A DNA stretch of 64,000 nucleotides from Bacillota bacterium (GTDB lineage: Bacteria; Bacillota; Dehalobacteriia; UBA4068; UBA4997), in the NCBI GenBank assembly GCA_021771915.1, contig JAETNY010000001.1, positions 124,001 through 188,000 on the forward strand, read 5' to 3'. How positions within the stretch are numbered: position 1 is the first letter of the stretch; every line of letters starts with the position of its first letter. The notes beneath the pieces are model-generated. The model searched no databases. It was not told where the DNA came from and saw only the letters and a program-made list of their open reading frames with translations. Of the stretch, positions 1 through 64,000 are shown piece by piece. The position numbers and the translations under genes were made by a program.

Positions 1-1962
1 TTTGAAACCATGACGGATTTGTATGAGTTGAAAGCGGCGGTTTTGGCGGCGCAGGAAAATTGCGATTTGCCAATTTTCTGCACCATGACTTTTGACAAGA
101 ATAACCGGACTTTCAGCGGCGTTAGTGTGGCGGCTATGGCCTGCCTGCTGAACTCTTTAGACGTGGCGGCTATTGGCGTGAACTGTTCGCCGGGGCCGGA
201 GGGAATTTTGCCGGTAATTCAGGAGATGGTGCAATATACTAATCTGCCGCTGATTGTTAAGGCCAACGCTGGCCTGCCTAATCCGCAGACGGGCGCTTAT
301 GATATCGCGCCGGAGGAGTTTGCCCGGCAAATGCTGCCTTTTGCCGATTTGGGCGTTCAGATGCTGGGCGGTTGCTGTGGTACAAGCCCGACTTATATTG
401 CGGCGCTAAAGCAGACTTTGGCTGGGGCGCGGCGCGGCCAGCGGCAGTTGGTTAAGCAGGCGGCGGTTTGTTCCCCGACGCGTCTGGTGCAGCTTAATCA
501 ACCGCTGATTGTGGGTGAGCGGTTGAACCCGACTGGCAAAAAGGTTTTTCAACAGGCGTTGCGTGACGATAACATTGATTATATTTTAGCGCGAGCGATT
601 GAGCAGCAGGAAGCCGGGGCGGATATTCTGGACGTTAACGTCGGTTTGCCCGGGATTGATGAGCCGGCCATGCTGGCGCGTGTGATAAAAGCCTTGCAGG
701 GAGCGGTTGATTTGCCGCTGCAAATTGATTCCAGCAATCCGGAGGCTATTGAAGCCGGTTTGCGCGTTTGTAACGGTAAGGCGATTGTTAATTCGGTGAA
801 TGGCAAAGCGGAGTCTTTAGCGACAATCTTGCCATTGGTTAAGAAATATGGCGCGGCGGTAATTGGCCTGACGTTGGACGAAGATGGTCTGGCGCAGACG
901 GCGGAGCAGCGGCTGCAAATTGCAGAGCGGATTATGCAGGCGGCGCTGGCCGAGGGTATTGCGCCGGAGGATATTTATATCGACTGCCTGACGCTGACGG
1001 TGTCCGCGCAACAGGAACAGGCCAGAGAAACGCTGGCGGCTATGCGGCTGGTTAAGGAGCGGCTGGGGCTGAAAACGGTTTTGGGTGTTTCTAACATTTC
1101 ATTTGGTCTGCCTCAGCGCGAGTTGATTAATCAAACCTTTTTGAGCATGGCGCTGGCGGCAGGGCTGGATTTGGCGATTATCAATCCGAATATACCGGCC
1201 ATGACGGATACGGTGGCGGCGGCCAGAGTGCTGCTGAATTATGACCGGGGCGGCGCTGCTTATATCCAGAGGGTGGCCGGCGAGGCGAGCCAGCCGGACG
1301 AAAATAATGTCGTTAGAGTTGCTGATAGTGAGCAATCAGCAGAGCAGGCTTTGCTTAAGGCGGTGCATAAGGGGCTGAAAAGCGAGGTGCGTCAGCTGAC
1401 TGGCCAGCTTTTGCAGGACAATGAGCCGATGAAGCTGATTAACGAGCTGCTTATTCCGGCTTTGGACGAGGTGGGTCAGTTTTATGAGCAAGAGCGTATC
1501 TTTCTGCCGCAGCTGATTAACTCTGCGGCCGCGGCCAGCGAGGCCTTTGAAGTGATTAAGGCGCAGATTATCAAGCAGGGGCGCGCCGGCGTCAGCAAGG
1601 GTAAAATTCTGCTGGCTACAGTTTGGGGCGATATCCATGATATTGGCAAAAATATTGTTAAGGTAATTTTGGAGAATTACGGTTATCAGGTGGTTGACTT
1701 GGGCAAGGACGTGCCGGTGCAGACGGTGGTGGAAACGGCCATTGCACAGGATATTCGTCTGATTGGCCTAAGCGCTTTGATGACGACTACGGTGGCCAGT
1801 ATGGAGCAGACGATTGCCGCTTTGCACGCCAGTGGGCATGCCTGCCACATTTTTGTCGGCGGCGCGGTTTTAACGCAGGAATATGCGGCCGCGATTGGCG
1901 CGGATTTCTACGCTAAAGACGCTAACCAGTCCGTACAGATTGCCAAAACGGTTTTGGGCTGA
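1..1962 (+). CDS. metH: B12-dependent methionine synthase (MetH), truncated at the window start; Hcy-methyltransferase C-term, pterin-binding and cobalamin-binding domains
   Basis: Reading frame open to the window edge (FETMTDLYELKAAV). GGCCGTSPTYIAAL Zn motif; NVNGLPGIDEP-type pterin domain; GDIHDIGKNIV (DxHxxG) B12 motif. ORF stops right after the B12 domain, so no SAM activation domain. Confidence 0.93.
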   Translation, partial: FETMTDLYELKAAVLAAQENCDLPIFCTMTFDKNNRTFSGVSVAAMACLLNSLDVAAIGVNCSPGPEGILPVIQEMVQYTNLPLIVKANAGLPNPQTGAYDIAPEEFARQMLPFADLGVQMLGGCCGTSPTYIAALKQTLAGARRGQRQLVKQAAVCSPTRLVQLNQPLIVGERLNPTGKKVFQQALRDDNIDYILARAIEQQEAGADILDVNVGLPGIDEPAMLARVIKALQGAVDLPLQIDSSNPEAIEAGLRVCNGKAIVNSVNGKAESLATILPLVKKYGAAVIGLTLDEDGLAQTAEQRLQIAERIMQAALAEGIAPEDIYIDCLTLTVSAQQEQARETLAAMRLVKERLGLKTVLGVSNISFGLPQRELINQTFLSMALAAGLDLAIINPNIPAMTDTVAAARVLLNYDRGGAAYIQRVAGEASQPDENNVVRVADSEQSAEQALLKAVHKGLKSEVRQLTGQLLQDNEPMKLINELLIPALDEVGQFYEQERIFLPQLINSAAAASEAFEVIKAQIIKQGRAGVSKGKILLATVWGDIHDIGKNIVKVILENYGYQVVDLGKDVPVQTVVETAIAQDIRLIGLSALMTTTVASMEQTIAALHASGHACHIFVGGAVLTQEYAAAIGADFYAKDANQSVQIAKTVLG

Positions 1963-2016
1963 GTTGCTTTGATATAGATTGAAATTGTGGTTTCTATGGT
2001 AATAAAGGAGAAAATT

Positions 2017-3843
2017 TTGGACGCAAAAATAAGTGTACGCGATTATTTACAGCATAATGTTTTGCTGTTTGACGGGGCAATGGGAACCTATCTGGGGCAG
2101 ATTAGCCATGACATTGCGGAAAACGGAGAGCCCTGCGAGTTGGCTAATCTGCACCAGCCGGATATGGTTTTGCAGGTGCATAAGGCTTATGTGCAGGCCG
2201 GTGCGATGGCTTTGAAAACGAATACCTTTGGCTTAAATCAGCAGTTGCCGGGGCTTTCTGCCGACCAAATTGGGCAGATTATCAGCCGGGGCTGGCAGTT
2301 GGCCTGTCAGGCGGCGGAGTTTGCTTTGCCGGGGCGGCCTGCGCCCTTTATCTTTGCGGATTTTGGTCCTCTTTCAGCGCTGGAGCCGGACAAAGTAGCC
2401 TGGTCTAAAGGGTTGGTGGATAGCTTTTTGGAATTGGGCGCGGAAAACTTTTTGTTTGAAACTTTTAGTGATGAACAGGGGCTGGCAGAGTTGGCGGCCT
2501 ATGTTAAGCAGCAATGTCCGCAGGCCTTTATTATCGCTTCTTTTGCTGTGCAGCCAGACGGTTATACGCGTACCGGCCGATTTGGGGCGGATTTGCTGGC
2601 GGCGGTGCGGCAGATTGCGCAGATTGATGCGGTTGGCTTTAACTGTGTTTCCGGTCCGTATCATTTGCGTCGTTATTTGCAGTCGCAGCAGCAGCTGCCA
2701 GCGGCGAACGAAGATAAGCTGCTTTCAATCATGCCTAATGCTGGTTATCCTACGGTAATAAACAATCGTAGTTTTTTCAGCAACAGCCCGGAATACTATG
2801 CCGGCCAGCTGGGACAGATTGCGCAGCAGGGTGTGCGGATTTTGGGCGGCTGCTGCGGCACCACGCCGGAACATATTGCCGCCGTGGCGCAGGTTTTAGC
2901 GCAGCAGTCCAAAAATGAAGATGACGCTCAAAAGGTGACGGGGCAATCAGTCAGTATGGTTAGTCAGCCGCTGGTTAATCATTTCCGGCAAAAGGCGGAG
3001 GCCAATAAGCGGCGTTTGCTGGCGGTGGAACTGGAGCCGCCGCCGGACGTTAATCTGCCGCTTTTCATGCAAAAAGCACAGATTTTGCAGCAGGCCGGGG
3101 TTGATATCATCACGGTGCCGGACTGTCCGATTGGCCGGGCGCGTATGGACAGCAGTCTTTTGGCCTGTAAGCTGCACCGGGAGCTCGGTGTGGACGTTTT
3201 GCCGCATATGACCTGCCGCGACCGCAATTTGAATGCTATCAAGGCCTTGTTGTTGGGTTTGAGCGCGGAGGGGGTTAACAATGTGCTGATTGTGACCGGC
3301 GACCCTATTCCCACTGCGGAGCGCGATGAAATTAAGAGCGTTTTCAATTTTAATTCGCGTATGTTGGCGCGGTTTATCAGCAATTTGAATGAAAGCACGC
3401 TGCTGACGCCGTTTTACATCTGCGGCGCACTGAATTTGAACGTGCGAAATTTTGATGTGCAGCTACGGTTGGCGCAGGAGAAAATTGCCGGCGGTGTACA
3501 GATGTTTTTAACCCAGCCGGTATTGAGCGAGCAGGCCGCACTTAATCTGCGCCGGGCCTATCAGGAGTTGGACGCTAAAATTCTGGCCGGCATTATGCCG
3601 GTGGTAAGCTATCGTAACGCCTGTTTTATGAATAATGAGGTAGCCGGTATCAGCGTTGATGAGGCGATTGTGCAGCAGTATAAGGACAAAACGCCGGAGC
3701 AGGCACGTGCACTGGCCGTGGAACTTTCTTGTCGTATTATGCGCGGTGTGGCCGATTTTTCCAACGGCTACTATATGATACCCCCGTTTAATCGTGTGGA
3801 TATTATCTGCGATATTTTGCAGCAATGCGGCTGTTTAAATTAA
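2017..3843 (+). CDS. Bifunctional homocysteine S-methyltransferase / methylenetetrahydrofolate reductase (YitJ-like)
   Basis: N-term LLFDGAMGTYLG and GGCCGTTPEHIAAV (Hcy-MT); C-term ELEPP...VTGDP...FLTQPV (MTHFR). Likely TTG start at 2017 behind an AAAGGAG SD; the ORF track starts at 1987. Confidence 0.9.
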   Translation: MDAKISVRDYLQHNVLLFDGAMGTYLGQISHDIAENGEPCELANLHQPDMVLQVHKAYVQAGAMALKTNTFGLNQQLPGLSADQIGQIISRGWQLACQAAEFALPGRPAPFIFADFGPLSALEPDKVAWSKGLVDSFLELGAENFLFETFSDEQGLAELAAYVKQQCPQAFIIASFAVQPDGYTRTGRFGADLLAAVRQIAQIDAVGFNCVSGPYHLRRYLQSQQQLPAANEDKLLSIMPNAGYPTVINNRSFFSNSPEYYAGQLGQIAQQGVRILGGCCGTTPEHIAAVAQVLAQQSKNEDDAQKVTGQSVSMVSQPLVNHFRQKAEANKRRLLAVELEPPPDVNLPLFMQKAQILQQAGVDIITVPDCPIGRARMDSSLLACKLHRELGVDVLPHMTCRDRNLNAIKALLLGLSAEGVNNVLIVTGDPIPTAERDEIKSVFNFNSRMLARFISNLNESTLLTPFYICGALNLNVRNFDVQLRLAQEKIAGGVQMFLTQPVLSEQAALNLRRAYQELDAKILAGIMPVVSYRNACFMNNEVAGISVDEAIVQQYKDKTPEQARALAVELSCRIMRGVADFSNGYYMIPPFNRVDIICDILQQCGCLN

Positions 3844-5573
3844 ACGCGGCTTTGGTTGGTGATATCTTCCAGCAGGGCAATTTTTTCGGCAATTTCCCGG
3901 CATACGCTGCCGGCGTCGCTGCCGCCGCTTTGGCCGTCGCTGATATAGACGGCGATTGACCAGCGTGGTTCATCGGCCGGGAAAAATCCGGCAAACCAAA
4001 CGCCGAAATTCTGCGAGGTGCCGGTTTTGCCGGCAATACTAATTATTTCACTGGCCGCTGGCTTACCGGTACCGTTTTGTACCGCCTGGGTTAAATAGCG
4101 GCGCACCTGCTGGGCGCTGTTTGGCTGTACCACCTGCTGCGGCTGGGCACTGGGTATTTCACTTAAAACATTGCCGTTTTCATCAACAACTGCCTGCACC
4201 AAACGCGGTGTGGGCAGTTTGCCGTCGTTAGCAACAGTGGCCAGCAGCCGGGCCAGCATCAGCGGCGTGGCGCGGATACCTTTTTCACCGATAGAAACAT
4301 TGGCCACGTCTGCCGGCACTGCGCTGTTAAAATCCAGCTGGCTTTCGGAATTGTTAAGCTGAAATCCCATTAAAACCTGCTCGGTCATGCCCAGCCGGTG
4401 TGCGTATTCGCTAATCAAATCGCCGCCCAGCTTCTGCCCCAGCTGAATAAAATAAGGGTTGCAGGAGTTGCCCAGCGCTGTGGCCAGGTTTTCCTCGCCG
4501 TGGCCGCTTTCTTTCCAGCAGCCGACGTTGTGACCGTTGGGCAGGGTGATGCTGCCGCTGCATTGAAAAAGCGCTTCGTTTTTGTCAATGCTGATTTGAT
4601 TATCAAGCGCGGCCAGAGTTAAAACGATTTTGAAAATGGAAGCCGGTGGATAGTAGGAGATGGCCTTGTTTACGTAAATATCGCCCTCGGTGGCCGGCTG
4701 GCCGATATACTGGTTAAAGCTGGGCGCGCTGACCATAGCCAGAACATCGCCATTGTGCACGTCCATTAGCACTACTGCGCCGTTTTTGTCCTGCATGGCG
4801 CTTTCGGCAATGCTTTGATAATTATAGTTAAGCGTCAGCTGCAAATTATGTGCGGCGCTGCTGTTGGCTGCAATAAACCGCAGGCTTTCGGCGGTGGGCT
4901 GATTTTTTTCGTCCACAGCTACGGCAATATGCGCGCTGTTTTGCTCGCGCAGCAGCAGGTCATACTGTTTTTCCAGACCGCTTTTGCCGCTGTATGCCGT
5001 ATCGGTATAGCCATTTTTTTTGAGCGCGGCGGCCTCCTGCGCGGTACTGGCTCCGACATAGCCCAGCAGATGGGCGGCCAGACTGTTTGCGGCATAACGG
5101 GGGCGCAGGGTGGTGGTGTATAAGCCCTCGGTTTGCTGTAAAATGGGCGTCAGCTGTTCTATTTGCCGGGCTGTCAGGTTGCGTGCCAGAATAAACGGCT
5201 CACCGTTTTGCAGCATTTGCTTCAGATTTTGGCTTTGCGCACCGGCAGTCAGCTGGCAGTTTTTTAGCAGGCTGTGCAAATAAGTTTGCCAGTAGGCCAG
5301 GCTTTGCTGTTTATCGGCCGTTAGCAGCCGGGGGAATACCAGCAGCACATTTTCCGCCCGGTTGGTCAGGCTTTGTCCCTGGCAATCCAGAAAATCGCCG
5401 CGCTCATATTCGCGCTCGCTTACGCTTAAAAGCCGCTGGCGCTGTACTTTGGCAATGTAATTCTGACCCTGCGCGAAATTTATCTGCCAGAGCCGGCCGG
5501 CCAGCAGACAGAAAATTAACAGCAGCATTATGGATATAAAGCGATGGCGGCGCAGGGAAATCAAAAAAATCAC
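3840..5573 (-). CDS. Penicillin-binding protein (class B-type transpeptidase)
   Basis: N-terminal TM, SxxK (PPASIFKIV), SxN (GNSCNPYF), KTGT (AGKTGTSQNFG). Start is GTG 5573 or more likely TTG 5564. Confidence 0.9.
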   Translation of the reverse strand: MIFLISLRRHRFISIMLLLIFCLLAGRLWQINFAQGQNYIAKVQRQRLLSVSEREYERGDFLDCQGQSLTNRAENVLLVFPRLLTADKQQSLAYWQTYLHSLLKNCQLTAGAQSQNLKQMLQNGEPFILARNLTARQIEQLTPILQQTEGLYTTTLRPRYAANSLAAHLLGYVGASTAQEAAALKKNGYTDTAYSGKSGLEKQYDLLLREQNSAHIAVAVDEKNQPTAESLRFIAANSSAAHNLQLTLNYNYQSIAESAMQDKNGAVVLMDVHNGDVLAMVSAPSFNQYIGQPATEGDIYVNKAISYYPPASIFKIVLTLAALDNQISIDKNEALFQCSGSITLPNGHNVGCWKESGHGEENLATALGNSCNPYFIQLGQKLGGDLISEYAHRLGMTEQVLMGFQLNNSESQLDFNSAVPADVANVSIGEKGIRATPLMLARLLATVANDGKLPTPRLVQAVVDENGNVLSEIPSAQPQQVVQPNSAQQVRRYLTQAVQNGTGKPAASEIISIAGKTGTSQNFGVWFAGFFPADEPRWSIAVYISDGQSGGSDAGSVCREIAEKIALLEDITNQSRV

Positions 5574-5622
5574 CTCAAATATTTTGATAGCAGCAAGCTG
5601 TAATATTTAAGGTGATTTTTTT
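5563..5622 (-). promoter_or_regulatory. Long leader hairpin between the M24 peptidase gene and the PBP gene; sequesters the PBP SD
   Basis: Minus-strand AAAAAAAUCACCUUAAAUAUU - 18 nt - AAUAUUUGAGGUGAUUUUUUU: 21 paired positions including one U.G wobble; arm contains GAGGUGAU. Confidence 0.75.
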
Positions 5623-5651
5623 TATGGGGTTTTATACCGGATAATTTAGCT

Positions 5652-6770
5652 TTAAATTTGTATTATCTGTAATTTTTTTGGAAAATTCGTTAGCGGAACC
5701 AGCCCTTTTTCGGTAACCAAACAGGAGTCCTCAATCCGCAGGCCAAAGCCGGCCTCTGGCAGGTACACGCCCGGTTCCACCGTTACAATTTGCCCTGGCT
5801 GCAAGATGACCTCGCTGCCGGTGCGCAGTGTGGGCGCTTCATGAATGTTCAGGCCAACGCCGTGGCCGAGGGAATGGCTGAAATATTCACCCAAACCGCC
5901 CTCAGCAATTACATCACGCGCCAGTTTATCCGCCTGACCGGCCGTCATACCCGGTTTAATCTGTTCCAGCGCTAATTCCTGCGCTTTTTTAACCAGCTGA
6001 TAGGCGGCCAGCTGTTCCGGCCGGGGTTGCCCGATAATAAAAGTACGCGTGCAATCGCCGCAATAATGCATATAAACAGCGCCAAAATCCAGCGTAACAA
6101 AATCGCCGTCTTGCAGACGATAATCTGAGGGGATAGCGTGCGGTTTGGCGCTGTTGGGGCCGGCCGCGACAATCGTGGGAAAGGCCAGACCCTGTCCGCC
6201 GTTTTCATGCATTGCCTGTTCCAGCGCCCAGGCAATTTTCTGTTCGCTGACGCCCACGGCCAGCAGTGGCATAATATCTATCAGGGATTTATCTGCAATC
6301 TCACCGCATTTTTGTAAGGCCAACTGTTCGCCGGCGTCTTTGCACAGGCGCGGCTGTAAGGGCAGAGCGCCGGCTTCCTTAAGTTTCAACTCGGCATGCT
6401 TTTCTGTTAGAAGTTTTTGTAACAGCTGCCATTGATTATAACTAAAACTTTCGCCTTCAAAGCCCAATATTTGTACATGCTGTTCCTGACAGATTTCCAG
6501 CAGCAGGGCAAAATGGCTTTGTCCGGTTTTTTTGCAGATAAATTCAGCTTCTGGTGCTTCGGCCGCCGCCTGAGCAATGAAACGCCCGTCAGAAAGCAGC
6601 CAGGTTTGGCGTTGGCCGATCAGCAACAGGCTGTCATCTCCGGCAAAGCCAGAATAATAATAAATATTTTGTTTATCGCTTAAAAGTAATGCGTGAAGAT
6701 TTTGCTCATGCATTAAACTGCGCAGCTGGTGCAGACGGTGTTTTACGGGGTTTGGTATGCAGCAATCCAT
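5652..6770 (-). CDS. M24 family Xaa-Pro aminopeptidase
   Basis: TLDFGAVYMHYCGDCTRTF, HSLGHGVGLNIHEAP, VTVEPGVYLP, GLRIED metal-binding motifs. Confidence 0.93.
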   Translation of the reverse strand: MDCCIPNPVKHRLHQLRSLMHEQNLHALLLSDKQNIYYYSGFAGDDSLLLIGQRQTWLLSDGRFIAQAAAEAPEAEFICKKTGQSHFALLLEICQEQHVQILGFEGESFSYNQWQLLQKLLTEKHAELKLKEAGALPLQPRLCKDAGEQLALQKCGEIADKSLIDIMPLLAVGVSEQKIAWALEQAMHENGGQGLAFPTIVAAGPNSAKPHAIPSDYRLQDGDFVTLDFGAVYMHYCGDCTRTFIIGQPRPEQLAAYQLVKKAQELALEQIKPGMTAGQADKLARDVIAEGGLGEYFSHSLGHGVGLNIHEAPTLRTGSEVILQPGQIVTVEPGVYLPEAGFGLRIEDSCLVTEKGLVPLTNFPKKLQIIQI

Positions 6771-6791
6771 ATTTTTCCTCTTTTGCTTAAA

Positions 6792-8126
6792 TTAATTAAT
6801 GAAGCCAAAATTATCAAACGGGTAAATACGCACCAGCGCCTTGCCGTTTATAGCAGAAATTTTGATAAATGAAACATCTCTGTCGCGGCTGTCATGGCTG
6901 ATTTCCCGGTTATCGCCCATGACAAAAACGGAGTCGTCCGGCACCAGCGTGTCAATATAGCCCTGGGTGGAACTTTGGGCAAGATAGTTTTCTGTAAGCT
7001 GTTTTTCGTCAATATAAACCTGACCGTCCATAATTTGCAGATGCTCGCCGGGCAGGCCAATTATCCGTTTAACATAGAAAATACCGTTATCTTCATTTGG
7101 CGCCTGAAAAACCACAATGTCGCCGCGCTGCGGCTGACCCCAAAGATAGGGCAGGGGCGAGGTTAATACTTTATCGTCCTCTGTCAGGGTCGGTTCCATG
7201 GAACTGCCGGAAACCTGAGTGGGCATCAGCACCCAGGTGCGTATAGCGAAAGCCACGGCAACAGCCAGCACAATGCAGAGAAGATAACTTTTCCAGTTGC
7301 TGCGTTTTTTCTCCGGCAGCATTTCCGTTTCTGTTTCCGTCGTTTCGGTTGTATTTTCCGGTGCGGTTTCTGTTGGCGGTTTGGCAGTGTCATTCAGCTT
7401 TAAATAAGCATGTTGCTTGGCCTCCCAAAAGTTTGCGTTAGCATGCTGTGGCGCATGGGAGGTATTCTCGCTGTTGGAGGCGGCTGTCTGGGCGGTCGGC
7501 GTAGCTGCGTCGTCTGCCGGTTTTTCGGTTTGCGGCTTGGCCGGCGGTTCTTCGACAACCGGTTCCGGCGCAATTAATTCCTCCAGCTTGGGCAAGTTAT
7601 CTTCAAACTCCAGCGGAGGCAAATCTTCCTGGTCGTCAAGCGGCGTGTTTTCCAGAAGCTGACGCAAAGCCAGCAGCCGGCGTTCCAATTCCTGGTTGAC
7701 GGTTTGCTGCTTTTGCAGAAAGAAATTATGATTTTGCCAATTTTCCATCAGCTGTTTGATTGTATCCTGCTGTTCCTGCACGGCGGCGCTGTCAGCCTCC
7801 AGATGATTGTGCAGGTTTTTAATATTGTTCAGCTGCTCATTATAATTATGCAGCGCCTGCACGCTTTTCTGTTTGGCAACGGCCAGTTCCAGCAGGGCGT
7901 TTTTATTCTGTTCTTCCAAGTCATTCAGCAAAATTTGTTCTGCCTTTAGCTTTTGACGATTGGTTTCTTCTATATTAAGCGCAGCAGTCACCATGGTTTG
8001 CTGGCGTTGCAGCTGTTTGCTTAAATGCTGGGTGTTGTTTTGCGTTTCCTCCAGCAGCTGGTTCAGCTTTTGCTTATAAACAATGGTTTGTGATAGCTGC
8101 TGTTGGGCGGATATGGGTTCATTCAA
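6792..8126 (-). CDS. lepB: Signal peptidase I with long N-terminal coiled-coil extension
   Basis: SGSSMEPTL (Ser nucleophile), GDIVVFQAP, YVKRIIGLPGE (Lys), MGDNREISHDSRD. Likely TTG start at 8126 preceded by AGGAGG; ORF track starts at 8186. Confidence 0.9.
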   Translation of the reverse strand: MNEPISAQQQLSQTIVYKQKLNQLLEETQNNTQHLSKQLQRQQTMVTAALNIEETNRQKLKAEQILLNDLEEQNKNALLELAVAKQKSVQALHNYNEQLNNIKNLHNHLEADSAAVQEQQDTIKQLMENWQNHNFFLQKQQTVNQELERRLLALRQLLENTPLDDQEDLPPLEFEDNLPKLEELIAPEPVVEEPPAKPQTEKPADDAATPTAQTAASNSENTSHAPQHANANFWEAKQHAYLKLNDTAKPPTETAPENTTETTETETEMLPEKKRSNWKSYLLCIVLAVAVAFAIRTWVLMPTQVSGSSMEPTLTEDDKVLTSPLPYLWGQPQRGDIVVFQAPNEDNGIFYVKRIIGLPGEHLQIMDGQVYIDEKQLTENYLAQSSTQGYIDTLVPDDSVFVMGDNREISHDSRDRDVSFIKISAINGKALVRIYPFDNFGFIN

Positions 8127-8199
8127 AGCAATATTCCTCCTGGGTACAGATAGAAGCACATTGTTCAGACAAAATGCCGTTGGCAATCTGCAAAATTGA

Positions 8200-8228
8200 T
8201 TGCACTTTGCTTGTTCCTATGATATAAT
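8200..8228 (+). promoter_or_regulatory. Sigma-70-type promoter upstream of rnhA
   Basis: TTGCAC - 17 nt - TATAAT. Confidence 0.65.
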
Positions 8229-8270
8229 ATATTATATTATTCGCAAAAAGCCGGCATTTTCCTGCTGCTT

Positions 8271-8831
8271 TTGCCCAAGTTTGCGAGAGGGGTTGGAGAT
8301 TTCTTGCCAGAAATTAATAAAAAAGATTTTAAAAATGAAAATAATAGCAATATTAGTAATAAGCCGCATAATCAGGACGGTTTCCTGTCTAGTGTGGTAA
8401 TCTATACGGACGGAGCCTGTTCCGGCAATCCCGGGCCGGGCGGTTGGGGTGCGGTTTTGATGTTTGGCCGGCACCGCCGGGAGCTTTCTGGGTATGAGGC
8501 GAACACGACCAATAACCGTATGGAATTAATGGCGGCGATAGCGGCGCTGAACGCCTTAACGAAGCCTTGTCTGGTTGATTTATACAGCGACAGCGCTTAT
8601 CTTGTGAACGCCTGGGAGCGGCATTGGCTGGAGGGTTGGCAGCGCAACGGCTGGAAGAACGCCAAAAAGCAGCCGGTGGAAAATCAGGATTTATGGCAGC
8701 AGCTGCTGGCTTTGGCGCAAAAACATCGGGTGACCTGGCATAAAGTTAAGGGGCATGCGGACAATCCCTATAATAATCGTTGTGATGAGTTGGCGGTGGC
8801 GGAAGTTAAAAAACACCAAAAAGGTAGTTGA
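8271..8831 (+). CDS. rnhA: Ribonuclease HI
   Basis: [61 protein letters not shown]. Start codon uncertain. Confidence 0.93.
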
Positions 8832-8863
8832 AAATAGTTAAAAACAGGAGTAAACAGATAAAA

Positions 8864-10837
8864 ATGAAGATAAGAAAAAAAACTCTGGCGCTGCTGCTGT
8901 TCTCCACTGGTTTTATCTGCACGGTGGCTGTCAGCGCGCTGGTGCTTTGGCAAACTGATGTTTTAAACCTGCCGCATGGGCAGGATGAGAAGCCGACTAT
9001 CAGTAATAATGTATCCACGCAGGGTACACTTTATCCTGCCTTGCGTGAGGACGGGCTTTGGGGTTATATTAATGAGCAGGGGGCGCAGGTTTTGCCGGTT
9101 TCTTTGCAAACGGCAACGCAGCTTGATTATGAAACTCCGCCGCCGGCCTATCAGGAGGCACGTCCCTTTTTGGGCAAAACTGCCTGGGTTAAGCAGAACG
9201 GTTTTTGGGGCGCGATTGATACAGAGGGTAATTTTGTGGTGCCGGCGGAATATGAGTCGATTGAGGTGTACAAGCATAGTGACACCTATTTTGTAGCAGC
9301 TTATAATGCGCTTTCTTCGGCGGTTTACCCCAATCCTAACACGGCGCTTTATGATGTTAACGGTGCTAAACTTTTTGGTATTTCCAGCCGTTTGGGGCAG
9401 CTTTGCGATGGCCTGATGACATTCTCTCGTAAACGCGGCGACCAGCTGACCTGGGGTTATATTAATCCGCATGGAGAAATTGTGATTGAGCCGATTTATG
9501 CCGAGGTGGGCAATGTTTCCGGCAATTTTGCGCTGGTGCGTGATTTTGAGGGGCGCACGCTGTTGCTGAATATTTATGCTAAAAATGCCGTGGAGATAAG
9601 CGAACTGTCGGTTGATTTAAAATCTTCGCCGCTGGTGTTGCCGGATTTAAATGTTATTGGCAGCCGTCTGATTTTGATGCAGAAAGATGGCAAATATGGC
9701 TATGTCAGCGTTACGGGCGGCGTGTTAATTGATTTTGCTTTTGATGCGGCCTGGCCTTTTCAGGGCGGCGCGGCCGTGGTCTGGCAGGGCGATATGGCGG
9801 AGTTGATTGCGCCGGACGGAACCGTTTTGGTTCCGGCTAAAAATTATGTATCGGTGCTTCATCTGGGTTATGGTATTTATGCCTTTAAAGAGCAAGGGGC
9901 GGCCGGTTGGCTGGTTTATAATGCTGAGGGCAGTCTTTTGGTGAACGAGCCGGTTTTTGGCTTTGGCGGCTGGCAGAATGAACTTTGCAGTTTTTGGACT
10001 GCTGATTACACCAGTTTCTTTAATGCCGCAGGACAGGTGCAGCCTGGGCTGCGTTTGGATTTGCAGCCAGGCGTTTTTCGGCTGGGGCATCTTTATGGTG
10101 TGCAGGACGTTAATGGTCAAACCTGGTTTGACGAGCATGGCCGTACCGTTTGGAGCGTGGGGCGTGACCGGGAACTGGCGCCGGGGGTTAATCTGTTGAC
10201 AGTGCTGGAAAATCAGAGCGCGGATTATCTGGTTTATTATCCGCAGGTAGAAATGGCTAACAAGGCGGCGGTTAGTCCGGAGCAGTTTGCGGTCTGGAAG
10301 CGTTTGAATTATACGCTGGCTGATAATGCCATGGGTGAATATTATGAAAGTTATCAGCTGCATGATGAATTGCAGTTTATGGTGAGCGGCGATTTTGAAA
10401 TTTTAAGCAGTGGCACGGTTATGACGGTGGTGCAGTATTTGCGGCTGGACGATTCCTGGAAAACCTTTACTGATGCTCCCGGTGCCCGGGAGGAGCATAT
10501 TTTTACCGCCTGTTTCGATAAGGAAACAGGTCAACTATACAGTTTGAACGATTTGTTTAAGCCGGGAGTAAACTGGCGTGTGGATTTGTTGGAGCCGGCG
10601 CGCGGCACTTATAGTGTGCGTCAGGCCGGGCTGGGTCTGCCGGAAAATCCGGAAGTATTGGATTATCTGGAGCGCCGCTTGCCGCGTATTCTGGAGTTCT
10701 CGCTGGGGCGGGATACGCTGGCGCTTTATATCACCCTGAGCGATGGCACATCGCAGCATCTGGAAATTTATTATCAGGATATTGAAGAACTTATTGATAT
10801 GGAGGGCGAACTCTGGCGGCGGCTTAAGGGCTATTAA
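8864..10837 (+). CDS. Secreted or membrane-anchored WG-repeat protein with C-terminal DUF3298/RsiV-like region
   Basis: N-terminal TM; repeated DGLWGYINEQGAQVLP, NGFWGAIDTEGNFVVP, TWGYINPHGEIVIEP, DGKYGYVSVTGG. ATG 8864 with AGGAG upstream. Confidence 0.75.
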   Translation: MKIRKKTLALLLFSTGFICTVAVSALVLWQTDVLNLPHGQDEKPTISNNVSTQGTLYPALREDGLWGYINEQGAQVLPVSLQTATQLDYETPPPAYQEARPFLGKTAWVKQNGFWGAIDTEGNFVVPAEYESIEVYKHSDTYFVAAYNALSSAVYPNPNTALYDVNGAKLFGISSRLGQLCDGLMTFSRKRGDQLTWGYINPHGEIVIEPIYAEVGNVSGNFALVRDFEGRTLLLNIYAKNAVEISELSVDLKSSPLVLPDLNVIGSRLILMQKDGKYGYVSVTGGVLIDFAFDAAWPFQGGAAVVWQGDMAELIAPDGTVLVPAKNYVSVLHLGYGIYAFKEQGAAGWLVYNAEGSLLVNEPVFGFGGWQNELCSFWTADYTSFFNAAGQVQPGLRLDLQPGVFRLGHLYGVQDVNGQTWFDEHGRTVWSVGRDRELAPGVNLLTVLENQSADYLVYYPQVEMANKAAVSPEQFAVWKRLNYTLADNAMGEYYESYQLHDELQFMVSGDFEILSSGTVMTVVQYLRLDDSWKTFTDAPGAREEHIFTACFDKETGQLYSLNDLFKPGVNWRVDLLEPARGTYSVRQAGLGLPENPEVLDYLERRLPRILEFSLGRDTLALYITLSDGTSQHLEIYYQDIEELIDMEGELWRRLKGY

Positions 10838-10876
10838 AGTCAGGTGCGGCGTGTTTTGTTAAGGGAGGGGCGGAAA

Positions 10877-12085
10877 ATGGCGTTTAAGTCTTTATATGTG
10901 CATTGGCCGTTTTGTCTGCGGCGTTGTAATTACTGCGATTTTTTATCGCATACTTACAGTGAAGTTAAGGCGCAGGCAACGGCCTATCCGCAGGCCTTGC
11001 AGCAGGAGATGCGCATGTATCGGGCTTATGCGGACGAGTTGGTTTCCATTTATTTTGGCGGCGGTACGCCGACGGTTTTGCCGGCGAAGGCGCTGGTGGA
11101 AACGCTTGATTTTATTCGGCAGACCTTTGCTGTGCGCGAGGACGCGGAGATTACGGTGGAATGTAATCCAGCCACGGCGGACGAGGCCTATCTGCGCCAG
11201 CTGCGGCAGGCTGGTTTTAACCGCCTTTCTCTGGGCGCGCAAAGTTTTCAGGACGCTGAACTGCGGCGGCTGGGCCGGGCGCACAATGCGGCGGCTATCG
11301 AACAGGCGGTGGCTGATGCGCGCGCGGCCGGCTTTGAAAATTTAAGTCTGGATTTGATGTATGCTTTGCCCGGGCAGACGCTGGCCGATTTACAATATAA
11401 TTTGCAGGCGGCGCTGCGCCTTAAGCCGGAGCACATCTCGCTTTACTCTTTACAGCTGGATAACGACAGCCCCTGGGGGCGGCAGTATGCCAAGGGGTTG
11501 CTTTCTGCGGCTGAGGAGGACCTGGAAACGGATATGCTGCTTTATTCCTGGCAGCAGTTGCGCGAGCAGGGTTATGCTCAATATGAGATTGCTAATTTTG
11601 CTCTTAAAGGTCAGCATGATTTTCGCAGTCGTCATAATCGTCTGTATTGGCAGCGTGAAGACTATCTTGGCGTAGGGCTGGGCGCGGCCAGCTGTTTGTT
11701 TTTGCAGCGTTGGCAGAACTGCGGCAATCTTGACGATTATCTGCATAATTTGCAGCAGATGCACCGGCCGCCGGTTGAAGAAGAGGAACTTACTATGGCG
11801 CAGTGCATGAGCGAGGTTATGTTTATGGGGCTGCGACAAGCGGCTGGCGTTGATATTTATCCAGTAATTTCGCGTTTTCGGGTTGACCCGTTGCGTTTTT
11901 ATGCCAATGAACTGCCGCCGCTTTATGCCGCCGGTCTGCTGGAATATTCCGCAGACGCGCATAGTCTGCGCCTTACGCCGAAAGGTATGTTGCTGGCTAA
12001 TCAGGTGTTTTTGGCCTTTATTAAAGATGACATTGAGGATATTCAGTATCGGCCGTCCGCGCCGCCGGAGGATATCGAAATATGA
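10877..12085 (+). CDS. hemW: HemW-like radical SAM protein
   Basis: SLYVHWPFCLRRCNYCDF, YFGGGTPTVL, NPATADEAYL. Confidence 0.88.
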   Translation: MAFKSLYVHWPFCLRRCNYCDFLSHTYSEVKAQATAYPQALQQEMRMYRAYADELVSIYFGGGTPTVLPAKALVETLDFIRQTFAVREDAEITVECNPATADEAYLRQLRQAGFNRLSLGAQSFQDAELRRLGRAHNAAAIEQAVADARAAGFENLSLDLMYALPGQTLADLQYNLQAALRLKPEHISLYSLQLDNDSPWGRQYAKGLLSAAEEDLETDMLLYSWQQLREQGYAQYEIANFALKGQHDFRSRHNRLYWQREDYLGVGLGAASCLFLQRWQNCGNLDDYLHNLQQMHRPPVEEEELTMAQCMSEVMFMGLRQAAGVDIYPVISRFRVDPLRFYANELPPLYAAGLLEYSADAHSLRLTPKGMLLANQVFLAFIKDDIEDIQYRPSAPPEDIEI

Positions 12086-12111
12086 ACTTATTATAAAAAG
12101 GATACTATAAT

Positions 12112-13035
12112 ATGAAGAAAAGCGCAAGTAAGCGGAATAAAACTATTGCGACGAGTTTGAGCGAGGGCGAGGCTTTTTTACAGCATTGTCTGGTTTTGGA
12201 ACAGCCGGCGGATTTGGCGCAGTGTCTGGACAGGACGATTTGGGGCGATATGCTGGCTGTTTGTTCGTTGTTGCCTGCCGACAGTGTGGATTTGCTGATT
12301 GCCGACCCTCCTTATAATCTGACCAAATCGTTTAATGGCGCAACCTTTGCCCGACGCAAGGCTGAGGCTTATGCGGACTATACGCATGAATGGTTGACGG
12401 CGGTTAAACCTTTGCTTAAGGCGGACGCTTCAGTTTATGTTTGCTGCGATTGGGCCAGCAGTTTGATTATTGGCCCGGTTTTGGGCGAATTTTTTCAGAT
12501 ACGTAACCGCATTACCTGGCAGCGTGAAAAAGGGCGCGGCGCTAAAGCCAACTGGAAGAATGGGCTGGAAGATATCTGGTTTGTGACTAATGGCCAGCAG
12601 TATAATTTTAATTTGCAGGCGGTAAAGCAGCGCCGCCGGGTTAAAGCGCCTTATCGGGTGCAGGGTCGGCCTAAGGATTGGGTGGAAACGCCGGCCGGCA
12701 ATTATCGCGATACCTGTCCTTCTAATTTTTGGGACGATATTACAATCCCTTTTTGGTCAATGCCGGAAAATACGGCGCACCCTACGCAGAAGCCGGAAAA
12801 GCTGATTGCCAAAATTATTCTGGCAAGTTCCCGGCCCGGTGCGCTGGTTCTGGACCCTTTTTTAGGTTCTGGCACCACCAGCGTGGTAGCCAAAAAGCTG
12901 GGGCGGCATTATATTGGCATTGAAACGCAGGCGCAGTATTGTATCTGGGCGGAGCAGCGGCTGGCGCAGGCGGAAATTCAACCAGCTATTCAGGGGTTTG
13001 CGGACGGCGTTTTTTGGGAAAGAAATTCTTTTTAA
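12112..13035 (+). CDS. DNA methyltransferase (amino-MTase, DPPY-type), apparently orphan
   Basis: IADPPYNL catalytic motif, then ALVLDPFLGSGTTSVVAKKLGRHYIGIE SAM motif; HPTQKP. Confidence 0.88.
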   Translation: MKKSASKRNKTIATSLSEGEAFLQHCLVLEQPADLAQCLDRTIWGDMLAVCSLLPADSVDLLIADPPYNLTKSFNGATFARRKAEAYADYTHEWLTAVKPLLKADASVYVCCDWASSLIIGPVLGEFFQIRNRITWQREKGRGAKANWKNGLEDIWFVTNGQQYNFNLQAVKQRRRVKAPYRVQGRPKDWVETPAGNYRDTCPSNFWDDITIPFWSMPENTAHPTQKPEKLIAKIILASSRPGALVLDPFLGSGTTSVVAKKLGRHYIGIETQAQYCIWAEQRLAQAEIQPAIQGFADGVFWERNSF

Positions 13036-13075
13036 TTCTTATATATAAAAAATGGAAAAAAATCAAGTTTTGATA

Positions 13076-13104
13076 TTGACAAATTTAAGGTATAGTGCTA
13101 TCCT
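13076..13104 (+). promoter_or_regulatory. Promoter of the hrcA heat-shock operon
   Basis: TTGACA - 17 nt - TATCCT with extended TGC immediately upstream of the -10. Confidence 0.75.
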
Positions 13105-13108
13105 ATTA

Positions 13109-13135
13109 TTAGCACTCGATGGGGTAGAGTGCTAA
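13109..13135. promoter_or_regulatory. CIRCE operator (HrcA binding site)
   Basis: Perfect TTAGCACTC-N9-GAGTGCTAA. Confidence 0.97.
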
Positions 13136-13186
13136 CAAAAAAAGCAATAATAACAGAAAAAATTTTGACGCAAAGGAGGAAGCCTG

Positions 13187-14242
13187 GTGGACGAACGAAA
13201 AAAGCAAATTTTGCATGCTTTAATTCGTGATTATGTTGATGTTGGCGAGCCGGTTGGCTCCAGAACTATCGCTAAAAAATATGGTTTGGGCGTTTCTCCG
13301 GCGACTATTCGTAATGAAATGTCTGACCTGGAGGAGATGGGCTTTATTATGCAGCCCCACGCTTCTGCCGGCCGGGTGCCATCGGATAAGGGGTATCGCT
13401 ATTATGTGGATAATTTGATGGAGCCGGAAGAGAAATTGCTTTCTGACGAAGAACAGCAGCAGGTTACGGATTTTTTTCGCAACTGTACGGAGGAGATGGA
13501 GCAGCTTTTTCAGCAGAGTTGCAAACTGCTTTCCTGCATGACTAATTATACGGCCATGTTGATGAAACCCAAGCTGGAAGCCTGTGTTTTGGAGCGTTTA
13601 AAGCTGGTGCGTTTGAATGATAATCAGCTTTTGGCTATTATGATAACCGATGACGGTAAAATTCATAATAAAATTGTACGGCTGCCGGCCGAGATTTCAG
13701 ACTCAAATCTGGCCGAGGCGGAGGCTTTGTTACAGGAGCGGCTTTTGGGTCTGTCATTCGCTCAGGTTTTGGATTGTCTTACTTCAGAAATTGCGCATCA
13801 GCTTTTGCAACAGCAATCGCGTTTGCAACAGGCGCTTGCTTTGATGCAGCAGTTGCTTTTGGATTATAGCGAGGAAGACGCCGGCGGTAAAATGTTAATT
13901 CAGGGAACGCTGAATTTGCTTAAGCAGCCGGAGTTTCATGATGTGGATACCGTGCGTGAACTTTTTACGGTTTTGGAAACGGACGCGGTTGTTAAAGAAC
14001 TGCTTTTGATGGCCTCACAGCAGCAGCAGGGAACAGTGGTTTATATTGGCGATGAATTGAGTTCCCATGGTATGTCGGCTTGCAGTATGGTGACAACTCC
14101 ATTTTATGTTAATGGTGAAAAGGTGGGCAGTATTGGTGTTTTGGGGCCAACCAGAATGCCGTATCCCAAGATTATTGCGCTGGTGGAGCAGGTGGGGAGC
14201 CTGGTTAGTCGAAAAGGCGGCGGTCATGGCGCAGATAAATAA
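13187..14242 (+). CDS. hrcA: Heat-inducible transcription repressor HrcA
   Basis: ILHALIRDYVDVGEPVGSRTIAKKYGLGVSPATIRNEMSDLEEMGF; CIRCE upstream; GTG start after AAGGAGG. Confidence 0.96.
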   Translation: MDERKKQILHALIRDYVDVGEPVGSRTIAKKYGLGVSPATIRNEMSDLEEMGFIMQPHASAGRVPSDKGYRYYVDNLMEPEEKLLSDEEQQQVTDFFRNCTEEMEQLFQQSCKLLSCMTNYTAMLMKPKLEACVLERLKLVRLNDNQLLAIMITDDGKIHNKIVRLPAEISDSNLAEAEALLQERLLGLSFAQVLDCLTSEIAHQLLQQQSRLQQALALMQQLLLDYSEEDAGGKMLIQGTLNLLKQPEFHDVDTVRELFTVLETDAVVKELLLMASQQQQGTVVYIGDELSSHGMSACSMVTTPFYVNGEKVGSIGVLGPTRMPYPKIIALVEQVGSLVSRKGGGHGADK

Positions 14243-14257
14243 CAGAGGTGAATTTTT

Positions 14258-14917
14258 ATGAAGAAAGAAAAACAGACGGCGGAACAGAATATGGAGGCTG
14301 GTCTGAACAGTGAAATTGCGGTTGATGAAAATAACGCAGCAGAAAACAATGTAAATGTGGCTGAAGATGCGGAAAACGCCGCGGAGGAGCAGGCGGAAAA
14401 CGAAGAAGAACCTAATCCGGAGGAAGCTATGTCACGTCTGGCGGCTGCTTATGCGGAGTTGGAAAACGCTAACAAAAGCCTGGAGTTGGCCAAGCAGAAT
14501 TTGAACAATCAGTTGGCGCGTTTGCAGGCTGATTTTGACAATTTCCGCCGTCGCACACGAGCCGAAAAAGAGGATTGGCAGAAAAATTTCAATGCCGTAT
14601 TTTGTGGTGAGCTTTTGCCGGTGATTGATAATTTTGGCCGGGCTATGCAGGCTCTTAAGACCAGTGAGGCGGACGCCGGACATCTGGCCGGGGTGGAGAT
14701 GATTGCCCGACAGCTGGCGGAATTGCTGGCCTCCAAGGGTGTGGAGAGAATACCTGCTTTGGGCGAGGATTTTGACCCCAACTGGCATGAGGCTGTTGGT
14801 CAGACTGTGGTGGAAGACGATGCTATGGTTGGCAAGGTAACGCAGGAAATTCAGCCCGGTTATCGTATTGGTGATAAGATTTTAAGAGCGTCGATGGTTC
14901 ATGTGGGCGCAAAGTAA
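14258..14917 (+). CDS. grpE: Nucleotide exchange factor GrpE
   Basis: LQADFDNFRRRTRAEKEDWQK..., GEDFDPNWHEAVG; between hrcA and dnaK. Confidence 0.95.
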   Translation: MKKEKQTAEQNMEAGLNSEIAVDENNAAENNVNVAEDAENAAEEQAENEEEPNPEEAMSRLAAAYAELENANKSLELAKQNLNNQLARLQADFDNFRRRTRAEKEDWQKNFNAVFCGELLPVIDNFGRAMQALKTSEADAGHLAGVEMIARQLAELLASKGVERIPALGEDFDPNWHEAVGQTVVEDDAMVGKVTQEIQPGYRIGDKILRASMVHVGAK

Positions 14918-15006
14918 GCAGGCCATTGCTGAACGCTTATCAGTCTGCAAATTAAAAAGTTTATTTTATTATACTATTATATTAAATATCAGGAGGAAAC
15001 TAAATC

Positions 15007-16863
15007 ATGGGTAAAATTATTGGTATCGACTTAGGTACAACTAATAGCTGTGTGGCAGTAATGGAGGGCGGCGAAGCCGTTGTTATTCCAAATCCGGAGG
15101 GCGCAAGAACAACCCCCTCTGTGGTTGGCTTTAACAATGGCGAGCGTCTGATTGGTCAGGTAGCCAAGCGTCAGGCGATTACCAAGCCGGATCATACTGT
15201 AATGTCTATCAAACGTCATATGGGTAAAAAATATGAGGTTAAAATTGACGATAAAAACTATACACCGCAGGAAATTTCCGCTTTTGTGCTGCGTAAGCTG
15301 AAAGAGGACGCGGAGGCTTATCTGGGCGAGCCGGTTAGCCAGGCGGTTATCACGGTTCCGGCTTATTTCTCTGACGCGCAGCGTCAGGCCACCAAAGACG
15401 CTGGCAAAATTGCCGGTTTGGAGGTTATGCGTATTATCAACGAACCGACTGCAGCTGCTCTGGCTTATGGCTTGGATAAGGCTGATGAGCAGAAAGTGTT
15501 GGTTTTTGACCTGGGCGGCGGCACTTTTGACGTTTCCCTGTTGGAAATCGGTGACGGCATTTTCCAGGTTCTGGCTACTTCCGGCAACAACTTCCTGGGC
15601 GGCGATGATTTTGATAAAAAGATTGTTGATTATATGCTGGCTGAGTTCAAAAAAACCGAGGGTATTGACCTGGCTAACGATAAAATGGCAATGCAGCGCT
15701 TGCGTGAGGCTGCTGAAAAGGCTAAAATTGAACTTTCCGGCGTTTTGACCAGCAATATCAATCTGCCTTTCATCACGGCTGACCAGAACGGTCCCAAACA
15801 TTTGGATATCACCCTTACTCGTGCCAAATTTGACGAATTGACGGCTGACCTGGTGGAGAAAACCATGGGGCCGACCAGACAGGCACTGAGCGACGCCGGC
15901 ATTTCTGCTTCTGATGTTGACCGCGTGCTGTTGGTGGGCGGTTCCACCCGTATCCCGGCTGTGCAGGACGAAATCCGCAAGCTGATTGGCAAAGACCCAC
16001 ACAAGGGCATTAACCCGGACGAGTGTGTGGCTTTGGGCGCGGCTATTCAGGGCGGTATTTTGAATAAAGAAGTTAAGGATATTGTTCTGGCTGACGTAAC
16101 ACCTTTGTCCTTGGGTATTGAAACTCTGAACGGTGTATTCAGCAAAATTATTGACCGCAACACCACCATTCCGGTTAGCAAGTCACAGATTTATTCAACA
16201 GCGGCTGATAATCAGCCCTCGGTTGAGGTTCATGTTTTGCAGGGCGAGCGCGAAATGGCTGCGGATAATAAATCCCTGGGCCGCTTTACTTTGTCCGGTA
16301 TTGCTCCGGCTCCGCGCGGTATTCCGCAGATTGAGGTCAGCTTTGATATTGATACCAACGGTATTGTGCATGTCAGCGCTAAGGATTTGGGTACCGGCAA
16401 GCAGCAGGATATCACCATTTCTGGCAGCAACGGCTTCAGTGATGCAGAAATTGACCGTATGGTAAAAGAGGCGGAGCAGTATAAAGAAGAAGACGAAAAG
16501 CGTCGTCAGGCTGTGGAGGTTCGTAATCAGGCTGATTCCATGATTTATCAGACGGATAAGGCGCTGAAAGATTTGGGCGATAAGGTTACCGCAGAAGAAA
16601 AAGAGGCTATTGAAAAAGCCAAGGAAGAATTAAACGAAGCCTTGAAAGGCGACGATACCGAGGATATTAAGAGCAAGCTGGAGGCGCTTTCGCAGGCGTT
16701 CTATAAGGTGAGCGAGAAACTTTATCAGCAGGCAGCGGCAGAAGCCCAGGCACAGCAGGCAGCCGGCAGCGAGGCTGGTGCTGACGGTGCGGCCACAGGC
16801 GCGGCAGATGCGGACGATAACGTAGTTGACGCTGATTATAAAGTTGTTGATGATGATAAATAA
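15007..16863 (+). CDS. dnaK: Chaperone DnaK
   Basis: [37 protein letters not shown], full-length Hsp70. Confidence 0.99.
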
Positions 16864-16903
16864 TAAAAAAAATAAATAAAAGCTTTAAGCTGGATTGAGG
16901 GAT

Positions 16904-18067
16904 ATGGCAAATAAAGATTATTATGCGGCCTTGGGCGTGGCGAAAACTGCGTCAGAGGAGGAAATAAAAAAAGCCTATAAGCAGCAGGTTAAAAAATATC
17001 ACCCAGACTTAAATCCGGACAGCAAAACCGCAGAAGCCAAGATGAAAGAGGTCAATGAAGCCTATGATGTGCTTTCTGACCCGGAAAAGCGCGCGCGCTA
17101 TGACCAGTTTGGCGCGGACGGTATGAACGGCGCTTATGGCGGCGGCGCAGGCGGCTTTGGTGGTTTTGGCGGCGCGGATTTTGGGGATATTTTCGACATG
17201 TTCTTTAATGGCGCCGGTGGCGGCCGCAACAGCGCGCGCCGCCAGAATATGGCCAGACAGGGCGATGATGTTCGTCTGGACGTTAAGGTCAGTTTTGAAG
17301 AAGCGGCCAGGGGGACCACGCGAGAGGTGCCGCTGACTCGTTCTGAAAACTGTTCGGATTGTGGCGGTAGTGGCGCTAAAGCCGGCACGGGGCGCATTAC
17401 CTGCTCCTATTGCGGTGGCAGCGGTCAGGTTAGCAGCACCCAGACCACGCCTTTTGGTCAGTTTCAAACGGTTAAACCCTGTCCGCGCTGCGGCGGCCGC
17501 GGCAGCGTGGTGGAAACGCCCTGCCCAACCTGTTCCGGTAATGGACGGGTGCGCAAGCAGCGTAAAATTAAAATTAATATTCCGGCCGGTGTGGATAATG
17601 ATTCACGTCTGCGTATGTCCGGCGAGGGCGAGGGCGGTTATAACGGCGGCCCGGCCGGTGACCTTTACATCTTTGTAACGGTGGAGTCGCATAAATATTT
17701 CCGTCGCAATGGCGATGATATTTTGTGCGATTTGCCGATTAGTATGGTGCAGGCGGCTTTGGGTGATGAAGTGGAAGTGGAAACGCTAGAGGGTAAGGTT
17801 AAACTGACCATTCCGGAAGGTACGCAAAGCGGAACTTCTTTCCGGCTGCGTGGTCGGGGCTTCCCCAAGCTGCGTGGTTACGGCAAGGGTGACCAGAATG
17901 TTAAGGTCAGCGTTACTACGCCCAGCAATTTGACGGCAGAACAGAAAGATTTGTTGCGTCAGTTTGCCAAGGCCGGCAATGAAAAGAAAAATGATAACGC
18001 TGCTGGTAACAAAAACCGGGTTAAAGAGAAAAAGCCAATGGGTTTTTTCAACAAAATTAAAAAATAA
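16904..18067 (+). CDS. dnaJ: Chaperone DnaJ
   Basis: J domain with HPD, G/F region, four CxxCxGxG-type zinc repeats. Confidence 0.98.
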   Translation: MANKDYYAALGVAKTASEEEIKKAYKQQVKKYHPDLNPDSKTAEAKMKEVNEAYDVLSDPEKRARYDQFGADGMNGAYGGGAGGFGGFGGADFGDIFDMFFNGAGGGRNSARRQNMARQGDDVRLDVKVSFEEAARGTTREVPLTRSENCSDCGGSGAKAGTGRITCSYCGGSGQVSSTQTTPFGQFQTVKPCPRCGGRGSVVETPCPTCSGNGRVRKQRKIKINIPAGVDNDSRLRMSGEGEGGYNGGPAGDLYIFVTVESHKYFRRNGDDILCDLPISMVQAALGDEVEVETLEGKVKLTIPEGTQSGTSFRLRGRGFPKLRGYGKGDQNVKVSVTTPSNLTAEQKDLLRQFAKAGNEKKNDNAAGNKNRVKEKKPMGFFNKIKK

Positions 18068-18082
18068 AAGGTTGGTTTATAG

Positions 18083-19093
18083 ATGATTTGGCAGGAAGTT
18101 AAACTTTGCCTGACAGCTACAAGTTCGGTGGGGGCAGAAATGCTCACCGCCGAACTTGTGCGTTTAGGCGTCAGCGGTTGGCAGGTACAATCGGCGCAGG
18201 AATTGCGCGCCTATTTGCAGGCCGAAGACGCGCCGTTTGATTATGCGGACGCTGGTTTGCGTGCGCAGGCGGCCGCGCTGGATAATTTGATAATGTTTAC
18301 GCTTTATTTGGCAGATGATGAGCAGGGGCAGCAGCAGCTGTCGGCAATTCAACAACTGGCAGAGCGTACGGACGCCAACTGGGGGCAACTGGACGTTTTG
18401 GTGCGGCAACGCAGTTCTGAGGAATGGGAAGACAACTGGAAGCAGTATTATAAGCCGTTTAAGGTTGGGCAGCGGCTGGTGGTTTGTCCCAGCTGGGAGA
18501 AATATCAGCCGGCGGCCGACGAATTGCTGCTGATGATTGAGCCTGGCGGCAGTTTTGGCACCGGCCAGCACCAGACAACGCGGCTTTGCCTGGAACTTTT
18601 GGAGCAATATTTGACGGAATATCAGCAGCAGCATGGTTGTTTGCCGGAAAAGCTGCTGGATTTGGGCTGCGGCACAGGTATCCTGTCGATTGGCGGTTTG
18701 CTGCTGGGGGTAAATTCCGCAGCGGCGGTGGATATTGAGGAACATTCTGCACATGCGGCGGCTGAAAATGCGGCTTTGAATGATATTGCCCCCGAGCGTT
18801 ATCAAACATTTTGGGGTAATATTTTAGACAATCGTGATATTTTGATACGCTTAAAGGCTTGTGCTGACCATGGCGGATATGATATAATTGTGGTAAACAT
18901 TGTGGCCGATGTGATTATAGCGATGAGTCCGCTGTTTGCCGGGCTGCTGGCCGAGCAGGGTCGGGTTTTCTGTTCCGGTATTATTGATAATCGTCGGGCG
19001 GAAGTTCTGGACGCCATGCGGGAGCAGGGCTTTAAGCTGCAAATGGAGCGGCAGGACGGCGGCTGGTGGGCTATGCTGTTTCAGCTGGACTGA
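18083..19093 (+). CDS. prmA: Ribosomal protein L11 methyltransferase
   Basis: EDNWKQYYKPF, PGGSFGTGQHQTTRLCLE, LLDLGCGTGILSIGG. Confidence 0.95.
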   Translation: MIWQEVKLCLTATSSVGAEMLTAELVRLGVSGWQVQSAQELRAYLQAEDAPFDYADAGLRAQAAALDNLIMFTLYLADDEQGQQQLSAIQQLAERTDANWGQLDVLVRQRSSEEWEDNWKQYYKPFKVGQRLVVCPSWEKYQPAADELLLMIEPGGSFGTGQHQTTRLCLELLEQYLTEYQQQHGCLPEKLLDLGCGTGILSIGGLLLGVNSAAAVDIEEHSAHAAAENAALNDIAPERYQTFWGNILDNRDILIRLKACADHGGYDIIVVNIVADVIIAMSPLFAGLLAEQGRVFCSGIIDNRRAEVLDAMREQGFKLQMERQDGGWWAMLFQLD

Positions 19094-19126
19094 AATCATT
19101 TTGGCCAGGCGAGGGGAGGCAGAAAA

Positions 19127-20422
19127 ATGAAATCGGTTTTATTCAGGGATATTCAATATTTAACGCCGGATTTTAAGGTTGCGCAGGGTTTTGTTGGTGT
19201 GCGCGGCCGGGATATCGTTTATCTGGGACAGACTGCGCCCGATGATGCGGCTGAATATGAAAGCCAGATTATGGGGCGTGGTAAGCTGCTGCTGCCGGGG
19301 CTGGTTAACACGCATACGCATTTGGCGATGACTCTGTTGCGCGGTTATGGGGAAAATTTGAGTTTGCAGGACTGGCTTTTTACCCGTATTTTCCCGTTTG
19401 AGGCCAAGCTGACCAGCGATGCTATTTATTGGGCAACGCAGTTGGCGTTGGCGGAATCTCTGCGTTTTGGAACTACCTCCTCCACGGATATGTATATGGA
19501 CGTGCAGGCTGTTTGTAGGGCGGCCGATGAGGCTGGCTGCAAGATTAATGCCGACTTGATGGCTCCAGTGGGCGGTGATGAGCAGTCTGAACGGCCGTTT
19601 GTCGGCGCGCTGGCGGCGCTTAAGCAATGGCATGGTTATGACGAGGGGCGTATTTTGATAGACAGCTATATTCATGCGGAATATACTACTTCTGAAGAAC
19701 GTTGTCGGTTTATGGCGGATATCGCCCGGCAGCATGATTTGAATATGAACCTGCATCTTTCGGAAACTCATTTGGAGCATGAGGAATGTAAGCAGCGGCA
19801 TAACGGCCAGTCGCCAACGGCTTATTTTGCCGGGTTGGGTGTTTTTGACCAGCCAACCACGGTAGCGCATGCGGTTTGGGTGGAGCCGGAGGATATTAAG
19901 CTGCTGGTGGCGCATGGTGTAACGGTGGCGCATAATCCGGTCAGCAATTTAAAGCTGGCCAGCGGTATCGCGCCGGTGCCGGCTATGCTGCAAGCCGGGG
20001 TTAATGTGGCGCTGGGGACGGACAGCGTGGCCAGTAATAATAACCTGAACCTTTGGGAGGAAATGAAGCTGATGGGTCTGCTGCACAAAACGGCGGCCAA
20101 AGACCCCACGGTAATTACGCCGGCCGAGGTTTTGGCGGCGGCTACCATAAACGGCGCGCGTGCACAGAGGCGCGACAACACCGGCGTTATTGAGGTTGGC
20201 AAGCGCGCTGATTTGCAGATGCTGAATATTGACCAACCGCATATGCAGCCCTGTCATGATTTGCTGAATAATCTGGTTTATGCAGCGCAGGGCAGTGATG
20301 TGGAGTTGACCATGGTGGACGGTCGGATTTTGTATCAATCCGGCGAATTTAGCAGCATTGATTATGAGCGCGTTGTGCATGAGGTTGAAAAGCACCGCCA
20401 GCAGATTTTGAAACAGCTATAA
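19127..20422 (+). CDS. mtaD: Amidohydrolase, MTA/SAH deaminase family
   Basis: LPGLVNTHTHLAMTLLRG, NLHLSET, VAHNPVSNLKLASGIAP, ALGTDSVASNNNLN. Confidence 0.88.
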   Translation: MKSVLFRDIQYLTPDFKVAQGFVGVRGRDIVYLGQTAPDDAAEYESQIMGRGKLLLPGLVNTHTHLAMTLLRGYGENLSLQDWLFTRIFPFEAKLTSDAIYWATQLALAESLRFGTTSSTDMYMDVQAVCRAADEAGCKINADLMAPVGGDEQSERPFVGALAALKQWHGYDEGRILIDSYIHAEYTTSEERCRFMADIARQHDLNMNLHLSETHLEHEECKQRHNGQSPTAYFAGLGVFDQPTTVAHAVWVEPEDIKLLVAHGVTVAHNPVSNLKLASGIAPVPAMLQAGVNVALGTDSVASNNNLNLWEEMKLMGLLHKTAAKDPTVITPAEVLAAATINGARAQRRDNTGVIEVGKRADLQMLNIDQPHMQPCHDLLNNLVYAAQGSDVELTMVDGRILYQSGEFSSIDYERVVHEVEKHRQQILKQL

Positions 20423-20430
20423 TACAATTA

Positions 20431-20462
20431 AACGCCAGTCGGCTGCAACCGGCTGGCGTTTC
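20431..20462. terminator. Bidirectional terminator between convergent genes
   Basis: AACGCCAGTCGG-CTGCAA-CCGGCTGGCGTT, T-rich on the minus side. Confidence 0.75.
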
Positions 20463-20476
20463 TGCTATTGAATATG

Positions 20477-20689
20477 TTATTTGGCTTTGGCTCTGCTGGC
20501 ATGATATTCTGGTATAGCCAGCGTTTCATATTGAATTTCTTCCAGTTCCTCCAAATCGTCCAGGCCATCTAAATCATCGTCGGCCAGCTGGCCGGCGATG
20601 CCGGTGGCTTCAGACGTTTCGGTGATGATAACTTCCGGCACGGCCAGATTATCGGTGCGGAAAGAAAGTTTTTTGCAATTTTTGCTCAT
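20477..20689 (-). CDS. Small acidic hypothetical protein (70 aa)
   Basis: Isolated ORF with D/E-rich core (DDDLDGLDDLEELEEIQYE) between a terminator and a gltS-like gene. Confidence 0.55.
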   Translation of the reverse strand: MSKNCKKLSFRTDNLAVPEVIITETSEATGIAGQLADDDLDGLDDLEELEEIQYETLAIPEYHASRAKAK

Positions 20690-20724
20690 TAAAGGTACGC
20701 CTCCATAAATTAATATGCTATATA

Positions 20725-21915
20725 TTATAAGAGATTGATAAACAGGGTGATAGTTATGGTGTTGATGAAATCCGCAAACATACTGCCGATAATCGGCACC
20801 AGAATATAAGCTTTAACCGAGGGGGAAAATTTATCGGTGATGGCCTGCATATTAGCCATGGCGTTGGGCGTGGCGCCCATGCCGAAACCGCAGGAGCCGG
20901 CCGCCAGCACAGCGGCGTCATAATCGCGCCCCATGATATTGTAGATGACAAAATAGGCGAAAAGACCCATAAATATTGTCTGTACCAGCAGCAGGATAAT
21001 CAGCGGCAAGGCCAGCTCCGCCAGCTGCCAAAGTTTTAGGGTAATCATGGCGATACCCAGGAACAGTGAAAGGCAGATGCCGCCGATATCGTTAATTTCA
21101 CCCATATAAATGGTGAATTTATTGCTGAATTCGCTGATATTACGCATGAAAGCAGCCACAATCATAGCGCCGATGTAAACCGGGAATGTCATGCCGGTTT
21201 TGGAAAGCTGCAAGGAAATTATTGTGCCAAGACCCATAGCGATGGCAATTTGATAAGCGGCCGGCGCATAGTTGCGCGAGGAACGGTGATGTTTCTTTTC
21301 ATCGGCTATCAATTCGCTGTCATCGGCCTGCACGGTGGTTTTTAGTAAATCATGTTTGATAATCAGCCGCCGCCCCAGAGGGCCGCCCATTAAGGAGCCG
21401 GCCAGCAGGCCAAAAGTGGCTGCCGCAGTGCAGAGGGTGGTGGCGCCAACCAGTCCCAAATCCTCCAAAACCGGGCCGAAAGCGCCGGCGGTGCCGTGGC
21501 CGCCTACCATGGGAATGGAGCCGGTACACAGACCAATGTAGGGGTCAACGCCAAGAATAGTGGTGACGCCCAGCGCCAGCCCGTTTTGGGCGGCAATCAG
21601 TATAATGACGCAGATTAGAAAGATTAACAGGCTGAGGCCGCCGCTTTTCAAAACCTTGAGATTGGCTTGAAAGCCGACGGAGGTGAAAAACATAACCATG
21701 CAGACGTTTTTAAGAGTTTCATCAAAGGATAACTCCAGCAGACCGGTTACATATAATATGCAGGAGGTTATGGCGAAAATAAGGCCGCCTACTACGGGCG
21801 CCGGGATACAGAAAGTTTCCAGCACCCGGATTTTTTTGCGTAGCCAGGCGCCGAGGTAAAGCACGCCTACTGCCGCGCCCAGCGTTTGATACATGTCTAA
21901 GGATAATTGCAGCAT
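20725..21915 (-). CDS. gltS: Sodium/glutamate symporter GltS-type (ESS family)
   Basis: Multi-TM; GSIPMVGGHGTAGAFGP, CGFGMGATPNAMANMQAIT signature. ATG 21915 after GGAGGT. Confidence 0.9.
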   Translation of the reverse strand: MLQLSLDMYQTLGAAVGVLYLGAWLRKKIRVLETFCIPAPVVGGLIFAITSCILYVTGLLELSFDETLKNVCMVMFFTSVGFQANLKVLKSGGLSLLIFLICVIILIAAQNGLALGVTTILGVDPYIGLCTGSIPMVGGHGTAGAFGPVLEDLGLVGATTLCTAAATFGLLAGSLMGGPLGRRLIIKHDLLKTTVQADDSELIADEKKHHRSSRNYAPAAYQIAIAMGLGTIISLQLSKTGMTFPVYIGAMIVAAFMRNISEFSNKFTIYMGEINDIGGICLSLFLGIAMITLKLWQLAELALPLIILLLVQTIFMGLFAYFVIYNIMGRDYDAAVLAAGSCGFGMGATPNAMANMQAITDKFSPSVKAYILVPIIGSMFADFINTITITLFINLL

Positions 21916-21925
21916 GATAACCTCC

Positions 21926-22933
21926 TTATTGGCCGTCCTGGCTGGCGGAAACGGCAGATATAGCGCCTTTGCCGCCAACCTCTACTTTATAGCCCTGTTC
22001 GGCATAATAAACGGCCGCGCCGGGGTGGAAAGAAATCGGCAGATTGCTGGTGGCTGTGGTTAAATCCGGCAATGTATCAAAATTGGTAGCATACTGCATG
22101 GCGGCGGCGTTGGTAAATAATATTTCTGTAATCTGTTGAACAGTATCCGCGTCCAGCGTGTCACTGGCCAGCAACACCGCTTTAACACCAATTGTTTGGG
22201 CGGCCTCGGTTTGTCTCGGATAGGTGTCGGCCGGGATAACACATTCTGTGTAGCAGTCATACAGGCTCAACAGCTGGCCGATAGTACGCTCGTCAAGTGA
22301 AAGCAGACGTATATCCTGGGTTTTGGCCAACTCGGTTACTGCGGTGGTGGGGGCGCTGGCGGTGCAGAAAAAAGCGTCAATTTCACCGTTTTCCATGGCC
22401 GCCGCAGAATCAGCAAAGGACAGGCGTTTGACCTCGCCCAGCATATCGAACGTCAGGCCGTTGCTTAAGAGCAGCTGCTCGGCGTTGCGCGTTACGCCGG
22501 AGTCTTCTTCGCCAACGGAAACACGTTTACCGGCCAAATCAGCTATGCTGTTGATATCTGAGTTGCCTGTAACAATAATTTGGCAGGCTTCGGTGTAAAG
22601 TCCGGCTATGGCGCTGTATCCGCTAAGCGCGCCGGACGCGAAATCACCAGCGCCCTGGCTGGCGTCTTGCAGGGTGTCGCTTTGGGCGATAGCCAGCTGC
22701 AAAAAACCTTGTTGCAGAAGTCGCAGGTTGGCGGCGGAGCCGGCGGTGGCTTTAACGTCTATTGCCATGTCGGTCTGGTTTTCCAGCAATTGAGCCAGCA
22801 CATTGCCATAAGCGTAATAGTTGCCGCCGGTGCCGGCTGTGCCAAAGCGCAACTCACTTTGTGCGGCGTTGCAGGCGCTCAAAGCGGCCAACAGACAAAG
22901 CGCCAGCAGCAGGGTAAGAAATTTTTTCGGCAT
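21926..22933 (-). CDS. TAXI family TRAP-type solute-binding lipoprotein
   Basis: Lipobox LSAC; LRFGTAGTGGNYYAYGNVLAQLL; VSVGEEDSGVTRNAEQLL. ATG 22933 after GGAGGAT. Confidence 0.88.
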   Translation of the reverse strand: MPKKFLTLLLALCLLAALSACNAAQSELRFGTAGTGGNYYAYGNVLAQLLENQTDMAIDVKATAGSAANLRLLQQGFLQLAIAQSDTLQDASQGAGDFASGALSGYSAIAGLYTEACQIIVTGNSDINSIADLAGKRVSVGEEDSGVTRNAEQLLLSNGLTFDMLGEVKRLSFADSAAAMENGEIDAFFCTASAPTTAVTELAKTQDIRLLSLDERTIGQLLSLYDCYTECVIPADTYPRQTEAAQTIGVKAVLLASDTLDADTVQQITEILFTNAAAMQYATNFDTLPDLTTATSNLPISFHPGAAVYYAEQGYKVEVGGKGAISAVSASQDGQ

Positions 22934-23044
22934 TTGGGTTATCCTCCTTTTTGACAAGATTTTTATGTGTAAATTATAAATGAAAGGCAGGTATGTTGTC
23001 AATCTAAAAATATGCATATTAAACTGAACAGTCTTTTTAAAATA

Positions 23045-23073
23045 TTGTAAAATGGCTGTCCCTATGGTATAAT
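23045..23073 (+). promoter_or_regulatory. Promoter upstream of rtcB
   Basis: TTGTAA - 17 nt - TATAAT. Confidence 0.6.
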
Positions 23074-23122
23074 AGATTTTAATGTGTATATGTTTGTATT
23101 ACCGCTCAAAGGGGGTATTGAA

Positions 23123-24313
23123 ATGTTTGAAGTTAAGGGCAGGTTTAATACGGCTAAAATATTTACAGATGTAGTTGATGACGTTTCGGTTGGTCAGGTA
23201 ATTGAATTGTGCAATCAGGAATTTTGCCGTGACAGCCAAATTCGGCTGATGCCGGATATTCATGCCGGCGCAGGCTGCACGGTTGGTACAACGATGACTA
23301 TTAAGGATAAGGTTGTGCCTAATCTGGTTGGTGTAGATATTGGCTGCGGCATGGAAACGGTACAGCTTCAGGAAAAAGATTTGGATTTGACCAGGCTGGA
23401 TAAGCTGATTTATGCTAAAATTCCCTCCGGATTTGCTATTCGGCAGCGTGCTCATAAATATAATAAACGTATTGATTTAAGTAAACTGAAATGTGCGGCG
23501 CATACGGATTTAAACCGTGCGCAACTTAGTTTGGGCACGCTGGGCGGCGGTAATCATTTTATCGAGGCTAATCGAGATGATGAAGGCCGCGTTTATCTGG
23601 TTGTTCATTCTGGCAGCCGCCATTTGGGTCTGGAGGTGGCTAATTATTATCAAAATGCCGGTTATAAGGCGTTGCGTGCCTTTAATGCTAATAAATTGAT
23701 TGCGGAATTAAAAGCGGCCGGCCGGCAGCAGGAGATTGAAAATCAGCTTAAGGTGCAGGGTCTGGCTAATAAAATACCCAAAGCGCTGGCCTATGTGGAG
23801 GGTGATTTGTTTACTGATTATCTGCATGATATGCGGCTGGTGCAGCAGTTTGCGGCGCTGAACCGGCAGGCCATGCTGGACGAGATTATCAGCGGTTTGG
23901 GGCTGCATGTGGTGGAGCAGTTTACTACTACACATAATTATATTGATACCGATGCGATGATTTTGCGTAAAGGCTCAGTTTCTGCTCAGGCCGGTGAAAT
24001 TTTGCTTATTCCGATTAATATGCGTGATGGCAGTTTAATCTGCCGGGGACTTGGCAATGCGGATTGGAATTATTCCGCACCGCATGGCGCCGGCCGCCTG
24101 ATGAGCCGGTCCGCGGCCAAACAGGCGTTTGATGTGGCGGAATTTCAGGCGCAGATGAGCGGTATTTATACAACCTCGGTCGGCCAGTCTACACTGGACG
24201 AATGTCCCATGGCATATAAGAGTATGGACTCGATTGTGGAAAATATAGCGCCTACGGCAGAAATAATTAAGGTAATTAAACCAATTTACAATTTTAAGGC
24301 TGGGGGTGAATAA
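23123..24313 (+). CDS. rtcB: RNA ligase RtcB family protein
   Basis: MPDIHAGAGCTVGTTM, GVDIGCGMET, LGGGNHFIE, VHSGSRHLG, APHGAGRLMSR. Confidence 0.94.
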   Translation: MFEVKGRFNTAKIFTDVVDDVSVGQVIELCNQEFCRDSQIRLMPDIHAGAGCTVGTTMTIKDKVVPNLVGVDIGCGMETVQLQEKDLDLTRLDKLIYAKIPSGFAIRQRAHKYNKRIDLSKLKCAAHTDLNRAQLSLGTLGGGNHFIEANRDDEGRVYLVVHSGSRHLGLEVANYYQNAGYKALRAFNANKLIAELKAAGRQQEIENQLKVQGLANKIPKALAYVEGDLFTDYLHDMRLVQQFAALNRQAMLDEIISGLGLHVVEQFTTTHNYIDTDAMILRKGSVSAQAGEILLIPINMRDGSLICRGLGNADWNYSAPHGAGRLMSRSAAKQAFDVAEFQAQMSGIYTTSVGQSTLDECPMAYKSMDSIVENIAPTAEIIKVIKPIYNFKAGGE

Positions 24314-24610
24314 TCAACATTCCCACTGATATTGCTTCAGGTTTACGCGGCCGGTGCTTTGTATTTCCACGCCCTCGGCCTGCAAAAGTGCGCTCTGTTC
24401 CGGCCAGCCGGGGGTTAGCCGTCCGGCGTGATTAACCACTCGATGACAGGGATAATCACCATAATATTGCGCCATGCTGAGAACCTTGCCCACCAGCCTG
24501 GCGTTTTTTTCGCGCCCAATCAGCCTGGCAATCTGACCATAGGTGGCGACGCAGCCGGCCGGGATTTCTGCCACTACTGATAAAATTTCATAAATTAAAT
24601 CTTCATTCAT
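24314..24610 (-). CDS. Short MGMT-family protein
   Basis: GCVATYGQIARLIG, YPCHRVVNHAGRL; 98 aa, no N-terminal domain. Confidence 0.88.
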   Translation of the reverse strand: MNEDLIYEILSVVAEIPAGCVATYGQIARLIGREKNARLVGKVLSMAQYYGDYPCHRVVNHAGRLTPGWPEQSALLQAEGVEIQSTGRVNLKQYQWEC

Positions 24611-25110
24611 TATAGACAGGCTCCTTCCAACGCCAATAACTGCCGCTTTTTTTCAAGGCCGCCGGCGTAACCGGTAAGGCCGCCTTTGACGCCGATAACC
24701 CGATGGCAGGGAATGATGATTGAAATGGGATTGTGCGCTACGGCGCTGCCCACCGCCTGCGCTGACATGCTGGACAGCCCCTTTTTTCGGGCAATCTCGG
24801 CAGCAATCTGGCCGTAAGTTGTGGTTTGGCCAAAGGGAATTTGTTGCAGAATTTGCCAGACTGCCCGACGGAAAGCGCTGTCTGTCAGTATTTGCAGCGG
24901 TGGTGTAAAGTTTGGGGCCAGCCCGTTAAAATAAATATCCAGCCATTTTGTTGTCTGGACAAATATGGGCAAATTCTGCACGGTATATTCTGCGGCCAGG
25001 GTGGAACCGAAATATTTTTGGCCGTCAAACCAGAGGCCAGTCAGGGCGTTGCCGTTGCTGGCCAGAGTTATTTTGCCCAGCGGTGAATGATAATCTTGGG
25101 TATAGGTCAT
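24610..25110 (-). CDS. ogt: Methylated-DNA--[protein]-cysteine S-methyltransferase
   Basis: IPFGQTTTYGQIAAEI, NPISIIIPCHRVIG; stop/start overlap (TAATG) with the downstream paralogue. Confidence 0.94.
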   Translation of the reverse strand: MTYTQDYHSPLGKITLASNGNALTGLWFDGQKYFGSTLAAEYTVQNLPIFVQTTKWLDIYFNGLAPNFTPPLQILTDSAFRRAVWQILQQIPFGQTTTYGQIAAEIARKKGLSSMSAQAVGSAVAHNPISIIIPCHRVIGVKGGLTGYAGGLEKKRQLLALEGACL

Positions 25111-25113
25111 TGA

Positions 25114-26286
25114 TTAGGCCTCCAGCTTCATTTGTGGTTCCGGTTCCGGTAGAAAGAAAGAGATTGCAAGCGGCAAAACTGCTAAAGCGCAGAGCAGCCA
25201 AAATATGTTATCCAGTCCATAGATATCGCCGATTTTGCCTAGCAGCGGCGAAACAATGCCGCCGATGCTGACCGCCAGCCCCAGCGTTACACCGGAGGCA
25301 AAGCCGGTATGTTGGGGCAGGTAAAGCTGGCCTAACAGCACCATGGGGCTGTAACAAAGGCCAATGCCAACGCCCAGCGGCAGCAGCAGAAGCAAAAGAA
25401 AGGCCAGATTGTGGCTGAGGGCAAAAAGGGCGATAGCCGGCAGATAAATGGCAAAGGAAAGGCGCAGAATTTTGCGGTGACCGTATTTATCCGCCAGCTT
25501 GCCGCCAAACAGTGCGCTGAAAGCGGTTACGGCATAGTAGCAGCTTAAAAAAGTGTTGCCCAGCGGTTTGGGAATCGCAAAAGTTTCAACCAGATACAGC
25601 ACCAAAAAAGTATTAATGCCGTTATACATGATAGAACGGGAAACGATGAGCAGACTGAGCCGGCCGAATGCGCTCCAGTTTTCCGGCTGCTGACTGACGG
25701 CGGCCGCCTGAACCTGGGCGGTCGCGGTTTCTGTATCATTGCGGAAAGTCAGCGTGGCAATCAGGCCAAAAAGCAGAGGTGGCAGCAGAAATATCAGTGT
25801 GCCGCGCAGTCCAAAGGCGGTGATAGCGGCGCTGGCCAGAATTGGCCCAACGGTAAAACCAAGATTACCGCCAAAGGAGAACAGCCCCATTTTAGCGCCT
25901 TTGCTTTGGGGGTCAGAATATTTGTTGACCAGCTGCGCCGCTTGGGGGTGGAACATGGCAATGCCGACACCGCTAATCATCACGGCGGCGCAAAGGCCAT
26001 AGAAATTATCAAGCAGACCGGTCAGCGACATGCCGCCGCCGGCCAGCATAATGCCGATAACCATATAATACGGCCGGCCGTGTTTATCGGCAATGCAGCC
26101 AAAAACCGGCTGAATGATAGAGCCGACAATGTTGGAGGCCATTACCAGCGCGGCCGCTGTGGCATAATTATAGTTGTGCGCCGCCACTAAAAAGGGCAAA
26201 ACGGCGGAAAGCGTCCCCTGGTTGATATCGGAGCATAGATGCCCCAGCGCCAGAACGTAATGAGTGTGTTTTCGTAAAAAATTCAT
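25114..26286 (-). CDS. MFS transporter, fosmidomycin-resistance-like
   Basis: 12-TM MFS; HLCSDINQGTLSAVLPFL, FGCIADKHGRPYYMVIG. Confidence 0.82.
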   Translation of the reverse strand: MNFLRKHTHYVLALGHLCSDINQGTLSAVLPFLVAAHNYNYATAAALVMASNIVGSIIQPVFGCIADKHGRPYYMVIGIMLAGGGMSLTGLLDNFYGLCAAVMISGVGIAMFHPQAAQLVNKYSDPQSKGAKMGLFSFGGNLGFTVGPILASAAITAFGLRGTLIFLLPPLLFGLIATLTFRNDTETATAQVQAAAVSQQPENWSAFGRLSLLIVSRSIMYNGINTFLVLYLVETFAIPKPLGNTFLSCYYAVTAFSALFGGKLADKYGHRKILRLSFAIYLPAIALFALSHNLAFLLLLLLPLGVGIGLCYSPMVLLGQLYLPQHTGFASGVTLGLAVSIGGIVSPLLGKIGDIYGLDNIFWLLCALAVLPLAISFFLPEPEPQMKLEA

Positions 26287-26304
26287 ATATTACCTTGTTA
26301 AATT

Positions 26305-27180
26305 TTAATCGCGCTGTCCGGCGGCATATTCGTTCATGTAAATATCAATAACCTCTCTGGCCGGCTGAATTAAGGCGTTTTCATACTGGCAGCGCCATTG
26401 CACACTCTGGCTGAACTGGCCGTTTACAATTGCGTCAATCGTATCGCCGGATTTTATCGGGTTATCATTAGCCAGAATATAAGAAGCAATGCAGTAAGCA
26501 TGATTGACCACCTGATTGGGATTCATGCCGCGGAAATGATACTGCAAATCCGGCAAAAACAGGGTGCTCATGCCCAAGGTATCTACCAGCATGTCCTCAC
26601 TGCCCTGAATGGTGAAAAAGCGAGCATTAACGGCGAATTTGATAAAACGGTCAATACCGTTAATCTGCTGGCTGCGAATATCATCGGCCAAAAACATTTT
26701 GCCGGAGTTGAAGAAATAAACAGCCAGACAATCAGGGAACATATCCAGCAGCGCCATTAAAAAATCCATATCCAAATTAGCGCGCTCCTGCGGCTCAAGA
26801 ACAGCCGCCATCATATCCGTAGCAATTATCTGATACTGACAATCGTTCAAAATTGTATCTCGTTCCTGCTGGCAGTCCCACATCTGGCTGCGTGTAAAAT
26901 CGTCAACAGTGTTGCCGCTAAAAGGCTGACCGCTGGTAATCATCAGCTGAGGCGGCAGGTCGGCGTCTTTAAAATGAGCGGTGTATTGCAGGGCGCTGAA
27001 GCCGGCTCCTTTGGCGTCATGCCAGAAACATTCAACCTCTCCCACGTGTTTGCGCAGGCTGTTCAGCATGGTTTCCTGGTCTGGCTGCGGTGTTGGCTGC
27101 TTAAAAAGCAGTTTAATGACAAAAACGGCGCCGGGCATATCCTTTTGGCTTAAATCCTGGGTAAAATTTCGTTGAGGCAT
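26305..27180 (-). CDS. Conserved hypothetical protein, possibly DUF4261-like
   Basis: 291-aa ORF with good coding character; family call is from memory only. Confidence 0.6.
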   Translation of the reverse strand: MPQRNFTQDLSQKDMPGAVFVIKLLFKQPTPQPDQETMLNSLRKHVGEVECFWHDAKGAGFSALQYTAHFKDADLPPQLMITSGQPFSGNTVDDFTRSQMWDCQQERDTILNDCQYQIIATDMMAAVLEPQERANLDMDFLMALLDMFPDCLAVYFFNSGKMFLADDIRSQQINGIDRFIKFAVNARFFTIQGSEDMLVDTLGMSTLFLPDLQYHFRGMNPNQVVNHAYCIASYILANDNPIKSGDTIDAIVNGQFSQSVQWRCQYENALIQPAREVIDIYMNEYAAGQRD

Positions 27181-27336
27181 GTTTGGTCACTCCTTGCTAT
27201 ATTGAAAGTTAATTAATTATAGCATAATTTTGACAAATATCAAATGCCTGTCTGGTGTTTTATTATTGAAATTGTTGATTTGATGTGTTAAAATTGTAAT
27301 TAAAGTTAAAAATGTATTGTAAAGGAGCCAAAAATT

Positions 27337-28185
27337 ATGGCAGTTAATGTGGTGATTAAAGGCCCGGATAATCAGGAGTTGAGCCTGGCGGATTTGCTGC
27401 TGCCCGGGGTGCGTTATGGTATTCTGGACGATGCTTTTCGGCTGGAGGAGGACAAACTGGGCGATTTTATAATAGTTTTTGATGCGCAGAATATTTGCCG
27501 GGGTTTTGAACTTTCCTGTCAGGGTAATGAGGCGGCGCTGCGGCTGCCTTTGCCCAGCGGCTGGCAGGATATTCATTTTTTCTATAATTATGTAAAAAAG
27601 CTGTGTCAAATGCTGCAAACCATGATTTTTGTGTGTGATGACGAGGAAGTGCCGCTGACACGTCTGGAGGCCTGTATCCAGAGGGATATTAAAACCAGTG
27701 AGCGCGTGCTGCACCAAATGCTGACGGACATTGTCAGCGGTAAATATGCACATCTAAATATCTGTGGCGTGATGAACCCAGTGGTGCTGGACGAAAACAT
27801 TCTGCAGCAGATTGGTGGCGATACCAAAAAGCTGGATAAATTTATGCATGGGCTGCAATCCCAGTATTTATATTATGCCCGGGCTGGTGTGTATCAGAAA
27901 AAAGACGGCACGCTGTTTGGTATATATACGCTGACGGCTGATGTGGTTACGGTTTTGCCTTATGAAGCCAAATTGCCGGATTTGTCTGGTTATGGCCGGG
28001 ATTTACAGATTGACGAGTGGTATGCCGGGCTGGTTTTCGATGATAAATTTGCCGGCACAGTGCCTTATCAGGCTTTGCTGGATAATGTCAGCACGGCGCG
28101 TGTTTATGATGCGGAGCATTTTATTATCAGTCAGACCAAAAGACAGCTGCAAAAGCTGTTGCTGCGCGCGCGGCAGGAGCCTTGA
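27337..28185 (+). CDS. Conserved hypothetical protein, possibly DUF4299-like
   Basis: 282-aa ORF with AAAGGAG SD; family call tentative. Confidence 0.6.
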   Translation: MAVNVVIKGPDNQELSLADLLLPGVRYGILDDAFRLEEDKLGDFIIVFDAQNICRGFELSCQGNEAALRLPLPSGWQDIHFFYNYVKKLCQMLQTMIFVCDDEEVPLTRLEACIQRDIKTSERVLHQMLTDIVSGKYAHLNICGVMNPVVLDENILQQIGGDTKKLDKFMHGLQSQYLYYARAGVYQKKDGTLFGIYTLTADVVTVLPYEAKLPDLSGYGRDLQIDEWYAGLVFDDKFAGTVPYQALLDNVSTARVYDAEHFIISQTKRQLQKLLLRARQEP

Positions 28186-28193
28186 GAAAAGGC

Positions 28194-28222
28194 TTGCTAT
28201 TTGCCGGCCAATGATGTATAAT
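28194..28222 (+). promoter_or_regulatory. Promoter upstream of the SdpI-like gene
   Basis: TTGCTA - 17 nt - TATAAT. Confidence 0.6.
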
Positions 28223-28316
28223 ATATTGTCACCGGCGAGCGAAGTCCGTTCATCTTGACCGTTGACGAGGGTGGTTGACTCTGCTATTCTGTACAAGGTA
28301 GCATTATGATTGAAAG

Positions 28317-28703
28317 GTGAGTGATATGTGGTTTTGGTGGTTTATGCTTTGTTGCGATTTAATAATTCCATTGTTAATGATAGTTATCGGACGGCTCATG
28401 TGGAAACATTCGCCAAAAAAGATAAATTCTCTGATTGGATATAGAACCTCTCGTTCTATGAAGAATATGGATACATGGCTTTTTGCTCATCATCACTGTG
28501 GGAAACTTTGGTGGAGAATTGGCTGGGTTATTTTAGTTCCGTCAATCATTATCCATCTTCCATTTTACGGAGCTTCAGATGATGCTGTCGGAATTGTCGG
28601 CTTGATTTTGACATTTATTCAAATTGTTGTTTTGATAGGCTCTATATTCCCGACAGAGAAGGCATTAAAAAGAACTTTTACAGAGGAAGGGCTTCGTATA
28701 TAA
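28317..28703 (+). CDS. SdpI-family membrane protein
   Basis: IGYRTSRSMKNMDTWLFAHHHCGKLWW matches the SdpI GYRTxRSMKNxDTW signature; several TM segments. Confidence 0.8.
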   Translation: MSDMWFWWFMLCCDLIIPLLMIVIGRLMWKHSPKKINSLIGYRTSRSMKNMDTWLFAHHHCGKLWWRIGWVILVPSIIIHLPFYGASDDAVGIVGLILTFIQIVVLIGSIFPTEKALKRTFTEEGLRI

Positions 28704-28825
28704 CTTCCAGTTTGCGTAAGGGTTTGGGATATTTCCAAATTTTAAGCCATTTTCAAGGTATTGTATAAACAGTTATGGGGGGATTATAAGTAGTTTTCCG
28801 TCTATACTAATCAATAAAAAAATTT

Positions 28826-28912
28826 AGCGGGGGAGCTTGTGTGGGCAGGCTGAGAGGAAGTAATCAACTTCGACCCTTTTACCTGATGCGGATAATGCCG
28901 CCGTAGGAAGCC
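28826..28912 (+). ncRNA. TPP riboswitch (THI element)
   Basis: GGGGAGC...GGCTGAGAGG...ACCCTTTTACCTGATGCGGATAATGCCGCCGTAGGAAG, upstream of thi genes. Confidence 0.96.
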
Positions 28913-28939
28913 TTTTTATCAGCAATAGATATTTAATTT

Positions 28940-28975
28940 GGGCGTTCCCGGTGGGGAGCGCCTTATTTTGTTTTA
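28940..28975 (+). terminator. Intrinsic terminator, TPP riboswitch expression platform
   Basis: GGCGTTCCC-GGTG-(G)GGGAGCGCC then TTATTTTGTTTT. Confidence 0.85.
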
Positions 28976-28987
28976 TGGGGGGATTTT

Positions 28988-29200
28988 ATGACGAATACCG
29001 GAGCAGGAGTGATAATCAACGGTCAGGCGCAGCCGGCCGTAGGTTGTATTTTGGCGGATTGGTTGCTGGCTAATAATTACAATCCGGCGCGGATTGCCGT
29101 GGAGAAAAATGGCGAGATTTTGCCGAAAGCGCAGTATCAAACCACGATTTTGCAGGCCGGCGATGTGCTGGAGATTGTCAGCTTTGTAGGGGGCGGTTGA
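28988..29200 (+). CDS. thiS: Sulfur carrier protein ThiS
   Basis: VIINGQ..., C-terminal GDVLEIVSFVGGG; in thi operon. Confidence 0.93.
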   Translation: MTNTGAGVIINGQAQPAVGCILADWLLANNYNPARIAVEKNGEILPKAQYQTTILQAGDVLEIVSFVGGG

Positions 29201-29201
29201 G

Positions 29202-29852
29202 ATGGCGGTGGAAAATAAGCAGCCCAGCCGGGCGGAATGGCAGCAGGCGCTGGCGGCGCGGCAGGGGACTGATTTGGCGGCTAAATTGCAGGCGGCCATT
29301 GTGGCGGTTTGCGGCTTGGGTGGTCTTGGCTCCAACATTGCGCTGGCTTTGGCGCGCGCTGGGGTTGGCCGTTTGCTGCTGTTGGATTTTGACCGGGTGG
29401 ATTTGAGCAATTTGCACCGTCAGCAATATAAGGCGGCGCAGATTGGTCAGTATAAGGCAACGGCGCTGGCGCAGAATTTACAGGAGATTGCTCCCTATGT
29501 GCAGACCGTGCCGCTTACGGTTAAGCTGACGGCGGATAATTTGGCTGAATTGCTGGGTTCGGCGGCTATCGTTTGCGAGGCCTTTGACCAGCCGGAGTCC
29601 AAGGCTATGCTGGTCGAGGGCGTTTTAAGCAACTGGCCGGACAAATATCTGCTGGCTGCGTCTGGTATGGCCGGTCTGGTTTCGGCTAACGCCATACATA
29701 CCAGACGCGTGTCGTCACATTTTTATCTTTGCGGTGATGAGGTCAGCGATGTGGCGGATTGCGGCGCGCTGTTTGCGCCCCGGGTAATGCTTTGTGCGGC
29801 GCATCAGGCGTTGATGGTGGTGCGTATCATTGCCGGTGAGTTGGAAGCGTAA
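29202..29852 (+). CDS. thiF: ThiS adenylyltransferase ThiF
   Basis: [43 protein letters not shown]. Confidence 0.94.
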
Positions 29853-29880
29853 GATTATAAAACAGGAAAGAGGGCTGATT

Positions 29881-30660
29881 ATGCAGAATAGGGCGGAGGA
29901 TAAGTTGCTTATTGGCAGCCGGGCTTTTAATTCCCGGTTTATTTTGGGTTCCGGTAAATATTCGCTGGAGCTGATTAAGGCGGCGGTGGAGCGGGCCGGC
30001 GCGGAGATTATCACACTGGCGGTGCGCCGTACCAACACGCAGGAGCAGGCAAATATTCTGGATTATATTCCGGAGGGGGTTGTGCTTTTGCCAAACACTT
30101 CCGGCGCCAGAAATGCCGACGAAGCGGTTCGGATTGCCCGGCTGGCTCGGGAACTGGGCTGCGGTGATTTTGTGAAGATTGAAATTATGCGTGACAGCAA
30201 ATATCTGCTGCCGGATAATCAGGAAACCCTGCGCGCTACGGAAATTCTGGCTGGGGAGGGGTTTGTGGTTCTGCCCTATATGCACCCGGATTTGAATGTG
30301 GCGCGTGATTTGCAGAACGCCGGCGCGGCGGCGGTTATGCCGCTGGCGGCGCCGATTGGCTCCAATAAAGGGCTGGCGGCTCGCGAGTTTATTCAGATTT
30401 TGATTGATGAAATTGATTTGCCGGTTATTGTCGATGCCGGCATTGGGCGGCCATCGCAGGCCTGTGAGGCGATGGAAATGGGGGCTGCGGCGGTTATGGT
30501 AAATACGGCGCTGGCTACGGCCGGTAATTTGCCGTTGATGGCGGCCGCTTTTCGGCAGGCGGTTTGCGCCGGCAGGCAGGCTTATCTGTCTGGGTTGGGC
30601 CGGGTTTTAAGCCGGGGTGCGGCGGCTTCTGACCCTTTAACTGGTTTTTTGCATGATTAG
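29881..30660 (+). CDS. thiG: Thiazole synthase ThiG
   Basis: [60 protein letters not shown]. Confidence 0.97.
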
Positions 30661-30683
30661 GGTTTGGATAAGCAGGAGGATAT

Positions 30684-31937
30684 ATGGATAAGCAATTTTT
30701 GGTGGATTGTGATTTTTTGTCGCCGGCGGCTTTGGCGCATAAGCACCGGCTGGAGCAGAACCCAGACTGTCGCACTGACCATATGGTATATTTGCCGGGT
30801 ATGGAGCGGCTAAACTCTGATATTTGCGCGCAGGTTATCGGCCAGATGCAGGATTTTACGGATAGCGATTACACCGCCCGGGACGTGCAGGCGGCACTGG
30901 CGCATGAAGTTTGCACGCCGACGGATTTTCAGGCGCTGCTTTCCTCGGCGGCCGAGCCTTTTTTGGAGGAAATGGCGCGGCGTGCGCAGTGGGAAACCAG
31001 CCGCCATTTTGGCAATACTGTTTATCTGTTCACGCCGCTTTATATTGCCAATTATTGTGAAAATTACTGTGTTTACTGCGGTTTTAACTGTTATAACCAG
31101 ATTAAGCGTCTGCGGCTGGAGCGGCCGCAGCTGGAGCAGGAAATGCAGGTTATTGCGGCTTCTGGTATGGAGGAAATTTTGTTGCTGACCGGTGAAAGCC
31201 GTGCATATAGTGATTTGGAATATATTGGCGAGGCCTGTAGGCTGGCGCGACAGTATTTTCGGCTGGTGGGGATAGAAATTTATCCGGTTAATACCGACGA
31301 ATATCGCTATCTGCATGAATGTGGCGTGGATTATGTGACGGTTTTTCAGGAAACCTATGATAGCGAGCGCTATGCGCAGCTGCATTTACAGGGGCCAAAG
31401 CGCGTTTGGCCATATCGTTTTGAGGCGCAGGAACGCGCACTGCGTGCCGGAATGCGCGGCGTTACCTGTTCGGCGTTGCTTGGTCTGGCGGATTTTCGGC
31501 GTGATGCGCTGGCCAGTGCGTTGCATGTTTATTATTTGCAGCGTCAATATCCGCAGGCGGAATTTTCTCTTTCCTGTCCGCGCCTGCGGCCTATTGTGAA
31601 TAATGCTAAAATATCTTCTTCGGGTTTGGGCGAACGCCAGCTTTGTCAGATTTTATGCGCTTACCGGATATTTTTGCCCTATGTGGGGATTACTGTTTCT
31701 TCGCGTGAGAGCGCGGCTTTTCGAGACGGGATTGTTAAAATTGCCGCCACTAAGGTTTCGGCCGGCGTTTCTACGGGTATCGGCGACCATACGCATAAAT
31801 ATCATGCGGCAGAAGGTATGCAGCCGTCTGGTGATGAACAGTTTGCTATTGCGGACGGGCGCAGTTTGCCACAGGTTGCCTCTGCTATTGCCGATGCTGG
31901 TTTACAGCCGGTTTTGAATGATTATATCTATGTTTAA
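30684..31937 (+). CDS. thiH: 2-iminoacetate synthase ThiH (radical SAM)
   Basis: IANYCENYCVYCGFNCYNQIKR; operon context. Confidence 0.95.
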   Translation: MDKQFLVDCDFLSPAALAHKHRLEQNPDCRTDHMVYLPGMERLNSDICAQVIGQMQDFTDSDYTARDVQAALAHEVCTPTDFQALLSSAAEPFLEEMARRAQWETSRHFGNTVYLFTPLYIANYCENYCVYCGFNCYNQIKRLRLERPQLEQEMQVIAASGMEEILLLTGESRAYSDLEYIGEACRLARQYFRLVGIEIYPVNTDEYRYLHECGVDYVTVFQETYDSERYAQLHLQGPKRVWPYRFEAQERALRAGMRGVTCSALLGLADFRRDALASALHVYYLQRQYPQAEFSLSCPRLRPIVNNAKISSSGLGERQLCQILCAYRIFLPYVGITVSSRESAAFRDGIVKIAATKVSAGVSTGIGDHTHKYHAAEGMQPSGDEQFAIADGRSLPQVASAIADAGLQPVLNDYIYV

Positions 31938-32535
31938 TGTTGCCGAAAGAAATTTTAAGATAATATGCGTAACTAATCGCCAGCTTTGTCGGGGTGATTT
32001 TCTGGTGCGTCTGCATAAAATTGCGGCGGCGCGGCCAGACGCGGTTATGCTGCGTGAAAAGGACTTGCCGGTGGCTGATTATCTTGCTTTGGCCGGGCGA
32101 GTGCAGCAGATTTGCCGAACTTATGGGGTGTCTTGTATCTGGCATACTTATTTCAATGAGGAAACAGAATTTTTGCACTTACCGCTGGAATTTTGGCAGC
32201 AATATAATTTGACGCCGCTTCGGGCATTGGGTGTTTCCTGCCATAGTCTGGCTGAAGCGGTGAGGACGGCCGGCAGCTGTAATTATCTGACAGCCGGGCA
32301 TATTTTTGCTACTGATTGCAAGCAGGGTCTGCCGGGCAGAGGACTGGACTGGCTGCGTTTGATTTGTAATGCAGTTGATGTGCCGGTTTATGCTATCGGC
32401 GGCATTACGGCGGCCAATATAAAGCAGGTTAAGGCGGTCGGCGCTGGCGGCGTTTGTTTGATGAGCGGTTTTATGACCTGTGCAGAGCCGGCGTTATTGT
32501 TGAATGAATTGAAAAATGCCGCTGGTTTGGTCTGA
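31930..32535 (+). CDS. tenI: Thiazole tautomerase TenI (ThiE/TenI family)
   Basis: VMLREKDLP, SCHSLAEA, TAGHIFATDCKQGLPGRGLDWL, VYAIGGITAANI. The GHIFATDCKxGLxGRG segment is TenI-like rather than ThiE GPxFxTxTK. Confidence 0.83.
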   Translation: MFNVAERNFKIICVTNRQLCRGDFLVRLHKIAAARPDAVMLREKDLPVADYLALAGRVQQICRTYGVSCIWHTYFNEETEFLHLPLEFWQQYNLTPLRALGVSCHSLAEAVRTAGSCNYLTAGHIFATDCKQGLPGRGLDWLRLICNAVDVPVYAIGGITAANIKQVKAVGAGGVCLMSGFMTCAEPALLLNELKNAAGLV

Positions 32536-32626
32536 TTTTATTTATTTTTATTCTTGTCCCTTATACATTGCACTTTGCAATTTAGTGTGATATAATGTGA
32601 ATTAGCTGGGGGAAGGGGATATTATC

Positions 32627-34318
32627 ATGAACCAACACGAAAATGAGCGTCAGCTGATTGAACAGGTTTTGCAAACTTTATGTTTGCAAAAGAAAACCGA
32701 TGACCAACAGGCGGACATTGATTATAATTGGTCAAATTTTGAGGTGGCGGCGTCTTTTAAGCATTTTATGGATGAGATGCCAGGCGGATTTTTGATTTAT
32801 TATGCCGAGCGCGGTGAGGAAATAATTTATGCCAACCGGAGCCTGCTGCGTATTTTCCAATGTGAAAGTATGGAGGATTTTCGGCAATATACGCACAATT
32901 CTTTTCGGGGTATGGTTTACCCTGATGATTTGGAGTCTGTGGAGGAGAGTATCTGCGGCCAGATTATGGCCAGTCAGTATGATTTGGATTATGTAGAATA
33001 TCGTATTTTGCGCAAAGATGGTGAAATCCGTTGGATTGAAGATTATGGTCATTATGTACATAATGAAATGGTTGGCGATATTTTTTACGTTTTTTTGAGT
33101 GACGCTACGGAGAAGCATGACCGACTTTTGCGCGAGAAAAAGGAAGTCATGGTTAGTTCCTTAAAACAGGCCAGCCAGGCTATTGACAGCAAAAACGCCT
33201 TTCTGGCCAATATATCGCATGATATGCGAACGCCGCTTAATGCAATTTTCGGTTTTACTTCACTGGCTAAACTGAACCTGAATAATCCCCAGGAGGCTGC
33301 TGATTATCTGGAGCGAGTGGAAACAGCTGCTCATTTGATGTTGGATATGATTGAAAAGACTCTGGAGGTTTCTGCGCTTTCCGGTGAGGTGGAGATTGCT
33401 GATGTTGAGTGTGATTTGCGAGAAATTTTGCAGATAGTTTATGATAGTTTACAGAAACAGGCGCAAGCCAAAAAGATTAATTTTATGTTGGATTGTAATG
33501 ATGTGCAGCACAGCGCCGTTTATTCTGACCCTGAAAAGCTGCGCCAGGTGTTGTTTGGACTGGCAAGCAATGCGATAAACTATACCCCCAAGAACGGTCA
33601 GGTTAAAATAGTGCTTAAAGAGGATATTGGCACATCTCATGATTATGCGTTTTATCATTTGAAAGTGCAGGATAATGGCATTGGCATTAGCCCGGAATAT
33701 CTGGAGCATATTTTTGAGCCGTTTTGTCGTGAAAAAAATTCCACGCAAAGCGGCGTGCATGCGCTGGGGCTGGGGTTGACTATTGTTAAGGGTATTGTAG
33801 ATTTGCTGGGCGGCAGCATTGACGTGCAAAGTGTAGTTAACCAGGGCAGCACTTTTACTGTTGATATCAGTTTGCGCTTGCAACCGCAGTATAAAGTGGC
33901 CGCGGCCGAGGCGGCTAAAAAAGAAGCTTTGAGTATTCTGCTGGTTGAGGATAACGAAATTAATCGTGAGATTGAAATGGAGTTGTTGGAAAGAATGGGT
34001 TATAAGGTTTTTCCAACAGAAAACGGTCTGGAGGCGCTGAATAAAATGAAAGCGGCCGCGCCGGGTGATTTTGATTTGGTGTTGATGGATTTGCAGATGC
34101 CGGTTATGGACGGCTGGCGCGCCGCTGTGGAGATTCGAGCTTTGCCAGACCCGAAAGTGGCCAATTTGCCAATTATTGCCTTATCCGCCAATGTATCGGA
34201 GCGAGACCAGCAAAAATCCAAGGATAGCGGCATTGACGCGCATTTGGTTAAACCAATGGACTTGCCTTTGCTGCGTAAAACGATTGAAAAATTAACTAAA
34301 AAAAAGCCTTTATCTTAA
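32627..34318 (+). CDS. Hybrid sensor histidine kinase (PAS - HisKA - HATPase - REC)
   Basis: NISHDMRTPLNAIFGF, VQDNGIGISPEYLEHIFEPF, LGLGLTIVKGIV, VLMDLQMPVMDG. Confidence 0.94.
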   Translation: MNQHENERQLIEQVLQTLCLQKKTDDQQADIDYNWSNFEVAASFKHFMDEMPGGFLIYYAERGEEIIYANRSLLRIFQCESMEDFRQYTHNSFRGMVYPDDLESVEESICGQIMASQYDLDYVEYRILRKDGEIRWIEDYGHYVHNEMVGDIFYVFLSDATEKHDRLLREKKEVMVSSLKQASQAIDSKNAFLANISHDMRTPLNAIFGFTSLAKLNLNNPQEAADYLERVETAAHLMLDMIEKTLEVSALSGEVEIADVECDLREILQIVYDSLQKQAQAKKINFMLDCNDVQHSAVYSDPEKLRQVLFGLASNAINYTPKNGQVKIVLKEDIGTSHDYAFYHLKVQDNGIGISPEYLEHIFEPFCREKNSTQSGVHALGLGLTIVKGIVDLLGGSIDVQSVVNQGSTFTVDISLRLQPQYKVAAAEAAKKEALSILLVEDNEINREIEMELLERMGYKVFPTENGLEALNKMKAAAPGDFDLVLMDLQMPVMDGWRAAVEIRALPDPKVANLPIIALSANVSERDQQKSKDSGIDAHLVKPMDLPLLRKTIEKLTKKKPLS

Positions 34319-34338
34319 ATCTGCATATAAAATTATTA

Positions 34339-34377
34339 AAACAGCTACTCACATCTTTTTGTTGTGAGTAGCTGTTT
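34339..34377. terminator. Bidirectional terminator
   Basis: Perfect 15-bp AAACAGCTACTCACA / TGTGAGTAGCTGTTT between convergent genes. Confidence 0.88.
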
Positions 34378-34437
34378 GATTGAATATTTATTTAAGCAAA
34401 AAAATGTTGGCACTTTTTGGAGGGTCAGTATGTTTTT

Positions 34438-35289
34438 TTATTTATGTGCTGTTTTCAGCTTTTGCAGTAAGTCGGAAAATTCTGTCAGGTCGCGAGGTGC
34501 GTTGGCAACAGTCAAACCAAAAGTTTCAGTTAATAAATCGGCGGCGGCAAACAGCAGTGGCTTGCGCAAGCCGGCTCGTTCAATAATTTCATTATCATGT
34601 AAAACGCTGTTTATTGGGCCATCGGCAATTATTTCCCCATCGTTAAAGACGATAGCGCGTTCAGCAAAACGGCAGGCCAGGTCAATATCATGCGTGGAAA
34701 CCAGCATGGTTATGCCGTCCTGACTAAGTTGATGTAGCGTTTGTTCCAACAGATTGGTGTTGTATGGGTCAAGTGAAGCGGAGGGTTCGTCAAACAGAAT
34801 AATCTGGGGCTGCATGGCCAGAATATCGGCAATGCTGACCCGTTTTTTTTCGCCGCCGCTTAAATTCTGGGGCGCCCGGTCACGATATGTTTGCAGCTGC
34901 ATGCTGGCCAGCGCCGCGTCAACCTGCTGCTGTACCTGCTCCAGCGGCAAACGCAAATTCATGGGGCCAAAGGAAACCTCGCTTTCCACAGTGGAGGCGA
35001 TAATTTGATTGTCAGCGTCCTGGAAAACGATACCAACATTCTGCCGCAGTTCCAGCAGCTGTTTTTTGCTATATGTTGGCGTAATTTCCTGTCCGTGACA
35101 GAAAAGGGAGCCGGTCTGGGGCTTTAAGATACCGTTGCAAATTAGAAAAAAGGTGCTTTTGCCCGCACCGTTGTTACCCAACACGGCAATACGCTCGCCT
35201 GGATAAACCTTTAGTGAGATATTGCGCAGCGCTGGGGCTGCTTCAGGATAGCTGAAAGATACATTTTGCAGTTCCAGCAATGGCGTCAA
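34438..35289 (-). CDS. cbiO: Cobalt ECF transporter ATPase CbiO
   Basis: VLGNNGAGKSTFFLICNG, QNLSGGEKKRVSIADILAMQPQIILFDEP. Confidence 0.93.
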   Translation of the reverse strand: MTPLLELQNVSFSYPEAAPALRNISLKVYPGERIAVLGNNGAGKSTFFLICNGILKPQTGSLFCHGQEITPTYSKKQLLELRQNVGIVFQDADNQIIASTVESEVSFGPMNLRLPLEQVQQQVDAALASMQLQTYRDRAPQNLSGGEKKRVSIADILAMQPQIILFDEPSASLDPYNTNLLEQTLHQLSQDGITMLVSTHDIDLACRFAERAIVFNDGEIIADGPINSVLHDNEIIERAGLRKPLLFAAADLLTETFGLTVANAPRDLTEFSDLLQKLKTAHK

Positions 35290-36134
35290 AATAAATCAAC
35301 TCCCTTTTGGTTCAGATATATGGCCAAACCGCTAAAAGACAACAAACATAGCATGCAAACTACAACATGCTTTGGCTGAAGCGGCGTATTGTGAGTCAGA
35401 AAACGCAGACGGCCGTTATAACAGCGCGCGTCCATGGCGTCCAGACAGTTGCCGCTGCGGCTGAATGAGGCGGCAAGCAGATTGCCGCTGATATGTGTAA
35501 AGCTAAACCAGGCGCTGCGCATGCTGGCATAACCCAAACGGGAAGACGCGGCAATTGTCATGTGATGTTGAATATCCAGCAACATAAAAATGTAGCGGTA
35601 AATCAGATACATCAGTTCAATGATTAGAGGAGGCAGATGCATGGAGTCCAGCATCATAATAATTTCCTGCATGGGTATGGTCAGGCTGAGAAAATAAAGA
35701 CAACAGACCGCTCCATAGGCACGACAGGCCAGTAAAGCAGCGGCTTGCAGGCCTTCTTGTGTGGCGCTTAAATAGCCAAGGCCGCCGGGTAGTGGCAAAG
35801 AAGCCAGCCCCAGCGGCTGATGTGTGAAATCCAACGCAATGGCCAGACAGCTGACTGCAATAAAAACCAGTGGCACAGTTAATAGCGAGCAAACATAATG
35901 AAACGGTACGCCGCTTGCTTTGTTTATGATTAACAGCATAAACAAAGCAACGGTCAAACCAAAGGCGGCGTTGTTAGCAGCCAGACATAAAATCAACATG
36001 CCCAGCGCCAAAATCAGCTTCAGATAAGGATTAACACCGCGTAATCTAGAATGTTGCGCCCAATGGTCGATGGAGAGCATACCGCCCTCATGTAAATGAG
36101 CATGTAGATGGGGAAGTTTCATGGTTGGCTTCAC
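35286..36134 (-). CDS. cbiQ: Cobalt ECF transporter transmembrane protein CbiQ
   Basis: EcfT-type membrane protein; DAMDARCYNGRLRFL; in cbiMNQO order. Confidence 0.92.
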   Translation of the reverse strand: MKPTMKLPHLHAHLHEGGMLSIDHWAQHSRLRGVNPYLKLILALGMLILCLAANNAAFGLTVALFMLLIINKASGVPFHYVCSLLTVPLVFIAVSCLAIALDFTHQPLGLASLPLPGGLGYLSATQEGLQAAALLACRAYGAVCCLYFLSLTIPMQEIIMMLDSMHLPPLIIELMYLIYRYIFMLLDIQHHMTIAASSRLGYASMRSAWFSFTHISGNLLAASFSRSGNCLDAMDARCYNGRLRFLTHNTPLQPKHVVVCMLCLLSFSGLAIYLNQKGVDLF

Positions 36135-36433
36135 CTGGCGTCTTTTTGACTGAAATTTTTGCGTGCTACCAGATAGCCAAAACCATAGCCGATAATCAAA
36201 GCGCCAAAGGCTGCTTGCAGACAGAACAGTAAGGACTCAGTTTCTCCGCCCGGAGGTTCCAGCAGGCTTTCCGCCCATGGCTCATAATTTGGGGCAATAG
36301 TGGCAATGACTTCTTCTGCCTGTCCGTCTGCACCACCAAACTCACTGTCATGAATGGTTGCCAGCGGTACAACAGCAATTACTACACAAAGCAGCAGCAA
36401 AACAGTAATTAAAGTAACAGTTTTCTTATTCAT
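36131..36433 (-). CDS. cbiN: Cobalt transport protein CbiN-like (PDGLE-type)
   Basis: Two TMs flanking a FGGADGQAEEVI loop; between cbiM and cbiQ. Confidence 0.88.
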   Translation of the reverse strand: MNKKTVTLITVLLLLCVVIAVVPLATIHDSEFGGADGQAEEVIATIAPNYEPWAESLLEPPGGETESLLFCLQAAFGALIIGYGFGYLVARKNFSQKDAR

Positions 36434-36453
36434 ATTATTATTCCTCCTTGAGG

Positions 36454-37206
36454 TCAGGCTTTGGGCATTATGCCAATTTCACGCAGTTCCGGTTTGGCAA
36501 AGTTTTGCAGTAACATAAAGACAACGGCGGAAAGAATACCCTCCACAATAGCCAGCGGAATTTGGGTTATAGCAAAGATGCCTAAAAATTCGATGATGGA
36601 AGCCATTGTGCCGCCGGTGGCGCTGGGGTGAGCCAAGCCAAGCTGTATAGCCGTGATAACATATGTAAATAAATCACCCAAAGCGCAGGCTACGCCGACT
36701 GCTACCGGCTGGTTAACTTTGGCTTTGTTGAGCAGATGATAAATCCCCATACTGACAAAAGGCCCGGCCACCGCCATAGAGAAAGTGTTGGCACCAATGG
36801 TTGTCAGACCGCCGTGCGCCAGCAAAATAGCCTGAAACAACAAAACAATTATGCCCAGAATAGCCATAACCGGTGCGCCAAATAATACTGCCCCCAGGCC
36901 AGTGCCGGTTGGGTGGCTGGAGGAGCCGGTAACGCTGGGAATCTTCAGTGCGGAAAGAACAAAAGCATAAGCGCCTACCATGGCCAGCAGCAATATGGCC
37001 TTGCGGTGGTTGCTGGTTATTTTTTTCAAAGAGAGCAGCCCCCAGACTAAAAAGGGCAGGGTGATAACGCTCCAGGCAATGGCGTGCAGCGGTGGCAGAT
37101 AGCCCTCCATAATGTGCATGGCGTTGGCGGAAGCAGTCTGGCCAAAAAAGACAGCCAGAATGGAAACAACGAACAGCAGGCTTTTTTCCGACTTGGTATA
37201 TGACAT
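36454..37206 (-). CDS. cbiM: Cobalt ECF transporter substrate-binding subunit CbiM
   Basis: [39 protein letters not shown]. Confidence 0.96.
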
Positions 37207-37315
37207 AAAAAATCCTCCTCAAATATAAACTGATATAAACTGTAAAAATAGTATTTATGGGTTTTATTGCAAATTTTTCCAGGCCTGGATAAAATTCTGC
37301 CAGAAGTTACAAAGC

Positions 37316-37345
37316 TGACAAAAGAAAAAGCAGCTTTGCAGCTGC
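37316..37345 (-). terminator. Intrinsic terminator downstream of the cobalamin riboswitch
   Basis: Minus strand GCAGCT-GCAA-AGCTGC-TTTTTCTTTT. Confidence 0.65.
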
Positions 37346-37429
37346 ATATTACGTATATAATCCGCCTGAGTATAGATTGAACCTAAGGAGGGTAAATACG
37401 CTGATGACCGCAGCTGTATTCACTAACAA

Positions 37430-37566
37430 ATGACAAGCAGGTATCCTGACTTAAGTTCATCGCTTTTATGCGCCTTCTCGGAGTAATCCAATGGCCTATG
37501 CATAATTGCTCACTTTCACAGTGACGGGTTCGTTTTGGATTTGCACCAAATTCCCTGACAAGACAT
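37430..37566 (-). ncRNA. Cobalamin riboswitch
   Basis: Minus strand TGTCAGGGAATTTGGTGCAAATCC...CGAACCCGTCACTGTGA...GAACTTAAGTCAGGATACCTGC, upstream of cbiM. Confidence 0.93.
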
Positions 37567-37754
37567 CGATTTTATGTGATTTTGTAATACAGCATAGCAC
37601 ATTTTTAGTGTTTTGTCAAATGGTTTTATGTAGTATATTAGCTTATTTTGCGGTCTGAAAAAAAGATTATTAGGTGTATAAGATAATATATAATAATATT
37701 TTTGTGTTTAATGTTCGATAAACAATATTTTTTATCTATTTATAATATTGACCG

Positions 37755-37783
37755 TTGACTTTTCAGAGTAGTTTAAGTATAAT
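37755..37783 (+). promoter_or_regulatory. Promoter upstream of the chemoreceptor gene
   Basis: TTGACT - 17 nt - TATAAT. Confidence 0.65.
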
Positions 37784-37848
37784 TATGCCATATTGGTTTT
37801 TACAGCATTTAATTTTATGACAAAAGAAAACAGGAGGCTGAAAGATAC

Positions 37849-39795
37849 ATGAAATCAATTAAGTACAAAATCTTGGTTGGTATGCTGTCTGTGGTGCTTT
37901 TGGGTTCCACTCTTATTGGCATTATTACTGCTCTTTTGAATGCTGGCGGAATTGATACGCTGATGCAGAAAACATTGGGTCCGGCCACGCATATGGCGGC
38001 TGAGGCTGTGCAATGGAAGATGGATAATTATTGGACGGCGCTTCAGGAAGCGGCGGCTTCTGATATTTTTCGTAATTCAGACCCAACTGCGCCGGAACTG
38101 GTGCCGGTTCGTGATGATATTGCAGCGCGCAATGGCTTTATTTACGTTGGTAAAATGGACGCTGATGGTTATTCCTCCACAGGGTACAGTTATGCTGATG
38201 AATATTATTTTCAGAATTGTAAAGAAACCATGCAGCCTTATATTTCTGATATAATGAATGACGGTTCCCAGATGGTTTTTATTCTGGAGATGCCGATTAT
38301 TAAAGAGGGGCGCTTTGACGGTTTGGTTTATGCCGGTATCAGCGCTGACTTTTTGACGGATATTGTAGTAGATTTGGCTATGGGCGATGATGGAATGGCC
38401 TATGTTTTGGATAATCGTGGCTATGTTATTGGGCATCGTGACAGTTCTGTTGTTGTGGAGGGCTCCAACATGATTGAAGCAGCCAAAACCGATGACAGTT
38501 TGGCCGATGTGGCGGCGGTAAATCAGCGCATGATTCAGGGTGAAACTGGTTTTGGTACATATAAGTTTTATGGCGATAATAAATTTGTGGGTTTTGCACC
38601 GATTGGTGGCAATCAAAATTGGAGTATAGCGATTGAGGCCAGTCAGCGAGAGTTTAAATCAACGCTGGATAAAAGTATCATGCTTACCATATTGGTGATT
38701 TTGTTTGTGGTGGCTTCTTCTTTCTTTATCGCCATGCGTTTGGCTCGCTCAATCTCCAATCCTATACGCACTTGTGTTACACGGTTGCAGCAGCTGGCGG
38801 ATGGCGATTTGCAGACGCCAACGCCTTTGGTAAATTCTACTATTGAAACTACGGAGTTGACCAGGGCTCTGGAATCAACCATTGCCCGGTTAAACGATGT
38901 TTTGCAGGACGTTTCCATTAATTTGGGCAAAATGGCGCATGGCGATTTTCGAGAAAACAGTATACATTCTTATTCCGGTGATTTTGTGGCGATTGAAAAA
39001 TCAATAAGCACTATTCATAATTCTTTGCGAGATACGCTTTTTCGTATCAGTCAGTCTGCCGAAATGGTTGCCTCAAGTTCCGGTCAGGTGGCAAGCAGTT
39101 CTAATTCCCTGAGCCAGGGCGCTACGGAGCAGGCAAGCGCTGTTCAGGAACTTTCCGCAACTATTAATGGTATTTCCGAAAACGCCAAGCAAACGGCAGC
39201 CGCGGCAGAGGAAGCCGGTCAGTTTGTTAATGAAGTTCTGTCCAAACTCGGGGTCAGCGTGGATTATGTTAGTGAATTGAACCTGGCTATGAAGCGAATT
39301 TCCAATTCATCAGAGGAGATTGGCAAAATTATTAATACGATTGAAGATATTGCTTTTCAAACTAATATTTTGGCCTTGAATGCTGCGGTGGAGGCGGCTA
39401 GGGCAGGTTCTGCCGGCAAGGGCTTTGCAGTTGTGGCTGATGAGGTGCGCAGGCTGGCATCAATGTCTGATGAAGCCGCTAAAGCAACCAAGGATTTGAT
39501 TGAGGGTTCAATTATGGCTGTTGCCGACGGTGAGAAAGTGGTTGTCAAAGTTACGGATTCTTTGACCCAGACCAATACTATTGCCGGCAATGTAACTGAG
39601 AAAATGGATATTGTGGTTACGGCTGTTGAGAGTCAGACAACGGCTATTTCACAGGTTACGGAGGGTATCGACCAGATATCGGCGGTGGTTCAGGTTACTT
39701 CTGCTACTTCCGAGGAAAGCGCTGCTACTTCACAGGAACTTTCAGAACAATCTAAGCTGATGAATAATCTGGTTGGTGAATTTCAGTTGAAATAA
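37849..39795 (+). CDS. Methyl-accepting chemotaxis protein with Cache-type sensor domain
   Basis: TM, extracellular domain, TM, HAMP, signalling tip [48 protein letters not shown]. Confidence 0.96.
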
Positions 39796-39820
39796 GTAAA
39801 ATAACAGGGTGGTGCGGAAA

Positions 39821-41515
39821 ATGAAAGTAATTATCGTGGGTGGTGTGGCTGGCGGCGCAAGCGCGGCGGCCAGACTGCGTCGGTTGGACGAAAGCGCGCA
39901 GATTATAATGTTGGAGCGTTCCGGGTATGTTTCTTATGCCAACTGCGGCCTGCCTTATTACATTGGCGGTACGATTAAGGAGCAGCGTAGTCTGACTTTA
40001 CAAACGCCGGCCAGCTTTGCGGCTCGTTTTAATGTGGAGGCCAGAGTTCAGCATGGGGTTTTGGCTATTGACCGCGAGTCTAAAACTGTTACGGTGCGCG
40101 ACCTGACAAATGGCCAGGAATATACAGAAAACTACGATAAGCTGATTTTGGCGCCGGGAGCCCGGCCGGTTGTGCCGCCGCTGCCTGGTGTGGATAGCAG
40201 CAAAATTTATACGCTACGAACGGTGGAAGACACTTTGCGTTTGCGCGAGGCTGTGCTTAATAAGCAGATTAAAAGCGTGGCTGTAGTTGGCGCTGGCTTT
40301 GTGGGCGTGGAAATGGCGGAGAATTTGCAGGAACTGGGGCTGGAGGTCAGCTTAATTCAGCGTGAGGAACATATTCTGCCGCCGCTGGATAAGGATATGG
40401 CCAGCTTTTTGCATGCACATATGTGCGCGCAGGGGGTTAAACTGTTGCTGAACCAGAATGTGACCGCTTTTGCGGAAACAGCTGCCGGTATTGATGTTTT
40501 GCTGCAAGACCAGCCGGCTGTCAGCGTGGATATGGTGGTTTTGGCGGTGGGCGTGGCGCCGGAAACAGATTTGGCTCGGGCGGCCGGTTTGCAGCTGGGA
40601 GTTAAAGGCAGTATTATGGTTAATGAACACATGCAGACTTCAGACGCGGATATCTATGCGGTGGGCGATGCGGTTTCCGTTACCAACAGTGTGAGCGGCG
40701 AAAAGGCGCTTATTGCGCTGGCCGGGCCAGCCAACAAGCAGGGGCGGATTGCCGCTGAAAACATTGCCGGGCTGGATAGCTGCTATCAGGGTTCGCCGGC
40801 CACGGCAGTTTTGAAAGTTTTTAAGATGACGGCGGCTTTTACCGGCCTGAATGAACGGGCGGCTCGGGCGGCTGGTCTGGATTATGAAAAAATTATTTTG
40901 GCGCCGGCTTCGCATGCCTCCTATTATCCCGGCGGCAATTTAATGACTATTAAGCTGCTTTTTGCGCGAGATAGTCAGAAGATTATCGGTGCACAGATTG
41001 TTGGCTTTGACGGTGTGGATAAGCGTCTGGACGTTCTGGCTACGGCTATGCAGGCCGGACTGACGGTTCTGGCGCTGAAGGACATTGATTTGGCCTATGC
41101 GCCGCCATATTCTTCAGCCAAAGACCCGGTTAATATGGCCGGCTTTATTGCAGAAAATGTTGTTACTGGTAAAGTGCGCCAGTTCTTTTATGAGGATTTG
41201 GTCGCTTTGCCGCAGGACGGCAGTATAACCATGCTGGACGCGCGCACGCCGGCAGAATATGCGCAGGGGCATGCGGAGGGTTTTGATATCAATATTCCGG
41301 TTGACGAATTGCGCGGTCGTCTGCATGAGTTGAATAAAAGCAAGCCGGTTTATGTGATGTGCCGCACGGGTCTGCGCAGTTATATTGCTTGTCGGCAGCT
41401 TATGCAGGCCGGTTTTGAGTGTTATAACTTTGCCGGCGGCTATCTCTATTATGCCAGCGTGCATGATGAGTTTTTTGACAGTGGCTGCACGACTGAATGT
41501 GGCCGCAAAGCATAG
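39821..41515 (+). CDS. CoA-disulfide reductase-like flavoprotein with C-terminal rhodanese domain
   Basis: VIIVGGVAGGASAAARLRR, SYANCGLPYYIGG, DIYAVGDAV; C-term VMCRTGLRSYIACRQL. Confidence 0.93.
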   Translation: MKVIIVGGVAGGASAAARLRRLDESAQIIMLERSGYVSYANCGLPYYIGGTIKEQRSLTLQTPASFAARFNVEARVQHGVLAIDRESKTVTVRDLTNGQEYTENYDKLILAPGARPVVPPLPGVDSSKIYTLRTVEDTLRLREAVLNKQIKSVAVVGAGFVGVEMAENLQELGLEVSLIQREEHILPPLDKDMASFLHAHMCAQGVKLLLNQNVTAFAETAAGIDVLLQDQPAVSVDMVVLAVGVAPETDLARAAGLQLGVKGSIMVNEHMQTSDADIYAVGDAVSVTNSVSGEKALIALAGPANKQGRIAAENIAGLDSCYQGSPATAVLKVFKMTAAFTGLNERAARAAGLDYEKIILAPASHASYYPGGNLMTIKLLFARDSQKIIGAQIVGFDGVDKRLDVLATAMQAGLTVLALKDIDLAYAPPYSSAKDPVNMAGFIAENVVTGKVRQFFYEDLVALPQDGSITMLDARTPAEYAQGHAEGFDINIPVDELRGRLHELNKSKPVYVMCRTGLRSYIACRQLMQAGFECYNFAGGYLYYASVHDEFFDSGCTTECGRKA

Positions 41516-41528
41516 TTTAATATGTAGA

Positions 41529-41566
41529 AAATATCCCCAGGCGTTTTTTAGCGTTTGGGGATATTT
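41529..41566. terminator. Intrinsic terminator
   Basis: AAATATCCCCAGGCG ... CGTTTGGGGATATTTATTCTT. Confidence 0.88.
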
Positions 41567-41741
41567 ATTCTTAATCCATAAAAATATATAATAGGGATAG
41601 CGCATTGTTTTCTGGTATTCCAGAAAATTTTGTGAAATATTTGTAGACGTGCGCGGAAAAATTTGTTATAATTATAAAGTTAAGTAAATAATAACCTGTA
41701 AATACTTACAAAACAGACCAAAATATAAAGGAGCTGCGGAC

Positions 41742-42224
41742 ATGACTGAAGCAATGCTTAGGCCGCCTTTTATGGAAGCGGATTGGCCGACAAAAATCGA
41801 GTATATGAACGAAAATGAAAATTTTTATCACTCTGACGGTTTAGAGGTTGTGGAACTGGCAAAGGGTTGGGTGCATATGATTTTGCCGGTGCAGAAGCGT
41901 CATTTGAATTTACAGGGCATGGTGCATGGCGGCTGGCTGGCTTCGCTGATTGGTCAGGCGGCTGGCAAGGCGGCGCTTTCTTATGGTTATTTTGTGACGC
42001 CGGAGCAGATTTCTTTAAATTATCATAATAATTGCAGCGGCGGCGTTTTGCATGCGGTGGCCGCTGAAAAGAACCGCGGCAAGCATTTGGGCATTTATAC
42101 GGTTGACGTGCGCGATGACAAAGGGCTGTTGATTGCTTCTGGCACGGCGACATTGTATATTCAGGATAAAATTGTTGATTTTCCGCGTGAAAGGCGCGCG
42201 GTTTCACAGTCGGATTTTATTTAG
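41742..42224 (+). CDS. PaaI-family hotdog thioesterase
   Basis: NLQGMVHGGWLASLIGQAAGKAALS; SLNYHNNCSGG; TATLYI. Confidence 0.85.
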   Translation: MTEAMLRPPFMEADWPTKIEYMNENENFYHSDGLEVVELAKGWVHMILPVQKRHLNLQGMVHGGWLASLIGQAAGKAALSYGYFVTPEQISLNYHNNCSGGVLHAVAAEKNRGKHLGIYTVDVRDDKGLLIASGTATLYIQDKIVDFPRERRAVSQSDFI

Positions 42225-42238
42225 GGGGCATTGGGATA

Positions 42239-43927
42239 ATGAACTGGTTAGCGGAAACACGTTTTTATTTGAAACAGGATTTACAGGCGGCGGCAGAGGC
42301 GGCTCGGTCGGCTGGTCTGCTTAATTTTGAGGAGTTGCCGGATTTTGTGATTGAGCGCCCAAGAGAAAAGGCGCATGGTGATTTTGCGGCCAATCTGGCG
42401 ATGCTGCTGGCCAGACAGGCCAAAATGGCGCCGCGCAAGATTGCGGAGTTGTTGGTGGCGCAGCTTTATCAGGACAAGCCGGCAGTTTGGGTGGAACGCG
42501 TGGAGATTGCCGGCGCTGGTTTTATCAATTTTTATATGAAGCCTGATTGGCTGACGTCTGGTCTGGCTGATGCGGCGCAGCGTGGTACTGCCTTTGGTGA
42601 AAGTGACTTCGGTCAGGGTGAGCGCGTTAATGTGGAATTTGTTTCAGCCAATCCTACCGGTGAGTTACATCTGGGTAACGCCCGAGGCGCGGCGATTGGC
42701 GATAGTCTGGCGAATATTATGCAAGCGGCCGGTTTTGCGGTGGAGCGTGAATATTATATCAATGACGCCGGCAAGCAGATTGAGAATTTTGGGCTTTCTC
42801 TGGAGGCGCGTTATTTGCAGCAGCTGGGGCAGGAAGTGGAATTTCCTGAGGACGGCTATCACGGCGAGGATATTGTCGAAACAGTAAAAAATTATATCGA
42901 AACAGAGGGCGATAAGCTGCTGACGGTTCAGCCGGATTTACGCCGGGAAATTTTGACGCGTTTTGCTCTGCAAAAGAAGTTGGACGCTATTCGGACGGCG
43001 CTGTTGCATTACGGCGTGGAATATGATACCTGGTTCAGCGAGCAGACTTTGCATGACAGCGGCGCGGTGAAGCAGGTGGTGACTGATTATAAGGATGCTG
43101 GTTTGCTGTTGGAGCAGGAAGACGCGCTCTGGTTTGCGGCGGATAAATGTGGCTGCGATAAACCGGAGGTGCTGGTGCGCGCTAATGGTATTCCCACCTA
43201 TTATACGGCGGATATTGCTTATCATAAAAACAAGTTTGAGCGCGGTTTTAGTCGGCTTATCAATATTTGGGGCGCCGACCATCATGGTCATGTGGCGCGT
43301 CTGAAATCGGCTATGGGAGCGCTTGGGTATTCCGAGGACAAGTTAGAGGTTATTTTAATGCAGTTGGTGCGTTTGTTCTCCAACGGCGAGATTATGCGCA
43401 TGTCCAAACGCGCCGGCACTTATGTTACACTGGAAGAACTGTTGGAGGAGGTTGGCCGGGACGCTGCGCGCTTTTTCTTTGTGATGCGTTCTGCTGACAG
43501 TCAGATGGATTTTGATTTGGATTTGGCTAAAAGTCAATCTATGGATAACCCGGTTTACTATGTGCAGTATGCGCATGCGCGAATTAACAGCATTTTAATG
43601 CAGGCGGCGGAGCAGGGCGTTGAGTTGGTGGATTTGGCAACGGTGAATTTTGCATTGCTGGTTGATGAAACTGAGCGCGATTTGCTGCGCAAAATTTTGG
43701 AGTTGCCAGATGAAATTGTGGCGGCGGCGGTGCAGAGAGCACCGCATAAAATTGCCGCTTATGTTATGGATTTGGGCGCGCTTTTCCATAGCTTTTATGC
43801 TGTTTGTCGGGTTTTGGGCGTGGACGCGGATTTGCAGCAGGCCCGGCTTTGGCTTTGCCGGGTGACGGCTGGAGCGGTGGCCAAATGTTTGCAGCTTTTG
43901 GGCGTGTCCGCACCGGATAAGATGTAA
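42239..43927 (+). CDS. argS: Arginyl-tRNA synthetase
   Basis: VEFVSANPTGELHLGNARGAAIGD, NIWGADHHGHVARL, MRMSKRAG. Confidence 0.98.
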   Translation: MNWLAETRFYLKQDLQAAAEAARSAGLLNFEELPDFVIERPREKAHGDFAANLAMLLARQAKMAPRKIAELLVAQLYQDKPAVWVERVEIAGAGFINFYMKPDWLTSGLADAAQRGTAFGESDFGQGERVNVEFVSANPTGELHLGNARGAAIGDSLANIMQAAGFAVEREYYINDAGKQIENFGLSLEARYLQQLGQEVEFPEDGYHGEDIVETVKNYIETEGDKLLTVQPDLRREILTRFALQKKLDAIRTALLHYGVEYDTWFSEQTLHDSGAVKQVVTDYKDAGLLLEQEDALWFAADKCGCDKPEVLVRANGIPTYYTADIAYHKNKFERGFSRLINIWGADHHGHVARLKSAMGALGYSEDKLEVILMQLVRLFSNGEIMRMSKRAGTYVTLEELLEEVGRDAARFFFVMRSADSQMDFDLDLAKSQSMDNPVYYVQYAHARINSILMQAAEQGVELVDLATVNFALLVDETERDLLRKILELPDEIVAAAVQRAPHKIAAYVMDLGALFHSFYAVCRVLGVDADLQQARLWLCRVTAGAVAKCLQLLGVSAPDKM

Positions 43928-43954
43928 AGCTGAAAACGAGGTTGAAAAAATATT

Positions 43955-45520
43955 ATGGCGACAAAATATATATTTTTTACCGGCGGCGTGGTTTCCTCGC
44001 TGGGCAAAGGTCTGACAGCGGCCTCGCTTGGCACGCTGCTTAAGGGGCGCGGTCTGAAAGTTGGCGTTTTGCGGCTGGATACTTATTTTAATACGGATAA
44101 CGGTCAGATGAACCCTTACCAGCATGGTGAAGTTTTTGTTACTAACGATGGCAGCGAAACTGATTTGGCGCTTGGGCATTATGAGCGCTTTATGAATATC
44201 AGCCTGGGGCAAAGTTGTTGCAGTACTCTGGGGCGCATTTATCGGCGTATTCTGGACCGGGAGCGTTCAGGTGATTTTGGCGGTAATACCGTGCAGGTTA
44301 TTCCACACGTTACCAATGAGATTAAACGCACGATTACCAGCGGTTTGGCTGAGTTGGCTTTTGACGTGATTATTGTGGAAATCGGCGGCGTGGTTGGTGA
44401 TATTGAGTCCCTGGCTTTTTTGGAAACCATCCGTCAACTGCGTTATGATTTGGGCAAGGAAAATACGCTTTTTGTACATGTGGCGTTGGTTCCTTATCTG
44501 CGCGTGGCCGGAGAGGCCAAAACCAAGCCGGTGCAGCACAGCGTGAAAACTATGCGCAGTCTGGGCTTGCAGCCTGATGTAATTATCTGTCGCACGGAAG
44601 TGGAGTTGGAGGAAGCCGCTATCAGCAAAATTTCTCTGTTCTGTGATATTGAGCGTGCGGCAGTTTTTCAGGAGGTTTATACCGATAATGTTTATGAATT
44701 GCCGCTGACGCTGCACCGGCAGGGTTTGGATAAAATTGTGGCGGAAAGACTGCGTCTGCCGGAAAAGGAGGCAGATATCAGCGGCTGGGACGCATTTTAT
44801 CAGCGTAGTTTGGCAAATAATAAGCCTGTGCGGCTGGCGCTTATCGGTAAATATACCAGCCTGCCGGACGCTTATATCAGTTTGGCTGAAGCGCTACGCC
44901 ATTGCGGTATCAATTTGGGTATTGATGTGCAGGTGGACATGTTGGCGGCGCAGGAATTGACTCCGGAAAACCTGACGGAGCGTTTATCGGAATATGCCGG
45001 CTTGGTTATTCCCAACGGTTTTGGCGTGCGTGGCACCGACGGCATGATTTTGGCGGCCGGCTGGGCGCGGCAGCAGCAAAAGCCCTGTCTGGCTATTGGC
45101 ATGGGTATGCATGCGATGCTGGTTGATTATGCGCGCAATGTGGCCGGACTGGCAGCGGCGATGCCGGAGAGTGGCTCACCCGATGTGCTTTTTACGGCCA
45201 GAAGCAGCAGCGGCAGCCTGGAATGTGGTCTGATGCCAGTCAGTTTGCGTGAAAAAAGCCGATTGGCGGCGATTTATGGTCGTTTGGAAATTCATGAGCG
45301 GCATCGGCACCGTTATGTACTGCGTGAAGATGTGGCAGCGGCTTTGAGCAAGGCCGGTTTGCAGATAAGTGGTCGTTCGGCGGAAAGCAATTTTGCGGAA
45401 GCTATTGAACTGTCGGCGGAAAACCACCCCTGGTTTATCGGTTGCCAGTATCACCCGGAATTTATATCCCGGCCGGAGCAACCGCACCCGTTGATTATGG
45501 ATTTTTTGCAAAATATTTGA
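43955..45520 (+). CDS. pyrG: CTP synthase homologue with degenerate catalytic residues
   Basis: KYIFFTGGVVSSLGKGLTAASLG, PYQHGEVFVTNDGSETDLALGHYERF, VEIGGVVGDIES, AKTKPVQHSV; GATase domain with CQYHPEF but GMGMH instead of GICLGMQ. Confidence 0.9.
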   Translation: MATKYIFFTGGVVSSLGKGLTAASLGTLLKGRGLKVGVLRLDTYFNTDNGQMNPYQHGEVFVTNDGSETDLALGHYERFMNISLGQSCCSTLGRIYRRILDRERSGDFGGNTVQVIPHVTNEIKRTITSGLAELAFDVIIVEIGGVVGDIESLAFLETIRQLRYDLGKENTLFVHVALVPYLRVAGEAKTKPVQHSVKTMRSLGLQPDVIICRTEVELEEAAISKISLFCDIERAAVFQEVYTDNVYELPLTLHRQGLDKIVAERLRLPEKEADISGWDAFYQRSLANNKPVRLALIGKYTSLPDAYISLAEALRHCGINLGIDVQVDMLAAQELTPENLTERLSEYAGLVIPNGFGVRGTDGMILAAGWARQQQKPCLAIGMGMHAMLVDYARNVAGLAAAMPESGSPDVLFTARSSSGSLECGLMPVSLREKSRLAAIYGRLEIHERHRHRYVLREDVAAALSKAGLQISGRSAESNFAEAIELSAENHPWFIGCQYHPEFISRPEQPHPLIMDFLQNI

Positions 45521-45550
45521 GTAATATTTTAATTAAAGAGGAGAAAAATT

Positions 45551-46666
45551 TTGGTTAAGGTAACAGACGAATATCAATTCCGCCTGCTGGCTGATGAGCC
45601 TGGTAATGCGGAGAAATTTGACGCTTTTGTGGCGGCGCACCCCAAGGGGCATGTGTTGCAAAGCTGGAATTGGGGGCAGGTTAAGCAACCGGCCTGGCAG
45701 CCGCTGCGTTTGGTGGCGGAAAAGGCCGGGCAGATTTGCGGCGCGGTTTTGCTGTTGCAGCGGCAACTGCCGGCTGGACTGGGGCAGATTTTTTATTCAC
45801 CGCGCGGCCCGGTGCTGGATATTGCTGATGAGGCGCTTTGGCAGCGGCTGGTGGCGGAGGTTGGCCGGCTGGCAAAGGAACGCGGCGCAATTTATTGGAA
45901 GATTGACCCGGACGTAGATATTGACGCGCCGGAGGCCGTGGTTTGGCATGAGCGCCTGAAACAGTCCGGTTTTGCCCTTGTGGATAAAGGCGAGGGTTTT
46001 GAGGGTATTCAGCCGCGCTTTGTTTTTCGGTTGGATATTGCGCCAGAGGTGGAAACATTGCTGGCTAACTGTCATCAGAAAACGCGTTATAATATTCGTC
46101 TGGCCGGGCGCAAGGGTGTGGAGATTGTCAGCGGCGCCGGGCGCGATTGTCTGCCGGAATTTTACCGAATTTTGACGACAACCGCCACGCGTGACCATTT
46201 TCTTATTCGTCCGTACAGCTATTTTGAGGGCTTTTACGACTATTTGCACCCGGTTGGGCAGACTGAACTTTTTATGGCTTACTATGAGGGCGAGGCGATT
46301 GCCGGCACGCTGGCTTTTCGCATGGGTGATAAGGCCTGGTATATTTACGGCGCCAGTTCTAATTCACATCGTAATTTGATGCCCAACTATCTTATTCAGT
46401 GGACGATGATTGAGTGGGCCAAAGCGCAGGGCTGCACGATGTATGATTTCCGCGGCGTGCCGGGGCATGTGGCGGAGGACCACCCTTTGTATGGCCTGGT
46501 GAAGTTTAAAAAGGGTTTTGGCGGCAAATATACGGAATTTATCGGCGAATATGATTTGGTATTTAATCAGAGCAAATATAAGATGTATAATTTTTTGGAG
46601 CCAATCTATCAGAAAAATGTGCGCAAGATTATTAATTTGAAGAAAAAATTAAAGGGTCAGAAATAA
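45551..46666 (+). CDS. Peptidoglycan bridge-forming aminoacyltransferase (FemAB/MurM family)
   Basis: HVLQSWNWGQVK, YFSPRGPVL-like FYSPRGPVLD, WKIDPDV, ALAFRMGDKAWYIYGASSNSHRNLMPNYLIQW, DFRGVPG. TTG start. Confidence 0.9.
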   Translation: MVKVTDEYQFRLLADEPGNAEKFDAFVAAHPKGHVLQSWNWGQVKQPAWQPLRLVAEKAGQICGAVLLLQRQLPAGLGQIFYSPRGPVLDIADEALWQRLVAEVGRLAKERGAIYWKIDPDVDIDAPEAVVWHERLKQSGFALVDKGEGFEGIQPRFVFRLDIAPEVETLLANCHQKTRYNIRLAGRKGVEIVSGAGRDCLPEFYRILTTTATRDHFLIRPYSYFEGFYDYLHPVGQTELFMAYYEGEAIAGTLAFRMGDKAWYIYGASSNSHRNLMPNYLIQWTMIEWAKAQGCTMYDFRGVPGHVAEDHPLYGLVKFKKGFGGKYTEFIGEYDLVFNQSKYKMYNFLEPIYQKNVRKIINLKKKLKGQK

Positions 46667-46677
46667 AAGGCCGAAAG

Positions 46678-47898
46678 TTGAGATTTGCTATGGCAGAAAA
46701 TATTTTGGCAAAATTGCAGCATTGGATAGAAATTGATTTGGATAAGCTGGCCAGTAATGCACAGATTTTGCGGCAGCATTTGCAGGCGCAGACGCCGGGG
46801 CTGAAGCTTTGGGCGGTGGTGAAAAACGACGCTTATGGCTACGGCGCGGTGGAGTGCGCACAGACGCTGGTTACGTCAGGTGTGGACGGTCTGGCGGTGA
46901 CCTCGTTGGAGGAGGCTTTGCAGCTGCGCGAGGCTGGTCTGGAAACGCCGTTGCTGGTGTTTCTGCCACCGCAGGCGGCGGAATTGGATTTGTTTGCGCA
47001 ATATCATTTGACGGCTACGCTGGACAGTGCTTATACAGCGGAAATTTTGCAGGGTTGGCCGCAGGTTGCGTGTCATCTTAAAGTAAATACCGGTATGAAC
47101 CGTTTCGGCGTTAATCCGGGCGAGGAACTGGCTGCGGTTTTGCAGCTTTTGGCGCAGGCTGACGCTCCGAGGCTGACTGGGGTATATTCACATCTGGCGA
47201 CGGCGTTGGCGGCTGATGAAAAATTTGCCAGAGTGCAAATTGAGCGTTTTGCGCAGGCTAGGGAACAGGTGTTGGCGGTGCGGCCGGCGGAGGACATTTG
47301 TTTTCATCTGGCCAATTCGGCTGGCTGTCTGCGTTTTCCGCAGGCGCATTTTTCGGCGGTGCGTATTGGTTCGGCGCTTTATGGTCAACTGGGTCTGGCG
47401 AAAAAGTTGGGCTTAAATCTGGTCGACCCTTTTTCGGCCAAAGCGCGCGTGGCGGCGGTGCGCCAGTTGTCCAAGGGTGATGGAGTGGGGTATAATCAGG
47501 AGTTTTGTGCGCCGAAGCCCATGCGTCTGGCGGTTATTCCGTATGGTTATGGCGATGGCTTTGGCGTTATGCCTAATGCCAGGGAATTGACGATTAAGGA
47601 CAGCGTGCAGGAGATGAGCCGCAATATTGGCCGGTTGGTTTTGGGGCGCTATCAGCGCGGCGTTTATTATCAGGGCCGGCTGCTGCCGGTTTTGGGGCGT
47701 GTGGCTATGCAAAGCATGATGGTGGATATTGGCGATTTGCCTTTGCAGCCGGGGGCGGTGGTTGATGTGCCAATTCGGCGTACAGCGGCTTCATCGCGGC
47801 TGCCCAGGGTCTATATCGAAAAGGGGAAAATTGTCGCAGTACATGTTCTGATGGCGCAAAAATTGGATTTGGGTGGCGTCAGCCCAAAAAAGGCGTAA
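46678..47898 (+). CDS. alr: Alanine racemase
   Basis: WAVVKNDAYGYGAVECA (PLP Lys), LKVNTGMNRFGV, VGYNQEF, GRVAMQSMMVDIGD. Confidence 0.95.
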   Translation: MRFAMAENILAKLQHWIEIDLDKLASNAQILRQHLQAQTPGLKLWAVVKNDAYGYGAVECAQTLVTSGVDGLAVTSLEEALQLREAGLETPLLVFLPPQAAELDLFAQYHLTATLDSAYTAEILQGWPQVACHLKVNTGMNRFGVNPGEELAAVLQLLAQADAPRLTGVYSHLATALAADEKFARVQIERFAQAREQVLAVRPAEDICFHLANSAGCLRFPQAHFSAVRIGSALYGQLGLAKKLGLNLVDPFSAKARVAAVRQLSKGDGVGYNQEFCAPKPMRLAVIPYGYGDGFGVMPNARELTIKDSVQEMSRNIGRLVLGRYQRGVYYQGRLLPVLGRVAMQSMMVDIGDLPLQPGAVVDVPIRRTAASSRLPRVYIEKGKIVAVHVLMAQKLDLGGVSPKKA

Positions 47899-47935
47899 AA
47901 AAATCTACTTTTTGCAGGGAAAAGTGAAAAAAGAC

Positions 47936-47964
47936 TTGCATTTTGCCTGTTGTGGTGATAAAAT
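47936..47964 (+). promoter_or_regulatory. Promoter upstream of hup
   Basis: TTGCAT - 17 nt - TAAAAT. Confidence 0.65.
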
Positions 47965-48056
47965 AGTAAAAAGTTCTAGCAAAGTTTTATGCTGCCAAGC
48001 TCGCTTCGTGGTAGGACAGGCTATGATGTGGGCAGGTCATTTAGGAGGTAATCACA

Positions 48057-48329
48057 TTGAACAAAACAGAACTGATTAATGCCATTGCTGCGGAAGCAGA
48101 ATTGAGCAAAAAAGATGCGGGCAAGGCGCTGGACGCTTTTGTTGAAGTTGTTACCAGAAGCCTGAAAAATGATGAAAAAGTACAGTTGATTGGCTTTGGC
48201 ACTTTTGAAGTGCGCGAGCGCGCTGCACGCAAGGGGCATAATCCGCAGACTGGTGAAGAAATTCAAATCCAGGCAGCCAAAGTGCCGGCGTTTAAGGCTG
48301 GTAAGGCTCTGAAAGAAACTATTGCCTAA
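48057..48329 (+). CDS. hup: HU family DNA-binding protein
   Basis: [52 protein letters not shown] start after AGGAGGT. Confidence 0.97.
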
Positions 48330-48349
48330 AAGCTTGGTTTCACTTTATA

Positions 48350-48387
48350 AATAGAGAGGGACGGCTTGCCGCTCCTCTCTATTTTAA
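48350..48387 (+). terminator. Intrinsic terminator after hup
   Basis: AATAGAGAGG...CCTCTCTATTTT. Confidence 0.85.
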
Positions 48388-48422
48388 ATTATAGAAAAAA
48401 TCACAGACAGGAATGATAGATA

Positions 48423-48698
48423 ATGCGTTTAGATAAATTTTTGAAAGTATCACGTTTGATTAAGCGGCGCACGGTGGCAAAAGATGTTAGCGGAGCCGGC
48501 AAGGTTTTGCTGAACGGACGACCGGCCAAGGCTGGCAGCGACGTTAAGGTGGGTGACCGTTTGACGCTGCTTTTCGGGCGACGTGAGGTGGAGTTGGAAA
48601 TTTTGGAAATTGCTGAAAGCAAACGCGCCGAGTTGGCGGCCGATATGTATAAAATATTGAAAGAAACGGTTGTGGCCGAGGAGGACGCCAGCTTTTAG
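48423..48698 (+). CDS. S4 domain RNA-binding protein (RqcP/Hsp15-like)
   Basis: MRLDKFLKVSRLIKRRTVAKDVSGAGKVLLNGRPAKAGSDVKVGD. Confidence 0.92.
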   Translation: MRLDKFLKVSRLIKRRTVAKDVSGAGKVLLNGRPAKAGSDVKVGDRLTLLFGRREVELEILEIAESKRAELAADMYKILKETVVAEEDASF

Positions 48699-48758
48699 TA
48701 TATTTTTGCTCATGTATGGCCAGACTATCAGCAAGCAAAATAAAAAGGAGGCTGGCTG

Positions 48759-49451
48759 ATGCTGGACACGGGAACAAACACGCCTGCGCAGGCCGAGCGT
48801 TTGAAGCAGGTGCAGGCTATGGAAAAGGCCTTGAAGCAATTTCGGCAGCAACAGGAAACAGAAAAATCAGAATTTGCGGCGGAATTTGGCCGCTTAAGCC
48901 GCACGGACAGCCGCCTGGCGGCCTTTGGTCTGTTGGAGTCGGTATCGTTGACGGCCTTGCTGCTGGCTTGTGAAAGCGCGCTTCGGGCGGCGAATTTGGA
49001 GCTTTTGTGGCTGCAGGAGCGCGGAAACGGTTGGGCGGCAGCCTGTTTGCAGGGCAACAGTGAGGATTTGGAGCAGGCTATGGCTAAAGCCGGGGCGGCC
49101 GGCAAGCGTCTGGGTGAGCCGATTTTGGCGCAAATGTTTAAAGACCCTCCGCTGGTGCTGCGTCGTTGGTTTTTAACGCAGGGCACGTTGGCGGCGTTGG
49201 CTGGAGTTGGGGGTGAAAATATGCAGCTTAAGGACGCGGACAAGGTTAGGGAGCAGCTGGCCGGCCGTGTGCAGCTGCAAAATGCGGTTTCTCTGCTGGA
49301 ATATACTGATGCGGAGCTGCGCAGTTTAATTCGGCAGCAACTGCCGGACGAGGATAAGTTGACGCGCAGCCGGCTTAATTCCATGCATAAAGAGGAATTG
49401 GTTGATTTTTATAATCAGCTTAATCATGGGCAAGTACCGGTTTTGAATTAA
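48759..49451 (+). CDS. Hypothetical protein (230 aa)
   Basis: AGGAGG SD; consistent coding style; no recognised domain. Confidence 0.65.
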   Translation: MLDTGTNTPAQAERLKQVQAMEKALKQFRQQQETEKSEFAAEFGRLSRTDSRLAAFGLLESVSLTALLLACESALRAANLELLWLQERGNGWAAACLQGNSEDLEQAMAKAGAAGKRLGEPILAQMFKDPPLVLRRWFLTQGTLAALAGVGGENMQLKDADKVREQLAGRVQLQNAVSLLEYTDAELRSLIRQQLPDEDKLTRSRLNSMHKEELVDFYNQLNHGQVPVLN

Positions 49452-49455
49452 AAAA

Positions 49456-49494
49456 ACCAACCGTCACTATTTTAGCGGCGGTTGGTAATTTTTT
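49456..49494 (+). terminator. Intrinsic terminator
   Basis: ACCAACCG...CGGTTGGT then TAATTTTTTA. Confidence 0.85.
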
Positions 49495-49505
49495 ACCCCA
49501 AAGTA

Positions 49506-49534
49506 TTGACTTTTGTTACAACATATGATATTAT
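49506..49534 (+). promoter_or_regulatory. Promoter of small DNA-binding-type gene
   Basis: TTGACT - 17 nt - TATTAT, flanked by CTTTTGTT / AACAAAAG arms (49510-49517, 49544-49551). Confidence 0.7.
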
Positions 49535-49555
49535 TTACGTGACAACAAAAGAGAG

Positions 49556-49747
49556 GTGATGAAACTGTCGCCAAGAACTGGCCGTCCGATTGTTGGAGAT
49601 GAGCCAAGAAATAAAACGCTTGGCTTAAGAGTGACCGCAACAACCATTAAGAAAATAAATGTTTGTGCCGAAATCACTGGTAAAACTAAAACCGAGTTGC
49701 TGGAAAGAATGATTGATGCGCTTTATGACAATCTGACAAAAAAATAA
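49556..49747 (+). CDS. Small ribbon-helix-helix-like protein (63 aa)
   Basis: RPIVGDEPRNKTLGLRVTATTIKKINVCAEITGKTKTELLERMIDALY resembles RHH/CopG-type proteins; GAGAGGTGAT SD. Confidence 0.65.
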   Translation: MMKLSPRTGRPIVGDEPRNKTLGLRVTATTIKKINVCAEITGKTKTELLERMIDALYDNLTKK

Positions 49748-49786
49748 GGAACAGCCTGCCAACCATTACAAAAACGCGGACTGTTC
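49747..49786 (+). repeat. Inverted repeat (hairpin)
   Basis: GGAACAGCCTGC...GCGGACTGTTCC. Confidence 0.7.
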
Positions 49787-49790
49787 CAAT

Positions 49791-49836
49791 ACCCCTAACA
49801 AGGAGGGTAAATCTATTATACCACACCTTGTTGGGG
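49791..49836 (+). repeat. Inverted repeat (leader hairpin enclosing an SD-like AGGAGGG)
   Basis: CCCC(T)AACAA(A)GG ... CCTTGTTGGGG, 11 paired bases with two single-nt bulges. Confidence 0.7.
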
Positions 49837-49858
49837 AAAAACAAGGGAGAATATAAAA

Positions 49859-50125
49859 ATGGCTGAAAAAAAGTTAACTGAAAAAAATAATCTGATTAAA
49901 GAAGTGCGCAAGGAAATAAGGCAGATAGATGATATTAACCATCGAATTTATTGTGTGAATGCGATTATGGATTTGATTTATCAAGCCTCGCAGACCAACC
50001 AGAAAAATGCTTCAGATTACATATCAAGTATTAATATTTGTAGTTGGACTTTGGAAAATGTTCAACAGGATTTGGATATGTTATATGAAAATGTTTTGCA
50101 GATTTTACGTGATTATGAACAATAA
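49859..50125 (+). CDS. Hypothetical protein (88 aa)
   Basis: AAGGGAG SD; no recognised family; ends before a terminator. Confidence 0.6.
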   Translation: MAEKKLTEKNNLIKEVRKEIRQIDDINHRIYCVNAIMDLIYQASQTNQKNASDYISSINICSWTLENVQQDLDMLYENVLQILRDYEQ

Positions 50126-50148
50126 GGCAGCAAATGATTAAAATAAAT

Positions 50149-50177
50149 AAAATCCCTCTCGGCTGAGAGGGATTTTT
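50149..50177. terminator. Bidirectional terminator
   Basis: AAAATCCCTCTC-GGCT-GAGAGGGATTTTT. Confidence 0.88.
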
Positions 50178-50199
50178 AGCGTGGCAAAGTTTGTTGTTA

Positions 50200-51216
50200 T
50201 TACAAGCTGAAACTTCTGTCCTGTTGGAATGGCTGACGGCTGGGGTTGTCGTCGGCGCGGTAAATATGGCCGGCGCTTAAGTTATAAATTACCGACCAGA
50301 CCGTATCATGGCCGGTTTGGTGCTCATACTGGCATAAAAAGCCTTTTTGACCGCTAAGCAGTTCCTGAACCTGCCTTAAATCCATTTGCTGACTTGCCAG
50401 TGGTAAAATCTTTTGCAGCGTTTGCCAGCGCTCTGCGGCCTGCCAGTTATCAATTTGCCTGTTTTGACAACTTTGCAGGCTGGGGCTGGAAAACTGATTG
50501 ACGGCGCAGACAAAGGGGCTGTTTGGCCGGGGACGGATAATTTCCATATGTTGGGCGCACATTTCCAGCAGGGCGATATTTCCCTGCTTATCGGCGGCAA
50601 TGAGCGTATGAGCGGAGGCGATGGGCAGATTTTGACATTTTTGCAGAACCTGCTCGGTATTCTGGCATTTTTCCAGCAAATAGCGCAGCAACAGTCCGGC
50701 GTTAAAGCCCGGTTTAATCTTCGTCGGCGCCACGCTGGTTAAGCCCAGCGCCAGACCGTGCGCGTTTACGCCGTCTTCCATTTCAATGAAAGCTGTGGTG
50801 TTGCCGTAAAAATCAGCTGAATTATCAGAGTCGGTTGGAAAATGATATATTACATTCAAATTGAAGTCAGCCAGCGCGGTTAAAAAATCACTGTTGCGGC
50901 CCAGCAGAATCTGGCCGGGATTGGTCAACGCCATACAGGAACATTGAGCTGCCGGCGGCAGTGCGTACATGCTGAATAAAATTGCCTGAATATCCTCCGC
51001 TGAACAGTTTTGTCCGGCGGCCAACCCGGCAATTTCAGCCAGAATTTCCGGAAAAAAATGCTGATAAATGGGCAGACAGGCGGCGGCGAAGTCGCGTCTG
51101 GTTTTCGTTAAGGGGAAGGGCAGGCGGTCAAAAATAAAAATACCGTCCGCGGTCTGTTTCTGGCCGAATTGCAGGCCAATCTGGTAATGTGAGCCGTAAA
51201 AAATTTCATGTTTCAC
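50200..51216 (-). CDS. C45-family (acyl-CoA:6-APA acyltransferase-like) Ntn hydrolase
   Basis: AAQCSCMALTNPGQILLGRNSDF, NAHGLALGLTSV, IAADKQGNIALLE. Confidence 0.82.
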   Translation of the reverse strand: MKHEIFYGSHYQIGLQFGQKQTADGIFIFDRLPFPLTKTRRDFAAACLPIYQHFFPEILAEIAGLAAGQNCSAEDIQAILFSMYALPPAAQCSCMALTNPGQILLGRNSDFLTALADFNLNVIYHFPTDSDNSADFYGNTTAFIEMEDGVNAHGLALGLTSVAPTKIKPGFNAGLLLRYLLEKCQNTEQVLQKCQNLPIASAHTLIAADKQGNIALLEMCAQHMEIIRPRPNSPFVCAVNQFSSPSLQSCQNRQIDNWQAAERWQTLQKILPLASQQMDLRQVQELLSGQKGFLCQYEHQTGHDTVWSVIYNLSAGHIYRADDNPSRQPFQQDRSFSL

Positions 51217-51439
51217 GTTAAAGCACTCTCCTTACTTTTTTTGACTGCCGGCAGTGCTTTAATAGCTATTGGCTTAAAGGATAAACTAATAAAAATTTTA
51301 TGTCAAGGGCTTGGGGAAGTTTTTTCACGAAAATTTGCAAGAGTTTGCCGGCGGCGCTTGCTATTTGCGGCGTCTGATGTTAAAATATGAATTAGCGAAA
51401 TATGAAGCAGGGAAATATTAATGAGGGGCGTTTGGAGAA

Positions 51440-52531
51440 GTGAAGAAATTTTTTGGCAAAAAAGCGCCGGCTGAACCGGCGATGGCGATAGATAAATCAA
51501 TCTATGCTCAAATTAAGCGGGCTATTGAACCGGACGGCCTGTTATCGCAAAAATTTCATTTGGGCGCAGAACCGCAGCCAGGGCAGATATGTTTTGCGCC
51601 GGGAGCGATGGACGGTATAATTTTATATCATAGCGGCGGCGGTGTTGACGCCGCGCTTTTGACTGATTTGCAGCAGCTGACTCGGCAGGTTACGGCCGGG
51701 TTGGATTTTGCGGCGGCCGAGGCGCAGCTGACGGCCTGTTTTGAGCGCCGTGCTGCTAAAGAAAAGTCGCATGATAAGATTGTGGGCAGTTATGACGGCA
51801 TGTTAGGCTGCATTGACGCTTTGCAGGAATGGATTTTGCAAAATCGTGAGGAGTTGCCGCCACAGCCGCTTTTTGATTTTGCGGTGCAGGTTTTGCGGCA
51901 TAGTGGCAGTGTGGGCGCGCTGAAATACGCCCTTTCCGTGCTGGAACTGCTGGCGCAGGCGGAGGGTGACTGGCGCGGCCTATTGCATACGCTGGCGCTT
52001 TGTGATGAATTTACTTTGTATTGTGTGTTTGTGGCCAGACAGTGGGAGAACGCCAATCAGGAAATCTGGCAGATGGCGCAATGTGCCAGAGGCTGGGGGC
52101 GCGTGCATGCGGTGGCGGAGTTGGAGCCGGAAACATCGGCCATACAGGAATGGTTGTTAGACGAGGGTTGGCGCAATGGTGTTTTGGCGGCTTATTCAGC
52201 TTTGCAGTGTACGCTTAAGGGCGATTTGGCGGCGCGTTTGCAGCGCCCTGATTTGACGCCGGAACAGCTGAACGCGGCGGCCGGTTTGTTGGCCGGGCTT
52301 TTAGACGAGGGGCCGCTTTTGGGGATATCTGATGAACGCCTGTCAGACCCGGCCGGTTTGCTTGGCAGTTTTTTGGCGCAGGCGCGGCGTTTGAATTATG
52401 TCATTGAGCGCGAACTTTTGCAGGATATTATCGGCGTGGCGGCGGAACACGGCTGGCCGGAACTGCAAACGCAGGCGGAAAGCATTTTGGCAGATTACCC
52501 GGCGGCGCCGGAGCAGGAAATTGGAGAATAA
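51440..52531 (+). CDS. Hypothetical helical-repeat-like protein (363 aa)
   Basis: Long ORF with host-like codon usage upstream of trkA; no recognised motif. Confidence 0.65.
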   Translation: MKKFFGKKAPAEPAMAIDKSIYAQIKRAIEPDGLLSQKFHLGAEPQPGQICFAPGAMDGIILYHSGGGVDAALLTDLQQLTRQVTAGLDFAAAEAQLTACFERRAAKEKSHDKIVGSYDGMLGCIDALQEWILQNREELPPQPLFDFAVQVLRHSGSVGALKYALSVLELLAQAEGDWRGLLHTLALCDEFTLYCVFVARQWENANQEIWQMAQCARGWGRVHAVAELEPETSAIQEWLLDEGWRNGVLAAYSALQCTLKGDLAARLQRPDLTPEQLNAAAGLLAGLLDEGPLLGISDERLSDPAGLLGSFLAQARRLNYVIERELLQDIIGVAAEHGWPELQTQAESILADYPAAPEQEIGE

Positions 52532-52536
52532 ACTAA

Positions 52537-53883
52537 ATGAAAGTAATAATCGTTGGAGCGGGTAAGGTTGGTTTCAGCATTGCTGAAACTTTGTCGAATA
52601 AAGATATTGATGTGGTGGTGATTGATACTGATGCGGAACGTCTTTCAACTGTGCAGGAATATTTGGACGTGCAGGTGATGACTGGCAACGGTGCGGCGAT
52701 GTCGGTGCTGGAAAAATCCGGCATTACCGGCAGTGATTTGCTGATTGCCGTAACGGAGTTGGACGAGATTAACATGATGACCTGTTTTGTCGGCAAGTCA
52801 TATGGGGTTAAGAGTACTATTGCCCGGGTGCGCAAGCAGGAATACAGCGAGTTGGCCAAGTCAGAACGCCAGGAGCAGCTGGGTATTGATTTGATTATTA
52901 ATCCCGAGTTACTGGCGGCGCAGGAGTTGGCCAAGCTGGTTTTGCACCCGGAGGCGCATGAAGTGGAATATTATGTCGACGGCAAGGTGGTAATGCTGGG
53001 CTTAAAGCTTGATGAGAACAGCGGCATTGTGGGCGCGCAGCTTAAGGATATTCATTTTCCACATTCCTGTGTGGTGGTGGGCGTTATTCGGGGTGAAAAG
53101 ATGATTATTCCCAACGGTTCCACCAAAATTTTGCCTAAAGATGAAATTTTTTTGCTTTCGGCTTCTAAGGATATGTTGGATTTGGAAATTTTTATGAATG
53201 TACGCAAGCGCGCTATTAATAATGTGGCCGTTTTTGGCGGTGGTTTGCTGGCTTTTTATCTCTGCCAGATTTTTGAGTCCAAGCGCCGGCGTATCAATGT
53301 GAAGCTTTTTGAGGAAGACCCGGAGGTCTGCCTGGATTTGAACGAGGATTTGAGCCGCACGGTGGTAATCAACGGTTCCGGCCGGGATATGGATTTAATG
53401 CAGGACGAAAATATTGCGGATATGGACGTGGTGTTGGCGGTTAATGATGATGATGAAGCTAATGTTATGATTTCCATGATTGCCAAGCATGTTGGCGCGC
53501 GCAAGGTTATTTCCCAAATTCGCCGTTCTGATTATGTTAATATGATTGAGAATTTTGGCATTGATAAGGCGGTAAGCCCTCGCAGCTTAATGGTGGCAGC
53601 CATTCTGCGTTTTATTAACCGCGGTTCTGTGTTAAACTTGAAGCTTTTGCAGAATGATATGGCGCAGATGAATGAATTTGTGTTGCCGCCGGGCTCAAAA
53701 CTGGCCAACAAAGCGCTGAAAAATCTGCGTTTTCCGGAGCAGTCTATTGTGGGGCTGATTGTGCGCAACGGTGATATTATTATCCCCAACGGCGAGGTTA
53801 GGCTGTTGCCGGGTGATAATTTGCTGACATTTTCCGCCACTGAAAATTCTGAGGCGGTTATGGATTACATTTTACAGGTTTAG
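52537..53883 (+). CDS. trkA: Trk potassium uptake regulator TrkA
   Basis: MKVIIVGAGKVGFSIAETLSNKDIDVVVID; duplicated RCK N/C domains. Confidence 0.96.
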   Translation: MKVIIVGAGKVGFSIAETLSNKDIDVVVIDTDAERLSTVQEYLDVQVMTGNGAAMSVLEKSGITGSDLLIAVTELDEINMMTCFVGKSYGVKSTIARVRKQEYSELAKSERQEQLGIDLIINPELLAAQELAKLVLHPEAHEVEYYVDGKVVMLGLKLDENSGIVGAQLKDIHFPHSCVVVGVIRGEKMIIPNGSTKILPKDEIFLLSASKDMLDLEIFMNVRKRAINNVAVFGGGLLAFYLCQIFESKRRRINVKLFEEDPEVCLDLNEDLSRTVVINGSGRDMDLMQDENIADMDVVLAVNDDDEANVMISMIAKHVGARKVISQIRRSDYVNMIENFGIDKAVSPRSLMVAAILRFINRGSVLNLKLLQNDMAQMNEFVLPPGSKLANKALKNLRFPEQSIVGLIVRNGDIIIPNGEVRLLPGDNLLTFSATENSEAVMDYILQV

Positions 53884-53901
53884 GTCTTTTAGGAGAAAAA
53901 T

Positions 53902-55356
53902 ATGCGTTTTGGTGTGGTTTTTTATAATTTGGGCAAAATATGTCTGGTTTTGGCTGCTTCTATGGCTTTGCCTATCAGCTTTGAACTGATGGCCCGGGAG
54001 GACGTTACGGGGGCGCTGGTTGGGGCGCAGCTGGTTATGCTGGCCTCCGGGCTGCTGTTTATGTTGATATTTCGGTATGCCAGGCGTACAACTCTGCGTT
54101 ATCGGGAAAGTTTTGGTATTGCCACTTTTGCCTGGATTTTGGCTGCCGCTTTAGGCTCGCTGCCTTATATTTTTAGCCATACTTGCAGCGTCTGGGACGC
54201 ACTGTTTGAGAGTATGTCCGGTTTTACGACCACGGGTGCTTCTATTTTGCCGGATTTGGAGGCGCTGCCGGCCGGTATTTTAATCTGGCGCGGTTTAACG
54301 CACTGGCTGGGCGGTATGGGTATTGTGGTTTTGTTGGCGGCTCTGGCCTCTGGTAATGCGGCTAACAAGATGTATAAGGCCGAGGCGCCGGGCAATGCCT
54401 TTACGGAAAAGCTGGCTCCCAAAAGCGATGACATGGCTAAAATTCTCTGGCTGACCTATGTGGGTATTTCTGTGCTTTTAATGCTGCTGCTGATGTTGAG
54501 CGGTTTAAACTTTGTTGATGCAATTTGTCATACCTTTGGTACGGTTTCCACCGGCGGTTTTTCCAGCCGTAATGCCAGTATGTCTGCATTTGATGATAAT
54601 GCCATGGCGCAGTGGCTGGTGATTATTTTTATGGCGCTTTGCGGCACCAATTTTGCTTTTATTTATATGCTGCTGGTCAAACGCCGCAACTTTTTTTGGC
54701 GCAGCGAAGAATTTCGGGTTTATATGCAGCTGATTTTGGTGGCCATATCGGCGGTAACTTTTAATTTGTTGCATAATGATTATTTTGCTGGCCGTCCTTT
54801 GGAATACACTATTCGTCAGGCGTCTTTTCAGGTGGTTAATATTATAACAACGACCGGTTTTTATTCGGATAACTATGATTTATGGCCGTCGTTTTGTCGA
54901 ATAGTGCTGCTGTGTTTGATGTTCTCCGGCGCCTGTGCCGGTTCAACCTCTGGTTCAATAAAAATCAGCCGTTGGATAATTGTTTTCAAAAGCTGTTGGG
55001 CCAGTCTTGGAAAAGCTATGCAGCCTCGTCTGGTATCATCGGTTAAGCTGGATAAAAAAATCCAGTCGCAAACCACTATCAACTCGGCGCAGGTTTTTGT
55101 TATAATCTTTCTTTTGCTGACGGGCTTCGGCACTATTGTTATGTCGGCTTTTGGGCTTACGCCGTTTGAGTCGATTTCGGTAACGCTGGCTTCTTTGAGT
55201 AATGCTGGTCCAGCCTTTGACAGTTTCGGTCCAACCTGCAATTACATTCCTTTGCCTGGGTCGGCGAAAATGTTTCTGGCGTTTTATATGATGCTGGGCA
55301 GACTGGAATTGATGTCGGTGCTGGTGCTGTTTACACGCGGTTTCTGGCGGAAGTAA
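53902..55356 (+). CDS. trkH: Trk-type potassium transporter TrkH
   Basis: SMSGFTTTGASIL, HTFGTVSTGGFSSRN, ITTTGFYSDNYDLW, LSNAGPAFDSFGPT. Confidence 0.96.
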   Translation: MRFGVVFYNLGKICLVLAASMALPISFELMAREDVTGALVGAQLVMLASGLLFMLIFRYARRTTLRYRESFGIATFAWILAAALGSLPYIFSHTCSVWDALFESMSGFTTTGASILPDLEALPAGILIWRGLTHWLGGMGIVVLLAALASGNAANKMYKAEAPGNAFTEKLAPKSDDMAKILWLTYVGISVLLMLLLMLSGLNFVDAICHTFGTVSTGGFSSRNASMSAFDDNAMAQWLVIIFMALCGTNFAFIYMLLVKRRNFFWRSEEFRVYMQLILVAISAVTFNLLHNDYFAGRPLEYTIRQASFQVVNIITTTGFYSDNYDLWPSFCRIVLLCLMFSGACAGSTSGSIKISRWIIVFKSCWASLGKAMQPRLVSSVKLDKKIQSQTTINSAQVFVIIFLLLTGFGTIVMSAFGLTPFESISVTLASLSNAGPAFDSFGPTCNYIPLPGSAKMFLAFYMMLGRLELMSVLVLFTRGFWRK

Positions 55357-55380
55357 AAAAACAGAGGGAATTATATTTTA

Positions 55381-56175
55381 ATGAACAAACAGGGAAATAA
55401 TGATTTAGCACATAATATGGAGCCGGCCTTTTGGCGCTCGCTTTATGGTGAGTGTACGCAGGTGCCGGATTATCTGCTGGCTAATTATCGGGAGATTGGC
55501 CTTTCCGACCAGGAATTTATCGCTTTGTTGCGTGTTTTGGCCTGTCAGCAGAAATATCAGCCCTATATCAGGCAGGAACGGCTGCTGGAGCAATGGCGTG
55601 GTGATAAAGCGGCGTTAAGCGCTTCTCTGGCCGCTTTGCAGCAGCAAGGCGTTTTGCGTCCAGTGGACGCCGAGGGCAGCGCTTATACGCTGGCCGGGCT
55701 TTATGCCAAACTGCTGGAACTTTGGGTTTTTCAGCGTTGCGTGCCGCCAGCAGAAAGTCCGGCTACAGAAAACTCCCTCAAACCGGGGTCTGAACCGGAA
55801 TTGACCGAGATTATCAAAGCGGCCTATCAGCTTTTTGAGGGCGAGTTTGCACGGCCGCTTTCTCCTCTGGAAATGGAAAAGCTAAACGCCTGGCTGATTG
55901 CCGATGGTTGGGATTTTGCCATGCTGAAAGAGGCCATGCGTCGGGCGGTGCTGCATAATGCGCTTAATCTGGCTTATATCGATAAAATTCTGCTGCGTTG
56001 GAAACGAGAGGGTATTGCCAGCATGGAACAGCTGCAAGTCAAGGAGGGGCAAACTCCGGCCGCAAGCACGGATAAGCCCAAAGGGCGGTCGCGCGATACC
56101 AAAAATGGTCGTGTTAAACCCAAAGCCGCTGAACCCAGCTTTACCACTAAAGATGATTACAGCAGGTATTTTTAA
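55381..56175 (+). CDS. DnaD domain protein
   Basis: AAYQLFEGEFARPLSPLEMEKLNAWLIADGWDFAMLKEAMRRAVLHNALNLAYIDKILLRW. Confidence 0.88.
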   Translation: MNKQGNNDLAHNMEPAFWRSLYGECTQVPDYLLANYREIGLSDQEFIALLRVLACQQKYQPYIRQERLLEQWRGDKAALSASLAALQQQGVLRPVDAEGSAYTLAGLYAKLLELWVFQRCVPPAESPATENSLKPGSEPELTEIIKAAYQLFEGEFARPLSPLEMEKLNAWLIADGWDFAMLKEAMRRAVLHNALNLAYIDKILLRWKREGIASMEQLQVKEGQTPAASTDKPKGRSRDTKNGRVKPKAAEPSFTTKDDYSRYF

Positions 56176-56288
56176 AGCATTGGCATACGGGCGTTATAAA
56201 GCGCTTCTATATAAAATGCAATTTGTAACGCTGGGTTTGAAGCATTTTGTTGCTTGTGGTTGCCAAGGCTTTAAAAAATGCCAAGGTT

Positions 56289-57356
56289 TTAAAATGTCCA
56301 GGGAGTGGTTGGGGAGCGAGAGCCGCGCCACCAGCGCCAGAACCAGCCGGCCAGCGGCACCAGAGATGCCGCCAGCGGTACGGCGATAATCATGCCAAGC
56401 ACGCCGAACCAATAGCCGCCGACCAAAACGGCAAAGATGATATAGAGGGGGTGCAGACGCACGGCGCCAGACATAATGCGCGGCGATATGACAATATTTT
56501 CCAGCTGTTGCACAACCAACCAGATGATTAGCATTTTGATAATGGCCAGCCGTCCCTGCACCATGACCAGCAACAGGCAGGGCAGAAAAGCCAGCAGGGG
56601 CCCCAGATATGGGATAAGTTCGGCAACGGCCATAATCAGGCCGAGGGTGAAGCTGTATTGCACGCCGCAGAGCCAAAGCAACAGGTAAAAAAGCAGACCA
56701 ACACAAACGGCTACCAGCAGATAACCACGTACAAAGCCGCGCAGCATCTGGTTCAGTTCGCGTAGCAGCGGCAGCAGGCGTCGTTCCCATTCTGGTGAGA
56801 GCCATTGCCGAGCCAGTTTGACAAAGGTTTGGCGGTCACGCATGAAATAAAAGGCGAAAACCGGTGCAAAGATGAGCGTTGATATATTGCTGAAGAAAGA
56901 AGGCAGCAGACGCAGACTGCGCATAAGCCAGTTATACAGGCTATCACCCAGACCGTTGATAAAATCGCGCAGGCAATCGTCCATGAAAGACGGCAGCATG
57001 GGCAGACCAAGACGTTCCGGCCAACTGTCATGACAATTTTGCCAGAAACTTTGGCAGGACGCGATGGTTTCCGGCAGCAGCTGGCCAATTGCTGCAACAT
57101 CACGCCAAAGGCGCGGTATGCCCCAAACGCTGGCAACGGCCAATAGACTGAAAAGCCCGGCATAAACCAGCGTAATGGCCAGCCAACCGGGCAGGTTATA
57201 TCTTTCCAGATGTTTTACCAGCGGCAGCAGAATATAACAGAGGGCAGCGGCCAGACCGAGCGGTAATAGCAGCGCCTGGCAAAGCAACAGCAAAAGTACG
57301 GCTAAAACTATACCTCCCAATATCCATAACAGTTTTTTCAGACGCAGCCTGTTCAT
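56289..57356 (-). CDS. AI-2E/PerM family permease
   Basis: Multi-TM; ALCYILLPLVKHLER, LIMAVAELIPYLGPLLAFLP. Confidence 0.9.
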   Translation of the reverse strand: MNRLRLKKLLWILGGIVLAVLLLLLCQALLLPLGLAAALCYILLPLVKHLERYNLPGWLAITLVYAGLFSLLAVASVWGIPRLWRDVAAIGQLLPETIASCQSFWQNCHDSWPERLGLPMLPSFMDDCLRDFINGLGDSLYNWLMRSLRLLPSFFSNISTLIFAPVFAFYFMRDRQTFVKLARQWLSPEWERRLLPLLRELNQMLRGFVRGYLLVAVCVGLLFYLLLWLCGVQYSFTLGLIMAVAELIPYLGPLLAFLPCLLLVMVQGRLAIIKMLIIWLVVQQLENIVISPRIMSGAVRLHPLYIIFAVLVGGYWFGVLGMIIAVPLAASLVPLAGWFWRWWRGSRSPTTPWTF

Positions 57357-57448
57357 GCTTGTCCCTCCAGATTTTATTAGCTTGGGTGCCGGGGTTATGT
57401 AAGACTGCGGCCCGGTCAGGCCGCAGAGGTTTTGCTCTGATTGGGAGT

Positions 57449-57730
57449 TTAGGGAATTAGACGATTAATCCAGCGTCCGGTTTTAATCATGGCATTGCCG
57501 GTTTTGTGAGCCATCATGCAAAATTCATCGGCAAATTCTTCGCTGATATTCGACATCATACCCATCATGCCGCGCCGGCTCATCATGTTGCGGCTGATAT
57601 GGTTGCTGTGGTGGCCGGAGCCGACAGCCTTTTGCATGCTCATGGCGCCAACCGCGCCCAGCGTGCCGATACCGGCGGCCACAGCGGCGTATAACATGGC
57701 TTTGTTGCTGCTTCTGCTCATTTTTAACAC
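57449..57730 (-). CDS. Small Met/His-rich hypothetical protein with N-terminal hydrophobic helix
   Basis: AMLYAAVAAGIGTLGAVGAM, GSGHHSNHISRNMMSRRGMMGMM; GGAGGTG SD. Confidence 0.7.
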   Translation of the reverse strand: MLKMSRSSNKAMLYAAVAAGIGTLGAVGAMSMQKAVGSGHHSNHISRNMMSRRGMMGMMSNISEEFADEFCMMAHKTGNAMIKTGRWINRLIP

Positions 57731-57911
57731 CTCCGAAATAGAAAAATACCAAAATAGAAAAAAAGGATATAAAATTGAAATTATAAATTAAAACTAATTT
57801 CAAATTTTATTATGCCGATATTGCCGGCTAACTATAAAAGCAGTTTGCGGCAATACAGGCAGAAATTAGAAGATAAAATAAAAAAACGCAGAATAAAAAG
57901 GAAAAAAATAA

Positions 57912-59276
57912 ATGAAAATATCAACAGAAATTATAAATGAAAACGCGGAAATGGTAGCTGGTGATTATCAGGCGGCGTTGCAATTTTTGGCGGAACGTAC
58001 TAAATTTGGCATTAATTTGGGACTGCGCCGGATTGAGCGCCTGCTGGAACTTTTGGGTAATCCGCATTTGGGAGTTGATGCGCCTCATTTTGTTCATGTT
58101 GGCGGCACCAATGGCAAAGGCTCGGTTTCCACAATGCTGGCGGCTATTTTGCAGGCGGCTGGCCGGCATACCGGTTTCTTCAGTTCACCGCATCTTCATT
58201 CTTACCGCGAGCGTTTTCGGCTGGACGGGCAGGAGATTAGCCGTGTGGATTTGGTGCGGCAGCTGGCGGTAATCAGGCCGCTTTTGGTGCAGCTGGAGGA
58301 GCAGGGTGAAGAAGCGCCGACAGAGTTTGAAGTCAGTACGGCGCTTGCTTTGCACTATTTTCAGCAGCGGCAGGCCGACTGGGCGGTTATGGAGGTTGGT
58401 CTGGGCGGCGAAATTGACTCCACCAATGTTATTCAGCCGGATTTGGCTGTGATTACCAATGTGGCGATGGACCATATGGATTATCTGGGGCATACGCTGA
58501 CGGAGATTGCCGGAGTTAAGGCTGGCATTATTAAGCCTGGGGTTCCTTTGTTAACGGCCGCTCAGGACGCTGAGGTGCTGGCGGTGCTGCAAGACCGGGC
58601 GCAGGCGGCTGGCAGCCAGTTGCTGCAATTAGGCCGTGATTTTGCTTATGAGGTTGAAAAATCGGATATTGACGGGCAGACGTTTACTTATTGTGATAAA
58701 TTGAGCGGTGAGTGTTGGTCTGGACTGCATATCAGGCTGCTGGGCGAACATCAGTTGGCTAATGCGGCATTGGCGGCGGCGGCGGCGCGGCGGCTTGGCC
58801 TGCCAGAAACGGCGGTGCGCAGCGGCTTGGCGGCGGCCGACTGGCCGGGGCGGCTGGAAATTGTGAGCCAAAAGCCGCTGGTGGTTTTGGACGGCGCGCA
58901 TAATGTGGCCGGTATGCAGGCCTTAAGCGCTGCTTTGCGGCAATACTGGCCGGAACGGCCGATTGTGGCGGTTTTGGGTATGTTGGCGGATAAGGAGCGA
59001 GAGGCCGCTTTGCGTTTGCTTTTGCCGCAGTTGAGTCAGGCGGTGATAACCCGGGTGCCAAGTCCGCGCGCTGGTGATTGGCAGGCTTTGGCAGAAATTT
59101 GCCGGGAATATGGCGTGCCGTGTCAGCTGGAAGAAGATGTTGCGGCGGCAGTGGCGGCTGGTCAGCGGCTGGCGGCTAATTCTGCGGCGGAGCCGTTGTT
59201 GCTGGTTACCGGTTCGCTGTATATGCTGGCTGACGCCAGAGCCAGTTTGTTGGGAATTGAACAGGAGAATTATTAA
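57912..59276 (+). CDS. folC: Folylpolyglutamate synthase / dihydrofolate synthase
   Basis: FVHVGGTNGKGSVSTMLAAIL, FFSSPHLHSYRERF, VLDGAHNVAGMQAL. Confidence 0.96.
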   Translation: MKISTEIINENAEMVAGDYQAALQFLAERTKFGINLGLRRIERLLELLGNPHLGVDAPHFVHVGGTNGKGSVSTMLAAILQAAGRHTGFFSSPHLHSYRERFRLDGQEISRVDLVRQLAVIRPLLVQLEEQGEEAPTEFEVSTALALHYFQQRQADWAVMEVGLGGEIDSTNVIQPDLAVITNVAMDHMDYLGHTLTEIAGVKAGIIKPGVPLLTAAQDAEVLAVLQDRAQAAGSQLLQLGRDFAYEVEKSDIDGQTFTYCDKLSGECWSGLHIRLLGEHQLANAALAAAAARRLGLPETAVRSGLAAADWPGRLEIVSQKPLVVLDGAHNVAGMQALSAALRQYWPERPIVAVLGMLADKEREAALRLLLPQLSQAVITRVPSPRAGDWQALAEICREYGVPCQLEEDVAAAVAAGQRLAANSAAEPLLLVTGSLYMLADARASLLGIEQENY

Positions 59277-59277
59277 A

Positions 59278-59880
59278 ATGCAGAATGATAATATAAAGCT
59301 GATTTTGGCTTCAGGTTCACCGCGGCGCCTGGAATTACTGCGGCAGGCTGGTATTGAGCCGGAAGTTTGCGTGGCTGATGCGCAGGAACTGACGGACAGT
59401 CTGCCGCCGGCCGAGTTGGTGCAGCGCAATGCGGAATTGAAAGCCTGGGCGGTGGCGGCCAGACGAACAGGCAGCCAGACGGAGTGTATTTTGGCGGCGG
59501 ATACGGTGGTGGCGCTTGGTGACGAGATTTTTGGCAAACCGCTGGACAAGGCAGACGCCGTTGACATGCTGCGTCGTCTGTCTGGCCGTGAGCATAGTGT
59601 TTTCAGCGGTGTGGCGGTTTGGTATCAGGGGCGGCTGCAAAGTGGCGTGGCGGAAAGCCGGGTGCGTTTTCGGGAATTGACGGCTGCTGAAATTGCAGAT
59701 TATGTATCTGGCGGCGAGCCTTTGGATAAAGCCGGCGCTTATGCGGTGCAGGGTGGCGCGCGTAAGTTTGTGTTGAATATTGTCGGTGATTTTGATAATA
59801 TTGTCGGTTTGCCATTGAAATTGGCAGCGCAGTTATTACCGGACGGGCTGATTTCAACCACGATTGCCGGGGCAAAATAA
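59278..59880 (+). CDS. maf: Maf-like nucleotide pyrophosphatase
   Basis: LILASGSPRRLELLRQAGI, LAADTVVALGDEIFGKP, GAYAVQGGARKFV. ORF track starts at 59074 inside folC. Confidence 0.96.
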   Translation: MQNDNIKLILASGSPRRLELLRQAGIEPEVCVADAQELTDSLPPAELVQRNAELKAWAVAARRTGSQTECILAADTVVALGDEIFGKPLDKADAVDMLRRLSGREHSVFSGVAVWYQGRLQSGVAESRVRFRELTAAEIADYVSGGEPLDKAGAYAVQGGARKFVLNIVGDFDNIVGLPLKLAAQLLPDGLISTTIAGAK

Positions 59881-60062
59881 ACAATCGGGAAAAAAAACAA
59901 AATATTAAGAAAAAAATTAGAGAAAAAATCGAAAAATCTGTTGTATTAAAGGGGTAAAATATAATATAATATAGGTTAACGACAGTTTGCTAAAGTCGTT
60001 TAATGTAATGTTTTAAATTTTAGAGTAACAATCTGTAAACGCCACAGAAAGGGGCATGGGAT

Positions 60063-61070
60063 TTGTTTAATATAGATATTGGTATTGATTTGGGAACCGC
60101 CAATACTCTGGTTTACGTTAAAGGTCGCGATATGATTTCCACGGAGCCGTCCGTGGTGGCGATTGATAAGAATACCAAAAAGATTTTGGCGGTGGGCAAT
60201 GAAGCAAAGAAAATGCTGGGGCGCACGCCTGGCAATATTATGGCAATTCGGCCGGTTAAAGACGGCGTGATTGCTGATTTTGATACAACGCAGAGTATGT
60301 TGAAATATTTTATTGATAAGGCGATTAAAAACCGCTCTATTTTCTCGCGTCCGCGTATTGTGATTTGTGTTCCCTCCGGGGTTACGACGGTGGAGGAGCG
60401 CGCTATCCGTGAGGCGGCTTTGAATGCCGGCGCCAAGGAAGCCTATTTGATTGAGGAGCCAATGGCGGCGGCGATTGGCGCTGGTCTGCCGGTTATGGAG
60501 CCTGTGGGCAACATGATTGTGGATATCGGCGGCGGCACCACGGAGGTTGGCCTCATTTCTCTGGGCGGTTTGGTTACGGTTCATTCTGTGCGTGTGGCTG
60601 GCGATAAAATGGACGATGCGATTGTCAATTATATCAAGAAAAATTTCAATCTGGCGATTGGTGAGCGCACTGCCGAGGAAATTAAAATTCAAATTGGCTC
60701 GGCTTATCTGGAGCGCGAGGAGATGGGCGAAACTTATTCAGTGCGCGGCCGTGATTTGATGACTGGTCTGCCCAAAACGGTAACGATTACCACTGACCAG
60801 ATTAATCAGGCGCTGGCGGAGCCGGTTGCGGCGATTATTGACGCGATTAAGATTTGTCTGGAGAAATCACCGCCGGAGTTGGCGGCGGATATTATGGACC
60901 GCGGTATTGTAATGGCCGGCGGCGGTTCTCTGCTGCGCGGTTTGCCAAAACTGGTTTCCATGGAAACGCATATTATGGTGCATCTTTCTGACCAGGCGCT
61001 GAATGCAGTCGTTTTGGGGACAAGCAAAGTTCTGGAAAATATCCATATTTTAGATAACGGTCGCAAATAG
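60063..61070 (+). CDS. mreB: Rod shape-determining protein MreB
   Basis: [37 protein letters not shown] start. Confidence 0.98.
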
Positions 61071-61131
61071 CCAAAAATTTATTTGGAGGATTAATTTATT
61101 GACGATTTTGGGTTGGAGGGTGTAGTTTTTT

Positions 61132-61959
61132 GTGACTCCTAATAGAAAAAAGGGACTGATTATCGGCACTGTGGTGGTTTTGGTGCTGTTGGTTTTGTAT
61201 TTGGCCAGCCAGACCTCCACTGACCGGGAAAATATTTCCAAGCCAGAGGCGATTTTGCGTGATATCCTGACGCCGATGCAAAATGGCGCGCGTGTGATAG
61301 CAGAGAATATTGGTAACTGGGGCGCATATTTGGAGGGTATTGATAATCTGCGCGCAGAAAACGAGGAACTTCGTAAGGAACTGAGCGCACTGCGTTTGCA
61401 GTTGGTGCAGATTGACGAATATAAGCTGGAAAATGAGCGTTTGCATAAGCTGTTGAATTCGGTTGATGATTATAGACCAAAATTTGATTATCATACTACT
61501 ACCGTGATAAATCGTGACCCAAGCACATGGTATGAAACTATTCGTATTAACGGCGGCGCAGCGGACGGTTTTGCGCCGAATATGCCCGTGGTCTGTGCGG
61601 AGGGTCTGGTGGGGCGTATTATTAACACCTCAGAGCATGAATCAGAGGTGTTGTTGATTACTGACCGCAACGGCGCGGTTAGCTGTATGGTGCAGAACAC
61701 GCGTACTATTGGCGTGGTGGAGGGTGATAATGAAACCACCAATTTAAGCATGATTCATGTACCATATGATGCGGAAATTGAAAATTATCAGCAGGTTATA
61801 ACCTCCGGTTATGGCGGTATTTATCCGCAGGGTCTGCTGGTTGGTTATATTAATAATATTGATTTGCAAAGCGACGGTTTGATGCTGAATATTGATGTTC
61901 GCTCTTATGTTGATTTTGAACATTTGGAAGACGTTATGGTACTTGTCCGCAAAAAATAA
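61132..61959 (+). CDS. mreC: Rod shape-determining protein MreC
   Basis: TM plus coiled coil, TTVINRDPSTWYETIRINGG; follows mreB; GTG start. Confidence 0.96.
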   Translation: MTPNRKKGLIIGTVVVLVLLVLYLASQTSTDRENISKPEAILRDILTPMQNGARVIAENIGNWGAYLEGIDNLRAENEELRKELSALRLQLVQIDEYKLENERLHKLLNSVDDYRPKFDYHTTTVINRDPSTWYETIRINGGAADGFAPNMPVVCAEGLVGRIINTSEHESEVLLITDRNGAVSCMVQNTRTIGVVEGDNETTNLSMIHVPYDAEIENYQQVITSGYGGIYPQGLLVGYINNIDLQSDGLMLNIDVRSYVDFEHLEDVMVLVRKK

Positions 61960-61986
61960 GCAAGCTTTGGTTTAAGGAGGACGCTT

Positions 61987-62505
61987 ATGCTAAACTGGCG
62001 GCGCAATTTGGTGCTGACTGTTTTATATTTGATTGCTTTTTTTCTGCAATATGGTGTGCTTAGCAATTTAGGCTGGGGCGTGTTTTGTCCGCAGCTTTTA
62101 TTGTTCTTCCCGGTTTATGCCGGCGTTTTGCGTGGCAGTCTGTCGGGGCTGGTGCATGGCGTGCTTTGCGGCCTTTTGCAGGATTTGGTAATAGGGCGTT
62201 TTGTTGGCCTTAATCTGCTGGTTTGGGGGCTGACGGGCTTTTTGTGCGGCTATTTTACCAAAGGTTTGTTTAAAGAAAATTATCTGATTGCCTTGCTTTC
62301 GGTTTTTCTGGTGCATGCGGCCAATTCTCTGCTTTATGCTTTAATGATTGGTCTGCTTTCTGGTAGCTTTTTTTCCATGACTTTTATCAGCAAAATTATT
62401 TTGGGCGGCGCTTTGGTTAATTGTTTTTTGGCACCGGTTATTTACGTGCCAGTTTATCGCTCGTTGCTTTATGGCGTATTGAGGCCTTTAACCAAGCAAA
62501 ATTAG
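61987..62505 (+). CDS. mreD: Rod shape-determining protein MreD
   Basis: Multi-TM 172 aa, GVLCGLLQDLVIGRFVGLNLL; follows mreC. Confidence 0.92.
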   Translation: MLNWRRNLVLTVLYLIAFFLQYGVLSNLGWGVFCPQLLLFFPVYAGVLRGSLSGLVHGVLCGLLQDLVIGRFVGLNLLVWGLTGFLCGYFTKGLFKENYLIALLSVFLVHAANSLLYALMIGLLSGSFFSMTFISKIILGGALVNCFLAPVIYVPVYRSLLYGVLRPLTKQN

Positions 62506-62527
62506 CTTTACATAATAATGTTGATGT

Positions 62528-62580
62528 AAAAAAGCCTGTGTTTCCATTTTGTATTCAGATAGAAACGGGGCTTTTATTTT
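62528..62580 (+). terminator. Intrinsic terminator after mreD
   Basis: AAAAGCCTGTGTTTC...GAAACGGGGCTTTTATTTT. Confidence 0.82.
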
Positions 62581-62608
62581 GTATACATAAAAAAATTTAA
62601 AAAAATAC

Positions 62609-62637
62609 TTGTATTATTCATTGTTTTTTGTTATAAT
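62609..62637 (+). promoter_or_regulatory. Promoter upstream of the ACT-domain gene
   Basis: TTGTAT - 17 nt - TATAAT. Confidence 0.65.
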
Positions 62638-62712
62638 TGCACCTATGTTATGTATGCGCAGGACGGATATTGTTCCATAACTTGCGGACAGTATGAATTA
62701 AGAGGTTTGATA

Positions 62713-63168
62713 ATGAGTAAAAATCGGGAAGCTTATATTATTTATGATGATATTCTGCCAGACGCTATCAAGCGTACCGCTCTGGCTAAACAGCTTTTGG
62801 CGCGGCGTGAAGCGCACAGTGTGAATGAAGCTGTTAAAATGGCCAATATCAGCCGCAGTGTTTTTTATAAATACAAAGATGGCATTTTTCCTTTTTATCA
62901 GCAGGAAACTTATCGGGTTGTGGTGCTGAATATCCGCATGGATAACTCGCCGGGGCGGTTAATGGCGGTTCTGGCTGTTTTAGCGGATAATCATTGCAAC
63001 ATTCATACCCTAAATCAGGATATGCCGTTAGCCGGGATTGCTGCCGCCACCATTACGATGGAGGTTTCTGAAAGCGAACTTTCGCTGGGCGGTTTGCTGG
63101 AGCAAATTCAGCAGCTGCCGGGGATATTAAGAGCGGAATATATTGGCGAGTTGGCTAACAGCAAATAA
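62713..63168 (+). CDS. ACT domain protein (PheB/UPF0735-like)
   Basis: VNEAVKMANISRSVFYKYKDGIFPFY, then ACT NIRMDNSPGRLMAVLAVLADNHCNIHTLNQ. Confidence 0.9.
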   Translation: MSKNREAYIIYDDILPDAIKRTALAKQLLARREAHSVNEAVKMANISRSVFYKYKDGIFPFYQQETYRVVVLNIRMDNSPGRLMAVLAVLADNHCNIHTLNQDMPLAGIAAATITMEVSESELSLGGLLEQIQQLPGILRAEYIGELANSK

Positions 63169-63224
63169 AAATTTTTCAGCATACTTTATTTAAGAATATA
63201 TTATATAGAAAGGTTGATAATATA

Positions 63225-64000
63225 ATGCAAAATGCAAAAACAGTCCGGCGTGTTAACGTCGGTTTGATTGGTTTGGGTACGGTTGGCGGCGGCACTTTGC
63301 AGCTTTTGGCGCAGAACAGCCGTTTGATTGCTGACCGTGCTTCAGAAATTGTGGTTAAACGTGTCTGCAATCTGGATATTCCTTATACTGAAGCCAAAAT
63401 TGCCGAACTGGGGCTTACGGAAACTACGGCCACCAGCGATTATCATGATTTGGTGAACGACCCGGAAATTGATATTGTAATCGAACTGATTGGCGGTATT
63501 CACCCGGCTTTGGAGATGGTTAAGGCGGCGTTGTCTGCCGGTAAATCAGTGGTAACAGCCAACAAGGATTTGGTGGCCTCGCACGGGGCGGAACTTTTTC
63601 AGCTGGCGGCGGAGAATAAGGCTGATTTTTTGTTTGAGGCCAGCGTGGCCGGCGGCATACCGATTTTAAAAGCGCTCAAAGATAGTTTGGCGGCTAACAA
63701 TATTGTTGAAATTATGGGTATTGTGAATGGTACAACCAATTATATCCTTTCGCAGATGTCGCATACCGGGGCGGATTTTCAACCCTGTTTGCAGCGCGCG
63801 CAGGAGTTGGGCTATGCTGAGGCTAACCCGACCAACGATATCGAGGGCTTTGATGCGGCGCGTAAAATGGCCATTCTGGCTTCGATTGCTTATAATGCCA
63901 ACATCACCGAGGACATGGTCTATGTGGAGGGCATTACCAAAATCAGCAAGTTTGATATTGATTATGCGGCGCAGCTGGGTTATGTGATTAAGCTGGTGGG
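63225..64000 (+). CDS. hom: Homoserine dehydrogenase, truncated at window end
   Basis: VNVGLIGLGTVGGGTLQLL, KSVVTANKDLVASHG, NGTTNYILSQM, GYAEANPTNDIEGFDAARK. Confidence 0.95.
   Translation, partial: MQNAKTVRRVNVGLIGLGTVGGGTLQLLAQNSRLIADRASEIVVKRVCNLDIPYTEAKIAELGLTETTATSDYHDLVNDPEIDIVIELIGGIHPALEMVKAALSAGKSVVTANKDLVASHGAELFQLAAENKADFLFEASVAGGIPILKALKDSLAANNIVEIMGIVNGTTNYILSQMSHTGADFQPCLQRAQELGYAEANPTNDIEGFDAARKMAILASIAYNANITEDMVYVEGITKISKFDIDYAAQLGYVIKLV

Follow-up and report, generated by a model that had tools for sequence, protein, structure and literature searches.

An argS-linked CTP synthase homologue with both catalytic centres altered, conserved beside an intact PyrG in a genus of Bacillota

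CTP synthase (PyrG) is near-universal and essential. In the stretch of DNA analysed here (64,000 nucleotides, referred to as the window), the gene directly downstream of argS encodes a PyrG-like protein in which residues of both the glutaminase and the synthetase centre are replaced. The locus raises the question of whether such a protein could still make CTP and, if it does not, what it might do in a cell that also carries an intact PyrG. The features of the locus were as follows.

41529-41566, plus strand: terminator-like hairpin of 17 pairs ahead of the unit (consensus match only)
41644-41672, plus strand: promoter-like site TAGACG-17-TATAAT ahead of the unit (consensus match only)
41742-42224, plus strand: hotdog-fold thioesterase (PaaI-like; TIGR00369), head of the likely transcription unit in the genus
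42239-43927, plus strand: argS, arginyl-tRNA synthetase (TIGR00456, synteny), directly upstream with a 27-base gap
43955-45520, plus strand: argS-linked native PyrG orthologue (521 aa) with both catalytic sites altered
44072-44074, plus strand: codon 40, Arg in place of the canonical Lys40 (alignment)
44168-44170, plus strand: codon 72, where Ala (GCG) replaces the canonical Mg-ligand Asp72 (alignment)
45098-45100, plus strand: codon 382, where Gly (GGC) replaces the canonical glutaminase nucleophile Cys379 (alignment)
45551-46666, plus strand: femX-like peptidoglycan aminoacyltransferase (PF02388, synteny), directly downstream with a 30-base gap
46678-47898, plus strand: alr, alanine racemase (TIGR00492, synteny), last gene of the argS-pyrG-femX-alr block

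Predicted fold and altered residues

The 521-aa open reading frame was intact from the ATG at 43955 to the stop at 45520, and its product matched PF06418 (CTP_synth_N, E = 9.6e-112) and PF00117 (class-I GATase, E = 2.4e-27), both above cut-off; no domain beyond these two was detected with Pfam. The protein scored 617 bits with TIGR00337 (cut-off 462.75), was also above cut-off with NF003792, and fell below it with NF004836 (114.6 bits, cut-off 260). An AlphaFold2 model had a mean pLDDT of 89.2 and a pTM of 0.88. The top PDB matches to this model were all CTP synthases, with query-normalised TM-scores of 0.92-0.95 for the best 25, and identity to E. coli PyrG was approximately 44% in the structural alignments. 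Values of pLDDT below 50 were found only at residues 49-51 and 418-420, which correspond to the altered 'DPGTM' loop and the shortened wing. The reading frame, the Pfam and TIGR00337 matches and the fold model all bear out the initial annotation of an intact CTP synthase-like gene. Since TIGR00337 and NF003792 were both above cut-off, automatic annotation is expected to name a glutamine-hydrolysing CTP synthase; caution is warranted, as database models label such proteins 'glutamine hydrolyzing CTP synthase'.

The protein was aligned with E. coli PyrG, whose residue numbers are used throughout, and about 110 other CTP synthases. All of the substitutions and codon positions given in the initial annotation (GGC at codon 382, GCG at codon 72, Arg at codon 40) were confirmed. 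In the glutaminase domain of the window protein C379G (LAIGMGMH) and G351N (IPNGFG) were present, and GGTMRLG was replaced by SGSLECG, with a deletion just N-terminal of the motif. The synthetase domain carried K40R, D72A and a change of DPGTM to DNGQM. Further changes were P43T, T144V, T191V, L380M, Q383H, deletion of E403, R440E, E472V and L109G; K18, E140, D147, E149, K187, K189, Q192, K223, F227, H515 and E517 were unchanged.

Altered copies were recovered from nine genomes of the genus, with K40R, P43T, D72A, T191V, C379G and E472V present throughout. In 113 of 113 canonical sequences positions 40, 72 and 379 are Lys, Asp and Cys, respectively; in the genus they are Arg (nine of nine altered copies), Ala (nine of nine) and Gly (every altered copy). 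The Cys379-His515-Glu517 triad is broken by the genus-wide Gly at 379, with His515 and Glu517 present, and the altered glutaminase domains also have G351N/D, L380M, Q383H and the deletion of E403. A catalytic Cys supplied from elsewhere was sought in the alignment and no replacement was found: there was no other genus-conserved Cys that could stand in for the nucleophile, and Cys378 of the window protein is missing from half of the genus. The GTP site is changed by L109G and the shortened wing.

In the phosphoryl-transfer set K18 and E140 are present, and K40 and D72 are replaced by Arg and Ala in all nine altered copies. The equivalent residues of Drosophila CTPS (K16, K38, D70 and E145, corresponding to K18, K40, D72 and E140) act on the transferred phosphate, which D70 touches via water; activity was strongly reduced by K16A and by K38A (PMC8325340). 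Since K40R is conservative and E140 is present, some phosphoryl transfer could persist in the altered protein. The UTP/CTP pocket (S14, D42, H57, E103, Q114, D147, E149, K187, K189, Q192, K223 and F227) is retained in full, and the sole difference among the pocket positions examined was T144, which is Val in seven of the eight full-length altered copies. By descent and fold the protein is a member of the CTP synthase family, but one that has neither a complete glutaminase triad nor a complete phosphoryl-transfer set.

Conservation and origin of the altered gene

The altered gene was found at the same locus with the same substitutions in all nine genomes (eight copies were full length and one was split over two contigs; most genomes compared are draft assemblies), and the frame was open in every full-length copy. 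A strain-level artefact, which the initial annotation would have suspected had no relatives shared the substitutions, or a sequencing error was ruled out by the agreement of these nine genomes, whose copies were placed in a tree. Between genus members dN/dS ranged from 0.016 to 0.162 over the whole altered gene and from 0 to 0.111 in the synthetase domain, values similar to those of the neighbouring argS and femX genes. Synonymous sites were near saturation between many of these genomes, and the derived residues were fixed while their codons varied (GCG/GCA/GCC for Ala72, GTA/GTG/GTT for Val472, GGC/GGT for Gly379), a pattern that implies selection on the derived state itself. Together with the sharing of the changes by nine genomes, it lies well outside what chance would produce. 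Open frames, dN/dS and synonymous codon variation ruled out a pseudogene with a broken frame or relaxed constraint.

Conservation of the canonical columns was uneven. All eight full-length altered copies were unchanged at 118 of the 141 near-invariant columns, a near-invariant column being one conserved in 97% or more of the 113 canonical sequences. When the 151 columns conserved in 104 canonical sequences were used as the base, four of nine catalytic columns had changed (K40R, D72A, G351N/D and C379G) compared to 14 of the other 142 (Fisher one-sided p = 0.012). The altered gene is under strong purifying selection, and the fold and the UTP/CTP pocket have been kept.

The second canonical pyrG for which a genome search had been proposed was found at G000:C18:59731-61317; all of its catalytic residues are present and it is followed by guaA. 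Both pyrG copies were detected in eight of the nine genus genomes. In the ninth (G005) neither the intact pyrG nor guaA was detected, as expected of an assembly gap, and, because guaA, the neighbour of the intact pyrG, was undetected too, the altered copy was not accepted as the sole CTP synthase of that genome. A genome-wide loss of glutaminase function was not supported in the genome of the window: seven GATase domain matches were obtained, and the Cys motif is present in CarA, GuaA, the intact PyrG and two further GATase proteins (the motif of one match, L171, was not settled). No 16S gene was detected in this assembly.

Tree building placed the argS-linked copies from families f1, f4 and f5 in a single clade (support 100/98), inside the larger group to which the class's native PyrG and other Bacillota belong; the stem branch of the altered copies was long, at 1.7 changes per column. 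The intact copies of the genus grouped with Oscillospiraceae- and Eubacteriaceae-labelled sequences from gut Clostridia (support 98/91). The order argS-pyrG-femX-alr was found with a fully intact pyrG in families f6 and f7, with G037 and G036 among the class members that share it, and is the ancestral gene order of the class. On the tree and synteny together, the altered gene is the native, vertically inherited pyrG orthologue and the intact copy is an acquired newcomer; the same two lines of evidence rejected the altered copy as a foreign gene. It had been proposed that the position next to argS makes a random paralogue less likely. The gene is the native orthologue, but a functional link to argS does not follow, since an ancestral neighbourhood marks orthology only.

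In G010 (family f2) argS lies directly beside femX, which indicates that the native pyrG has been deleted there. The f2 and f3 genomes manage without a native copy, so it is not generally needed, which counts against the partner role proposed below. These absences, the lost catalytic residues and the long stem branch are what would be expected if the native gene were decaying, made redundant by pyrG acquisition. In this genus, however, the gene is intact in every genome whose contig spans the locus, its dN/dS is like that of argS and femX, and its derived residues are fixed near synonymous saturation. As a general account decay is contradicted by dN/dS and codon variation, and it was considered very improbable.

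The short gaps of 27-30 bases make co-transcription of the altered pyrG with femX and alr likely, and the thioesterase gene precedes argS wherever a genus member's contig extends that far; promoter-like sites in the region numbered 12 against 8.1 expected. Such a unit would suit a protein that senses CTP/UTP on its own or serves a structural (filament) role, with a regulatory target distinct from PyrG such as its own operon or the adjoining cell-wall genes, and the retention of the nucleotide pocket after loss of catalytic residues is also compatible with this role. CTP synthase filaments influence other processes in some bacteria. The gene order is, however, older than the catalytic loss, so that the neighbours say little on function, and the protein has no extra domain; a stand-alone role was judged to be doubtful.

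Several other features of these loci were recorded. Upstream of the unit, a methyl-accepting chemotaxis-like protein (37849-39795) precedes a CoA-disulfide reductase-like protein (39809-41515), in which the family match spans residues 6-445 of 568 and which has a rhodanese-like C-terminal extension. Downstream, 48759-49451 encodes a 230-aa protein that weakly matches the bacterial microcompartment (BMC) domain (E = 1.7e-7) and stands alone among housekeeping genes. At the other locus, G000 carries a phage-type integrase gene on the downstream side of guaA (L033:10084-11157) and a similar ORF occupies the same place in G013 (L041:10654-11727), which suggests that guaA serves as a mobile-element integration site near the acquired pyrG. 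GMP synthetase paralogues in which the glutaminase domain is absent or degenerate are neighbours of the live pyrG in a number of the order's genomes (L038:7711-8737 in G008, L037:3828-4254 in G002, L042:4785-6113 in G012, the minus strand of L043 in G017, and L154 in G020); several of these genomes also carry a full-length GuaA elsewhere, in parallel with the pyrG story.

Stages of catalytic loss among relatives

All argS-linked native copies of families f1, f4 and f5 were without Cys379. The copy of the sister genus (G009) has C379G, that of G013 (f5) has C379G and H515L, and those of G012, G015 and G017 (f4) have C379N and H515L; in each of these the ligase residues K18, K40, D72 and E140 are intact. 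D72A and K40R on top of a dead glutaminase were found only in the genus of the window. Read along the tree, glutaminase loss predates the genus and K40R and D72A were added later, a two-step route in which the glutaminase was lost first and the synthetase residues afterwards.

A profile of the argS-linked dead copies was searched against a draw of 398 genomes of the phylum. Full-length clade members scored 917-999 bits and sequences elsewhere no more than 846; of the 23 best outside matches, 21 had a normal Cys motif and two were unsettled by the motif scan, and D72 was present in all. Within this sample the clade was confined to the order.

Glutaminase loss also occurred independently. It was seen in single-copy PyrG proteins of UBA4996 (L082, C379A) and of a Gallicola-labelled MAG (L076, C379S/H515Q), in a Christensenellaceae MAG (C379G, beside an intact copy) and in G028 (C379G/H515N, the only copy found in an 85% complete genome). 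The L082 and L076 proteins are candidate natural ammonia-dependent CTP synthases. Genome G022 encodes a highly diverged CTP synthase homologue (L189:921-2567, 30% identity) with K18R, K40R, D72V, E140D and C379G, which had no settled position in the tree. This gene and the G028 pyrG (L047:5360-6958) are each followed by a gene for a large protein carrying bacterial Ig-like (Big_5) domains, and these two proteins are related (30% identity over 547 aa).

A dead glutaminase combined with intact ligase residues was found in G009, f4a, f5a, G028 and L082, and not in the window protein. This bears on the possibility that the altered protein is still a catalyst: it might be a CTP synthase fed with ammonia whose phosphoryl-transfer chemistry has changed, or a ligase with a new function in which UTP or a related nucleotide is activated for another nucleophile. 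K18, E140 and nearly all UTP/ATP contacts are present, and constraint is tighter on the synthetase half (dN/dS 0-0.11) than on the other. The G009, f4 and f5 relatives resemble an ammonia-dependent stage, and single-copy glutaminase-dead PyrG proteins occur elsewhere (UBA4996 and G028). On the other hand, the two replaced residues, K40 and D72, work on the transferred phosphate, and K38A, at the K40 position, strongly lowers Drosophila CTPS activity (PMC8325340); the cell already has an intact PyrG, and no biosynthetic neighbour genes hint at a new substrate. Retained catalysis was considered somewhat unlikely. The initial annotation had offered an ammonia-only CTP synthase or a repurposed pseudoenzyme; the first description fits the G009, f4 and f5 relatives, whose K18, K40, D72 and E140 are intact, better than the window protein. 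The second gains support for the genus because both active sites are altered and an intact second pyrG is present in the genome.

Relation to the live PyrG and to known systems

The likeliest reading, with a probability of roughly 0.45, is that the altered protein is a nucleotide-binding pseudoenzyme which acts as a non-catalytic, prozyme-like or regulatory, partner of the live PyrG. It would still bind UTP or CTP and oligomerise like CTP synthase, would make little or no CTP, and would be mixed as a non-catalytic subunit into tetramers with the live PyrG. The dead subunit might either activate its live partner, as prozymes do, or set its CTP feedback. The fuller version, in which the genus has a mixed two-paralogue CTP synthase with the acquired PyrG as catalytic subunit and the native PyrG as nucleotide-binding regulatory or activating subunit, is put forward more tentatively.

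Prozyme-like retention, with the dead copy kept beside a live paralogue, was seen in eight of the nine genus genomes. Only four otherwise conserved columns (97% or more) are changed in the genus's live copies, namely by E122K, V195I, P205A and F227L/Q, and the dead copy retains the canonical residues at 122, 195, 205 and 227. Judging from E. coli structures, Phe227 is part of the CTP-sensing pocket. Its absence from the live copies and presence in the dead copy fits the non-catalytic-subunit model, and the CTP feedback of the live PyrG may be altered in the genus. Among canonical CTP synthases in general, F227L/Q and E122K, as in the live PyrG proteins L033, L034, L035, L036, L037 and L038, are rare.

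In the live copies of three lineages that have a dead partner, changes were concentrated in residues 103-124 (13 of 46; permutation p = 0.00125 in a window scan, for a segment that was noticed before it was tested). The dead copies seldom changed there (1/27, 0/19, 0/14 and 2/15). In Drosophila CTPS, the residue that matches Leu109 touches GTP bound by the neighbouring subunit (PMC8325340), and through this contact with another monomer the pattern resembles a complementary interface change. However, two of the three f1 changes (109 and 115) are at positions also changed in the partnerless intact relatives L116, L118 and L141, position 109 is changed in a further such relative (L115), and the pattern was not repeated in Christensenellaceae (G063), the fourth lineage to have both a live and a dead copy, where the segment has only a conservative V113I. 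The sequence comparison is suggestive only of a complementary interface change between live and dead copies.

No report of a conserved natural CTP synthase copy that had lost catalytic residues of both centres was found in the open-access literature searched. If the partner reading is true, the altered protein would amount to a prozyme in bacteria, serving an essential nucleotide enzyme. The order presents a graded series, with the native gene intact in sister families, glutaminase-dead in three families, doubly altered in this genus and lost in another family, which makes the second life of a displaced native enzyme directly testable.

Several known systems resemble the altered protein in part. 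Trypanosomatid prozymes of AdoMetDC and deoxyhypusine synthase (PMC5201418, PMC3663545) are likewise conserved dead paralogues beside a live oligomeric enzyme, and trypanosome deoxyhypusine synthase is activated by its dead paralogue in a 2:2 tetramer (PMC3663545); those enzymes are eukaryotic and unrelated and their complexes are proven, whereas that of the bacterial pair is proposed. Human CTPS1 and CTPS2 also represent two CTP synthase paralogues per cell and are a precedent for association and altered CTP feedback, as CTPS1 becomes more sensitive to CTP when CTPS2 binds it (PMC12442307). Both human enzymes are competent, unlike the bacterial pair of one intact, acquired copy and one apparently dead, native copy. 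Carbamoyl phosphate synthetase 1 is ammonia-dependent, with the glutaminase-domain Cys replaced by Ser294 (PMC4655335); this natural loss of the nucleophile from a retained glutaminase domain is a model for the f4, f5 and G009 relatives, but the synthetase sites of CPS1 are active and the window protein has lost synthetase residues as well. The proteins of NF004836 (CTP synthase C-terminal region-related (seleno)protein) derive from the PyrG glutaminase domain and are without the synthetase domain that the window protein has. A further comparison is with PyrG itself (TIGR00337, PF06418 and PF00117; E. coli PDB 1S1M/5TKV). Cys379, the oxyanion Gly351, Glu403, Lys40 and Asp72 are replaced or missing in the window protein, and its GTP contact Leu109 and wing region are altered, but it shares with PyrG the domain architecture, the predicted fold, the UTP/CTP pocket and the orthologous argS-pyrG-femX-alr locus.
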